From positions 27,143 to 69,905 of the forward strand of contig JAPLES010000042.1 in the NCBI GenBank assembly GCA_026391075.1: a stretch of 42,763 nt of DNA, given 5' to 3'. Made by a program: the position numbers and the translations under genes. Within the stretch, counting starts at the first letter, position 1. Every line of letters starts with the position of its first letter. The DNA comes from Bacteroidota bacterium. GTDB lineage: Bacteria > Bacteroidota > Bacteroidia > Chitinophagales > LD1. The notes beneath the pieces were generated by a model. It was not told the DNA's origin and searched no databases. It was given only the letters and a program-made list of their open reading frames with translations. Positions 1 to 42,763 of the stretch are shown in pieces.

Positions 1-75
1 GTTTACACTTTACATAAACCGGAACTTCATCTTCGAACTGAGCTTGGCTCTGAGATAAATTTATACAACTGCGTT

Positions 76-150
76 GATGATTACGCAGATAACAGCCATA
101 GATTTCAAAGATATAATCCTAAAATCAATGTATTTATCTGCGTAATCATC
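76..150. repeat. Long inverted repeat (17-bp arms), REP-like
   Basis: Bases 76-92 and 134-150 are perfect 17-bp reverse complements around a 41-nt spacer; the arm contains GATTACGCAGATAA. The element lies in the non-coding stretch before the dihydroorotase. It has no T-run directly after the right arm, so it is not a classic terminator. It resembles intergenic repeat elements common in Bacteroidota genomes. The rest of bases 1-165 shows no gene I can support. Confidence 0.7.
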
Positions 151-165
151 GCGAAGCGTAATTGA

Positions 166-206
166 TTTGTTTTATGCCGCTAATCCTATTTTTGAAATTA
201 CATTTG
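166..206 (+). promoter_or_regulatory. Putative promoter of the dihydroorotase gene
   Basis: Two matches to the Bacteroidota -7 box TAnnTTTG occur, TATTTTTG at 187-194 and TACATTTG at 199-206. A TTTG at 166-169 could be the -33 element for the first, with a slightly short 17-nt spacer. The second ends 13 nt before the ATG at 220. Which one is used cannot be decided here. Confidence 0.4.
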
Positions 207-219
207 TGCCAATAAAATT

Positions 220-1560
220 ATGAGCGATTATATTATCCGAAACGCCAGCGTTATCAATGAAGGAAAAATTTTAAGCTCCGATATTCTCATTCGTGGCAAA
301 CGCATTGAGCGTATTGATTCTTCTTTCGATGTGAAATTTAAAGTAGAAGAAATAGATGCCCATGGGCTTTACCTCATGCCAGGCATTATTGACGACCAGG
401 TTCATTTTCGCGAACCGGGACTTACACAAAAAGCAACTATTGAAACCGAAGCACGCGCGGGAATTGCCGGGGGAGTTACTTCGTTTATGGAAATGCCAAA
501 TACAAATCCTCCGGCCTGCACTATTAAATTACTAGAAGACAAATATTCCATTGCGGAGAAAAGCTCTCTTGCTAATTATTCGTTTTACATGGGCACTAAC
601 CATCACAACCTTGATGAGTTGATGAAAGTAGATAGAACAAAAATTTGCGGCATTAAAATCTTCATGGGTTCTTCTACAGGCGATATGCTGGTTGATGAAC
701 CCGAAGTTTTAGAAAGCGTTTTCAGAGAGCGGGCTGATATTCTTATTGCCACACATTGCGAAGATGACCGGCTGGTAAAAGAGCGCACAGAAATCTATAA
801 ACAGAAATACGGAGAGAATATTCCTTTTGAATGTCATGCTGAAATTCGAAACGAAACAGTTTGCTTGAATTCATCTAGCTATGCGGTAGAACTAGCTAAG
901 AAATTTAATTCTCGTCTGCATGTGTTTCATCTTTCAACTGCAGATGAACTCAAACTTTTCAGAAACGATATTCCGTTGAAAGAAAAAAGAATCACCAGCG
1001 AAATTTGTGTGCATCATCTTTGGTTTGATAAAAATGATTACGCCAGACTCGGGAGTAAAATAAAATGCAACCCCGCTATAAAAGACGCACATCACAAAAA
1101 AGAATTATTTGCCGCCATGCTGGACGACCGCCTCGATGTAATTGCCACCGACCATGCACCGCATACTATCGAAGAAAAAAACAATTCCTATCTCAAAGCA
1201 CCTTCGGGTTTGCCGCTCATTCAACATTCGTTGAATGCGATGTTGCAATTCTACCACGATAAGAAGATTTCTTTAGAAAGGATAGTGGAGAAGATGTGTC
1301 ATGCTCCTGCTATTTGTTTCGAAGTAAAAGACCGTGGCTACATTCGGGAAGGTTACTTTGCAGATTTGGTTTTGTTTGACACCACAACCAACTGGAAAGT
1401 TGATGCCTCAAACATTCTTTACAAATGCGCATGGAGCCCGTTTGATGGTTACGAGTTTAAAGGAAAAGTTTCTAAAACTTTTGTCAATGGCAATCTGGTT
1501 TACAACAACGGTGTGTTTGACGAAAACGTAAAGGGCGAGCGGTTGTTATTTAATCGCTAA
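220..1560 (+). CDS. pyrC: Dihydroorotase (PyrC-type amidohydrolase)
   Basis: This is a 446-residue cyclic amidohydrolase that should interconvert carbamoyl-aspartate and dihydroorotate in pyrimidine synthesis, in the cytosol. Metal-site motifs are visible: DDQVHFREPG near residues 58-67, the carbamylated-lysine segment GIKIFMGSSTG, ATHCEDD, the HVFHLSTADE segment and ATDHAPHT. The usual HxH begins with Gln here (QVH); from memory this is common in Bacteroidota members, so I do not read it as inactivation. The length fits the family. The next gene starts 9 nt after the stop, so the two are probably cotranscribed. Allantoinase is the main alternative, but no purine-degradation genes are nearby. 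Confidence 0.88.
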   Translation: MSDYIIRNASVINEGKILSSDILIRGKRIERIDSSFDVKFKVEEIDAHGLYLMPGIIDDQVHFREPGLTQKATIETEARAGIAGGVTSFMEMPNTNPPACTIKLLEDKYSIAEKSSLANYSFYMGTNHHNLDELMKVDRTKICGIKIFMGSSTGDMLVDEPEVLESVFRERADILIATHCEDDRLVKERTEIYKQKYGENIPFECHAEIRNETVCLNSSSYAVELAKKFNSRLHVFHLSTADELKLFRNDIPLKEKRITSEICVHHLWFDKNDYARLGSKIKCNPAIKDAHHKKELFAAMLDDRLDVIATDHAPHTIEEKNNSYLKAPSGLPLIQHSLNAMLQFYHDKKISLERIVEKMCHAPAICFEVKDRGYIREGYFADLVLFDTTTNWKVDASNILYKCAWSPFDGYEFKGKVSKTFVNGNLVYNNGVFDENVKGERLLFNR

Positions 1561-1569
1561 ACACAGCGC

Positions 1570-2760
1570 ATGAAAATTCTTTTGCTCGAAACATTCTTTA
1601 CCGGGTCTCACAAAAAATGGGCAGAAGAATTTCAGCGATTCAGCAAACACGAAATTCTTATTTTTCCTATGAGTGGTTATCACTGGAAATGGCGAATGCA
1701 CATAGGTGGTGTAGAGTTTTCAGAAAGAACCAGGCAGCAAGAAACTGTTTATAGAGCAAAAGAAAACAACAACGCAAACGATTCCCCACCTTTTATTCAG
1801 TTTAAAGAGGGAATAGCAAAGCCCGATTTGATTCTGGCTACTGATATGCTCGACCTCAATCTCTTTCTTTCGCTCACTAGAACCTGGTCACACAATATTC
1901 ATACGGCTATTTACTTTCACGAAAATCAATTGAACTATCCGTGGAGTCCTACTGATAAGGATGTAAAACTTCAGCGCGATAATCATTATGCGTTTATCAA
2001 TTACACTTCTGCATTAACTGCCAACAAAGTGTTTTTCAATTCACAATATCATCACGATGCTTTTCTTGACGAGCTACCTAAATTCTTAAAAGCATTTCCC
2101 GATTACAATAATTTAGAAACGGTTGAAACCATTCAAAACAAATCTTCTGTTCTTCCGCTTGCGCTTGACTTAAAAAAGTTCGATGAATTCAAACCTTCAG
2201 AAATTGTAAAGCCGAACCGCGCGGTTATTCTTTGGAATCATCGTTGGGAATACGATAAAAATCCGGAACGTTTCTTCAATGCTTTGTTTGAAATAGACGA
2301 ACGCGGAATTGATTTCAAACTAATTGTGATGGGAGAGGAGTATGAAAAACATCCGTCAATCTTTGACAAGGCAAAGGAAAAACTTGCCGATAAAATTCTG
2401 CATTGGGGCTATGTGGAAACCTTTGATGAATATTGTAAGTGGCTATGGATAGCAGATATGTTGCCTGTAACATCTGCACAAGATTTTTTTGGTGGAAGTG
2501 TGGTGGAAGCTATGTATTGTAACGTTGTTCCTTTTCTGCCTAAACGCTTAGCTTATCCTGAACATATTCCCGCGCAGTTTCATTCTACTTTTTTTTATGA
2601 CGAAGAGGATTTTGTCAATAAAATTCAGCGCAGAATTATGGATGTAAAATATTTGCGTGTAATGGATACTCAACAATACGCTCGCAAATACGATTGGGGG
2701 AATTTGATTTCCGATTATGATGAAGCAATGGAAGGTGCTGTGAAGCGGATTGCAAATTGA
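1570..2760 (+). CDS. DUF3524 glycosyltransferase (tRNA-queuosine mannosyltransferase-like)
   Basis: This 396-residue protein starts with a DUF3524 (QTMAN N-terminal) signature: LLLETFFTGSHKKWAEEF, then GYHWKWRMH and YFHENQLNYPW. A GT-B/GT4-like second half follows, with ILWNHRWEYDKNPERFF and a nucleotide-sugar site region around FFGGSVVEAMYC. Vertebrate relatives (GTDC1/QTMAN) transfer mannose from GDP-mannose to queuosine in tRNA-Asp. The family assignment is firm. The tRNA substrate in this bacterium is inference, because no queuosine genes are in the window. It lies 9 nt downstream of the dihydroorotase, with no visible functional link. Confidence 0.8.
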   Translation: MKILLLETFFTGSHKKWAEEFQRFSKHEILIFPMSGYHWKWRMHIGGVEFSERTRQQETVYRAKENNNANDSPPFIQFKEGIAKPDLILATDMLDLNLFLSLTRTWSHNIHTAIYFHENQLNYPWSPTDKDVKLQRDNHYAFINYTSALTANKVFFNSQYHHDAFLDELPKFLKAFPDYNNLETVETIQNKSSVLPLALDLKKFDEFKPSEIVKPNRAVILWNHRWEYDKNPERFFNALFEIDERGIDFKLIVMGEEYEKHPSIFDKAKEKLADKILHWGYVETFDEYCKWLWIADMLPVTSAQDFFGGSVVEAMYCNVVPFLPKRLAYPEHIPAQFHSTFFYDEEDFVNKIQRRIMDVKYLRVMDTQQYARKYDWGNLISDYDEAMEGAVKRIAN

Positions 2761-2837
2761 ATTAGACCTACCATCTGAAGGATTGTTGCGGCAAGTGGTA
2801 TTCAGCTAACCAAACTGCTTTCCTAAATTGTATTAAC

Positions 2838-4499
2838 TCATTTCCTAAAAATTCCTTGAATCACTTTTCCTGTGCAGCCGCTTGGTTCCTGAATGTGCAA
2901 AAGTGCCGCAAGTGTAGGAGCAATGTCGGTCATGTGTACATCAGCATGGTCTTCGGCATGTTTAATATTCCACCCCATCCACACCAACGGTATATGCGTG
3001 TCGTAAGGATAGATAGTGCCGTGTGTGGTTCCCTTCTTCATTTGCTCAAACCAACCGGGCTCCAGCAGTAAATACAAATCGCCCGAACGCTCAGGATAAT
3101 AACCATTCGCAATTGCCTGTTTCATATCTGCATCCATCAATTCGTTCGACAGGTTTTCCATGTCCAATACTTTTGCAACACCATCAAACTGCATCGAGAA
3201 ATTTTTGATAAACGCTTTCAATTCTGCGCGATTGATATTTTTCTTAGCAATGCGTTCGTTGTCTAAATACATCTGCATGTTTTCGAAACCAAGAATTAAA
3301 CTGTCAGCCGAAAACTTTGTTTTGATAGCTGCTTCCAACAATGAATCAATATGGTCTAAAGGAAAAACACCTGCAGGCATTTTATTCTTCTTCATAAAAT
3401 CTGGAATATGCGCAGCACCGTGATCGGCAGTTAAGAAGAGCAGGTAATTTCCTTTGCCTACGCGTGTGTCAAGAAAAGTAAAAAACTTCTCAAGGTCCTT
3501 ATCTAAACGCAAATAGCAATCTTCCACTTCAATACTATTGGGTCCGAATTTATGACCCACAATATCCGTAGATGAAAGACTTACCGCTAAAAAATCGGTT
3601 ACGTCTTTAGTTCCTAAGTTTTCATTGCTGATAGCCGCTTTTGCAAAATCAAGTGTAAGCGTATTTCCGAAAGGTGTGTAAGGAAGAATTTTTGAAGTAG
3701 GTTTAGTCAAGGTGTCAACGCGATGAATAAAAACGGGTGACTTCTCTTTATCTAAAACATCTTCATACACTTGAAAATCTTCTTCGCTTTCGGTATAAGC
3801 ACTTATAGGGGAAAGCAGAGGCGACCAGGCTTTTGCCAATAAACTATCGGCATATTTTTTTGTGTTGTATTGAAATACCCAAGGTGGAAGTTGATTCATG
3901 TAATAAGAACTGGTTACCCAATTGCCCGAACTGCCATCATAAAAATAAGCAGCATCCGCTTTGTGTCCCGCAGGCAAAACTGAGCTTCTGTCTTTTAACG
4001 CAATACCAATTGTTTTGGCTTTAAAGTTTGTAGCAAGTTTCAATTCGTCAGTAATAGTTGTAGTCAACAAATTACGTGGAGAAACTTTTCCGGTTATAAA
4101 ACTTGTACTGCCAACGGTGTTATAACGGTTATCTCGAACACAATAAACCGCGGAATCTTCGGTGTATGAATACCAATCATTTCCTGTTATGCCATTAACT
4201 GTAGGAACGGTTCCAGTGTAAATGCAACTATGTCCACATGCAGTATAAGAAGGAGAGTAGTTGATGTGCGTGTTCTCACAACTGTAACCGTCTTTAAGTA
4301 ATCGTTTGAATCCATCTGCTGAATATTTTTCAGAGTAACGATAAAGATAATCCCAACGCATTTGGTCAACTACAATTCCAATAACCAATTTTGGTTTTGA
4401 TGGAGAGGTAGGAGTTGTCGTTGTTTTATTTTGTGCAGTGGCAACAATTGTATTTATGCAAATAGCTGAGAGAAATAAAATTTTAGAAAGAAGTTTCAT
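2838..4499 (-). CDS. pafA: PafA-like secreted alkaline phosphatase
   Basis: This alkaline-phosphatase-superfamily phosphomonoesterase has about 553 residues and a signal peptide ending near ATAQ. It resembles the Ca-independent, Zn-dependent PafA of flavobacteria. Visible motifs are VVDQMRWDYL (metal site), SYTACGHS with the nucleophile Thr, GNDWYS with the active-site Asn, and LKDRS with the Lys-x-Arg pair that defines PafA. LTADHGAAH and GTTHGTIYPYDTHIPL supply further metal ligands. The ATG at 4499 is preferred over a TTG two codons upstream. It should release phosphate from organic phosphates in the periplasm or outside the cell. It points away from the collagen-like gene, with a 207-bp gap between them. 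The 3' flank (2761-2837) shows no clear terminator. Confidence 0.88.
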   Translation of the reverse strand: MKLLSKILFLSAICINTIVATAQNKTTTTPTSPSKPKLVIGIVVDQMRWDYLYRYSEKYSADGFKRLLKDGYSCENTHINYSPSYTACGHSCIYTGTVPTVNGITGNDWYSYTEDSAVYCVRDNRYNTVGSTSFITGKVSPRNLLTTTITDELKLATNFKAKTIGIALKDRSSVLPAGHKADAAYFYDGSSGNWVTSSYYMNQLPPWVFQYNTKKYADSLLAKAWSPLLSPISAYTESEEDFQVYEDVLDKEKSPVFIHRVDTLTKPTSKILPYTPFGNTLTLDFAKAAISNENLGTKDVTDFLAVSLSSTDIVGHKFGPNSIEVEDCYLRLDKDLEKFFTFLDTRVGKGNYLLFLTADHGAAHIPDFMKKNKMPAGVFPLDHIDSLLEAAIKTKFSADSLILGFENMQMYLDNERIAKKNINRAELKAFIKNFSMQFDGVAKVLDMENLSNELMDADMKQAIANGYYPERSGDLYLLLEPGWFEQMKKGTTHGTIYPYDTHIPLVWMGWNIKHAEDHADVHMTDIAPTLAALLHIQEPSGCTGKVIQGIFRK

Positions 4500-4706
4500 G
4501 TTCAAAATTTTGTAGCGGCAATAATAATCGAAATAGAAAGCGCGAATCTTTTTTATGTATTAAAATATTATGAACGCACAGAGTGCAACCATGTATTTGT
4601 TTCCATCAACTTATAAGTAGCAAAGTGTTTTTGCAGCAATAAAAGTTTAAACTAAATTCACCACGTTATCACACACTACTTTGTTCAGTAATTTAATGCA
4701 TCATCT

Positions 4707-6488
4707 ATGAAGAAAATTTCCACCCTCTTAATTTTAATTGTTGTGTTATGCTTTAAAGCAAAAGTAAGTGCACAAAATAACGTAGGTATCGGCATCACTA
4801 ATCCCGATGCCAGTTCCATTCTTCATTTGGAATCTACTTCAAAAGGATTTATAGCACCGCGTATGACAACCGCACAACGCATAGCTATTGCTGCTCCTGC
4901 TAACGGTTTGTTGGTCTACGATATTACTTTGGAGTGCCTTTGTTATTTCACTAACACTAACGGATGGACTTCGCTTTGCCAGGCAACAGGACCAACCGGA
5001 AACACAGGTGCGGCAGGAGCACAAGGACCTACAGGATTACAAGGAGCTACTGGAGCAGCCGGTGCTAATGGCTTGAATGGAACTAACGGCACCAATGGCA
5101 CCAACGGAACTAACGGAACGAATGGTATAAATGGAGCAACAGGCACACCAGGAACTAATGGCACTAATGGATTACCAGGTACGAACGGAACCAATGGAAC
5201 AAATGGTACTAACGGTCTTCCTGGTACAAATGGAACTAACGGCACAAATGGACTTCCAGGTGTTACTGGTGATACCGGTGCTACTGGCATACAAGGTGTT
5301 CAAGGAACCACTGGTGCTGTTGGCGCAACAGGTGTTCAGGGAATTCAAGGAGTAACCGGAATTACAGGCGCGCAAGGTATAACTGGTGCACAGGGCATTC
5401 AGGGTATTACAGGCGATACAGGTGCAACGGGTTTACAAGGTGTTCAAGGGATTACGGGTGCTGTTGGTGCAACAGGAGTGCAGGGAATTCAAGGAATAAC
5501 CGGAACTACAGGCGCGCAAGGAGCAACTGGTTCAACAGGACTGCAGGGCATTCAGGGAATTACAGGTAATACAGGCGCACAAGGCATACAGGGTGTAACA
5601 GGAGTTACAGGTATTCAAGGGGTAACTGGTGTAGTGGGTGTAACGGGAATACAAGGAGTAACCGGGGTTACAGGTGCACAAGGTATAACAGGAACAACCG
5701 GCATTCAGGGATTGACAGGTGCTACTGGGGTTACCGGGGCACAAGGAATGACCGGAGTTACAGGAACAACAGGTGTAACAGGAGTAACAGGACCAAACTG
5801 GACCATTACCAATTTCGAGTTTAATAATGCAGGTACATTAAACATAACTACCACTGCACCGCAAAATTTAAATACAACGATTGGCGCATGGCTCACCAAA
5901 GGCAATACAGGTATTACAAACCCGGCAGTGCCTGTGACATATGGCACCTCAACTATTGGTGCGGTTGAAAACTGGATAGGAACTACTGATGCTAAAGATT
6001 TTACCATTGGCACTAATCAGGTGGAAAGAATGCGGGTGAAGCAAACCAATGGTTATGTAGGTATTGGAACGGCTTCTCCAAGTCTTCCCCTTGAGGTGAA
6101 CAGTGGTCCTTTGTCTAATGCGATATGGGGGCATAGTTCTAACGTAGGTGCTTATGTAGGATACGAAGTAAATATTACACTCGGCACGCCTGTGCAGACC
6201 CTCCAAGGTGCAGGAATTTATTCTACCAATCCTGCTGCAGGTTATGCGAGTATCTACGGCCAATCGACAGGTGCGGCAACAGTAGCGGCATTGATTGATT
6301 ACTCAACGGTATGGATGGCAAACTATGCGTATGTAGATAATAATTCAGGTGTGTTTAATCCTTCTACTTCTTACAATCAATTAAATGTAACCAGTACCAC
6401 CTTAGCTGGAATCAACGTGGCTCTTCGCGCGCTGGCGGAAGATTTGATGCAGGTGCTGCAGGTAATGCCGAAGATGCCAATGGTGTAA
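4707..6488 (+). CDS. Collagen-like repeat surface protein, N-terminal part (frameshifted)
   Basis: The frame encodes 593 residues. A signal peptide ends near VSAQ and is followed by [19 protein letters not shown], a head motif common in Bacteroidota surface proteins. About 90 Gly-X-Y triplets follow from roughly residue 94, first GTN-rich (GTNGTNGTNG) and then GITGVQGATG-like. A non-repetitive domain begins at [11 protein letters not shown]. The last 25 or so codons look out of frame: another frame reads [18 protein letters not shown] straight into the ORF at 6488. The shift lies within 6359-6488, most likely near 6410-6425, and fits loss of one base (or 3n+1). The protein is probably an extracellular fibre or adhesin, but the function is unproven. 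Confidence 0.75.
4986..5796 (+). repeat. Collagen-like Gly-X-Y coding repeat tract
   Basis: About 810 bp of imperfect 9-nt and longer repeats encode uninterrupted Gly-X-Y triplets. The first third repeats a GGN-ACN-AAY unit (Gly-Thr-Asn). The remainder uses longer modules of the GIQGITGATG type, repeated with synonymous changes. Other frames stay open across this tract (a VPLVPFVP-type antisense ORF, for example) because of the repeat composition, and they are not genes. Such tracts can vary in copy number and are prone to assembly collapse. Confidence 0.85.
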
Positions 6489-7246
6489 TGGCTTTTGCTA
6501 CAGGGCCAGGAACGGGTGCTGACCCAGCGGGTGGTTATACAACTTCTTTCAACGTTACTGCAGGAGGATATTTCCAAGGCAATGCGCAATGGGCTTATGT
6601 GGCTATGAACGGAGCAACCAACAGAAAGATTATAGGCACAGGTTCGGTAAGTGAAATTATTTCAACTGAAAATCATGGTCGCATTACACTCACTGCGCCT
6701 GAATCGCCCGAGTATTGGTATACCGATTACGGCACTGTGAAACTTACCAATGGTTTTGCACATGTTGATTTAGATCCGATACTCACTGACATTATTTTTG
6801 TGAATACCGAAAACCCGCTGCGTGTTTTTTGCACTCCAACAGATATGGATGAGTTCAATGGAGTAGTAGTGAAAAACAGAAACGAGAAAGGTTTTGATTT
6901 GGTAGAACTAAATGGGGGCAAACACAGCGGCACTTTAGATTACGAATTGATTGCAAAACCTAAAACCAATTATGGTGAAGGAAGATTTCCTCAAGCACCA
7001 GGACCTGCAGCTATAAAAGCCGACAAAGAACCTGCTGCTGCGAAAGCAGCTAATCAAGTTACCGGCAAATCAATTTTCCATTGGGCAAATGACTGGGATG
7101 TTTACCACTACAATCCAGAAGAGCTCACTGGCATTGGCGATGTGGTTATTGGCGGTCCTCACATGGGTCAGGTGAAATTGGCCGATGGAAAATATGGAAA
7201 CAGTATTCCTGCCGATAGAAGAAAATTAGAAGGAGAGAAGCATTAA
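6488..7246 (+). CDS. C-terminal part of the collagen-like protein
   Basis: The 252 residues start at an ATG overlapping the stop of the upstream frame (TAATG). The frame is coding before this ATG, since [19 protein letters not shown] runs directly into MAFATGPG. It is therefore most likely the continuation of the 4707 gene after a frameshift, not an independent gene. It has a beta-rich body (GRITLTAPESPEYWYTDYGTVKL), then an Ala/Pro/Lys-rich linker and a short tail. No chaperone-of-endosialidase domain is seen. The stop codon overlaps that of the convergent GH3 gene by 2 bp. Translational coupling through TAATG is a less likely alternative. Confidence 0.7.
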   Translation: MAFATGPGTGADPAGGYTTSFNVTAGGYFQGNAQWAYVAMNGATNRKIIGTGSVSEIISTENHGRITLTAPESPEYWYTDYGTVKLTNGFAHVDLDPILTDIIFVNTENPLRVFCTPTDMDEFNGVVVKNRNEKGFDLVELNGGKHSGTLDYELIAKPKTNYGEGRFPQAPGPAAIKADKEPAAAKAANQVTGKSIFHWANDWDVYHYNPEELTGIGDVVIGGPHMGQVKLADGKYGNSIPADRRKLEGEKH

Positions 7247-8742
7247 TCTACTTTATATCTGCTCAGCTCATCGGCAATCTTTCTATCATTGGTCAAACGC
7301 GGCACTTTGTTTTGTCCGCCTAATTTGCCTTGACCTTTCATGTATTCAATAAAACTTCCTTTTTGCAAAGAAGTAATTTTGAGTTGCTGAAGAATATTTC
7401 CTGTACGTAAATCCTTGTAGTAAGAATTTTTTTGCTGAAGAATTAAATCAATGTGCTGCGCAAAGTCTGCCATACTTCGTGGCTCCTTATTAAACTCCAC
7501 CAACCATTCGTGATAGGGTAAGCCTTCAACTGGATTTACCTGCGGTGCCACAGTAAATTCAGATACACCAACCTGCATTTCGCGCATGGCATTCATCATA
7601 GCCAATTCCACTTCCTCGGCTATTACATGCTCTCCAAAAGCAGAAATAAAATGTTTTACTCTTCCTGTCACTACAATGCGATAGGGATTTTTAGAAACAA
7701 ATTTCACCGTGTCGCCAATGCTGTATCCCCATAAGCCTGCGTTGGTGTTTAGAATGAGTGCATAGTTTACATTCAGTTCAACCTCTTCGAGCCAAATGCG
7801 TTTCGGGTTGTCAGAAAATGCATCTTCTGCTTTTACAAACTCGAAAAAAATTCCTCCGTTTACATTCAGCAAAAGACCTTCGGTATGCTGTTTATCTTGA
7901 TAAGCAATAAACCCTTCACTGGCCGGGTAAGTTTCTACCGAATCAATTTTGAAACCAACCAACGATTCAATCTTTCGTCTATACGGTTCATAGTTTACAC
8001 CGCCATAAGCAAATACCTGAAACTGTGGAAAAATGTCTTTGATAAACTCTTTACCCGTTAGTTCTCTCAGCTTTTCAAAATACATCACCACCCAGGGTGG
8101 AATGCCGCTGATTAAACTCATTTTTTCATTTACTGTTTCGCGCGCAATCGCATCTACCTTTTCTTCCCAATCATCTATGCAATTGGTTTCGTAAGAAGGC
8201 ATCCGGTTTTTACGAGCATAAAATGGAACATGATGATGCACAATGCCGCTCAACCTACCCGAAGGAATTTTACCATGCATATCTAGTTCTGGAGAACCTT
8301 GCAGAAAAATCATTTTATGGTCAAAGAAATCTGCCTTGCCAGTTTCATGAACATAAAGCATCAAAGAGTTTCGCGCTGCGCGAATCATTTCGTTAATCTG
8401 TTCCTGAGTTACTGGAATATATTTTGTGCCTGAAGTAGTGCCCGATGATTTGCAGAAGTAAAGTGGCTTGCCTTTCCATAGCACATTCTCTTTTCCATCG
8501 GCAATTAGTTCAATATAATCTTTCAATTGCTCATAATCGCGAACACTTACCGAGGTTTTAAAGTCCTCGTAAGTTTTAATGGAAGCGAAATTGTGCGCCT
8601 TCCCGAAATCGGTTTCACTGGCAGAGCTAACGAGTTGCAGCAGCAACTTAAGCTGAATAGCCAACGCGTTGTTTTGTTCCCAATAAATAGTAGGAGCAAT
8701 TACTCCCGCTGCTAGTTTAGCAATACCCGATTTAAGACCCAT
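7243..8742 (-). CDS. GH3-family (acyl-adenylating) protein
   Basis: This 499-residue protein belongs to the GH3 auxin-responsive-promoter family, related to adenylate-forming acyl-amino-acid synthetases. Visible motifs are FCKSSGTTSGTKYIPVT (the phosphate-binding loop near residues 93-109), VFAYGGVNYEPYRR, ETYPASEGFIAYQD and NTNAGLWGYSIGDTVKFVS (the adenylate site). Plant members conjugate amino acids to hormones. The substrate of bacterial members is mostly unknown, so none is assigned. The length fits the family. It converges with the collagen-like gene at overlapping stop codons. Confidence 0.85.
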   Translation of the reverse strand: MGLKSGIAKLAAGVIAPTIYWEQNNALAIQLKLLLQLVSSASETDFGKAHNFASIKTYEDFKTSVSVRDYEQLKDYIELIADGKENVLWKGKPLYFCKSSGTTSGTKYIPVTQEQINEMIRAARNSLMLYVHETGKADFFDHKMIFLQGSPELDMHGKIPSGRLSGIVHHHVPFYARKNRMPSYETNCIDDWEEKVDAIARETVNEKMSLISGIPPWVVMYFEKLRELTGKEFIKDIFPQFQVFAYGGVNYEPYRRKIESLVGFKIDSVETYPASEGFIAYQDKQHTEGLLLNVNGGIFFEFVKAEDAFSDNPKRIWLEEVELNVNYALILNTNAGLWGYSIGDTVKFVSKNPYRIVVTGRVKHFISAFGEHVIAEEVELAMMNAMREMQVGVSEFTVAPQVNPVEGLPYHEWLVEFNKEPRSMADFAQHIDLILQQKNSYYKDLRTGNILQQLKITSLQKGSFIEYMKGQGKLGGQNKVPRLTNDRKIADELSRYKVD

Positions 8743-8761
8743 TAAACGAATTACATAAAAA

Positions 8762-8792
8762 AAACCGCAAGTGTTTAGAACGCTTGCGGTTT
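8762..8792 (-). terminator. Intrinsic terminator of the small-protein operon
   Basis: A 10-bp perfect stem pairs AAACCGCAAG (8762-8771) with CTTGCGGTTT (8783-8792). Read on the minus strand it is followed by a run of eight T. It lies 50 bp past the stop of the 19-residue ORF and just before the GH3 start codon, so it separates the two minus-strand units. Confidence 0.85.
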
Positions 8793-8842
8793 AAATTTTA
8801 GAGAGAAGGTAGAAAACAGCCAATTAGCTGTTTAAGAATAGG

Positions 8843-8902
8843 TTACTTAACATTACCTATTACAATCTGTCCGTTTTCGATTTTTACGTTAATTGCTGGC
8901 AT
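8843..8902 (-). CDS. Possible 19-residue microprotein
   Basis: This short ORF encodes MPAINVKIENGQIVIGNVK. It lies 29 nt downstream of the 79-residue gene on the same strand, and a strong terminator follows 50 bp later, so it sits inside a transcribed unit. Alternating hydrophobic residues around an Asn-Gly turn suggest a beta-hairpin. Its PAINV repeats the PAINV near the end of the upstream protein, with different codons. There is no clear ribosome binding site, which is normal in this phylum. I do not recognise a family. A chance ORF in the 3' UTR is possible. Confidence 0.4.
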   Translation of the reverse strand: MPAINVKIENGQIVIGNVK

Positions 8903-8931
8903 AATTTGTTGATTTAGTAAAATGATTAAAA

Positions 8932-9171
8932 TTATTTTTTCTCGTCAGGGGCTATCCATACATTTATGGCAGGAGATTCAACCGGTGAAGGATCTGCCTT
9001 GTCTTTATCAATATAAACTGGCGCGTCTTTACCAGAATATAGTTCTTGATAATAAGCTTGTTCTTTAACATCAAGTGCTTCAATTTTACTTTGAAGTCTG
9101 GTCAATTGGGTTGCATCGGTAATATTAAGTGATGCTGCAATCAGAGTTAAAAGCGATAGAATTAAATCCAT
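8932..9171 (-). CDS. Small protein of unknown function (79 aa)
   Basis: Not recognised. An N-terminal hydrophobic stretch (DLILSLLTLIAASLNI) could be a signal anchor or membrane helix. A charged helical segment with coiled-coil character follows (QLTRLQSKIEALDVKEQAYYQ). The tail is Pro/Asp/Lys-rich and ends VESPAINVWIAPDEKK. It is the first gene of a putative two-gene unit with the 19-residue ORF at 8843-8902, closed by the terminator at 8762-8792. The next gene upstream, a sigma factor, is divergent and 505 bp away. Confidence 0.65.
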   Translation of the reverse strand: MDLILSLLTLIAASLNITDATQLTRLQSKIEALDVKEQAYYQELYSGKDAPVYIDKDKADPSPVESPAINVWIAPDEKK

Positions 9172-9318
9172 AGTTTGTTATTGTTTTTTTGGTTAATGAT
9201 AATTAAAAAAACGCAATTACAACCTAGATTAAAAGCTAAGTCATCCATTTTAATCAACAGGTTTTCAACCCTTTACAAGAATTTATTGTTGAAAAATAAA
9301 TACGCCTTTAAAAGATGC

Positions 9319-9337
9319 ATGTATTGATATAATACAT
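9319..9337. repeat. 7-bp inverted repeat
   Basis: ATGTATT (9319-9325) and AATACAT (9331-9337) flank a 5-nt GATAT centre. It could be an operator-like dyad in the gap upstream of the sigma factor. There is no adjoining T-run. Confidence 0.5.
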
Positions 9338-9361
9338 ACCCTTGCCGGTTTTTTTCGTATC

Positions 9362-9379
9362 TAATATTTAGAAATATTA
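9362..9379. repeat. 8-bp AT-rich inverted repeat
   Basis: TAATATTT (9362-9369) and AAATATTA (9372-9379) flank AG. It is a compact operator-like palindrome. AT-rich palindromes of this length can arise by chance in such DNA. Confidence 0.5.
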
Positions 9380-9617
9380 CTAGTTACTTTGAGGTAAGTA
9401 ATAGCAGCTAAATTGCTTAATTTCGGTTAACCTTTTATGGTTGGTTACAATCCTATCTCTTTAGGTGTTACAAACGTATTCGTAATTTTTTTCTTTTAGT
9501 TACTTCAGCTTGAAATAGTATCCACGGGTATTAGTAGATTGAGTATACTTAAAGACAGCTAACCCAATACCATCTCAGTTTGTTCTGGTAAGTTTTCTCT
9601 TTAAAGTGTTTAATCTA

Positions 9618-9658
9618 TTGTGTAACCTTTTGCAAACCCTAGCGTAAAGGTTACACAA
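9618..9658 (+). promoter_or_regulatory. 13-bp inverted repeat just before the sigma-factor start
   Basis: TTGTGTAACCTTT (9618-9630) and AAAGGTTACACAA (9646-9658) are perfect 13-bp arms around a 15-nt loop. The right arm ends 18 nt before the ATG at 9677. It could form a stem-loop in the leader that controls translation, or a DNA operator. No T-run follows, so it is not a terminator. Confidence 0.65.
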
Positions 9659-9676
9659 CCGAGAAACCAAAGCCAA

Positions 9677-10543
9677 ATGAGGCATCTAAAAATTACACAT
9701 AACATAGCGCAGCGCGACAGACAGGTAGATAAATACCTGAATGAAATTGCTAAAACAGAATTGCTAACTTCCGAACAGGAAGGAGAGTTGGCAAAGCGAA
9801 TTCGAATGGGTGACACAGATGCTTTAGACCATATGGTGAAAGCAAATTTGCGATTTGTGGTTAGCGTGGCTAAACAATATCAAAACCAAGGTTTGCCATT
9901 AAGCGATTTAATTAATGAAGGAAACCTAGGCCTTATAAGAGCTACTTATAAATTTGATGAAACGCGTGGGTTCAAATTCATTTCGTATGCAGTATGGTGG
10001 ATTCGCCAGGCTATTATGCAATCAATAGTAGAGCAATCAAGAATTATTCGATTGCCGGTTAGCAAAGTAGGAGCTTATACAAAAATCACAAAAGCATTTC
10101 AAAGTTTCGAGCAAGAGTTTCAGCGCGAGCCGGATGTCGAGGAGTTAATGGAAATGCTTGGTATGACCAAAGAAGAAATTGACGAATATTTCAGAGCGAA
10201 TACAATCACAGTTTCTACCGAAATGAAGATAGGAGGGGAGGACCTTGGTGGAAATTCATTAAAAGATATTTTATATGATCATGATGAAGCATCGGTAGAG
10301 GATGTAATGATGCAGAAGAATGTAGAAGCACAACTTAATGCAGCACTTGCTAATTTAAGTGCACGCGAATCAGAAATTATTTCCTGCTATTTCGGATTGA
10401 ATGGAAAAGACCCTATGACTTTAGAAGAAATTGGGGATGTGTATGGATTGACACGTGAACGTGTGCGCCAAATAAAAGAGAAATGTATTAGACAATTAAA
10501 AGAAAGTACCAGCCCCAGTTTATTGAGAGCATACATAGAATAA
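9677..10543 (+). CDS. rpoD: RpoD/SigA-family sigma-70 factor
   Basis: The 288-residue length is typical of group 1/2 sigma factors of Bacteroidota, which lack the long region 1.1. Region 1.2 (DKYLNEIAKTELLTSEQE), region 2 (ANLRFVVSVAKQYQNQG, INEGNLGLI, FKFISYAVWWIRQAI for -10 recognition), region 3 and the region 4 helix-turn-helix (LTRERVRQIKEKCIRQLK) are all present. Region 3 (VSKVGAYTKITKAFQSFEQEF) and the EMKIGGEDLGGNSL segment seem to differ from the usual primary factor as I remember it, so a group 2 paralogue is possible. A 505-bp dyad-rich gap precedes it. The 165-bp 3' gap has only weak inverted repeats. Confidence 0.85.
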   Translation: MRHLKITHNIAQRDRQVDKYLNEIAKTELLTSEQEGELAKRIRMGDTDALDHMVKANLRFVVSVAKQYQNQGLPLSDLINEGNLGLIRATYKFDETRGFKFISYAVWWIRQAIMQSIVEQSRIIRLPVSKVGAYTKITKAFQSFEQEFQREPDVEELMEMLGMTKEEIDEYFRANTITVSTEMKIGGEDLGGNSLKDILYDHDEASVEDVMMQKNVEAQLNAALANLSARESEIISCYFGLNGKDPMTLEEIGDVYGLTRERVRQIKEKCIRQLKESTSPSLLRAYIE

Positions 10544-10708
10544 GAATTCAAAGCAAATTACACCGGGCTACTTTTTATTGAATCGCCATCGTAAAAAGAC
10601 CCGGAACTAAAACAAAGGAACGGTTACGTTCACAAAAGAGTCCTTCAATCTCGGTTCCAATGAAAATTCCTCTTCGCTCTTGCGGGGAGGATTTTCGCTT
10701 TTAAAGTA

Positions 10709-11575
10709 TTACCAAACCTGTATAGTCCTTGTTCCGTTTTTGGACATAAGTGTAACGCTGTTGTCACAGTTACCTTCACCGTAATCAATAGCAAACTTAT
10801 TGTCCGCACTGTTCACAGTATTTACAATACTAACATTGCCCGAAACAAATGTTCCTAAACAACCGAGCGACAGATTTTTTTCCAACGAAAAAGCAGGAGA
10901 AATTATTTCAGCAGTGAAAGCATCTCCATTTTTGTTAGTTCCTTGTGAAGTTCCGCTTATTTCATAAGCAGTGTTCCATAGACCATAAGAATTTCCGTTG
11001 AGCAATCGCACGGTTTGGCTGGCAGTCCATGACATGCTCCCATTTTCACGTTGCAGGGTGGCATTTTCAATTTCCACCGTTAACATCGAATCGCCTGTAC
11101 GTGTAATTGTTTCCCAACCTGATAGCTTATACATTCTTTCTCCATCACCCACATAGTATTCATCGGATGAATTGATAGTAACAATGAGTACAGTTCCTAC
11201 ATCTGTCCAATGCTTACTCATAGCTAATGTTAGTTTACCTGCACGGTAACGACCATCGCGACATGGTATACCTTTATATGACGAACTGTGTTCAAGAGGC
11301 CCGTAATCAAGTTGGCAAACAACACCGTCCGAATCAGAATAGGTTCTGTCAATAAAGGAAATGATAACACCTTCGGGCAAAATATTGTTATCGGTTTTGT
11401 GGGTTAGCGTATCGCTGCTTAAATAATCTGCCACTACATCAAATATTTGTGAGTATTCAGTTTCAATGGCCGTATTATCTTCTGCACTAAACTCCTTTAC
11501 ACCTGAATCTTTTTTACAAGAAGCTGTGGTAAAAAACCAAGCAAACAATGTCAGGTAAGTGAAAAACTGTTTCAT
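10709..11575 (-). CDS. Putative lipoprotein of unknown function
   Basis: This 288-residue protein has a type II signal ending in the lipobox FFTTASC, so it should be an envelope lipoprotein. The mature part begins KKDSGVKEF. The body is rich in beta-strand and polar repeats (TNKNGDAFTAEI, GNVSIVNTVNSADNKFAIDYGEGNCDNSVTL), as in other Bacteroidota surface lipoproteins. Four Cys residues lie outside the lipobox. I do not recognise a domain. It converges with the sigma factor and diverges from the outer-membrane protein. Confidence 0.75.
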   Translation of the reverse strand: MKQFFTYLTLFAWFFTTASCKKDSGVKEFSAEDNTAIETEYSQIFDVVADYLSSDTLTHKTDNNILPEGVIISFIDRTYSDSDGVVCQLDYGPLEHSSSYKGIPCRDGRYRAGKLTLAMSKHWTDVGTVLIVTINSSDEYYVGDGERMYKLSGWETITRTGDSMLTVEIENATLQRENGSMSWTASQTVRLLNGNSYGLWNTAYEISGTSQGTNKNGDAFTAEIISPAFSLEKNLSLGCLGTFVSGNVSIVNTVNSADNKFAIDYGEGNCDNSVTLMSKNGTRTIQVW

Positions 11576-11750
11576 ACTTATCTCCGTTCTATTTTAATGT
11601 AACAAAATCCGCAACCAGGCGTGATAATAAAGAAGAAACATTACGAAGAGCAAAATAGTAGGTTTTACAGTTTTCGTCAAATTTTTTTTCAAAATCAAAT
11701 ACCGCTTTCTTTTCTATTTTCAGCATTCTATTTTTTAAATCAAACTTTAG

Positions 11751-13592
11751 ATGAAAAAGCGTTGTCGGCTTTTTTTGTTTTTTTCACTCGCCATGTGTTG
11801 CCATTTCTATATGCATGCACAATCTTCTTATGACGATGAAGTGTGCCTCGACAAAACGGTGAAGCAGTTAAAAAAGGAAGAACAAAAATTAAAAACTGCT
11901 GAAGGCTTGAACAAAACGCTCATCTATGCTTCTTACTTAAATTACAGTGATAGAACTGTTGACCGTATCATTACTGGCAAAGATGAATTTGAACCACACC
12001 GCGGAAAATATATTCGCAACATAGAGGTAAAAATTATAGCACCTTACGGGGTAAGTATTGAAAAACCTCAAGCAGATCGTTTTAATCGTTTTCAAAAATT
12101 TGCCAATGGCATTCAGATAAAAACAAAAGACTGGGTGGTTCGCAACGATTTGCTTTTTAAAAGTGGCGATGAGGTGGACCCTATTTTATTTGCTGATACC
12201 GAAAAGAATTTGTGGGAACGACAGACCTTTAAGGATGTAAAGATTTTTTTAATTCCGGTTGACGGCAGTGATAATTTAATTGATGTTATGATTATGGTGC
12301 AGGATAAATGGAGTTGGAGTTTAAATTTTAGTGTACAGTTTAATAAAGTTACGGGTGGAATTACTTTTCAAAATTTTATGGGCTTGCCACAGTCCATTGC
12401 TATAGGTGCTGCGCTCAACTATCGCAAGGATAATTTCTACAGTGTTTACGCCATTTACAAGTATGACAACATCAGACGCTCGCATATTGATGTAAAAATT
12501 GCCGGTGATTACAGTCCGTTAGATAAAGGCGGTAGCCTGCGAATAAGTCGCGATTTTTTTTCGGCTAATACTAAATGGGCAGGGCATATTAAGACATCGC
12601 TCTATCGAGAAAGCGCTAATATTCCCAACCAATTTTCTTCTTCGATTCCCACCAATACTTTTTATAACACACAAGATGTTTGGTTGGCTACTTCGATAAA
12701 AATGCCAAGTTTAAAAAATGCGCGATACGATTTGGTGCGGATGATTCTTTCGGCACGAATGAAACGAACTGATTACCTCACTCGGCCTTATTTGCGAAGT
12801 GTAGATGGCGTGCAAACTTTTATTGACCGCACTTATTTTTTAGGTAGTTTGGGTTTTGCCAACTGGGATTACTACGTAGACCACTCCGTTTATTATTTGG
12901 GGCGGGCAGAATATTTTAATAAAGGATTGAATGGTGCTTTGATTCTTGGTTTTGATTACGATGAGGAATTGAGTAAGCGATTTTATAGCGGTGTGCAATT
13001 AGACTATGGTAAGTTTATTCCCAAGTTGGGTTATTTGAATTCACGCCTAACTTATGGCGGTTTCACTAAGAAAGATTCTTACCAGCAAATTCTGTTTAAG
13101 ATAAGTGAGAAATTTTATTCTGCACCTGTTAAATTGGGCAATAAATTTATGCTTCGACAATTTGTTTCGGCAGATATTAATCTTGGTTTCAATCGCCCCA
13201 TTGGACGCGAATTGGTGGTTAACAATCAAACGGGTTTGAGGGGTGTATTTGTCAATTACATTCGGGGAAGCCGCAGTTATGTTTTCAATTTTGAAACCGT
13301 GGTATATCCCATGTTTAAAATACTTGGTTTTTCCTCCTGCGCCTTTATGTTTGCCGATATTGCCATTGTGCAGGGGGCAAGTACAGGAACTACTTTAAGC
13401 CAAGCTTATGGGGCAGGTGTTAGGTTGCGAAACTTAAAATTTGGAATCGGGTATTTCGAACTATCCTTTGCCTATTATCCTAAATTAAGTATAGCAGGGG
13501 TTAAGCCTTATAGCATTTTGAGTGATTTCAGAAACAGAAGAGCAATTGAACAAGATAATTTGTTTGAGCCTACTATTCTTTCGCCTGAATAG
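11751..13592 (+). CDS. BamA/TamA-like outer-membrane beta-barrel protein
   Basis: This 613-residue protein has a signal peptide ending near YMHAQ. After a helical stretch comes a POTRA-like unit: GKYIRNIEVKII, DLLFKSGDEVDPILFADTEKNLWE, FKDVKIFLIPVDGSDNLIDVMIMVQDKW. The remaining 400 or so residues alternate aromatic and polar strands, as in a 16-stranded barrel of the Omp85 type. It has too few POTRA units for BamA itself, so it is more likely an accessory transporter or surface-antigen protein. The substrate is unknown. A non-coding 134-bp stretch separates it from the NrnA-like gene. Confidence 0.72.
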   Translation: MKKRCRLFLFFSLAMCCHFYMHAQSSYDDEVCLDKTVKQLKKEEQKLKTAEGLNKTLIYASYLNYSDRTVDRIITGKDEFEPHRGKYIRNIEVKIIAPYGVSIEKPQADRFNRFQKFANGIQIKTKDWVVRNDLLFKSGDEVDPILFADTEKNLWERQTFKDVKIFLIPVDGSDNLIDVMIMVQDKWSWSLNFSVQFNKVTGGITFQNFMGLPQSIAIGAALNYRKDNFYSVYAIYKYDNIRRSHIDVKIAGDYSPLDKGGSLRISRDFFSANTKWAGHIKTSLYRESANIPNQFSSSIPTNTFYNTQDVWLATSIKMPSLKNARYDLVRMILSARMKRTDYLTRPYLRSVDGVQTFIDRTYFLGSLGFANWDYYVDHSVYYLGRAEYFNKGLNGALILGFDYDEELSKRFYSGVQLDYGKFIPKLGYLNSRLTYGGFTKKDSYQQILFKISEKFYSAPVKLGNKFMLRQFVSADINLGFNRPIGRELVVNNQTGLRGVFVNYIRGSRSYVFNFETVVYPMFKILGFSSCAFMFADIAIVQGASTGTTLSQAYGAGVRLRNLKFGIGYFELSFAYYPKLSIAGVKPYSILSDFRNRRAIEQDNLFEPTILSPE

Positions 13593-13687
13593 ATGTTCAA
13601 CTAGGCAAAGAATAAAACCGGTAGCTATACCATCAGTTCAAATTTCGAACTTGTGATAGTAAGAAAAAATTGGAAACGCATGTCGTG

Positions 13688-13718
13688 TTTGCGTGTTTCT
13701 CTCCATTTCCTACATTCG
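13688..13718 (+). promoter_or_regulatory. Promoter of the NrnA-like gene
   Basis: TTTG (13688-13691), a 19-nt spacer and TACATTCG (13711-13718) match the Bacteroidota -33/-7 pattern with C for T at position 7. The -7 box ends 8 nt before the chosen ATG at 13727, which predicts an almost leaderless mRNA and argues against starts further upstream. Confidence 0.6.
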
Positions 13719-13726
13719 CGCTCTTC

Positions 13727-14740
13727 ATGAAATTTCCCTCAGCCGATATAGTGCAGCTTAAACAAATCCTCTCTTCACCTAAAAAGATTGTGATAGTCTC
13801 GCACCGCAATCCCGATGGTGATGCGCTGGGTTCATCGCTTGGGTTTAAATTCTTTCTTGAAAGTAAAAACCACGAAGTAGCTTTTATTTCGCCTACACCT
13901 TATACACAAAACCTTAGTTGGATTCAGGGCACTGCCGATACCTTTGTTTATGAAAACGATATGGGCAAAAAAATATGCGAAGCTAAAATCAAAAGTGCCG
14001 AAATCATTTTCTGTCTTGACTTTAATGCGCTTAGCCGTTTAGAAAATTTAGGCGAAATAATTAAGAACGCTGCTGCGCAAAAAATTATGATTGACCACCA
14101 TCAGCAGCCGGAAAATTTTGCGGCTATTGCATTTAGCAATACTACTTATTGCGCTACCGCTGAAATGGTTTATGATATTATTGCCGACTTAGGGGAAACC
14201 AATTTAGTAAATGCGAAAATTGCGGAATGCCTTTACGTAGGTCTAGCTACCGATAACGGTTTTTTTCAATTCAGTAATACCACTCCTAACGCGCTACTTG
14301 TTGCTTCTGCTTTAGTAGCGCATGGTGCAAAACCCGAGTATGTAAGTGAAAAAGTAAACAATGTGTTTCGCGAAACACGGTTACGTTTCTTTGGTTACGC
14401 ACTCCACGAAAAGTTAAAGTTGGTGAAAGGTGGCGCGGTTGCCTATATGATGGCAACACAAGCTGAAATAAAAAAATTTTATTTGCAGAGTGGAGATAGC
14501 GAAGGGTTGGTCAACTATCCTTTTAAAATTGAAGGAGTTAAAATGACTGCTTACTTTAGCGAAGAGCCGGATAGAGTAAAGATTTCATTTCGTTCAAGAG
14601 GAGATATAGATGTGAATACATTTTCAAGAAATAATTTTGAAGGAGGCGGACATAAAAACGCAGCGGGCGGAAAGAGCAATTTATCGTTGGAGAAAACCGA
14701 AAAAAAATTTTTAGAAGCATTGGAAAGTTTAGCCCTGTAA
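13727..14740 (+). CDS. nrnA: DHH phosphoesterase, NrnA-like (oligoribonuclease/pAp phosphatase)
   Basis: The protein has 337 residues from the ATG at 13727; an upstream TTG start (13670) would put a promoter inside the gene. DHH motifs are SHRNPDGDALGSS, CLDFNAL, IDHHQQP and ATDNGFFQF, and the DHHA1 domain ends with GGGHKNAAGG. NrnA-type enzymes degrade short RNA oligomers and dephosphorylate 3'-phosphoadenosine 5'-phosphate, using Mn. The family assignment is firm. The exact substrate (nanoRNA, pAp or cyclic dinucleotide linear products) is inferred. The cyclophilin-FKBP gene follows by 33 nt on the same strand. Confidence 0.87.
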   Translation: MKFPSADIVQLKQILSSPKKIVIVSHRNPDGDALGSSLGFKFFLESKNHEVAFISPTPYTQNLSWIQGTADTFVYENDMGKKICEAKIKSAEIIFCLDFNALSRLENLGEIIKNAAAQKIMIDHHQQPENFAAIAFSNTTYCATAEMVYDIIADLGETNLVNAKIAECLYVGLATDNGFFQFSNTTPNALLVASALVAHGAKPEYVSEKVNNVFRETRLRFFGYALHEKLKLVKGGAVAYMMATQAEIKKFYLQSGDSEGLVNYPFKIEGVKMTAYFSEEPDRVKISFRSRGDIDVNTFSRNNFEGGGHKNAAGGKSNLSLEKTEKKFLEALESLAL

Positions 14741-14773
14741 AACAGTATTAGTCACCAATAAAACAATTATAAA

Positions 14774-15889
14774 ATGAACAGAATATTTTTAACCCTAACG
14801 CTTATGGCCGGCATGCTTACTTCATGCAATGCCAACGGCAACAAAACAGAAGAAACAAAAATGGCAACTCCTAATGAACCAACTGCTCCAGCGGCAACAG
14901 AACTAAAATGGAAAGAAACTCCAGGCTTATATGCCAGTATTAAAACTGCTAAAGGCGATATCGTAATTTCTCTTTTCTACAAAAAGGCACCGGTAACAGT
15001 AGCAAACTTTGTGGGACTTGCAGAAGGCAAAATCAAAAACACGGCAAAACCTGAGGGCACTCCATTCTATGATGGTCTTACCTTCCACCGTTGCATTCAT
15101 ACTCCGCAACCTTTCATGATTCAAGGCGGAGATCCTTCGGGTAACGGCTCTGGCGGCCCGGGTTATTCTTTTGGCGATGAGTTTGATTACACTTCTAAAT
15201 TTGATAAAGTTGGTTTGCTCGCTATGGCAAATGCGGGTCCAGCAACTAACGGCTCACAGTTTTTTATTACAGAAACATTGTGCGGATGGTTAGATGGCAA
15301 GCATACTATTTATGGCGAAGTGGTTGAAGGTTATCCTTTGGTTCCGCAAATGAGCAATGGCGATGTAATGACTAAAGTTTCTATTGTGCGAGTAGGTAAA
15401 GAAGCAGAAGCGTTTGATGCTGTGGCAATTTGGGCAAAGAAAGATGAACTGCTTGCAAAAAAGAAAGCTGATTATGCTGGAGCTGAAGCAGAGGCAAACA
15501 AAGCAGTAACTATTTCAGCAGAAGAATTAGTGAAGAAAAGTTATCCTAACGCAAAGAAAACTGCGAGCGGTTTATATTATGTAGTTGAAAAAGAAGGAAC
15601 AGGTGCACAAGCAGTTGCAGGCAAAAATGTTTCGGTTCATTACTCAGGAACTTTAGCTAACGGGAAAAAATTTGATTCTTCATACGATCGCAATCAACCA
15701 CTCCCATTTGTACTTGGTACACACCAGGTTATTGCCGGATGGGATGAAGGTATTGCATTGATGAAAGTAGGGGGAAAAGTAAAATTGATTATTCCTGCAT
15801 CATTGGGTTACGGAGCAAACGGAGCAGGTGGAGTTATTCCTCCAAACGCTACGCTAATCTTCGATACAGAATTGATGGAAGTGAAATAA
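14774..15889 (+). CDS. Cyclophilin-FKBP fusion peptidyl-prolyl isomerase lipoprotein
   Basis: The 371-residue protein has a lipobox near residues 14-18 (GMLTSC), so it is probably a periplasm-facing lipoprotein. Residues about 50-215 form a cyclophilin domain: YDGLTFHRCI with the catalytic Arg, FMIQGGDPSGNG, and LAMANAGPATNGSQFFIT. A Lys/Ala-rich linker leads to an FKBP domain at about 255-371: VSVHYSGTLANGKKFDSSYD, VIAGWDEGIALMKVGGK, PASLGYGANG and IPPNATLIFDTEL. Both active sites look intact. It should assist proline isomerisation in exported proteins. A strong terminator follows 21 nt after the stop. Confidence 0.9.
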   Translation: MNRIFLTLTLMAGMLTSCNANGNKTEETKMATPNEPTAPAATELKWKETPGLYASIKTAKGDIVISLFYKKAPVTVANFVGLAEGKIKNTAKPEGTPFYDGLTFHRCIHTPQPFMIQGGDPSGNGSGGPGYSFGDEFDYTSKFDKVGLLAMANAGPATNGSQFFITETLCGWLDGKHTIYGEVVEGYPLVPQMSNGDVMTKVSIVRVGKEAEAFDAVAIWAKKDELLAKKKADYAGAEAEANKAVTISAEELVKKSYPNAKKTASGLYYVVEKEGTGAQAVAGKNVSVHYSGTLANGKKFDSSYDRNQPLPFVLGTHQVIAGWDEGIALMKVGGKVKLIIPASLGYGANGAGGVIPPNATLIFDTELMEVK

Positions 15890-15910
15890 TTCGTTCTGGA
15901 TATTCAACAA

Positions 15911-15943
15911 AAAAGCCGCTTTGCAATTTGCGAAGCGGCTTTT
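15911..15943 (+). terminator. Intrinsic terminator after the PPIase gene
   Basis: AAAAGCCGCTT (15911-15921) pairs with AAGCGGCTTTT (15933-15943) around an 11-nt loop, and the stem runs into a T-rich tract. It closes the NrnA-PPIase unit 21 nt after the stop. Confidence 0.88.
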
Positions 15944-15990
15944 TCTTTTTCAATCGTTTGCTATTTGCTTTAATAAAATGCCGAACTTTT

Positions 15991-15998
15991 TATTTTTG
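15991..15998 (+). promoter_or_regulatory. -7 box of tRNA-Arg
   Basis: TATTTTTG matches TAnnTTTG and ends 7 nt before the tRNA 5' end at 16006. A TTTG at 15964-15967 could be the -33 element, although the 23-nt spacer is long. Confidence 0.5.
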
Positions 15999-16005
15999 CG
16001 CCCTC

Positions 16006-16079
16006 GCCCCGGTAGCTCAACTGGATAGAGCATCAGTTTTCTAAACTGAGGGTCATTGGTTCGAGTCCAATCCGGGGTA
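16006..16079 (+). tRNA. tRNA-Arg (anticodon TCT)
   Basis: A 74-nt cloverleaf is visible. Acceptor GCCCCGG pairs with CCGGGGT (the first pair is G-U). The D stem is GCTC/GAGC, the anticodon stem TCAGT/ACTGA has loop TTTCTAA giving TCT, and the T arm ATTGG-TTCGAGT-CCAAT is followed by discriminator A. CCA is not encoded. It should decode AGA and AGG. Confidence 0.95.
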
Positions 16080-16082
16080 CTT

Positions 16083-16108
16083 AACCCTTCACAATTTTGT
16101 GGAGGGTT
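16083..16108 (+). terminator. Terminator after tRNA-Arg
   Basis: AACCCTTCAC (16083-16092) pairs with GTGGAGGGTT (16099-16108), with one mismatch and a 6-nt loop, followed by a run of T. It begins 4 nt after the tRNA. Its position excludes the upstream GTG start of the MurQ frame at 16099. Confidence 0.82.
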
Positions 16109-16127
16109 TTTTATTTAAAAATGCTTT

Positions 16128-16135
16128 TACTTTCG
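16128..16135 (+). promoter_or_regulatory. Possible -7 box of murQ
   Basis: TACTTTCG fits TAnnTTyG and ends 5 nt before the ATG at 16141, which would give a leaderless transcript. No -33 TTG is found at the expected distance. Confidence 0.35.
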
Positions 16136-16140
16136 TCATT

Positions 16141-16947
16141 ATGAATTTTACAGAATCACCTTCTTCGTATCGCCATCTTGAAAAAATGAGCACACATAAA
16201 TTGCTCACAAATATCAATCAGGAAGACAGTAAAGTTGCTGAAGCCGTTCGCGTGGCAATACCTCAAATTGAAAAATTGGTAGATGCTATTGCAGATAAAA
16301 TGCTCAGTGGTGGTCGTCTCTTTTATATAGGTGCAGGAACCAGCGGAAGATTAGGAATTGTGGATGCCAGTGAATGTCCGCCTACTTATGGCGTTGAGCA
16401 GGGTTTGGTTATAGGAATTATTGCAGGTGGAGATAGTGCCATTAGAAAAGCAGTTGAGTTTGCCGAAGATGATACAGAACAAGGATGGAAAGACTTACAA
16501 CTTCATAACATTACTTCGAACGATGTGGTAATCGGAATAGCCGCATCGGGCAGAACACCTTATGTGGCAGGTGCTTTAAAATCGTGTCGCATAAATGGAA
16601 TTGTAACAGGATGTGTTGTTTGTAATCCTGATTCATTAGTCGCAAAACATGCTGATGTAGCTATTGAAGTTATTACCGGTGCTGAATTTGTAACAGGGAG
16701 CACGAGAATGAAAGCAGGCACATCGCAAAAATTAGTGCTGAACATGATTAGCACTGCGGTAATGATTAAAATAGGAAGAGTTGAAGACAACAAAATGGTA
16801 AACATGCAGCTCACCAATAACAAATTAATAGAGCGCGGTGCAAACATGGTTATGGAAGCCACAGGACTTTCACAAAGTGAAAGCAAAGAATTGCTGCTGC
16901 AACAGGGCAGTGTAAAAAAAGCGGTAGAGAATTTTAAATCGAAATGA
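16141..16947 (+). CDS. murQ: N-acetylmuramic acid 6-phosphate etherase
   Basis: This 268-residue SIS-domain enzyme should cleave the lactyl ether of MurNAc-6-phosphate to GlcNAc-6-phosphate and lactate during cell-wall recycling in the cytosol. FYIGAGTSGRLGIVDASECPPTYG carries the sugar-phosphate loop and the catalytic Glu. FAEDD supplies the second Glu, and IAASGRTPYV and GSTRMKAGTSQK are family motifs. The ATG at 16141 gives the family's usual start (NFTESPSSYRHLEKMS). It is convergent with the DUF2167 gene, with 3 nt between the stops. No other muropeptide-recycling gene lies nearby. Confidence 0.93.
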   Translation: MNFTESPSSYRHLEKMSTHKLLTNINQEDSKVAEAVRVAIPQIEKLVDAIADKMLSGGRLFYIGAGTSGRLGIVDASECPPTYGVEQGLVIGIIAGGDSAIRKAVEFAEDDTEQGWKDLQLHNITSNDVVIGIAASGRTPYVAGALKSCRINGIVTGCVVCNPDSLVAKHADVAIEVITGAEFVTGSTRMKAGTSQKLVLNMISTAVMIKIGRVEDNKMVNMQLTNNKLIERGANMVMEATGLSQSESKELLLQQGSVKKAVENFKSK

Positions 16948-16950
16948 AAT

Positions 16951-17870
16951 TTACGCGTTCGGATTTACCTCGTTGTCTTTTTTGCCTTTAAAGAATTTTA
17001 CAATGCCTGCTACTACTGCCGCTCCACCTATAAAAATAAGTTTAGCAAACTTCAGGAGCACCAAACCTATTTTGGCAAACAAACCTGTTTTAAGTAAAAC
17101 TCCACCTGCTATCAAACCACCAATGCCGTATGCCGCAACCTTATCGCTATTCGAGTCAAAGTCGGCATATTTACTTCCGTCATTGAAATTTACATTGGCA
17201 AGTATCGGATTGATTTGAGATTTTATTTCAGCTAGTTGGTCCATAGTGCCAATAGCATTGAGTATTAAAACTCCTTTTCTACCCAGCACACGAATATTAT
17301 AGTTCAACGTTTCTGTTGAATCACCTTCAAATAAAATTCGTTTTGCCCAATGCAGTTTTTTCTCTTGCTCATCATAGTAAGGTGGCGAAGCCCAACCGGT
17401 CAATTGAAAAGTTGGATAACCCTGTTTCTTACGTTCAGGATTTATTTCTTTCACTTCTTTCTGCATTTGTTCAAGCAGCTCATCATACTTAATATCTTTT
17501 GCATCATCATCTTTCACGTGTCCGTCTTCATCGTAAGTAATTTCTATGGCCCAAGTAGTAGGAGTAATGTTATCAGCTTCTTCTGGAAAAATCATTCCTA
17601 ATGTTTGTGATGGAGGATTGCCCCACAAATCGTGCAATACATATTGCTTTGTTTACCGTTGAGATATTTAAAGCCTTTAGGAATTTCAAACTTAGCTAAA
17701 CCTAAACCTATAGTCACGCTACCAGCGGTATCGTAATTCAATGTTTGGAAACGAACCGAATCTGTTTTAGCCGATTCTGCATTATCGGTTTTGTCTTTTG
17801 CCGAAACATTTTGGGCGGATAATGCAACCAAAATAAGCACTGTACCAAGGTGATGAAAAACTTTTTTCAT
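16951..17870 (-). pseudogene. DUF2167 membrane protein, broken by a one-base frameshift
   Basis: The minus-strand frame from 17870 encodes a signal peptide and the DUF2167 start (FEIPKGFKYLNGKQS). It then goes out of frame and stops at 17598. The frame ending at 16951 continues the domain with VLHDLWGNPPSQTLGMIFP. Adding one base near 17644 (AA to AAA on the coding strand) joins KQS-K-YVLHDLWGNPP perfectly. The C-terminus has two hydrophobic segments and a basic tail (FFKGKKDNEVNPN), so it should sit in the membrane. The function of DUF2167 is unknown. A sequencing error is as likely as a true mutation. Confidence 0.75.
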
Positions 17871-17928
17871 GAGAATGATTTAGGTGAATGGATATTTGAA
17901 AATAGTATTTACGGCTATAGTTTCTGGA

Positions 17929-18636
17929 TTAATGACATGCTTGATTATACTTTTTCAACTTGTAGTAATTGTATGGCAATGGTGCTATAAATCCTGCTAT
18001 GGCTGCTATAGCAAAAGCCATCCAATATTGTGGCGAGTTGAACGAAGCTTTGCCTCCAGTAATCATAAAGTCGGTAAGGTTCATAGCTATTTCCATTGTT
18101 ACCATTGAAATCATTGACATGGAAAGTGCTGTCGTAAAAGCATTTCTCCACTCAAATTTTTCTCTGATGCGAAGTATAGTTGTTTCCAATAAAATGGAAG
18201 TACATAATCCGGCTACGATGGCTAAAAACATTTGTGTGAACATACTAATGTGCGGATGCGCTGCCTGCACATATACAATCATTCCGAAATCGCCAATAGA
18301 GCAACCGATTAAACAGTTGACTGTATTGAACGATGCTCGTTTCCATTTTTGCGTATCGTTCCAAAAGGCGGAATCATTTTTCGTGATTGAATTTCCAATA
18401 GGAGGCAAGTCAGAAGAAGGTTGATCACTTTCTTCGAGCACATCATAACCTGCTTCGCGCAAAAGTTTTGTTACATCGCTGTCAGAAATATTTTCTCCGG
18501 TTACGCTAATGCTTTTAATAGGTTTAGATAAATCAACTTTCCATTCTTTTATTTTTTCGGCTTTGTCAAAAAAAGGTTTTATACTTTGTATACAACCGGC
18601 ACAATGCAGTGTGGTAGGAAGAGTAATGGTGTTCAT
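17929..18636 (-). CDS. HMA-domain/DUF4396 fusion membrane protein
   Basis: This 235-residue protein has two parts. Residues 1-70 form a heavy-metal-associated domain with LHCAGCIQSI (CxxC) and EAGYDV. After a Ser/Pro linker, residues about 95-235 form a DUF4396 domain with four likely membrane helices, NCLIGCSIGDF and the end motif PYNYYKLKKYNQACH. The CxxC suggests binding of Cu(I) or a similar soft metal, and Cys and His residues in the membrane part could pass it on. No metal ATPase is adjacent. It lies between the DUF2167 gene and the TonB receptor terminator, so it is its own unit. Confidence 0.8.
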   Translation of the reverse strand: MNTITLPTTLHCAGCIQSIKPFFDKAEKIKEWKVDLSKPIKSISVTGENISDSDVTKLLREAGYDVLEESDQPSSDLPPIGNSITKNDSAFWNDTQKWKRASFNTVNCLIGCSIGDFGMIVYVQAAHPHISMFTQMFLAIVAGLCTSILLETTILRIREKFEWRNAFTTALSMSMISMVTMEIAMNLTDFMITGGKASFNSPQYWMAFAIAAIAGFIAPLPYNYYKLKKYNQACH

Positions 18637-18655
18637 GAATGGAATAATTACGTTG

Positions 18656-18663
18656 CGAATTTA
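18656..18663 (-). promoter_or_regulatory. Possible -7 box of the HMA-DUF4396 gene
   Basis: On the minus strand TAAATTCG fits TAnnTTyG and lies 19 nt before the ATG at 18636. At the -33 position there is TTT instead of TTG. Confidence 0.35.
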
Positions 18664-18710
18664 TCAGAAATATGGCGATGGAAATTTTACTCGAAAAAGT
18701 AACGAAAAAA

Positions 18711-18740
18711 AATCCCGAACCGGAAAACCGATTCGGGATT
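18711..18740 (-). terminator. Terminator of the TonB receptor gene
   Basis: AATCCCGAA (18711-18719) pairs with TTCGGGATT (18732-18740). An inner CGG/CCG extends the stem, and on the minus strand eight T follow. It lies 22 nt after the receptor stop codon. Confidence 0.88.
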
Positions 18741-18762
18741 TAAGTAAATACGATTTTTGTTT

Positions 18763-21700
18763 TTAGAAAGTAACCTGTGCCTTAGCAAAAAACTGAGCAC
18801 CCATGGTAGCTGCACCCGGGAAACTTTGCCATTGATAATTAGTAACGTTGTTTACATTGATTGAGAGCAATAATCCCTTATAAAAAGTTGGGCGATAACT
18901 AACACGTGCATCAAGAATATAAGCCGGCTTAACTGGGCCTGCGTAAATGGATGAGTTTGCATCGTAACCCATTTGATAACGGAAATTTATTCCATAACCT
19001 AAACCCGATTTTTTCAGGGTGTGATCAAACGTAACTGCCGCTTTCAATTTAGGCGCATTCAACGGCACTGCTTCAAGGGTAGAAAGAATCAATTGATCTT
19101 TATTTACCCAACTCATACTTCCACCTAAAATAATACTGTGCTGTGCATCATCAATGGCATTGTATTGAAAACCAAAATCAATTCCAAACACATCTAAGCG
19201 ACCAAGATTTTGGTAAGTGAGAATGTAATCGGAGTTTACATAAGCAGGGTCGTTAGGTGTTATAGTTCCCAATGGAAAAGTGTAGGTCATCACAATAATC
19301 TCATCGTAGACATCAGTATCTCTGTGTTGAATAATTTTATCATTTTGAAGTGCCAACTGACCATCAAGGCTTCCTTGAAGTAATTGGTTTAAAACGTTTG
19401 GTGTATTATCAGCATTATGAAGATTTTTCCATAAGCGCCCATCTTGGTCTATCACTTTATTATACTCATCGTAACCTAAATAACTTTTGCTATCGAGCAT
19501 TACTGCACCCGAAGCCGATTTAAGCGCACTCACATAGTTGCTTATGCGGGTCCAGTATGCGTCTATCTGAAGCGAAAGTTTTCCGGCAATCAAACCTTTG
19601 TAACCTAATTCTAAAGTTTGTGTAGTTGAGTTTCCAATCTTAGCCAAGTTTTTAAAACTGGAAGTATTTTGAATGCTGCCTACTAATTCTTTTTGCTGAG
19701 CAAATTTATCGTATGCTACTGAAATATGTGTTGCATTTGCAACTGTACCTGTGTCGCCACCTATGCCAGCAAATATGCCATTAACAAGAACATCAGCTAA
19801 GAAACTTCCAACCTTATCTGTAAATCCTTTTCTTAAGAAAGTAGTAAATGAATCAAACGCTTGTACGTTGAACGATTTATCGCCAAACGTATGCCAGCGC
19901 TCAACCTGATTACTACCAGTCCATGGTGCTGCGTTAAATTGTACTGTTCCGGCACCATCAAAATTGTAATTCCATCCATTTGGATTTCCAATTCCACGCA
20001 CGTTAATGCCGTTAGGAATTAAACCGTTTGATAAATCAAGAAACTGATTGAGTGTAGTTGGCGAATCAAAAGCGCGATTGTAAGTAAGGCGTATGTTATG
20101 CCCCACTGCCGGTTTAATAACCACAGCAGCACGAGGGCTAAACGATACACCTTTCAAAATACTGTTCCAGTCAATACGGAAGGCAGCTACAAATTTCAAC
20201 CACTTCAACGGTTCATAATCTCCTTGCAAATAACCGCCCACTTGGTTCAAATTATCTTTGTCCTCAAAGCGACCATTGATAGTTCCTTTGGTATCTGGTC
20301 GAGTCATCAACGCATCAAGTCCATAAATTAAACCCAGGTTCTCAATTGGGTTCCATGAATGCTGAATTTGAACGCCATGAAGTTTCGATTTGTCTGTCAA
20401 AAATTGCACCTTATAAGGTGACGGTGGTGAGGTATTATCATACGAAGCACGGTCAACAGGATTTGGAATTAAATACGTATTCCCGGCATCGCTGCTATTG
20501 ATAAAATACTGGATGTAAAGTTTTTTCCAGCTAATTCTAGTTTGCAAATACCAATAAATCCAACCTCTTCCTACACCACCACCTTGTGCCGCACCCAAAC
20601 CGGTTAGCTCAATATTATGGGTGCCCGATAATCCACCATTTACGGTGATGGTAAGATCTTTTATGGGACGAATATCAATTCGGCCCTCGGCAGCGTATTT
20701 ACGAATGAAAAAATCTTTTTTAAATCTTCTGATATCAAGGTGTGCTGAATCAAGGTACGTGATACCAGCCGAATCGTGTGTAAATTTTTGTATTGTATCG
20801 GGTGTAAATACTTTTCCGTAGTGTACAGAACCAAACAACATGCTATCACCTTCAAAAGGTTCACGAGGATCTATTACCGGATAGTCCTGCCCCTGGAAAT
20901 AACTACCCGAAATCTTGTAGCCGAATTTACCATCTAATAATTTTCCCGAATGGCGAAATTCCGGATTGATAATATTTCCTGAAATTGTTTTTCCGTTGTT
21001 ATACTGTGTAAGCGATTTGTCTAAAACAGTAAAACCACTCGTCATAGCAATGGTGGTCATAAATTTCTTTTCCTGGTCAAGTGGCGATTTAGTAATAATA
21101 TGCACCACACCACTCGAAGCATTTGGGCCATACAATGCCGAAGCAGGACCACGCACTACTTCAATTCTTTCCATATCTAAATTGCTAGTGGGAACTAACT
21201 GATAAGCATTGATACGCAACGATGGCACTGAGCCAATACGATTATCAACTACGTTTAGCACTGAACCCGAAAATATATTATTGAATCCACGCACTACCAC
21301 ATTACTACTCACTAAACCGGTGCGCATAATATCTACACCGGGAGTAGTTTTTAATTGCTCCACAGGAGTGGTAACAATGTTGCGCTCTAATTTTTCCTGA
21401 CCTATTACAGAGATAGAAGCAGGAGCATCTAAAATTTTCTCTTTCTTTTTAGAGGCAGAAACCACCACTTGATTTAAACCAACATCGGTAGTTGCTAAAT
21501 CTACATTCAGCACATAATTGCCCTCATTAGTTTTTATTGCAAACTCTCTGTTATCGTAACCAAGATAACTTACAACAAGTGTTTTTGATTCTTGCGGAAC
21601 TTTGAGTGTGTAGTTACCTGCATCATCGGTAGTGGTTCCTATGGCTGTTCCTTTCACGAGCACATTGGCACCTGGCATTGGCCGCTTTTTTTCATCCTTA

Positions 21701-21786
21701 ATATTCCCGCTAATAGTTATGTCTTGTGCAAAAAGACAAACAGAAAGTAAAGCAAAAAATGTGTGGAGTAAAATTTTCTTATTCAT
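18763..21786 (-). CDS. TonB-dependent outer-membrane receptor
   Basis: The protein has about 1007 residues from the ATG at 21786, which is followed by a signal peptide ending LFAQ; a start 14 codons upstream is less likely. Next come a carboxypeptidase-regulatory-like domain (ISGNIKDEKKRPMPGANVLVKGT), a plug (VEQLKTTPGVDIMRTGLVSSNVVVRGF, RIEVVRGPASALYGPNASSGVVHIITKSP) and a beta-barrel ending in VTF. No SusD partner lies next to it, so it is more likely a siderophore, cofactor or metal receptor than a polysaccharide system. The HMA protein downstream belongs to a separate unit, so a metal role is only a guess. Confidence 0.9.
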   Translation of the reverse strand: MNKKILLHTFFALLSVCLFAQDITISGNIKDEKKRPMPGANVLVKGTAIGTTTDDAGNYTLKVPQESKTLVVSYLGYDNREFAIKTNEGNYVLNVDLATTDVGLNQVVVSASKKKEKILDAPASISVIGQEKLERNIVTTPVEQLKTTPGVDIMRTGLVSSNVVVRGFNNIFSGSVLNVVDNRIGSVPSLRINAYQLVPTSNLDMERIEVVRGPASALYGPNASSGVVHIITKSPLDQEKKFMTTIAMTSGFTVLDKSLTQYNNGKTISGNIINPEFRHSGKLLDGKFGYKISGSYFQGQDYPVIDPREPFEGDSMLFGSVHYGKVFTPDTIQKFTHDSAGITYLDSAHLDIRRFKKDFFIRKYAAEGRIDIRPIKDLTITVNGGLSGTHNIELTGLGAAQGGGVGRGWIYWYLQTRISWKKLYIQYFINSSDAGNTYLIPNPVDRASYDNTSPPSPYKVQFLTDKSKLHGVQIQHSWNPIENLGLIYGLDALMTRPDTKGTINGRFEDKDNLNQVGGYLQGDYEPLKWLKFVAAFRIDWNSILKGVSFSPRAAVVIKPAVGHNIRLTYNRAFDSPTTLNQFLDLSNGLIPNGINVRGIGNPNGWNYNFDGAGTVQFNAAPWTGSNQVERWHTFGDKSFNVQAFDSFTTFLRKGFTDKVGSFLADVLVNGIFAGIGGDTGTVANATHISVAYDKFAQQKELVGSIQNTSSFKNLAKIGNSTTQTLELGYKGLIAGKLSLQIDAYWTRISNYVSALKSASGAVMLDSKSYLGYDEYNKVIDQDGRLWKNLHNADNTPNVLNQLLQGSLDGQLALQNDKIIQHRDTDVYDEIIVMTYTFPLGTITPNDPAYVNSDYILTYQNLGRLDVFGIDFGFQYNAIDDAQHSIILGGSMSWVNKDQLILSTLEAVPLNAPKLKAAVTFDHTLKKSGLGYGINFRYQMGYDANSSIYAGPVKPAYILDARVSYRPTFYKGLLLSINVNNVTNYQWQSFPGAATMGAQFFAKAQVTF

Positions 21787-21888
21787 AATCTTGGTTTTGG
21801 TTAACGGGTTCAATATAGAATTTTTCAATTGAGTTGAAATTTGCTTTTGTGCATTTGCTGTGGACGAATATTAACCCACCAGAAATTA

Positions 21889-21916
21889 AAAAAGCGCAAT
21901 GAGTATTGCGCTTTTT
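21889..21916. terminator. Bidirectional-type terminator hairpin
   Basis: AAAAAGCGCAAT (21889-21900) and ATTGCGCTTTTT (21905-21916) form a perfect 12-bp stem with a GAGT tetraloop, and T-runs lie on both strands. It sits 22 nt after the stop of the nucleoside kinase gene on the minus strand and upstream of the receptor. Confidence 0.88.
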
Positions 21917-21938
21917 ACTATTTTTCTGAAGAGTTGAG

Positions 21939-22775
21939 TTAGAACAACCCAAACAATTCGGCTCTTACTTTATTTATTACTTCGCCTTGTGCTTCTTCAT
22001 CTTCAGCAAAGTTGATTTTGTCAACATCTATAATAAGTAACCTACCTTCTTTGTAAGTGCCTATCCATTTTTCGTAGTACTCGTTAAGCCTTCTTATGTA
22101 ATCTAGGCGAAGATTATCTTCATACTCTCTTCCGCGCTTTTGAATTTGGTTAACGAGGGTAGGCACCGATGCTTTCAGGTAAATCAATAAATCGGGTGGA
22201 GTGATTAACGCTGAAATTGTTTCGTAAAGTTTGGTGTAGTTTTCAAAATCGCGGGTGCTCATTAAACCCATGCTATGAAGATTGGGTGCAAAAATCATGG
22301 CATCTTCATGAATAGTTCTATCCTGAATAACTACTTCAGTGCCTTGTTTAATTTCAACAATTTGCTTGAAACGCGAATTCAAAAAATAAACTTGCAAATT
22401 GAAACTCCAGCGCGGCATATCTTCATAAAAATCGTTGAGGTATGGATTGTTCTCTACATCTTCAAAGTGTGGTATCCAGCCAAAATGTTTCGAAAGAATT
22501 TTTGTAAGTGTTGTTTTACCAGCACCAATATTTCCTGCAATGGCAATGTGCTTAATTGGCTTCTTTGGTTTTCCTGAAACAGGTTTTGCTGCAGGAACCG
22601 CTGCTTTTTTATTTGCAGATTTTACAACTGGTTTAGCATCGGCCTTCTTAGCTGCCGGCTTTGCTACAACCTTTGGTTTAGCTACAGGTTTTGCTTTCGC
22701 TTTTACTTTTGCTTTCGGTTGTGGTTTCGGCTGTTTCTTGGGGGTGGACTTTGTTGCCGGTTTTTTCTTCGCCAT
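21939..22775 (-). CDS. Deoxynucleoside kinase with a histone-H1-like N-terminal tail
   Basis: The 278 residues divide in two. Residues 1-73 are almost only Lys, Ala, Pro and Val with KPAAKK-type repeats, as in histone H1 or Hc1 tails. From residue 74 comes a complete deoxynucleoside kinase: P-loop AIAGNIGAGKTTL, FEDVENNPYL, IQDRTIHEDAMIFAP with the DR and ED motifs, and the lid region QKRGREYEDNLRLDYI. It should phosphorylate salvaged deoxynucleosides. There is no internal Met that would remove the tail, so the tail appears to be translated. Its role (DNA or RNA binding) is inference. Confidence 0.85.
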   Translation of the reverse strand: MAKKKPATKSTPKKQPKPQPKAKVKAKAKPVAKPKVVAKPAAKKADAKPVVKSANKKAAVPAAKPVSGKPKKPIKHIAIAGNIGAGKTTLTKILSKHFGWIPHFEDVENNPYLNDFYEDMPRWSFNLQVYFLNSRFKQIVEIKQGTEVVIQDRTIHEDAMIFAPNLHSMGLMSTRDFENYTKLYETISALITPPDLLIYLKASVPTLVNQIQKRGREYEDNLRLDYIRRLNEYYEKWIGTYKEGRLLIIDVDKINFAEDEEAQGEVINKVRAELFGLF

Positions 22776-22905
22776 AATTAAAAATTCTTTTTGTTGACGA
22801 TTTCAAAAAAGCAAAATGCTTTTTCTCATGGTCTAATGTCTAACATCTACTATCTCTTCTCTGTTTACTCTTAGTGTGAGGTCGAAAATAAAAATTGTTT
22901 TGCGC

Positions 22906-23913
22906 TTAAAAACTTTTAAGCCCTATAATTTCACGAACGTCTTTTAAAGTTTGTGCAGCACTTGTTCTTGCTTTGCTTCCACCATCACCCAAAATTTCAT
23001 ACAGCTTTTTTTCATCGGCACTCAACTCCTTTATTTTTTCTCGAGTGGGAGCTAGAAAAACAACCATGTCTTCGCCCAACTGTTTTTTCATATCGCCATA
23101 ACGAATCGAACAGTTGTTATACGCCTCCTCAAACTGTTTCAACGTTTCTTCAGTTGAAACCAATTTCATCATGTCAAAAACGTTCTGAATAATAAGTGGC
23201 TTAGCTGAATTAGGTTCTTTTGGCCCGCTGTCGGTAACCATGCGCATCACCTTCTTACGAATTACATCGGGTTCTTCTTCCAGATAAATACAGGTGTGGT
23301 CGGGTTTGCTTTTACTCATTTTACCTTCTCCATCTAAACTCGGCACGTTCACTAATTTCTCTGCAAACGAAAACGGTTGCGGCTCAGGGAAATAATCAAC
23401 CTTATATAAATTGTTGAAACGTCTTACAAAATCACGACTCATTTCTACATGCTGCTGCTGATCTTTTCCCACAGGAACCTTCAATGCTTTGTGAATGATA
23501 ATATCCACCGTCATTAAAACAGGGTAAGTAAGCAAGCCCGCATTTACATTGTTTGGTTGGTCGCGAATTTTTTCTTTGAACGTAGCTTCGCGCTCCAGTT
23601 CTCCAAGGTAAGCGTGCATATTAAAAATGAGATACAACTCTGGAATTTGTGGCACATCGCTTTGCAAATACAACGCGCATTTATTCGGGTCGAGCCCACA
23701 AGCGAGATAAATGAGCGCAACATTCTTTGATTTCTCGCGCAGGTCAGCCGCGTTAGGATGCGTGGTGAGCGAATGATAATCTGCTACAAAAAAATAGCCG
23801 TTGAAGATATCCTGCATCTTTACAAAATTCTTTACCGCCCCGAAATAATTTCCGAGATGCTGCTTGCCTGTGGGGCGAACTCCGCTAACTGCTATTGGTA
23901 GTTTACTATTCAC
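22906..23913 (-). CDS. trpS: Tryptophanyl-tRNA synthetase
   Basis: This is a 335-residue class I synthetase that charges tRNA-Trp. The HIGH-type motif is TGKQHLGNYFG near residues 16-26, and the KMSKS loop is GEGKMSKSKPD. VDIIIHKALKVPVGKDQQQHVE is the region that contacts the adenylate. Length and motifs are complete. The start is a GTG at 23913, only 3 nt after the gatC stop, so the two genes form an operon and translation may be coupled. Confidence 0.94.
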   Translation of the reverse strand: MNSKLPIAVSGVRPTGKQHLGNYFGAVKNFVKMQDIFNGYFFVADYHSLTTHPNAADLREKSKNVALIYLACGLDPNKCALYLQSDVPQIPELYLIFNMHAYLGELEREATFKEKIRDQPNNVNAGLLTYPVLMTVDIIIHKALKVPVGKDQQQHVEMSRDFVRRFNNLYKVDYFPEPQPFSFAEKLVNVPSLDGEGKMSKSKPDHTCIYLEEEPDVIRKKVMRMVTDSGPKEPNSAKPLIIQNVFDMMKLVSTEETLKQFEEAYNNCSIRYGDMKKQLGEDMVVFLAPTREKIKELSADEKKLYEILGDGGSKARTSAAQTLKDVREIIGLKSF

Positions 23914-23916
23914 TGT

Positions 23917-24207
23917 TTACTTCTTAATGACCTTGGGAACTTTAAAATAATCGCTGTCGCGTTGTGGTGCGTTCTGCAAAGCTTCTTCTTTTGTCACAGT
24001 GTCCTTTACCACATCTTTACGCAAGACATTCTTCTCATCGGTCATATAAATAAGCGGCTCTACTCCGTCAACGTTTACTTCTTCAAGCTTCTGAACAAGG
24101 TCAAGAATCTTCTGCAAATCCTTCTTAATACCTTCCTTTGATTGCTCATCAAATTCCAGTTTAGAAAGTTCGGCAAGTTGATCAACTAATTCGTTATCTA
24201 TGTTCAT
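23917..24207 (-). CDS. gatC: Aspartyl/glutamyl-tRNA amidotransferase subunit C
   Basis: The protein has about 96 residues from the ATG at 24207, giving NIDNELVDQLAELSKLEFDEQ, the family start; the frame open further upstream lacks similarity. GatC holds GatA and GatB together in the complex that converts Glu-tRNA-Gln to Gln-tRNA-Gln. The C-terminal motif LRKDVVKDTVTKEEALQNAPQRDSD ends with the conserved APxxxxxYF segment. It is the first gene of a unit with trpS. GatA and GatB are not in the window. Confidence 0.9.
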   Translation of the reverse strand: MNIDNELVDQLAELSKLEFDEQSKEGIKKDLQKILDLVQKLEEVNVDGVEPLIYMTDEKNVLRKDVVKDTVTKEEALQNAPQRDSDYFKVPKVIKK

Positions 24208-24216
24208 TCGTTTATT

Positions 24217-24224
24217 TATTTTCG
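24217..24224 (+). promoter_or_regulatory. Possible -7 box for the ABC ATPase gene
   Basis: TATTTTCG fits TAnnTTyG and lies 48 nt before the ATG at 24273, in the 65-bp gap between the divergent gatC and ABC genes. No -33 TTG is seen at 19 nt. Confidence 0.3.
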
Positions 24225-24272
24225 ACCGCGCTAAAATAGAAATTACAACCAACCGCAACGGAATCCTCTTCT

Positions 24273-25004
24273 ATGAACTCATCTATCATTGAAATAAAAA
24301 ACATTAAGAAAGAATACATCATGGGCTCGCAATTGATTGCCGCACTTAAAGATGTTTCGTTGAACATAAACAAGGGCGAATACGTAGCGTTGATGGGTCC
24401 TTCGGGCTCAGGTAAATCTACGTTGATGAATATTCTTGGCTGTCTTGATTCACCAACTGCGGGCACATACAAATTGAATAGCACCGAAGTTTCGGAAATG
24501 ACGGATGATGAATTGGCTCATGTTCGGAACAAGGAAATTGGTTTCATTTTTCAAACCTTCAATCTTTTACCGCGCTTGACTTCATTAGAAAATGTTGCGT
24601 TACCAATGGTATATGCAGGCATGGGTAAAACCGAACGCACACACCGAGCAGAACATGTGATGGAAATGGTAGGATTGCAAGATAGAATGGACCACAAGCC
24701 CAATGAACTTTCGGGCGGACAACGTCAACGTGTGGCTATTGCGCGTGCGCTGGTAAACAATCCATCTATTATTCTTGCCGATGAGCCTACGGGAAATCTC
24801 GATACCAAAACTTCCTACGAAATTATGGCGATTATGGAAGAGATAAGTAGCAAAGGGAACACTGTAATTATTGTAACGCATGAAGAAGATATAGCAAAAC
24901 ACGCGCGAAGAATTTTGCGGCTAAGAGATGGATTAGTAGAGAGCGATTTGGAAAATATTCCTGTAAGAATGAGCGCAGAGCATTTGAATTTTGAAACCAG
25001 ATAA
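24273..25004 (+). CDS. ABC transporter ATPase, MacB/LolD type
   Basis: This 243-residue ATPase of the exporter-associated MacB/LolD/FtsE class has Walker [10 protein letters not shown], the Q-loop [11 protein letters not shown], signature [15 protein letters not shown], Walker [13 protein letters not shown] and the switch His in VTHEEDI. No permease gene is adjacent, so the partner is elsewhere. Candidate roles are lipoprotein release or efflux. The next gene starts 3 nt after the stop, suggesting cotranscription with the cobalamin adenosyltransferase locus. Confidence 0.9.
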
Positions 25005-25007
25005 GCA

Positions 25008-25509
25008 ATGAAAATTTATACCAAAACAGGCGATATTGGCGAAACTTCTCTCTTTGGTGGACGAAGAGTTTTGAAAAACGAATTGCGTATTGATGCTTAT
25101 GGAACGGTAGATGAACTAAACAGTTGGATTGGTTTATTGCGCGATGTGCAAACAGAAAATTCAACCAAAGATTTATTGAAGGAAGTTCAAGATAGATTAT
25201 TTACCCTTGGTGCTACATTGGCGGCTGACCCCGATAACTCAAAACTTAAAACACCTGACCTGCACGAAACTGATATTGCTTCGCAATTTTGTTTTGCCTG
25301 GAGGTCATATTTTTGTTTCGTATTGCCATTTAGCACGCACCGTTTGCAGAAGAGCAGAGCGTTTGTGTGTAGCGCTTCATCAATCGGCAGATGTTCATCC
25401 GTTGACGATAAAATATTTGAACCGTCTTTCCGATTATCTGTTTACGCTCTCCCGCAAAATGGCGAAAGACTTAGGCGCAGAAGAAGTGAACTGGTTACCT
25501 AGAAAATAA
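25008..25509 (+). pseudogene. Cob(I)alamin adenosyltransferase (PduO type), disrupted
   Basis: The first frame gives the PduO N-terminus (KIYTKTGDIGETSLFGG, YGTVDELNSWIGLLRD, DRLFTLGATLAADPD) as far as PDLHETDI near 25277. A second frame then continues with LRNFVLPGGHIFVSYCHLARTVCRRAERL and NRLSDYLFTLSRKMA to the stop at 25509. Compared with the family from memory, about 16 codons of the ENEIDxMxxxLPP helix are missing, and the frame shifts by one. The net loss is about 47 nt. A 5-bp hairpin (ATTGC-TTC-GCAAT, 25275-25287) sits at the junction. An intact gene would make adenosylcobalamin from ATP; this copy should not. Confidence 0.8.
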
Positions 25510-25516
25510 ATTACCA

Positions 25517-25912
25517 ATGAAAACTATCCTCAAAATTCTATTCGTATTTGCAGTAATAGTTTTTGCAACTGAAAATTCTTTTGGTCAAACAACCAAAGCG
25601 AAACCAAAATCACGCAGCAAGAAAACGACTTCTACAAAAGCGAAAACTGTTGTAGCACCACCAAGAGATATTACCATTACTCTACAAAACGACCATGAAG
25701 GAAGTGTGATGGTTTTTGCGGGACATAAAGAAGATTTGAAAAACCCGAAGCCTAATGCTATGGGTGGCTTGAGCAAGAACAAACTTTATCTGAAAACAAA
25801 TGATGTAGTCTGTATTTTCGTAAACGGCAAACCAACTGCCTGTGCCGAGGTAAAACCAACCACGGTTACTTTAAAAATAAATGAAGCAGCTACGCAGATT
25901 TCAGAGAAATAG
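25517..25912 (+). CDS. Small secreted protein of unknown function
   Basis: The protein has 131 residues with a signal peptide ending NSFGQ. A Lys/Ser/Thr-rich linker (AKPKSRSKKTTSTKAK) follows, then a compact beta-rich domain (DITITLQNDHEGSVMVFAGHKEDL, KLYLKTNDVVCIFVNGKPTACAEVKPTTVTLKIN) with two Cys that could form a disulfide. No family is recognised. It starts 7 nt after the broken adenosyltransferase and probably shares its transcript. Its stop is 6 nt from that of the convergent TPR gene. Confidence 0.7.
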   Translation: MKTILKILFVFAVIVFATENSFGQTTKAKPKSRSKKTTSTKAKTVVAPPRDITITLQNDHEGSVMVFAGHKEDLKNPKPNAMGGLSKNKLYLKTNDVVCIFVNGKPTACAEVKPTTVTLKINEAATQISEK

Positions 25913-25918
25913 ATTTCT

Positions 25919-26779
25919 CTACTGCTTAGAAAATTCTTTCATTCTCTCCAATCTTTCCTTTTCATTTTCTTGCAGATATCTATCTGAAGAAAGAAGTTCA
26001 TACGCTTTTTCAAAGTGAAAAGATGATTTCTGTTTTTCACCTTTCAGTAAAAACAACTCTCCTAATTCTTCATGCACATAACCATCGTTTTGCCCGGTGG
26101 TTACAGATTCTTCAAATAAAGCGAGTTGAACTTTGAGTGCATCTTCAATTTTATTTACTGCGCGAAGCGTACGCGCTACGCACCACTTTGCAAGAAATAT
26201 TGAAGATGACTCTTGCTTTTCTTCTCGCCACTTCAATGCCCGTAAAAAAATGCTCAATGCTTTTTCATATTCCTTTTTATCGAAGTAACACCAGCCGAGA
26301 TTATTGTATAAAGCACCTAACCAGTTTTTCGCGCTTTCTTGTTTTGAATTTTCAGTAAACAAAAGTCCTTCTTCGTTTAAAGCTGTTGCTATTTCAGGTG
26401 GTGCAACAATAGCAAGCATATGTATAGCATCGATGGTGTAAAAATCTTCTGCTACTTCAACAGCAATATTTTTTGCTATTTCAAAATGTTGCTTTGCTTC
26501 TGCTTTTTTACCCGATGAATTAAAAGCTCTTCCGCGCTCTAAATGATAACGCGCATGAGCTAAATCATGTTGAGCTAGTAATTTTTTTTCAACTTCATTT
26601 AAGGTTTCGTGTGCTTCGGTGAACAAGCCGCGCAAACTGTAAGTTCTTGCAATTTGTGTAAGTAGTTGCAGGTGCTCTGAAAGATTTTTTTCGGGCGAAG
26701 AATCTTTTAGCACCTCACGAAATTTAATTTCTGTTTCAGCGGGGTTGGAATAGTTCCATAGTTTATCGAACTCGGGCAT
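25919..26779 (-). CDS. TPR-repeat protein
   Basis: The protein has about 286 residues from the ATG at 26779 (MPEFDKLWNYSNP); a TTG seven codons upstream is less likely. It has no signal peptide, so it is cytosolic. At least five tetratricopeptide-like helical pairs are seen, including LLTQIARTYSLRGLFTEAHE, YNNLGWCYFDKKEYEKALS and ELGELFLLKGEKQKSSFHFEKAYE. Such proteins bind partners, and no partner is suggested here. It resembles the TPR part of tetratricopeptide sensor proteins but has no kinase or DNA-binding domain. Confidence 0.78.
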   Translation of the reverse strand: MPEFDKLWNYSNPAETEIKFREVLKDSSPEKNLSEHLQLLTQIARTYSLRGLFTEAHETLNEVEKKLLAQHDLAHARYHLERGRAFNSSGKKAEAKQHFEIAKNIAVEVAEDFYTIDAIHMLAIVAPPEIATALNEEGLLFTENSKQESAKNWLGALYNNLGWCYFDKKEYEKALSIFLRALKWREEKQESSSIFLAKWCVARTLRAVNKIEDALKVQLALFEESVTTGQNDGYVHEELGELFLLKGEKQKSSFHFEKAYELLSSDRYLQENEKERLERMKEFSKQ

Positions 26780-26811
26780 AGATTTATTTTTCAAAAACAA
26801 TAGTATTGAAA

Positions 26812-26841
26812 TTGGATGTGATTCTGCAAAACTTACATTCG
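26812..26841 (+). promoter_or_regulatory. Promoter of the shikimate kinase gene
   Basis: TTG (26812-26814), a 19-nt spacer and TACATTCG (26834-26841) match the Bacteroidota consensus. The ATG at 26846 is only 4 nt after the -7 box, so transcription should begin at or within a base or two of the start codon, giving a leaderless mRNA. Confidence 0.62.
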
Positions 26842-26845
26842 CAAG

Positions 26846-27352
26846 ATGACAGTGTTTCTCATTGGCTTTATGGGTTCGGGCAAAACAACTTTTGGTAGAA
26901 AGCTGGCAGCAAAACTAAAGTTGAAGTTCATTGATTTAGACGAACAGATTTGTATTTCGAACAAAGTTGAAAGCATACACAGCTTGATTGAATCAAAAGG
27001 ATTTGAGTATTTCCGTCAAACAGAAAGCGAAACTTTAAAATCGCTTCGCCCCGAAAATAGATTAGTATCTACCGGTGGTGGAACTCCCTGTTACCTCGAC
27101 AATATAGATTGGATGAAAAGCAACGGCACTGTCGTTTTTTTGCAAGTGGACGAAGGAGTTCTGTTGAGCCGATTAAAAAATACTGATTTAGAAGAAAGAC
27201 CTTTGCTCAAAGGGTTAGATGAAGAAGGATTAAAAACTTTCATCAGCGAAAAACTAAAAGAACGATTACCGTTTTATGAACAGGCGCATTTCACTTTTAA
27301 TCCAGTGAATGAGAAGATGGAAGTGTTAGTGGAGAAAATTGAGAAATTGTAA
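26846..27352 (+). CDS. aroK: Shikimate kinase
   Basis: This 168-residue kinase phosphorylates shikimate with ATP in the chorismate pathway. Walker A is GFMGSGKTTFG near residues 8-18, FIDLDEQI carries the shikimate-binding Asp, the YFRQTESETL segment carries an Arg ligand, the Walker B-like loop is STGGGTPC, and LEERPLL is the lid. The length is normal. It is divergent from the TPR gene and convergent with the AlgX-like gene. It appears to be a single-gene unit with its own promoter. Confidence 0.93.
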   Translation: MTVFLIGFMGSGKTTFGRKLAAKLKLKFIDLDEQICISNKVESIHSLIESKGFEYFRQTESETLKSLRPENRLVSTGGGTPCYLDNIDWMKSNGTVVFLQVDEGVLLSRLKNTDLEERPLLKGLDEEGLKTFISEKLKERLPFYEQAHFTFNPVNEKMEVLVEKIEKL

Positions 27353-27363
27353 AGCGAGTTCTA

Positions 27364-28485
27364 CTAGTTATTCTTAAACGCCTTAAGTGCAGATTCGGAA
27401 AAACCAAACGGGAAACCAGAAAGGCTACCATCGGTAAACATCAAGCATACTACTTGATGTCTTGAAATTTCTTCTTTAAGATTTTCTTTCGATGATTTGC
27501 GTCCGTAATATGACCACCATTCGTTGAAGTAATACCAAAAATCAACTTCCTTGAAAATAACTGGCGCTGTATAACCATACATTACAAAGTAGTAACTGTC
27601 ACCTATAGTCAAACTTGCCATTTGATCATTTATGTTTCGATCAGCATGGTAAATAGGATAGGCTAACGTGTCATCATAAAATTGCGTTATTAAGTTCAGA
27701 CCATCCCCTGCATCATAATCCCTATTTCTAGGTTTTACAGAAAGTTCTATGGAATCGAGAATTAGATCAGGTAAGTTTTTACCCGTTTTCTTTTCTACGT
27801 AATGGACAATTGAATCGAAAGCTAAGTAATCACCATATAGACTCCAATGAACTCCACAACGTGGATACAAACGATAACGTGAAGTATCTTTCATTGCTAA
27901 AAACCATGCTCTGAAATCAAGAAAGTTTATTTCTGATTTTTTGCAGGCTGAAATGTAAGATGCATAATTGGTGTGTGGCTTCATTGGTTCATAAGAACTT
28001 TCTGGAATGAACTCAGGATAGAATGAACCTTTGCCCGGAGCAAAAACGGTGTAAAGCAGAATACCATGTGCTGCAAGTGTATCTTGCAACTCTTTTAAAT
28101 CGCGAATGTTGTTGTTGATTTTTTCTTCTCCTATATAACTCTTTCCAAAATACTCATCTAGGTAAGTATGCTCATATAAGTAATTGTCCTTGCCAACAAT
28201 AATTTTTTCATTCACCGAAGTTTTAAAAGTCCAGAACTTTAGTTGGTTATAAATTCTTACAAAGTCGGGTCTAATGCCAAAACAGTAACTCAAAAACTCT
28301 CCCTTTTTTTCAGAGTAAGTTCCGTCAAACCAGTTTTTGAAATCGAAACTTATATCAGATGGCAAAGTGTAAGACCCCTTCAATTCTCCGCCTTTAAAAA
28401 TATGCAGGTTATCCTGAAGGATGGGTCCCCACAGAAGAACAAAGAATGGAACAAGAAGAAGATTTTTTACGGTGTTGCTTTTCAT
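27364..28485 (-). CDS. AlgX/AlgJ-like SGNH-fold protein (polysaccharide O-acetylation)
   Basis: The 373 residues begin with one N-terminal membrane helix or uncleaved signal. Motifs resemble AlgJ/AlgX/DHHW proteins: IVGKDNYLYEHTYLDEYFG, LLYTVFAPGKGSFYPE, YPRCGVHWSLYGDYLAFD with the catalytic His, and LTIGDSYYFVMYG with the nucleophilic Ser. It should act in the periplasm and move acetyl groups onto a polymer, working with the MBOAT protein encoded upstream. Its ATG overlaps the stop of that gene by one base (TAATG), so the two are translationally coupled. The polymer is unknown. Confidence 0.82.
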   Translation of the reverse strand: MKSNTVKNLLLVPFFVLLWGPILQDNLHIFKGGELKGSYTLPSDISFDFKNWFDGTYSEKKGEFLSYCFGIRPDFVRIYNQLKFWTFKTSVNEKIIVGKDNYLYEHTYLDEYFGKSYIGEEKINNNIRDLKELQDTLAAHGILLYTVFAPGKGSFYPEFIPESSYEPMKPHTNYASYISACKKSEINFLDFRAWFLAMKDTSRYRLYPRCGVHWSLYGDYLAFDSIVHYVEKKTGKNLPDLILDSIELSVKPRNRDYDAGDGLNLITQFYDDTLAYPIYHADRNINDQMASLTIGDSYYFVMYGYTAPVIFKEVDFWYYFNEWWSYYGRKSSKENLKEEISRHQVVCLMFTDGSLSGFPFGFSESALKAFKNN

Positions 28486-29912
28486 TAAAAACGGAAATAG
28501 ATAAACGGGTTAAAACCTTTTGATGCCAGGAAACTTATGTTGAGAATTAAAAGAACAAGTGTAATAAATGCCCATACCGATGCTTCTTTGGTGGAATAAA
28601 TTTCTTTATAAAAACGGGCTGATAAATTTTTGCCAAACGAACTGAGTCCCATAAAACTAAAGAACGCAGCTAACACGAAATAGAAAATCAATTCAGGAGT
28701 AAATCGATTTCTAGGAAGGATTCCTTCGAACACAAATAATCGTTGCAGAAAAGTTAGAGCGTTATCAAAAGTATCTACTCTAAAAAATACCCAGCCAATA
28801 ACTACAATGAAAAAAGTAAGAACGGCACGAACAGGATTCCAGATTCTTTCATACAGTTTCAATAAGAACGAACGCTCCAGCACTAGCCACAAACCATGAT
28901 ACGCTCCCCAAATCACAAAATTCCACGAAGCACCATGCCATAAACCCGAAGCCAAAAAGACCAGCCACAGATTAAAATACAATCGCCATTTTGAAGTAAC
29001 GCGATTGCCTCCTAGAGGAATGTAAAGGTAGTTGCGCATCCATGCACCGAGTGACATGTGCCACCTGCGCCAAAAATCAGTAATAGAATTTGCTGTGTAT
29101 GGATGATTGAAGTTTTCATTTATGTTGAAACCCAGCATTTTCAAGATGCCTATTGCCATATCGGAGTAGCCGGAAAAGTCAAAATAAATCTGGAACGTGT
29201 AACACAGAATTCCAAGCCATGCCGAAGAAGTAGGCAATTGATGTAAATCGCTTTGAAAAATTTTATCGGCAAAGGCAGCTACTGAATTTGCGATAATCAC
29301 TTTCTTACTCAATCCAAGAATGAAACGATAAAGCCCTGCCAGTTTATTGTCAATGCCATCCTTTTCAAATCGGTTGGTGATTTGGTCGGCAATGTCGTGG
29401 TAGCGAACAATAGGTCCTGCAATTAATTTTGGAAACAGAATGATGTAGAGCTGATAATTCCAAAACTTTTTGAGTGGCGCATGAACTCCGCGATAAACAT
29501 CTACCACATATGTTAGCGATTCGAATGTGAAGAACGAAATACCAATAGGTAGTGCAATCTTTTCCCAAACAATATTTTTTTGCCCAGTTATGTGAAGAAT
29601 CTCGTTGATGTTGTCAATAAGAAAGAATGAATACTTGAAATAGAAGAGCAAACCCAAATTCATACAAACTGAAACCGTCAGCAAAAGTTTCTTCTGCCAA
29701 TTCTTTTGAGAATTATGCATCCACTTTACCAAATGAAAATCTAAAAACGTAGTGCCGAGAATTACAAAAATGAATAAGGGTGCACCCCAACTGTAAAACA
29801 GAATACTGCCAAACAGCACAATGAAATTTTTGAACTTTACATCGGCCAAAAAATACAACGTGAGAAAAACAGGCAGAAAATACAGGAGAAAAGTAATGCT
29901 GCTGAAAACCAT
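28485..29912 (-). CDS. MBOAT O-acyltransferase (AlgI/DltB-like)
   Basis: This 475-residue polytopic membrane protein has about ten hydrophobic segments. MBOAT motifs are SITDFWRRWHMSLGAWMRNYLYIPLGG and SGLWHGASWNFVIWG, the latter with the catalytic His. AlgI-type proteins pass acetyl groups across the inner membrane to a periplasmic SGNH partner, here the downstream AlgX-like gene. Substrates include alginate, cellulose and other exopolysaccharides. No synthase or epimerase for a polymer is in the window, so the substrate remains open. It is the first gene of a two-gene unit. Confidence 0.9.
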   Translation of the reverse strand: MVFSSITFLLYFLPVFLTLYFLADVKFKNFIVLFGSILFYSWGAPLFIFVILGTTFLDFHLVKWMHNSQKNWQKKLLLTVSVCMNLGLLFYFKYSFFLIDNINEILHITGQKNIVWEKIALPIGISFFTFESLTYVVDVYRGVHAPLKKFWNYQLYIILFPKLIAGPIVRYHDIADQITNRFEKDGIDNKLAGLYRFILGLSKKVIIANSVAAFADKIFQSDLHQLPTSSAWLGILCYTFQIYFDFSGYSDMAIGILKMLGFNINENFNHPYTANSITDFWRRWHMSLGAWMRNYLYIPLGGNRVTSKWRLYFNLWLVFLASGLWHGASWNFVIWGAYHGLWLVLERSFLLKLYERIWNPVRAVLTFFIVVIGWVFFRVDTFDNALTFLQRLFVFEGILPRNRFTPELIFYFVLAAFFSFMGLSSFGKNLSARFYKEIYSTKEASVWAFITLVLLILNISFLASKGFNPFIYFRF

Positions 29913-30048
29913 CTTTAGTTTGCCTTAATCAGAAATTGATTGTTTGAAATTGTAAAAGCGACAAGGTTACATTTTATTTTTATTGGAGCAAACGTTGAAA
30001 TGAAATGAGCATCCAACTTTACCGTCTGTGTTTCCTCATATTTACTTC

Positions 30049-30056
30049 TACATTCG
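30049..30056 (+). promoter_or_regulatory. Possible -7 box of the NfeD-FloA operon
   Basis: TACATTCG fits TAnnTTyG and lies 4 nt before the ATG at 30061. The -33 position has TGT instead of TTG. It supports the ATG at 30061 over the longer frame beginning at 30028. Confidence 0.4.
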
Positions 30057-30060
30057 CTTT

Positions 30061-30531
30061 ATGACACTCGGTATAATCATCGCCATTATTTTGGTTGGTT
30101 TAGTTCTCGTCTTTCTTGAAATATTTCTGATTCCCGGCACTACTCTTTTCGGTATTGTTGGTGGAGTAGCGTTGATTGCAGGTGTGCTGTTAGTGTATTC
30201 TACTTACGGAAGTAAATGGGGAAATATTGCAACAGCTTCAACAATTGTGTTTCTTGGTGTTGCAGTAATTGCAGGGTTTAAAGTAATTCAGTCGAACAAA
30301 TTAGCTATGACAGCAGAAATTACCGGAAAGGTAAACGAGTTGGAAAAATATCTCTACAACATTGGTGATAAAGGATTGACCGTTTCTGAACTTCGCCCTA
30401 ACGGCAAAGGAATGTTTGACGGAAACAAAATTGATATTTACAGCAATGGCGAATACATTCAGCGCGAAACCGAAGTAGAAATTAGTAAGATTACGAACGA
30501 TAAAATTTTTGTAAAACCATTTAAATCATAA
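30061..30531 (+). CDS. NfeD-family membrane protein
   Basis: The protein has about 156 residues from the ATG at 30061. Two or three membrane helices (LGIIIAIILVGLVLVFLEIFLIPG, GIVGGVALIAGVLLVYS, TASTIVFLGVAVIAGF) are followed by an OB-fold-like domain (KGLTVSELRPNGKGMFDGNKIDIYSNGEYIQRETEVEI). This is the short NfeD form without a protease domain, which typically pairs with flotillin-like FloA. The floA gene follows by 3 nt, confirming the pair. Such proteins are tied to membrane microdomain organisation. Confidence 0.87.
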   Translation: MTLGIIIAIILVGLVLVFLEIFLIPGTTLFGIVGGVALIAGVLLVYSTYGSKWGNIATASTIVFLGVAVIAGFKVIQSNKLAMTAEITGKVNELEKYLYNIGDKGLTVSELRPNGKGMFDGNKIDIYSNGEYIQRETEVEISKITNDKIFVKPFKS

Positions 30532-30534
30532 ATC

Positions 30535-31506
30535 ATGGCAGAACTACCCGTATTTGTTTTAGCAGGAATAATTGTATTGGTTATTCTCATTCTATTTTGG
30601 CTATTGCCTATTCCGCTTTGGCTCTCGGCCAAGTTTGCCAATGTGCACGTAAGTTTATTGCAGTTAGTGTTTATGCGTTTTCGCAGAGTGCCGCCTTCTA
30701 TAATTGTAAACGCATTAGTTACTGCAACCAAAGCAGGCATACCTGTGCAGCGCGATTTACTCGAAGCGCATTATTTGGCGGGTGGAAATCTCAGCAAAGT
30801 AATTCGTGCACTTATTAGTGCCGACAAAGCAAATATTGAACTCGATTTTAGAGCTGCAACGGCTATTGACTTAGCTGGTCGCGATGTATTTGAAGCCGTG
30901 CAACTTTCGGTAAACCCTAAAGTTATTGAATGCCCTGCGGTAACGGCAGTTGCAAAAGACGGTATTCAGTTAATTACTAAAGCGCGCGTTACCGTTCGAG
31001 CAAACATTAAACAATTGGTGGGTGGTGCAGGTGAGGAGACCATTTTGGCGCGAGTAGGTGAAGGCATTGTGACTTCTATTGGTTCTGCCGCTTCGCATAA
31101 ATCGGTGATGGAAAATCCAGATACCATTTCAAAAGTTGTACTTGCAAAAGGATTGGATTCGGGAACTGCATTTGAAATTCTTTCGATTGATATTGCCGAT
31201 ATTGACATTGGTAAAAACATTGGAGCAAGTTTGCAAATGGACCAGGCAAATGCCGATAAAAATATTGCACAGGCACGTGCCGAAGAGCGCAGAGCAATGG
31301 CTATTGCATTAGAACAGGAAATGAAAGCCAAAGCACAAGAGGCACGAGCAAAAGTAATTGAAGCCGAAGCGCAAATTCCTATTGCTATTGCCGAAGCTTT
31401 TAAAAACGGGCAACTCGGCATTATGGATTACTACAAAATGCAAAACATTCAGGCAGATACTTCCATGCGCGATAACATTGCAAAGAATCCAGGAGAGAAA
31501 AAATAA
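30535..31506 (+). CDS. floA: Flotillin-like protein FloA
   Basis: The 323 residues begin with one N-terminal membrane segment ([26 protein letters not shown]). A SPFH-like domain ([64 protein letters not shown]) and an Ala/Glu-rich coiled coil ([31 protein letters not shown]) follow. FloA forms oligomers in functional membrane microdomains. The length matches the UPF0365 family. It is cotranscribed with the NfeD gene, and a perfect 17-bp terminator lies 15 nt after the stop. Confidence 0.94.
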
Positions 31507-31526
31507 TTGAAGATTGAAGATTGAAA
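31506..31526 (+). repeat. Heptamer tandem repeat ATTGAAG (three copies)
   Basis: Three 7-nt units, two ATTGAAG and one ATTGAAA, run from the floA stop codon into its terminator. The unit differs by one base from the reverse complement (ATTGATG) of the heptamer repeated at 35418-35452. Confidence 0.6.
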
Positions 31527-31557
31527 AATGCAGAGAACGATTCTCTGCATTTTTCAA
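31521..31557 (+). terminator. Perfect 17-bp terminator of the NfeD-FloA operon
   Basis: The arms 31521-31537 and 31541-31557 are perfect reverse complements around a CGA loop, with core TGCAGAGAA/TTCTCTGCA and A/T-runs at the base, so the hairpin can end transcription in either direction. It excludes the upstream ATG of the following frame at 31528. Confidence 0.9.
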
Positions 31558-31590
31558 AATACTCAATACAAACTACTCCATACTATTCTC

Positions 31591-33633
31591 ATGAAACAGA
31601 AATCGAAAGAAAAACCCAAAGAAAAACCCGCTCAAAAAACAAAAACCAATTCGTGGTTTGAGAAAAATAAATTGTTGGTTTGTTTGCTCGTTATTGTAAC
31701 AATTGTTTTTGCCAACTCAATTCCCAATAAATATGCATTGGACGATGAGTTTTTTACCACCAAAAGGAACAAACTGGTTGAAAAAGGTATAAAAGCAATT
31801 CCTTCCATTTTCACTAACCGTACCTTTACTACCAACGATGGAGAAGGATATGAATATCGGCCTTTGGTTGCGGTATCGTTTGCAATCGAACATCAATTTT
31901 TTGGTGCTAACCCGCATGTAAGCCATTCTATTAGTCTTCTACTTTATCTGCTCATAGCGATTCTCCTATTTAGGCTTTTGCAAAAATGGTTTACCGGGCA
32001 AGGCGAATGGATTATCTTTTTTATTGCACTTTTATTTTTGATTCATCCGTTACGAACTGAAGTAGTTGACAATATTAAATCGCGCGATGAACTACTGAGT
32101 ATTCTAGGTTCGCTCGCATGTATTTGGTTTGCGTTTCGTTTTCACGAAACCGGTAAATGGGTTTACTCGCTTTTGTATCCACTATGCTTTATCGCGGGTG
32201 TTCTATCAAAACATTCTTCGGTTACCTATGTAGTATTGGTTCCTTTAACGCTTTATTTTTTTACAAAACTTGAGTACAAAAAAATATTTCTGTATGCATT
32301 ACCGCTCTTAAGTGTTATCATTTTTGTTTCGGTTATGCAACGTGCGGTTTTACCACATGCTACCCGCCACATGCTTCTGCTCGAAAACCCTTTGGTGAGT
32401 ATGAAAATGACTTTGCTTGAACGCACCGCCACGGCATCGTATGTTATGGGTAGATACTTATGGTTGCATATTATTCCGCATCCTTTGGTTTACTATTATG
32501 GTTTTAAGTTTGTGCCTATTGTTAGTTGGACTTCTGTTCTTCCTATTGTTTCACTCCTCATTCATTTAGCCTTGTTTGTGTATGCGTTGTTTAATTTTAA
32601 GAAGAAAGACTCCATTGCGTTCGGCATTTTTTTCTATTTACTCAACATGGCCGCTTTTTCAAATTTATTAAAACCTGCCCCGGGTTTAATGGCAGAACGT
32701 TTTACTTTTTCTGCTTCTATTGGTTTTAGTATCGCATTTTGTTTTTTTGTGTTTCGCTATTTTAAAATAGACTCTTCAAAATTTTCATGGAACAGCGATT
32801 CGAAAAAAGCAGGTTACCTGCTTTGTAGTATAGCTGTTTTGTTTGCACTAACCAGCATTTCGCGCAATGCCGATTGGAAAGATAAAATAACACTCTATAC
32901 GCACGACATGGAATATCTTGCCGAGTCTTCGAAGGGGAACATGATGTATGCCAATGCAACGCTTACACTGTTTCATGAAAACACAAATCGCGCTGTGCAA
33001 CTTTCGCAAAACGGAAATACTATGCGCGATAGTGTTCGCTATTATGCCGGTGAGGCAAAAAGAAACTTAATGTTAGCGCAAGAACATTTTCGCGCGGCTA
33101 CTGAAATTACACCTACTTATTCCATTGCTTGGATAAACCTGGGTTCCACTTACTATTTTCAGAATAAGTATGCCGAAGCACTTCATTACTCTCAAGAAGG
33201 TTTAAAATTGGATCCCGATTCAAAAGAAGGCGTTTACAATTCGGCTATGGCCTATAACAGTCTTGGTAAAAAAGATTCTGCAGAAATATTTTTCAATCGT
33301 GTGCTTGAAATAGATTCTAATGATGTGAATGCGCACGACCAATTGGGAAAATTTGCTTTAGCTAAAGGGGATACAACTACCGCAACTAAATATTACATGG
33401 ATTGCATTATGTTGAATCCCAATACAGAAAACGCCTATGTAAATGCGGCTCAGTTCTTTTTGAAAATTAAAAACCAACAAGGTGCTTTGCAATACACCGA
33501 AATGGCTGCAAAGGTAAATCCACGTAATATGGTGCGCATGAAAAACCTGGCCACTTATTATCAACAACAGGGCAATGCCGAAAAAGCAAATTACTACTTT
33601 CAGAAGATGAATGAAGCCCGGTCGTTAAAATGA
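31591..33633 (+). CDS. TMTC-like membrane glycosyltransferase with TPR repeats
   Basis: The protein has about 680 residues from the ATG at 31591; an earlier in-frame ATG (31528) lies inside a terminator. After a Lys-rich start come about ten membrane helices with GT-C-type motifs: NKYALDDEFF (acidic loop-1 residues), EGYEYRPLVAVSFAIEHQFFG and LLFLIHPLRTEVVDNIKSRDELLS. From about residue 470, TPR units follow (AWINLGSTYYFQNKYAEALHYSQEGLKL, VYNSAMAYNSLGKKDSAEIFF and others). The layout resembles eukaryotic TMTC O-mannosyltransferases. It probably transfers a sugar from a polyprenyl donor to protein. Donor and target are unknown. Confidence 0.8.
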   Translation: MKQKSKEKPKEKPAQKTKTNSWFEKNKLLVCLLVIVTIVFANSIPNKYALDDEFFTTKRNKLVEKGIKAIPSIFTNRTFTTNDGEGYEYRPLVAVSFAIEHQFFGANPHVSHSISLLLYLLIAILLFRLLQKWFTGQGEWIIFFIALLFLIHPLRTEVVDNIKSRDELLSILGSLACIWFAFRFHETGKWVYSLLYPLCFIAGVLSKHSSVTYVVLVPLTLYFFTKLEYKKIFLYALPLLSVIIFVSVMQRAVLPHATRHMLLLENPLVSMKMTLLERTATASYVMGRYLWLHIIPHPLVYYYGFKFVPIVSWTSVLPIVSLLIHLALFVYALFNFKKKDSIAFGIFFYLLNMAAFSNLLKPAPGLMAERFTFSASIGFSIAFCFFVFRYFKIDSSKFSWNSDSKKAGYLLCSIAVLFALTSISRNADWKDKITLYTHDMEYLAESSKGNMMYANATLTLFHENTNRAVQLSQNGNTMRDSVRYYAGEAKRNLMLAQEHFRAATEITPTYSIAWINLGSTYYFQNKYAEALHYSQEGLKLDPDSKEGVYNSAMAYNSLGKKDSAEIFFNRVLEIDSNDVNAHDQLGKFALAKGDTTTATKYYMDCIMLNPNTENAYVNAAQFFLKIKNQQGALQYTEMAAKVNPRNMVRMKNLATYYQQQGNAEKANYYFQKMNEARSLK

Positions 33634-33650
33634 TTTTTTAATTTTAGACT

Positions 33651-34421
33651 ATGAAAATTTCCATTCTAGGTGCAGGTAATGTAGCTACACAGTTAGCCCT
33701 CGCTTTCAAAAAAGCAGGTCACCAAATAGTTGAAATTTATAATCGTAGCAATGAAGCAGGAGAAGAATTAGCCAAAACTGTTGCCGCTGGTTTTACTTCC
33801 GATATTGAGCATTTGCGCGAGGCAGATATTTACATTATAGCGGTAAAAGACGATGCTATTGAAGAGACAGCACAACAACTTAAAGCAATTGGTAAAGTAG
33901 TAGCACACACCTCGGGCACGCAATCAAAAAATTTATTGCAAGAGTGTTCGCTTCATCATGGTATCTTTTATCCGTTGCAAACAATGACCAAATTATCAAA
34001 GGTCGATTTCAAAAACGTTCCGCTATTGATTGAAGGAAGTGATGAATCGACCAACGAAAAATTACAAACACTCGCCAAATCAATTTCGCAAAATGTTCAT
34101 AGCGTAGATGAACAACAGCGTCAATGGATTCATGTGGCCGCGGTGTTTGCAAATAATTTCACCAATCATCTTTACGGCATTTCCGAATCGTTGTTGCTCG
34201 GTCATAACCTTCCGTTCGAAATTTTAAAGCCGCTTATTTTCAGTTCTATCGAAAACATGAACCGCTTTTCACCTGGCGATATCCAAACCGGTCCTGCTGT
34301 AAGAAAAGATGTGCATGTGATTGAAAAACATTTAGCTCTACTGGCAGATGATGCCCGCCTGCAACAGATTTACAAAATTCTTACCGATAGTATTATTGCA
34401 ACTGCCAACAAAGAACTTTAG
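33651..34421 (+). CDS. Rossmann-fold/DUF2520 oxidoreductase-like protein
   Basis: This 256-residue protein has an NAD(P)-binding N-terminus (ISILGAGNVATQLALAFKKAGHQIVEIYNRS) and IAVKDDAIEETAQQL, VVAHTSGTQSKN and GIFYPLQTMTK. A helical DUF2520 domain follows, with AAVFANNFTNHLYGISESLLL and FSPGDIQTGPAVRKDVHVIEKHL. The fold is like that of F420-dependent NADP oxidoreductases or 6-phosphogluconate dehydrogenases. The reaction is unknown. It leads a same-strand run with the UbiA-like, Maf and deaminase genes; the first gap is 30 nt. Confidence 0.85.
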   Translation: MKISILGAGNVATQLALAFKKAGHQIVEIYNRSNEAGEELAKTVAAGFTSDIEHLREADIYIIAVKDDAIEETAQQLKAIGKVVAHTSGTQSKNLLQECSLHHGIFYPLQTMTKLSKVDFKNVPLLIEGSDESTNEKLQTLAKSISQNVHSVDEQQRQWIHVAAVFANNFTNHLYGISESLLLGHNLPFEILKPLIFSSIENMNRFSPGDIQTGPAVRKDVHVIEKHLALLADDARLQQIYKILTDSIIATANKEL

Positions 34422-34451
34422 CATTGCGCCCTCATTAATTCTTAAATTTCT

Positions 34452-35396
34452 ATGCTCGCATTCTTCCGACTCATCCGAATTTATAATCTCCTCATCATTG
34501 CTCTCGGGCTATCGTTGTTTTATTATTTTTTGATTGTGCCTAACCACGAATTTCAACTAGGCACTAAACTGTTGCCATTTACCAAAATAGATTTTGTGCT
34601 TTTTGTTTTGTCAGTAGTATTTGTAGCTGCCGCGGGCAACATCATCAACGACTATTTCGATTTCGAATTGGACAAAGAATATAAACCTGAGCGCCCTTTG
34701 CCGCAGGCAGCTTTCTCTTTAGATACCGCTATGTATATGCACGCGGTATTTGCCTTTGCAGGAATTGGTCTTGGTTTTTATTTAGGTTGGGGTTACAATT
34801 ATTTCAAGGTAGGTTATATGTATATCATGTCTGTGCTGCTTTTGTATTTGTACTCTTCTTACTTAAAAAAGATTGCCCTGGTGGGCAATATGGTTATTGC
34901 TGCACTTACGGGTTTTATGTTCGTGTTGCTCATGATGTTTGAAGTAAATTTTTTGAACACAGTTCATTTTGATTTTGCCGAACGCATAGTAAATATTTTA
35001 AAACAGGCAGTAGTGTTTTACGGGGGCTTTGCTTTCCTAACAAACCTAGCACGCGAAATTGTAAAAGACCTCGAAGACCGCGAAGGTGACGAAGCCTACA
35101 ACGTTCACACACTTCCCGTGCAATACGGTGATAATTTTGCAAAAGCTGTAGCAGCCTTAGTTATGTTTGCTCTAATAGGAGGCGTTGGCCATTTCATGAA
35201 AGGCTTTTGGGATATGCACGCCACGAAAGAATTTTTCTATCTGCTTTCTTTGATTGTTTTCCCAACTCTGGCTGCAATCGTTTTGCTCATTATCGCAAAA
35301 GATAAAAAGCAATACGCCCTCGTTAATCTTTTACTCAAAGCTATTATGCTATTCGGCATTCTTTCCATTCCTGCATTTTATTACTTCACTAAATAG
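34452..35396 (+). CDS. UbiA-family prenyltransferase
   Basis: This 314-residue membrane protein has about eight helices. The first Asp-rich motif is NDYFDFELDKEYKPERPLP and the second is EIVKDLEDREGDEAYNVHTLP, both needed for Mg-prenyl-diphosphate binding. The sequence is closest in feel to the geranylgeranylglycerol-phosphate geranylgeranyltransferase-like group seen in Bacteroidota, but menaquinone or heme enzymes are possible. It should join an isoprenoid chain to a polar acceptor in the inner membrane. It lies between the DUF2520 and Maf genes on one strand. Confidence 0.85.
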   Translation: MLAFFRLIRIYNLLIIALGLSLFYYFLIVPNHEFQLGTKLLPFTKIDFVLFVLSVVFVAAAGNIINDYFDFELDKEYKPERPLPQAAFSLDTAMYMHAVFAFAGIGLGFYLGWGYNYFKVGYMYIMSVLLLYLYSSYLKKIALVGNMVIAALTGFMFVLLMMFEVNFLNTVHFDFAERIVNILKQAVVFYGGFAFLTNLAREIVKDLEDREGDEAYNVHTLPVQYGDNFAKAVAALVMFALIGGVGHFMKGFWDMHATKEFFYLLSLIVFPTLAAIVLLIIAKDKKQYALVNLLLKAIMLFGILSIPAFYYFTK

Positions 35397-35411
35397 TGGT
35401 TCTAAGTTTTA

Positions 35412-36002
35412 ATGGCTCATCAATCATCAATCATCAATCATCAATCATCAATTGTTCTTGCGTCCAACTCTCCGCGTAGAAAAGAACTGCTCACCATGGC
35501 GGGTTTTGAGTTCGTAGTCAAATCAAAAAATGTTGAAGAGAATCATCCCGATGGAATGAAGCAGGAAGAAATTCCTGTTCATCTGGCACACAAAAAAGCA
35601 AAAGTTTTTCTTCAAGAAATTGCCGATAATGAAATTGTTATAGGTGCTGATACTATTGTTTTACTCAACGGAAAGATTTACGAAAAGCCCACAGATAGAG
35701 AAGATGCCATCAATATGCTCACTGCCCTAAGCGGACAAATGCACGAAGTGATAACCGGAGTTTGTATTCTATCAAAGCAAAAAGAAATTCTGTTTTCAGA
35801 AACTACCAAAGTTTATTTCAATGAGTTGAAAAGAGAAGAGATTGAGTTTTATGTGGACAAGTGCAAACCCTACGACAAAGCAGGTTCATACGCTTGTCAG
35901 GAATGGATTGGCGCTGTTGCCATTAGAAAATTTGAAGGCGATTACTTCAATGTAGTTGGCTTACCCATCAACCGTGTTTATCAGGAACTGAAAAACTTCT
36001 GA
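35412..36002 (+). CDS. maf: Maf-family nucleotide pyrophosphatase
   Basis: The 196-residue protein has Maf motifs SIVLASNSPRRKELLTMAGFEF, NEIVIGADTIVLLNGKIYEKP, the LSGQMHEVITGV segment and DKAGSYACQEWIGAVAIRKFEGDYFNVVGLPI. Such enzymes hydrolyse dTTP, UTP or modified NTPs. The only ATG that reaches the domain is at 35412, and codons 3-13 or so (HQSSIINHQSSI) are encoded by five 7-nt repeats, so repeat-number change would shift the frame. The stop TGA overlaps the ATG of the next gene (TGATG), so the two are coupled. Confidence 0.9.
   Translation: MAHQSSIINHQSSIVLASNSPRRKELLTMAGFEFVVKSKNVEENHPDGMKQEEIPVHLAHKKAKVFLQEIADNEIVIGADTIVLLNGKIYEKPTDREDAINMLTALSGQMHEVITGVCILSKQKEILFSETTKVYFNELKREEIEFYVDKCKPYDKAGSYACQEWIGAVAIRKFEGDYFNVVGLPINRVYQELKNF
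35418..35452 (+). repeat. Five tandem heptamers (CATCAAT) inside the start of maf
   Basis: Five perfect copies of CATCAAT start at the third codon of the Maf frame. Seven is not a multiple of three, so gain or loss of one or two copies would break the reading frame. This is the form of a phase-variable tract, but a neutral intergenic repeat that happens to be included in the frame is also possible. Confidence 0.85.
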
Positions 36003-36907
36003 TGAAAAATCCTTTCAACGATTCTCCGCTTCAACAATTAAACGACAAGCTTTTCGAAGAAAAAGGTGTTGTTGTTTTTATTAAACGCGAAGATTTAATT
36101 CATGAACACATTCAAGGTAATAAGTGGCGCAAGCTCAAATACAATTTGTATGAAGCGCGACTGAACAAACAAAACACACTGCTCACTTTTGGTGGTGCTT
36201 ACTCCAATCATATTTATGCTACTGCGGCAGCTTCAAAACTTTTTCATTTCAAAGCAATTGGAATTATAAGAGGAGAGGAGCCGCAAATAAAAAGTGATAC
36301 ACTTTTGTTTGCTGCTTCGCAAGGAATGGAACTGTACTTCATGGACAGAGAAATGTATCGGCAAAAAAACAATCCCGAAAACATTGAAAGCCTTCGTGTA
36401 CAAATTGGTGACTTCTATTACATACCCGAGGGCGGAACGAATGTTCACGCCTTAGAAGGGGTCGAAGAAATTATTTCTGAAATAGAAATAGATTTTGATT
36501 TTATCTGTACTCCTGTAGGAACAGGAGGAACACTCGCGGGTTTGTTAGCTGGTTTAAGAGGAGAGAAGCAAACTATTGGTTTCAGTTCATTAAAAGGAGA
36601 AGATACGCTTACACAAAATGTGCATGAATTAGTGAAGTCATACACAGGTTTTGACTTCACTAACTTCTCCATCAACTTCGATTATCATTTTGGAGGTTAC
36701 GCCAAAACAAAACCTGACTTGATTGAATTTATCAAAATTTTCAAGCACAAATTTGGTATACAGTTAGAACCTGTTTACACCGGCAAAATGTTTTATGGTT
36801 TGTTTGATTTGATACAGAAAGATTACTTCCCTAAAGGTTCACGCATTGTAGCCTTGCACACAGGCGGTTTGCAAGGGTTGAGCGGATTTCCAGAACTACA
36901 GCAATAG
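36002..36907 (+). CDS. PLP-dependent ACC deaminase / D-cysteine desulfhydrase-like enzyme
   Basis: The 301 residues have a tryptophan-synthase-beta-like fold. Motifs are VFIKREDLIHEHIQGNKWRKL, with the PLP Lys in the GNK segment, TFGGAYSNHIYATAAA, YIPEGGTNVHALEGVEEI and FICTPVGTGGTLAGLLAGL (the phosphate-binding loop). Members convert 1-aminocyclopropane-1-carboxylate or D-cysteine to a keto acid, with ammonia or sulfide; the true substrate cannot be fixed from sequence alone. It overlaps maf by one base. Its stop adjoins the convergent DUF5522 gene directly. Confidence 0.85.
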   Translation: MKNPFNDSPLQQLNDKLFEEKGVVVFIKREDLIHEHIQGNKWRKLKYNLYEARLNKQNTLLTFGGAYSNHIYATAAASKLFHFKAIGIIRGEEPQIKSDTLLFAASQGMELYFMDREMYRQKNNPENIESLRVQIGDFYYIPEGGTNVHALEGVEEIISEIEIDFDFICTPVGTGGTLAGLLAGLRGEKQTIGFSSLKGEDTLTQNVHELVKSYTGFDFTNFSINFDYHFGGYAKTKPDLIEFIKIFKHKFGIQLEPVYTGKMFYGLFDLIQKDYFPKGSRIVALHTGGLQGLSGFPELQQ

Positions 36908-37099
36908 CTAATTTAGTTTTGGACGATCGAGATCGGTAGTTTCTTTCTTCGTAACATTTTCCCTTTCAAATCCATACGGACAATGCTTACATCCGTTCTT
37001 GCAACAGAAGCCACGGTCTACATGATATTTTTCAGTAAAAACCAATAGACCTTTCTTATCAAAATAGTAAAGTGCTTCTTCTCCTAAAGGAAAACTCAT
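36908..37099 (-). CDS. DUF5522 small Cys-rich protein
   Basis: The protein has 63 residues. The family motif is YHVDRGFCCKNGCKHCPYGF, with four Cys and a His that could bind zinc or an iron-sulfur cluster. The head is GEEALYYFDKKGLLVFTEKY. The protein is highly conserved in Bacteroidota as I remember it, but its function is not known to me. It follows the secreted-protein gene (37106) by 6 nt on the same strand, so the two may share a transcript. Confidence 0.85.
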   Translation of the reverse strand: MSFPLGEEALYYFDKKGLLVFTEKYHVDRGFCCKNGCKHCPYGFERENVTKKETTDLDRPKLN

Positions 37100-37105
37100 T
37101 TGCGT

Positions 37106-37729
37106 TTATTGTTTACCTCCCATTGTTGCTTTTTTCCAAGCGGAGTATTTTGTGCTGCTAATTAACTCGAACATATCTTGAAAAGGATGTGCCCAGTAAT
37201 ACTTTAGACCAGGTCCACCTGGTTCACCGGTCATTCTTTCGGTAAGTAAAACCTTACGACTGGCAATGTCGAAAAGTACAAGATGCGCAACTCCTTCCTT
37301 CTTTACTTTACTAAAACTTTCAACAAAAAAGACACAACCCAAGCCTGTTTTGTGATCGCCCGCTGTTTTATACTCGCTTATCGCCTGAGAAATCATTTCC
37401 TTTGTTATAGGTGTAGCTTTCCCATGTGTGCTACTCATATCAATGGCAGAATTGCGCGTTTGCACAACCGATAAATCATTGTAAACATCACGTTTTTCGA
37501 AAGCGCCTTCCTTATAATATCGCGATTCAGAAATAAGCGTGTAGTTCCATTCATTAAAGAGGGTGTTCTTAATTTCATCGTCCTTCGCGTCTGGTATAGC
37601 CAATTTTGCTTTGCTAAAGTCTAGTCCGAACCAAATTATTTCATTCGTTGTAAAAATCATTTTGGCATCCTGCGAGTGAGCAAGTTGGAAACCGAAAACA
37701 GCAATAATTAGGAGAAGACTATTTTTCAT
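37106..37729 (-). CDS. Secreted protein of unknown function
   Basis: The 207 residues carry a signal peptide ending QLAHSQ. The mature part starts DAKMIFTTNEIIWFGLDFSKAKLAIPDAKDD and includes YCVFF-like strand patterns (GLGCVFFVESFSKVKKEGVAHLVLFD) and LTERMTGEPGGPGLKYYWAHPFQDMFE. No domain name is recognised. It is probably periplasmic or surface-exposed, and cotranscribed with the DUF5522 gene downstream. The 135-bp AT-rich gap to the divergent thioesterase gene has no clear promoter match. Confidence 0.7.
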   Translation of the reverse strand: MKNSLLLIIAVFGFQLAHSQDAKMIFTTNEIIWFGLDFSKAKLAIPDAKDDEIKNTLFNEWNYTLISESRYYKEGAFEKRDVYNDLSVVQTRNSAIDMSSTHGKATPITKEMISQAISEYKTAGDHKTGLGCVFFVESFSKVKKEGVAHLVLFDIASRKVLLTERMTGEPGGPGLKYYWAHPFQDMFELISSTKYSAWKKATMGGKQ

Positions 37730-37864
37730 AATTTAAAAAGATTGAAAGTGATTTAACTATTTTGAATACGAGGCTAAAATAGAAAAAGGAATATTTTTTG
37801 AAAATGCTTTTTCACAAAAACAATAAATAAAAATATCGAATAAATTGCCTTTAAAATCTAATTC

Positions 37865-38269
37865 ATGTTTATCTACAACCATCAACTACGCGTTCGCTAT
37901 GGCGATACAGACCAAATGGGTTACGTGTATTACGGCAACTACGGCTATTACTATGAGCAAGCACGCTCCGAAGCCATTCGTTCACTTGGAATAAGCTACA
38001 AAGAAATTGAAGACAGCGGAACCATGATGCCTATTACCCGTATGAACATAAAATACATCCAACCGGCTAAGTACGATGAATTGCTACTTATTAAAACTTT
38101 TGTTCCCGAATTGTCGAACAGAATTATTCTATTCAAGTATGAAATTTTTAATGAACAAAATAGTTTGATAAACGAAGGGGAAACTCAATTGATATTTATT
38201 GATGCAATAACTAAAAAATTAAAAATGACTCCTTCTATTCTACTTGAAAAAATGAAACCTTTCTTTTAA
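37865..38269 (+). CDS. YbgC/4-hydroxybenzoyl-CoA-type thioesterase
   Basis: This 134-residue single hot-dog-fold enzyme starts with HQLRVRYGDTDQMGYVYYGNYGYYYEQARSEAIRSLG, which holds the catalytic Asp of the DTDxxG motif. MPITRMNIKYIQPAKYDELLLIKT follows. It should hydrolyse acyl-CoA or acyl-ACP thioesters. YbgC proteins often sit with Tol-Pal genes, but here the neighbours are a YihY membrane protein and an unknown secreted protein, so the substrate is unclear. Confidence 0.87.
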   Translation: MFIYNHQLRVRYGDTDQMGYVYYGNYGYYYEQARSEAIRSLGISYKEIEDSGTMMPITRMNIKYIQPAKYDELLLIKTFVPELSNRIILFKYEIFNEQNSLINEGETQLIFIDAITKKLKMTPSILLEKMKPFF

Positions 38270-38272
38270 TTC

Positions 38273-38280
38273 TATTTTCG
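38273..38280 (+). promoter_or_regulatory. Possible -7 box of the YihY gene
   Basis: TATTTTCG fits TAnnTTyG and lies 16 nt before the ATG at 38297. No -33 TTG is seen at the right spacing, and readthrough from the thioesterase gene is equally possible. Confidence 0.3.
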
Positions 38281-38296
38281 CCACAGCTAATTAACC

Positions 38297-39277
38297 ATGA
38301 AAGAAATTTGGGCATTACTTGCTGAACGGTATCCTTTTTTAATTGACGTTTTAGTAAAGGCTAAAACATTTACACTACCAGGGTTTGATGGCATTCCGGT
38401 ATTTAATGTTTTTCAATTTTTTATCGCAGAAATCAGAGCTAACTCCTTACCCACACGCAGCAAGGCAATAGCTTTCAGTTTCTTTTTAGCCATATTCCCT
38501 GCGCTAACTTTTGTGTTTTCACTTATTCCCTACATTCCTTATTTCAGTGCAATGGATGACAAGATTTTAGAGTTTCTGAGGCAGGTTTTGCCAAACAAAG
38601 AAACCTATTCTTTCATCAAGTCTTTTATTCAACCCTTACTTAAAGATTTAGCAAAACACAAACGCGGTGGACTGTTAACAGGTTCCATTTTTATGGTTGT
38701 ATTCCTTACTTCGAACGGTGTAATGGCCATGATGAGTTCATTTGATAAGTCATATGACAAATACAAAAAAAGAAATGCAATTCATAGTCGCTTAGTGGCG
38801 CTGCAAATTACGGTGTTGCTTGTTATACTTTTTATTTTCTCTTTAGGTCTTGTCATTCTAGGTCAGGATATACTTGCGTTTATTTTTGATTCGCTTAAAA
38901 TCAAGAGTGCATTTACGCATCTTCTACTTAATTTTCTTCGCTACGCACTCATACTTTTAATGTTCTTTCTGGGCATTTCTCTCATTTATTACTATGGTCC
39001 TGCTACAAAAAAGAAGTACAAATTTATTTCTACAGGTGCAACGGTGGCCACAGTGCTTTCAATTTTAGTTTCAATAGGTTTTTCTTACTGGGTAAGTAAT
39101 TTCAATAAACTAAATGTCATCTTTGGCTCTATAGGAACCATTATGCTCTTAATGATTTGGCTCAATTTGAATGCTTTTGTTTTGTTGGTTGGCTATGAAA
39201 TAAATGCTAGTATTCATTACAACACAAATTTGCGCACAAAAGAATTAGACGTAAAAGATGTTTCTCAGAAAAAATAA
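38297..39277 (+). CDS. YihY/BrkB-family inner-membrane protein
   Basis: The 326 residues contain about six membrane helices. Family features are RSKAIAFSFFLAIFPALTFVFSLIPY, FMVVFLTSNGVMAMMSSFDKSY, YYYGPATKKKYKFISTGATVATVLS and the end segment FNKLNVIFGSIGTIMLLMIWLNLNAFVLLVGYEINA. Once annotated as ribonuclease BN, the family is now regarded as a membrane protein of unclear function. The end of the coding region overlaps the putative decayed tail of the opposing Smr gene. Confidence 0.9.
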   Translation: MKEIWALLAERYPFLIDVLVKAKTFTLPGFDGIPVFNVFQFFIAEIRANSLPTRSKAIAFSFFLAIFPALTFVFSLIPYIPYFSAMDDKILEFLRQVLPNKETYSFIKSFIQPLLKDLAKHKRGGLLTGSIFMVVFLTSNGVMAMMSSFDKSYDKYKKRNAIHSRLVALQITVLLVILFIFSLGLVILGQDILAFIFDSLKIKSAFTHLLLNFLRYALILLMFFLGISLIYYYGPATKKKYKFISTGATVATVLSILVSIGFSYWVSNFNKLNVIFGSIGTIMLLMIWLNLNAFVLLVGYEINASIHYNTNLRTKELDVKDVSQKK

Positions 39278-39323
39278 ATGATTGAACTGCCGTAACCGTA
39301 GCGGCTGTGGTATTCATTACAAC
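39210..39323. repeat. 14-nt direct repeat 100 bp apart (YihY end and Smr break)
   Basis: GTATTCATTACAAC occurs at 39210-39223, inside the YihY gene, and at 39310-39323, exactly on the point where the Smr gene changes frame. The offset is exactly 100 bp. It may be the trace of a template switch or of a misjoin. Confidence 0.7.
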
Positions 39324-39610
39324 TTTCCTTTTCCTAACCCATGCACCACTCTAAATTCAAATTTGCCTGCGGCAATGGCCTTATCCATAGCCTTTTCAAA
39401 CTCATCAAGTTGATGAAACAAAGCATCCTGTGAAGGGATTTTTCCTTTAATTAATTCGGCTTGCTCCAAGTGTAAATCAATTTCATCAAGTGCATTTTCA
39501 ATCTTGTTACTGAAACCTGGATTAGTTGCACCCATCATATACATGCGCAAAAGATCTGGATCGAAGTCGTTGTTACCAGGCGATCTGTTTTTGTTCTTCT
39601 TCTTTTTCAT
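39265..39610 (-). pseudogene. Smr-domain protein, disrupted by an internal deletion
   Basis: From the ATG at 39610 the frame encodes a basic head and an Smr-like domain: IENALDEIDLHLEQAELIKG and FEFRVVHGLGKGKL. It stops at 39317, just after the HGxGxG motif. One base later another frame reads NEYHSRYGYGSSIIYFF and stops at 39265; this looks like the expected Smr C-terminus (an NEYHxxYGxGxT-type segment). About 17-18 codons between the two parts are missing and the frame is shifted, a net loss of about 53 nt by family comparison from memory. The break coincides with the 14-nt repeat at 39310. The function of small Smr proteins (possible nucleic-acid nicking) is unclear. Confidence 0.68.
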
Positions 39611-39648
39611 CAGCGAAAAGAGTTTCAAAATTAGAAAGGTTTAAAAAC

Positions 39649-39680
39649 AAAAAGGTCATGCACGAATGCATGACCTTTTT
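39649..39680 (-). terminator. Perfect 14-bp terminator hairpin
   Basis: AAAAAGGTCATGCA (39649-39662) and TGCATGACCTTTTT (39667-39680) flank a CGAA loop. It lies after the small lipoprotein gene on the minus strand and before the Smr gene, with T-runs on both strands. Confidence 0.88.
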
Positions 39681-39699
39681 ATTTTGTGCTTTTTACTAA

Positions 39700-39888
39700 T
39701 TACTTAGCAGGAGCAACAGCTGTAGTATCAGCAGGCGCAACTGTAGAATCAGCAGGTGCTGTAGTTTCAGCAGCAGCAGCCACAGCAGTTGTGTCAGCAG
39801 TAGCTTCAGTTGATTCAGCTGGTTTGTTGTTGCAAGCAGAAAGAACCATTACAGTTACTGCTACGAAAGCGAAAAATACCTTTTTCAT
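39700..39888 (-). CDS. Small Ala/Thr-rich lipoprotein
   Basis: The protein has 62 residues from the ATG at 39888; the longer open frame overlaps the der gene and is not credible. It has a lipobox VMVLSAC, then NNKPAESTEATADTTAVAAA and repeats of the APADTTAVA type, with no folded domain. It is probably a low-complexity lipoprotein anchored in the outer or inner membrane. It is followed 20 nt later by a perfect terminator. Confidence 0.75.
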   Translation of the reverse strand: MKKVFFAFVAVTVMVLSACNNKPAESTEATADTTAVAAAAETTAPADSTVAPADTTAVAPAK

Positions 39889-40030
39889 TTCTTTTGTTTT
39901 TAGTTTAAGGTTAATTAATTGACCGCGCAAATATAATTTTCCAAATTTAGGATTACCAAATTTTGCTAATTTTTTTTTCCTGTAGCTATCCACACTCCAA
40001 ATGTAGAACTGTAGCGGGTTTGAGGCAGTC

Positions 40031-41341
40031 CTATTTTTCGCGGAAAAAAATATTGATTGGAACACCATTAAAATCGAAGGTGTCGCGGAGTTTATTTTCC
40101 AAATAATTGCGATACGATTCCCGAATATACTTTGGATGATTAGCGAAAAAAGCAAAAGCTGGCGTAGGAGTTGGGAGCTGAGTAACGTATTTAATCTTTA
40201 CCAACTTTCCATCCATAGCCGGTGGGTGATAATGCTCAATTACTTCCAGCATTACTTCATTCAACTTAGAAGTGGGTATTTTTCTTCTCAGGTTTTCATA
40301 CACTTTCTCTACTAATTCAATAATTCGGAAAATACGTTGCTTATCGTGCACCGAAATAAAGATGATAGGCACGTCACTAAAAGGAGCAAGTTTTGATCGC
40401 AACGTAGCTTCGTAATCGCGTGCTGTATTTGTTTCTTTAGTAATTAAATCCCATTTGTTAACCGCTATTACAATTCCCCTGTGTTTCTTGATGGCCATTT
40501 TGTAAATAGCCAAATCTTGGTGTGTAATTCCTTTCGTTGCATCAATCACAATCACTGCGATGTCTGACTCATCAAGCGCTTTGATAGCTCTAATGACAGA
40601 ATAAAATTCAAGATTCTCGTGCACTTTAGCCTTACTTCTAATTCCAGCTGTATCAATTAGAATTAAATTTTTACCATACTTGCTGTATCGGGAGTGAAGC
40701 GAATCGCGCGTAGTTCCGGCTATGTCGGTTACTATGTTTCTGTCTTCTCCAAGTAAAGCATTTACTAAGGAAGATTTCCCAACGTTTGGTTGACCGATGA
40801 TGCAAATTTTGGGAACATCTTTTTCGATAGGTTCCTCATTATTATCTTCTTTAATTTTTTCAACAACGGCATCTAATAGTTCTCCTGTGCCTGAACCTGT
40901 CATAGAAGCAATGAAAAAAATATTTTCTAATCCCAAACTATAGAACTCATTCGCTTCATTCATGCGAGTATGGTTGTCAACTTTATTGACAACCAAAAAA
41001 ACATTCTTCTGATGTTTTCGAAGCAACCGGGCAAAGTCATCATCAAGATTTGTAATTCCGGTAGTGGCATCCACCAAAAACAAAAGGAGTGAAGCTTCCT
41101 CAATGGCAATTAAAACTTGTTCACGAATATGTTTTTCAAAAACATCTTTAGAATGCGGAACAAAACCTCCCGTGTCAATCACGTTAAATGTTTTGCCGCC
41201 CCATTCGCATTCTCCGTAAATACGGTCGCGCGTAACTCCACTGAAGTCATCGACAATGGCTTTTTTTTCACCTATTAAACGATTAAATAAAGTTGACTTG
41301 CCTACGTTTGGTCTGCCTATGATTGCTACTGTAAATCCCAT
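40031..41341 (-). CDS. der: Ribosome-assembly GTPase Der
   Basis: This 436-residue protein has two G domains, the Der (EngA) signature. G domain 1: [37 protein letters not shown] domain 2: GQPNVGKSSLVNALLGEDRNIVTD, DTAGIRSKAKV, VNKWDLI. The C-terminal KH-like domain starts near VYENLRRKIPTSKLNEVM. It acts in maturation of the 50S subunit and is usually essential. It starts 43 nt after the end of era on the same strand, so the two probably form an operon. Confidence 0.95.
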   Translation of the reverse strand: MGFTVAIIGRPNVGKSTLFNRLIGEKKAIVDDFSGVTRDRIYGECEWGGKTFNVIDTGGFVPHSKDVFEKHIREQVLIAIEEASLLLFLVDATTGITNLDDDFARLLRKHQKNVFLVVNKVDNHTRMNEANEFYSLGLENIFFIASMTGSGTGELLDAVVEKIKEDNNEEPIEKDVPKICIIGQPNVGKSSLVNALLGEDRNIVTDIAGTTRDSLHSRYSKYGKNLILIDTAGIRSKAKVHENLEFYSVIRAIKALDESDIAVIVIDATKGITHQDLAIYKMAIKKHRGIVIAVNKWDLITKETNTARDYEATLRSKLAPFSDVPIIFISVHDKQRIFRIIELVEKVYENLRRKIPTSKLNEVMLEVIEHYHPPAMDGKLVKIKYVTQLPTPTPAFAFFANHPKYIRESYRNYLENKLRDTFDFNGVPINIFFREK

Positions 41342-41384
41342 ACAAATTTGATTAATGATAATTGCTAAATAACTTCTCGAATTA

Positions 41385-42201
41385 CTAGTAGCCCAGTTTT
41401 TTTAAAGTGGATGCATCGTTGCGCCATTTATCTTTCACCTTTACAAAAAGTTCCAAATGAACATGTTTGCCTATCAGTTCTTCGATACTTTTCCTGGCTT
41501 CAGTGCCTACTTTTTTCAATGCATCTCCTTTATTTCCAATGATAATTGCTTTTTGCGATTCGCGCTCAACAAATATCACACAGCGTATGCGGTCGAGTTT
41601 TTCTTCTTCTTTATAAGTGTCTACAACTACTTCACACGAGTAAGGAATTTCTTTTGTGTAATGAAGAAATATTTTCTCACGCACTATTTCCGAAACAAAG
41701 AAACGAACATTTCTATCGGTAAATTCTCCTTTATCAAAATAGGCGGGCGATTCAGGAAGTAATTCAACAATTTTTTTTATTACCTTTTTTGCATTGATAC
41801 CTGACGAAGCTGTAATTGGAATTACTTCGTAATTCAATTTTTCTTTCCAATAGTTGACCAAAGTTTCAGTTTCTTCCTTCTGATACAAATCAATTTTATT
41901 CAGCAGAACAAAAGTTGGTGTTTTGGTTGATTGAATCAATTCAATTAAATGCTTCTGCTCTTCCTCTTTTTGGAACTTATCGGTTACAAAAATTGTATGC
42001 AGGCTGATTGATGTAACCGGGGGTATCTGAAAAAACAATTTGATAATCATCCGCATTCACCATTCCTAAAATACGATGACGCGTAGTTTGTGCTTTCGGA
42101 GAAATAATACTCATGCGCTCACCCACCAATTCATTCATCAAGGTTGACTTACCTACGTTGGGAAGCCCAATAATATTTACGTAACCTGCTTTGTGATTCA
42201 T
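41385..42201 (-). pseudogene. era: GTPase Era, disrupted inside the G domain
   Basis: From the ATG at 42201 the frame gives [23 protein letters not shown] (G1), [15 protein letters not shown] (G2) and VFSDTPG (G3), then leaves frame and stops near 41977. Another frame continues with [32 protein letters not shown] (G4), ITASSGINAKK (G5) and a KH domain with AIIIGNKGDALKKVGTEARKSIEEL, to 41385. About 18-19 codons between DTPG and IFVTD (the KLQESMMxFVxxALxDADV region of relatives) seem absent, a net loss of roughly 55-58 nt. Era is normally needed for 16S rRNA maturation, so a sequence or assembly error is suspected. Arms CGGTTACA/TGTAACCG (41981-42019) enclose the junction. Confidence 0.82.
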
Positions 42202-42210
42202 AACGGGCTG

Positions 42211-42218
42211 CGAATTTA
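42211..42218 (-). promoter_or_regulatory. Possible -7 box of era
   Basis: On the minus strand TAAATTCG fits TAnnTTyG and lies 9 nt before the ATG at 42201. It sits next to the divergent tRNA-fMet promoter. No -33 TTG is seen. Confidence 0.35.
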
Positions 42219-42228
42219 AGAAAGCAAC

Positions 42229-42258
42229 TTGCATTCTATTTATTAAGGAATATATTTG
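42229..42258 (+). promoter_or_regulatory. Promoter of tRNA-fMet
   Basis: TTG (42229-42231), a 19-nt spacer and TATATTTG (42251-42258) match the Bacteroidota consensus fully. The tRNA starts 12 nt after the -7 box. It is divergent from era. Confidence 0.7.
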
Positions 42259-42269
42259 CCGCCCCATAT

Positions 42270-42342
<73 letters not shown>

Positions 42343-42349
42343 CACTCTG

Positions 42350-42381
42350 AAACCCTTGTCAGCACTAGCTTTCAAGGGTTT
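42350..42381 (+). terminator. Terminator after tRNA-fMet
   Basis: AAACCCTTG (42350-42358) pairs with CAAGGGTTT (42373-42381), followed by T-rich sequence. It ends the tRNA transcript 8 nt after the 3' end. Confidence 0.85.
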
Positions 42382-42400
42382 TTTATTTATAGTAAATAAA
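42382..42400. repeat. 8-bp AT-rich inverted repeat
   Basis: TTTATTTA (42382-42389) and TAAATAAA (42393-42400) flank TAG. It lies just after the tRNA terminator and before the partial gene, and could be an operator or a chance AT-rich palindrome. Confidence 0.45.
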
Positions 42401-42416
42401 CAATATATGTGCTCTG

Positions 42417-42437
42417 GTTTAAACATAGTTTAAACAT
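42417..42437. repeat. Tandem GTTTAAACAT direct repeat
   Basis: Two 10-bp copies of GTTTAAACAT (42417-42426, 42428-42437) are separated by one base. Each contains the 8-bp palindrome GTTTAAAC. The spacing of 11 bp puts both on one DNA face, as expected for paired regulator sites. The downstream partial gene begins 145 bp later. Confidence 0.55.
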
Positions 42438-42582
42438 TTCGATGGTTTTGAAGATTTTTTATTAAGGATTCTCATTGTGTTTTTTGGAAAAACTCACATT
42501 CTGGAGGTAGTTTGGAAAAAATATTTTTTATCACTTCGGATTATTCATTCTTTCTTTGATAGAGCAATTAAACCCATCAATT

Positions 42583-42763
42583 ATGGAAGATGTAAGAGAA
42601 ACGGAAATAAAAGCACTTGCCGAAAAATCTTTGGCTGTACCTAAGCAAGGTCGGCTGATAGGCAAAGATAAGAGAGTTCAAATACCTGCTGTACCGGATC
42701 AATTTTATTTAAGCGAGGTGGCTAACTGGTTGTCATATGCAAAGGAATTTGCGCCTAAAAATT
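42583..42763 (+). CDS. Unrecognised gene, 5' part only (runs off the window)
   Basis: An ATG at 42583 opens a frame of 60 codons to the window end. The protein starts EDVRETEIKALAEKSLAVPK and continues with a charged, helical stretch, then VPDQFYLSEVANWLSYAKEF. No signal peptide, no membrane segment and no family are recognised. It is the first gene after tRNA-fMet. Tandem palindromic repeats lie in its 240-bp upstream region, and the tRNA edge makes an inserted element possible but unproven. Confidence 0.5.
   Translation, partial: MEDVRETEIKALAEKSLAVPKQGRLIGKDKRVQIPAVPDQFYLSEVANWLSYAKEFAPKN

Follow-up and report, generated by a model that had tools for sequence, protein, structure and literature searches.

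ORF1 and ORF2, two short open reading frames on the minus strand of the window (the whole 42,763-nt stretch of DNA that was analysed), very probably constitute a real two-gene small-protein operon, as judged from sequence comparison. Both frames were conserved together, in the same order, with a gap of 29-33 nt and a following terminator, at two genomic places. The sequence-only reading of this DNA had described two small ORFs on one strand that end at a terminator, and these were confirmed on the minus strand at positions 8932-9171, 8843-8902, and 8762-8792. It had also named a conserved pairing as support for a real gene pair; a search of relatives found the pair in 4 of the 18 genomes of the genus examined. 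Three of these, namely the window genome (G000), G137, and G109, share one locus and are referred to below as the syntenic genomes, and the copy of G097 is located at an unrelated genomic position.

Organization of the locus

The features of the locus are as follows:

9677-10543, divergent to ORF1 and ORF2: sigma-70 family gene, one flank of the pair
9320-9336, within the conserved leader: inverted repeat TGTATT-N5-AATACA, read from the sequence
9172-9370, minus: conserved region upstream of ORF1 (leader or promoter), with 60-78% identity among the syntenic genomes
8932-9171, minus: ORF1, 79 aa; residues 1-17 (N-terminal) hydrophobic, middle variable, PAINV close to the C-terminus
8903-8931, minus: spacer between ORF1 and ORF2, 29 nt
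8843-8902, minus: ORF2, 19 codons plus TAA; translation MPAINVKIENGQIVIGNVK
8814-8833, minus: first hairpin 3' of the ORF2 stop, 8 pairs
8762-8792, minus: intrinsic terminator hairpin followed by a U run; 50 nt from the ORF2 stop to the hairpin start
7243-8742, minus: GH3-like gene, downstream on the same strand, other flank of the pair

The best NCBIfam model for the GH3-like gene was the lyso-ornithine lipid synthetase OlsH, with 387.5 bits, below the cut-off of 620. Elsewhere in the window, positions 2838-4505 encode an alkaline phosphatase PafA (760 bits against an NCBIfam cut-off of 650), and a 593-aa frame at 4707-6488 contains long collagen-like G-x-y repeats (GTNGTNGTN...). A second frame at 6488-7246 overlaps the end of the latter by one base and may belong to it.

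The terminator hairpin consists of 13 pairs (10 outer and 3 inner) with a T run and a predicted energy of -15.3 kcal/mol, and the fold of the 161-nt 3' end had a z-score of -3.9, which was equalled by none of 200 shuffles. The hairpin was absent from the output of a simple terminator scan, presumably because of its inner mismatch. The distances from the ORF2 stop to the terminator hairpin were 50, 73, 49, and 48 nt in G000, G137, G109, and G097, respectively, and the T/U run was weaker in G097. In all three syntenic genomes, a hairpin of unlike sequence, separate from the terminator, was found after ORF2. The end of the terminator hairpin and the ATG of the GH3-like gene are separated by 17-19 nt in the three syntenic genomes. 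Therefore, the GH3-like gene must depend on read-through or on a promoter that overlaps ORF2 and its 3' UTR.

Approximately 200 nt upstream of ORF1 exhibited 60-78% identity among the three syntenic genomes, compared with 45-48% further up. When this leader was searched against the 18 genomes of the genus, the next best of the matches listed covered 39 bases (E 9.8e-5), and none of the matches listed lay at the G097 pair. The inverted repeat at 9320-9336 was nearly kept in the two syntenic relatives and may be an operator. For the three leader sequences, RNAalifold returned -9.9 kcal/mol, the covariation term being unfavourable (+3.12) although 6 of the 54 pairs were changed on both sides. No Rfam family reached its gathering score within positions 8740-9680, the lowest E value being that of suhB (0.023; 23.5 bits against 41).

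Conservation and distribution of the pair

A query with ORF1 only against 298 genomes of the order yielded nine genomes passing E 0.1, and one true relative besides the window genome itself. This was G137, a weak match (35% identity over residues 1-48), whose locus contains a 66-aa ORF and then MPAINVKVQNGQVVVGTTK. With the GH3-like gene as an anchor, 17 orthologous loci were obtained from the 18 genomes of the genus; G160 had a paralogue only, and G175 lacked upstream sequence. The pair was present upstream of the orthologue in 3 of the 16 loci with upstream sequence (G000, G137, and G109). Upstream of the sigma gene, which was found in all 18 genomes with some short upstream stretches, the pair was observed in the same three genomes. 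A degenerate pattern for the ORF2 start matched in 4 of the 298 genomes and added G097, in which a 70-aa ORF has PAINVTVDKDVKK at its end and the 18-aa MPAINVKISNGQVIVDKK begins 29 nt further on. Both of these proteins contain PAINV, and a hairpin lies 48 nt past the second stop. The flanking genes of this copy, to judge from their sequences a response-regulator gene and an adenosylhomocysteinase-like gene, run in the same direction as the pair. This copy and the sigma gene lie approximately 38 kb apart on one contig. By tblastn at E 1e-3, neither flanking gene matched any part of the window, and the two loci therefore have no common neighbour in the stretches compared.

The ORF1 relatives are 66, 60, and 70 aa long, and 11 columns are invariant in the four sequences. 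The ORF1 HMM gave E values of 2.5e-37 to 5.7e-20 in the four genomes, the same four having been used to build the profile. In ORF2, 11 of 19 columns are invariant, and the spacers of the four genomes with the pair measure 29, 33, 31, and 29 nt. Using four-member profiles, convincing matches were obtained in four genomes, out of 18 in the genus and 30 in the family; at E <= 10, the ORF2 profile matched in 18 and the ORF1 profile in 9 of the 30 family genomes, with the same count of four being convincing. At the order level, the ORF2 profile matched in 26 of 396 genomes at E <= 0.1 (the four members at <= 5.2e-10 and the next at 0.015), and the ORF1 profile in 5 of 396 at E <= 0.05 (members at <= 5.7e-20 and the next at 0.049). 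Across 395 genomes of the phylum, the ORF2 profile detected no convincing further member: six genomes, including the window genome, had matches at E <= 0.02, and the best other match (4.7e-4) was inside a 291-aa frame. No convincing further member was found in viral contigs, and ORF1 had no match in phage and plasmid records. A species-genome scan with the ORF1 sequence alone gave a single match, L010 of a WWE3 genome, with 40% identity over residues 3-47 and an E value of 1e-6 that is relative to the candidates alone. This 142-aa frame has YYQELYSG in common with ORF1; lacking PAINV and a comparable second ORF downstream, it was taken as a chance match. Because several searches relied on one query sequence and not all genomes are complete, more distant members may have escaped detection.

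Within the genomes searched, the pair is restricted to one genus, and it is dispensable, not being found in 14 of its 18 genomes, some of which are incomplete. Trees built from the sigma factor of 18 genomes and from the GH3-like protein of 17 placed the three syntenic genomes in one well-supported group and G097 with G064, where no pair was found. At least two gains or losses are therefore needed, and either transfer or repeated loss may account for this pattern.

Among the three syntenic genomes, the 60 bases of ORF2 align without gaps at 77-90% identity, compared with 45-53% for the spacer, 34-55% for the 3' UTR, and 39-54% for ORF1; the terminator stretch was also conserved (71-97%). Both other forward frames of the ORF2 stretch contain stops in all three syntenic genomes. 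A synonymous-biased substitution pattern was another sign that the sequence-only reading had named as support; its direction was consistent (dN < dS by the Nei-Gojobori method in all six pairs of the four genomes; ratios 0.12-0.52), but few changes lie behind the signal. Third codon positions changed most in five of the six pairs and tied in the sixth. Random-mutation tests on single pairs were modest (0.03 to 0.043), in keeping with a length of 19 codons. The strongest argument that ORF2 is probably coding is the recurrence of the frame behind ORF1 at the second locus. The outcome named beforehand as counting against a gene pair, a 19-codon frame that is not conserved among relatives sharing this terminator, did not occur. 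The proposal of a real but overlooked gene pair is thus supported by relatives with the pairing, the PAI[NS]V repeat, a second frame of 19 or 18 codons, and the hairpin terminator.

The two products and their common motif

A hydrophobic head was observed in all four ORF1 proteins (approximately 15 hydrophobic residues; the best 17-residue Kyte-Doolittle mean was 1.6-1.9, from residue 1). It has an acidic residue at position 2; the net charge of residues 1-20 is -1 or -2, and no positive charge lies ahead of the hydrophobic stretch. The middle of ORF1 changes fast in length and sequence (60-79 aa overall), and ORF1 was only 38-39% identical to its two nearest relatives, compared with 89-97% for the flanking gene products. 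An AlphaFold2 model of ORF1 from the four sequences was poor (mean pLDDT 59.8); it placed helices at residues 2-14 and 20-45 and left the tail unstructured. In ORF2, polar residues alternate with apolar ones around an NG turn. For its residues 4-15, the moment was 0.55-0.64 at 160 degrees and 0.33-0.34 at 175 degrees, and that of the whole peptide at the helical 100 degrees was 0.09-0.16. From these properties, ORF2 looks like a beta-hairpin resembling a free copy of the ORF1 tail.

Neither protein had been recognised in the sequence-only reading, and no accepted family was found for ORF1 in Pfam, NCBIfam, PHROGs, or PADLOC, or for ORF2 in Pfam, the one collection against which it was compared. 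ORF1 of the window gave at best 12.7 bits with Pfam (cut-off 26) and nothing at E 0.01 with NCBIfam; the four ORF1 proteins gave a best E of 0.059 with PHROGs and no match with PADLOC; and ORF2, padded with one X, gave no Pfam match. A PDB sequence search with the ORF1 profile returned one match (E 0.44). No description of the pair was present among the titles found in a title-only literature search.

PAI[NS]V occurs in both proteins of all four genomes, at residues 2-6 of ORF2 and, in ORF1, followed by the last 6-8 residues (the window ORF1 ends in ...SPAINVWIAPDEKK). Conservation of PAINV as such, as originally put forward, thus holds in part: the motif is kept as PAI[NS]V in both ORFs, but that of ORF1 is PAISV in two of the four genomes (G137 and G109). 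The use of different codons for the repeat was borne out, with four of the five codons differing in the window genome. Across the four genomes, four or five of the five differ between ORF1 and ORF2, one of them in G137 and G109 being the S/N difference itself; this agrees with the earlier statement that the repeat is no fresh DNA copy. When ORF1 was shuffled, a match to ORF2 of the observed quality arose in 6 of 20,000 trials for G000 (five of five residues) and 38 of 20,000 for G097. The corresponding numbers for the PAISV genomes G137 and G109 were 634 and 1,641 of 20,000, and in these two the four-of-five match alone is not significant.

A pair finder, which reports a small frame after a small frame with at least four of five residues matching, recovered all four members from the loci fetched earlier, along with one collagen-like repeat of the window. 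Of the loci matched by the ORF2 profile in the family and order, it covered a part. In 65 later fetched loci (L084-L148), it gave 20 matches, of which 13 were with known pairs and 7, without the PAI motif, were chance matches (L084, L108-L112, and L133). The four-of-five rule alone is therefore not specific, given chance matches in 7 of the 65 loci. One codon form of PAI[NS]V occurred at 14 sites in the four genomes, with six in known pairs (four in ORF2, and two in ORF1 of G097 and G109) and eight elsewhere. Among the latter, the site in L089 is antisense inside a 311-aa frame, and that in L093 is the adenosylhomocysteinase-like gene; the pair finder gave no further pair at the remaining sites. 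The adenosylhomocysteinase-like protein of G097 (L041 and L093), encoded downstream of the second copy, itself contains PAINV, which is probably a coincidence.

We tentatively propose, as one possibility, that a membrane-attached ORF1 and a free hairpin ORF2 act together through their common strand. ORF1 would attach to the membrane by its short hydrophobic head and expose a flexible linker, variable between genomes, with the PAI[NS]V beta-strand at its end. ORF2 would be a free beta-hairpin (strand AINVKIE, NG turn, and strand QIVI) carrying the same strand as the ORF1 tail, and the two would either pair with each other or bind the same partner, ORF2 serving as a soluble mimic that caps the ORF1 tail or competes with it. 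More specifically, though this is rather doubtful, ORF2 might be translated as a free-standing peptide that imitates the strand at the C-terminus of membrane-bound ORF1 and regulates ORF1 by strand pairing or by competition for a common partner. Against the common-strand mechanism, the poor ORF1 model shows no strand in the tail, the pair is dispensable, and the match in the PAISV genomes is no better than chance matches seen at other loci; against the membrane attachment, the hydrophobic stretch of ORF1 is short for a transmembrane helix.

Alternative explanations and known systems

ORF1 might instead be a toxin-like membrane peptide with ORF2 as its small partner or immunity peptide, as in small type I or bacteriocin-like systems. 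We consider this unlikely: the short hydrophobic head of a small protein, the patchy distribution, which implies two or more gains or losses on the tree, and the rapid change of ORF1 relative to the flanking products are in its favour, but the PADLOC and PHROGs results and the lack of ORF1 matches in plasmid or phage records are not, and ORF2 has sequence in common with ORF1. Sequence in common with its partner is unusual for an antitoxin. It is quite improbable that both genes encode precursors of a secreted signal peptide, which would carry PAI[NS]V and be released by processing. No signal sequence is present in ORF2, ORF1 has no positive charge before its hydrophobic stretch, and the G097 and window loci have no common neighbour in the stretches compared, although the motif does lie near the ORF1 end and the ORF2 start, in different codons, in all four genomes.

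A cis-acting leader, in which translation of ORF2 controls the terminator and hence the next same-strand gene, appears very improbable. The 17-19 nt gap leaves no room for a promoter between the terminator and the ATG, and the next gene runs the same way in G097 too; however, this gene is not the same at the two loci, no single amino acid forms a run in ORF2, and the peptide is conserved while the sequence 3' of ORF2 is poorly conserved. Furthermore, the best pairing of a terminator arm with upstream sequence was -6.4 to -10.3 kcal/mol, compared with -17.3 to -24.1 kcal/mol for its own stem. A leader-peptide attenuator was rejected on this energy, no alternative antiterminator pairing being found by simple duplex energies in the four genomes. 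It is most unlikely that the 60 conserved bases act as a regulatory element, RNA or DNA, in which the 19-codon frame is incidental. Their high nucleotide identity and the modest single-pair tests would suit such an element, but the preference for third-position changes, the stops in both other forward frames, the retention of the frame with one codon fewer in G097, and its recurrence after ORF1 at another locus argue for a coding sequence.

Standard annotation misses proteins of fewer than 25 residues, and few conserved examples that have a clear partner are known. The putative operon of ORF1 and ORF2 has comparative support down to the codon level and at two genomic positions; otherwise, it is one lineage-restricted orphan pair among many. 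The PAI[NS]V strand common to both proteins provides an internal clue that makes the mode of action testable with synthetic peptides.

Residues 41-52 of ribosomal protein L6 (8fmw chain AH; INVKVENGSVIV) resemble ORF2 residues 4-15 (best sequence E 0.004), which suggests that ORF2 may take the same strand-turn-strand form. These are 12 residues of a 180-residue ribosomal protein, and the likeness is most likely convergence. ORF1 is similar to the small membrane-active toxins of type I toxin-antitoxin systems, such as TimP, in being a short ORF that is easily overlooked in annotation and has a hydrophobic stretch. It differs in that only the first approximately 17 of its 60-79 residues are hydrophobic and in that a second conserved ORF has a motif in common with it. 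In addition, unlike for type I toxins, we know of no antisense RNA for ORF1 and ORF2. Class IIb bacteriocins consist of two peptides that are encoded by adjacent small genes, act together, and both have a double-glycine leader. ORF1 and ORF2 are likewise adjacent small genes, for which joint action is proposed. However, they have no conserved double-glycine leader (GG occurs in none of the four ORF2 peptides and, among the four ORF1 proteins, only mid-protein in G097, as KGGVD), ORF2 has no leader at all, and a motif is common to both products.
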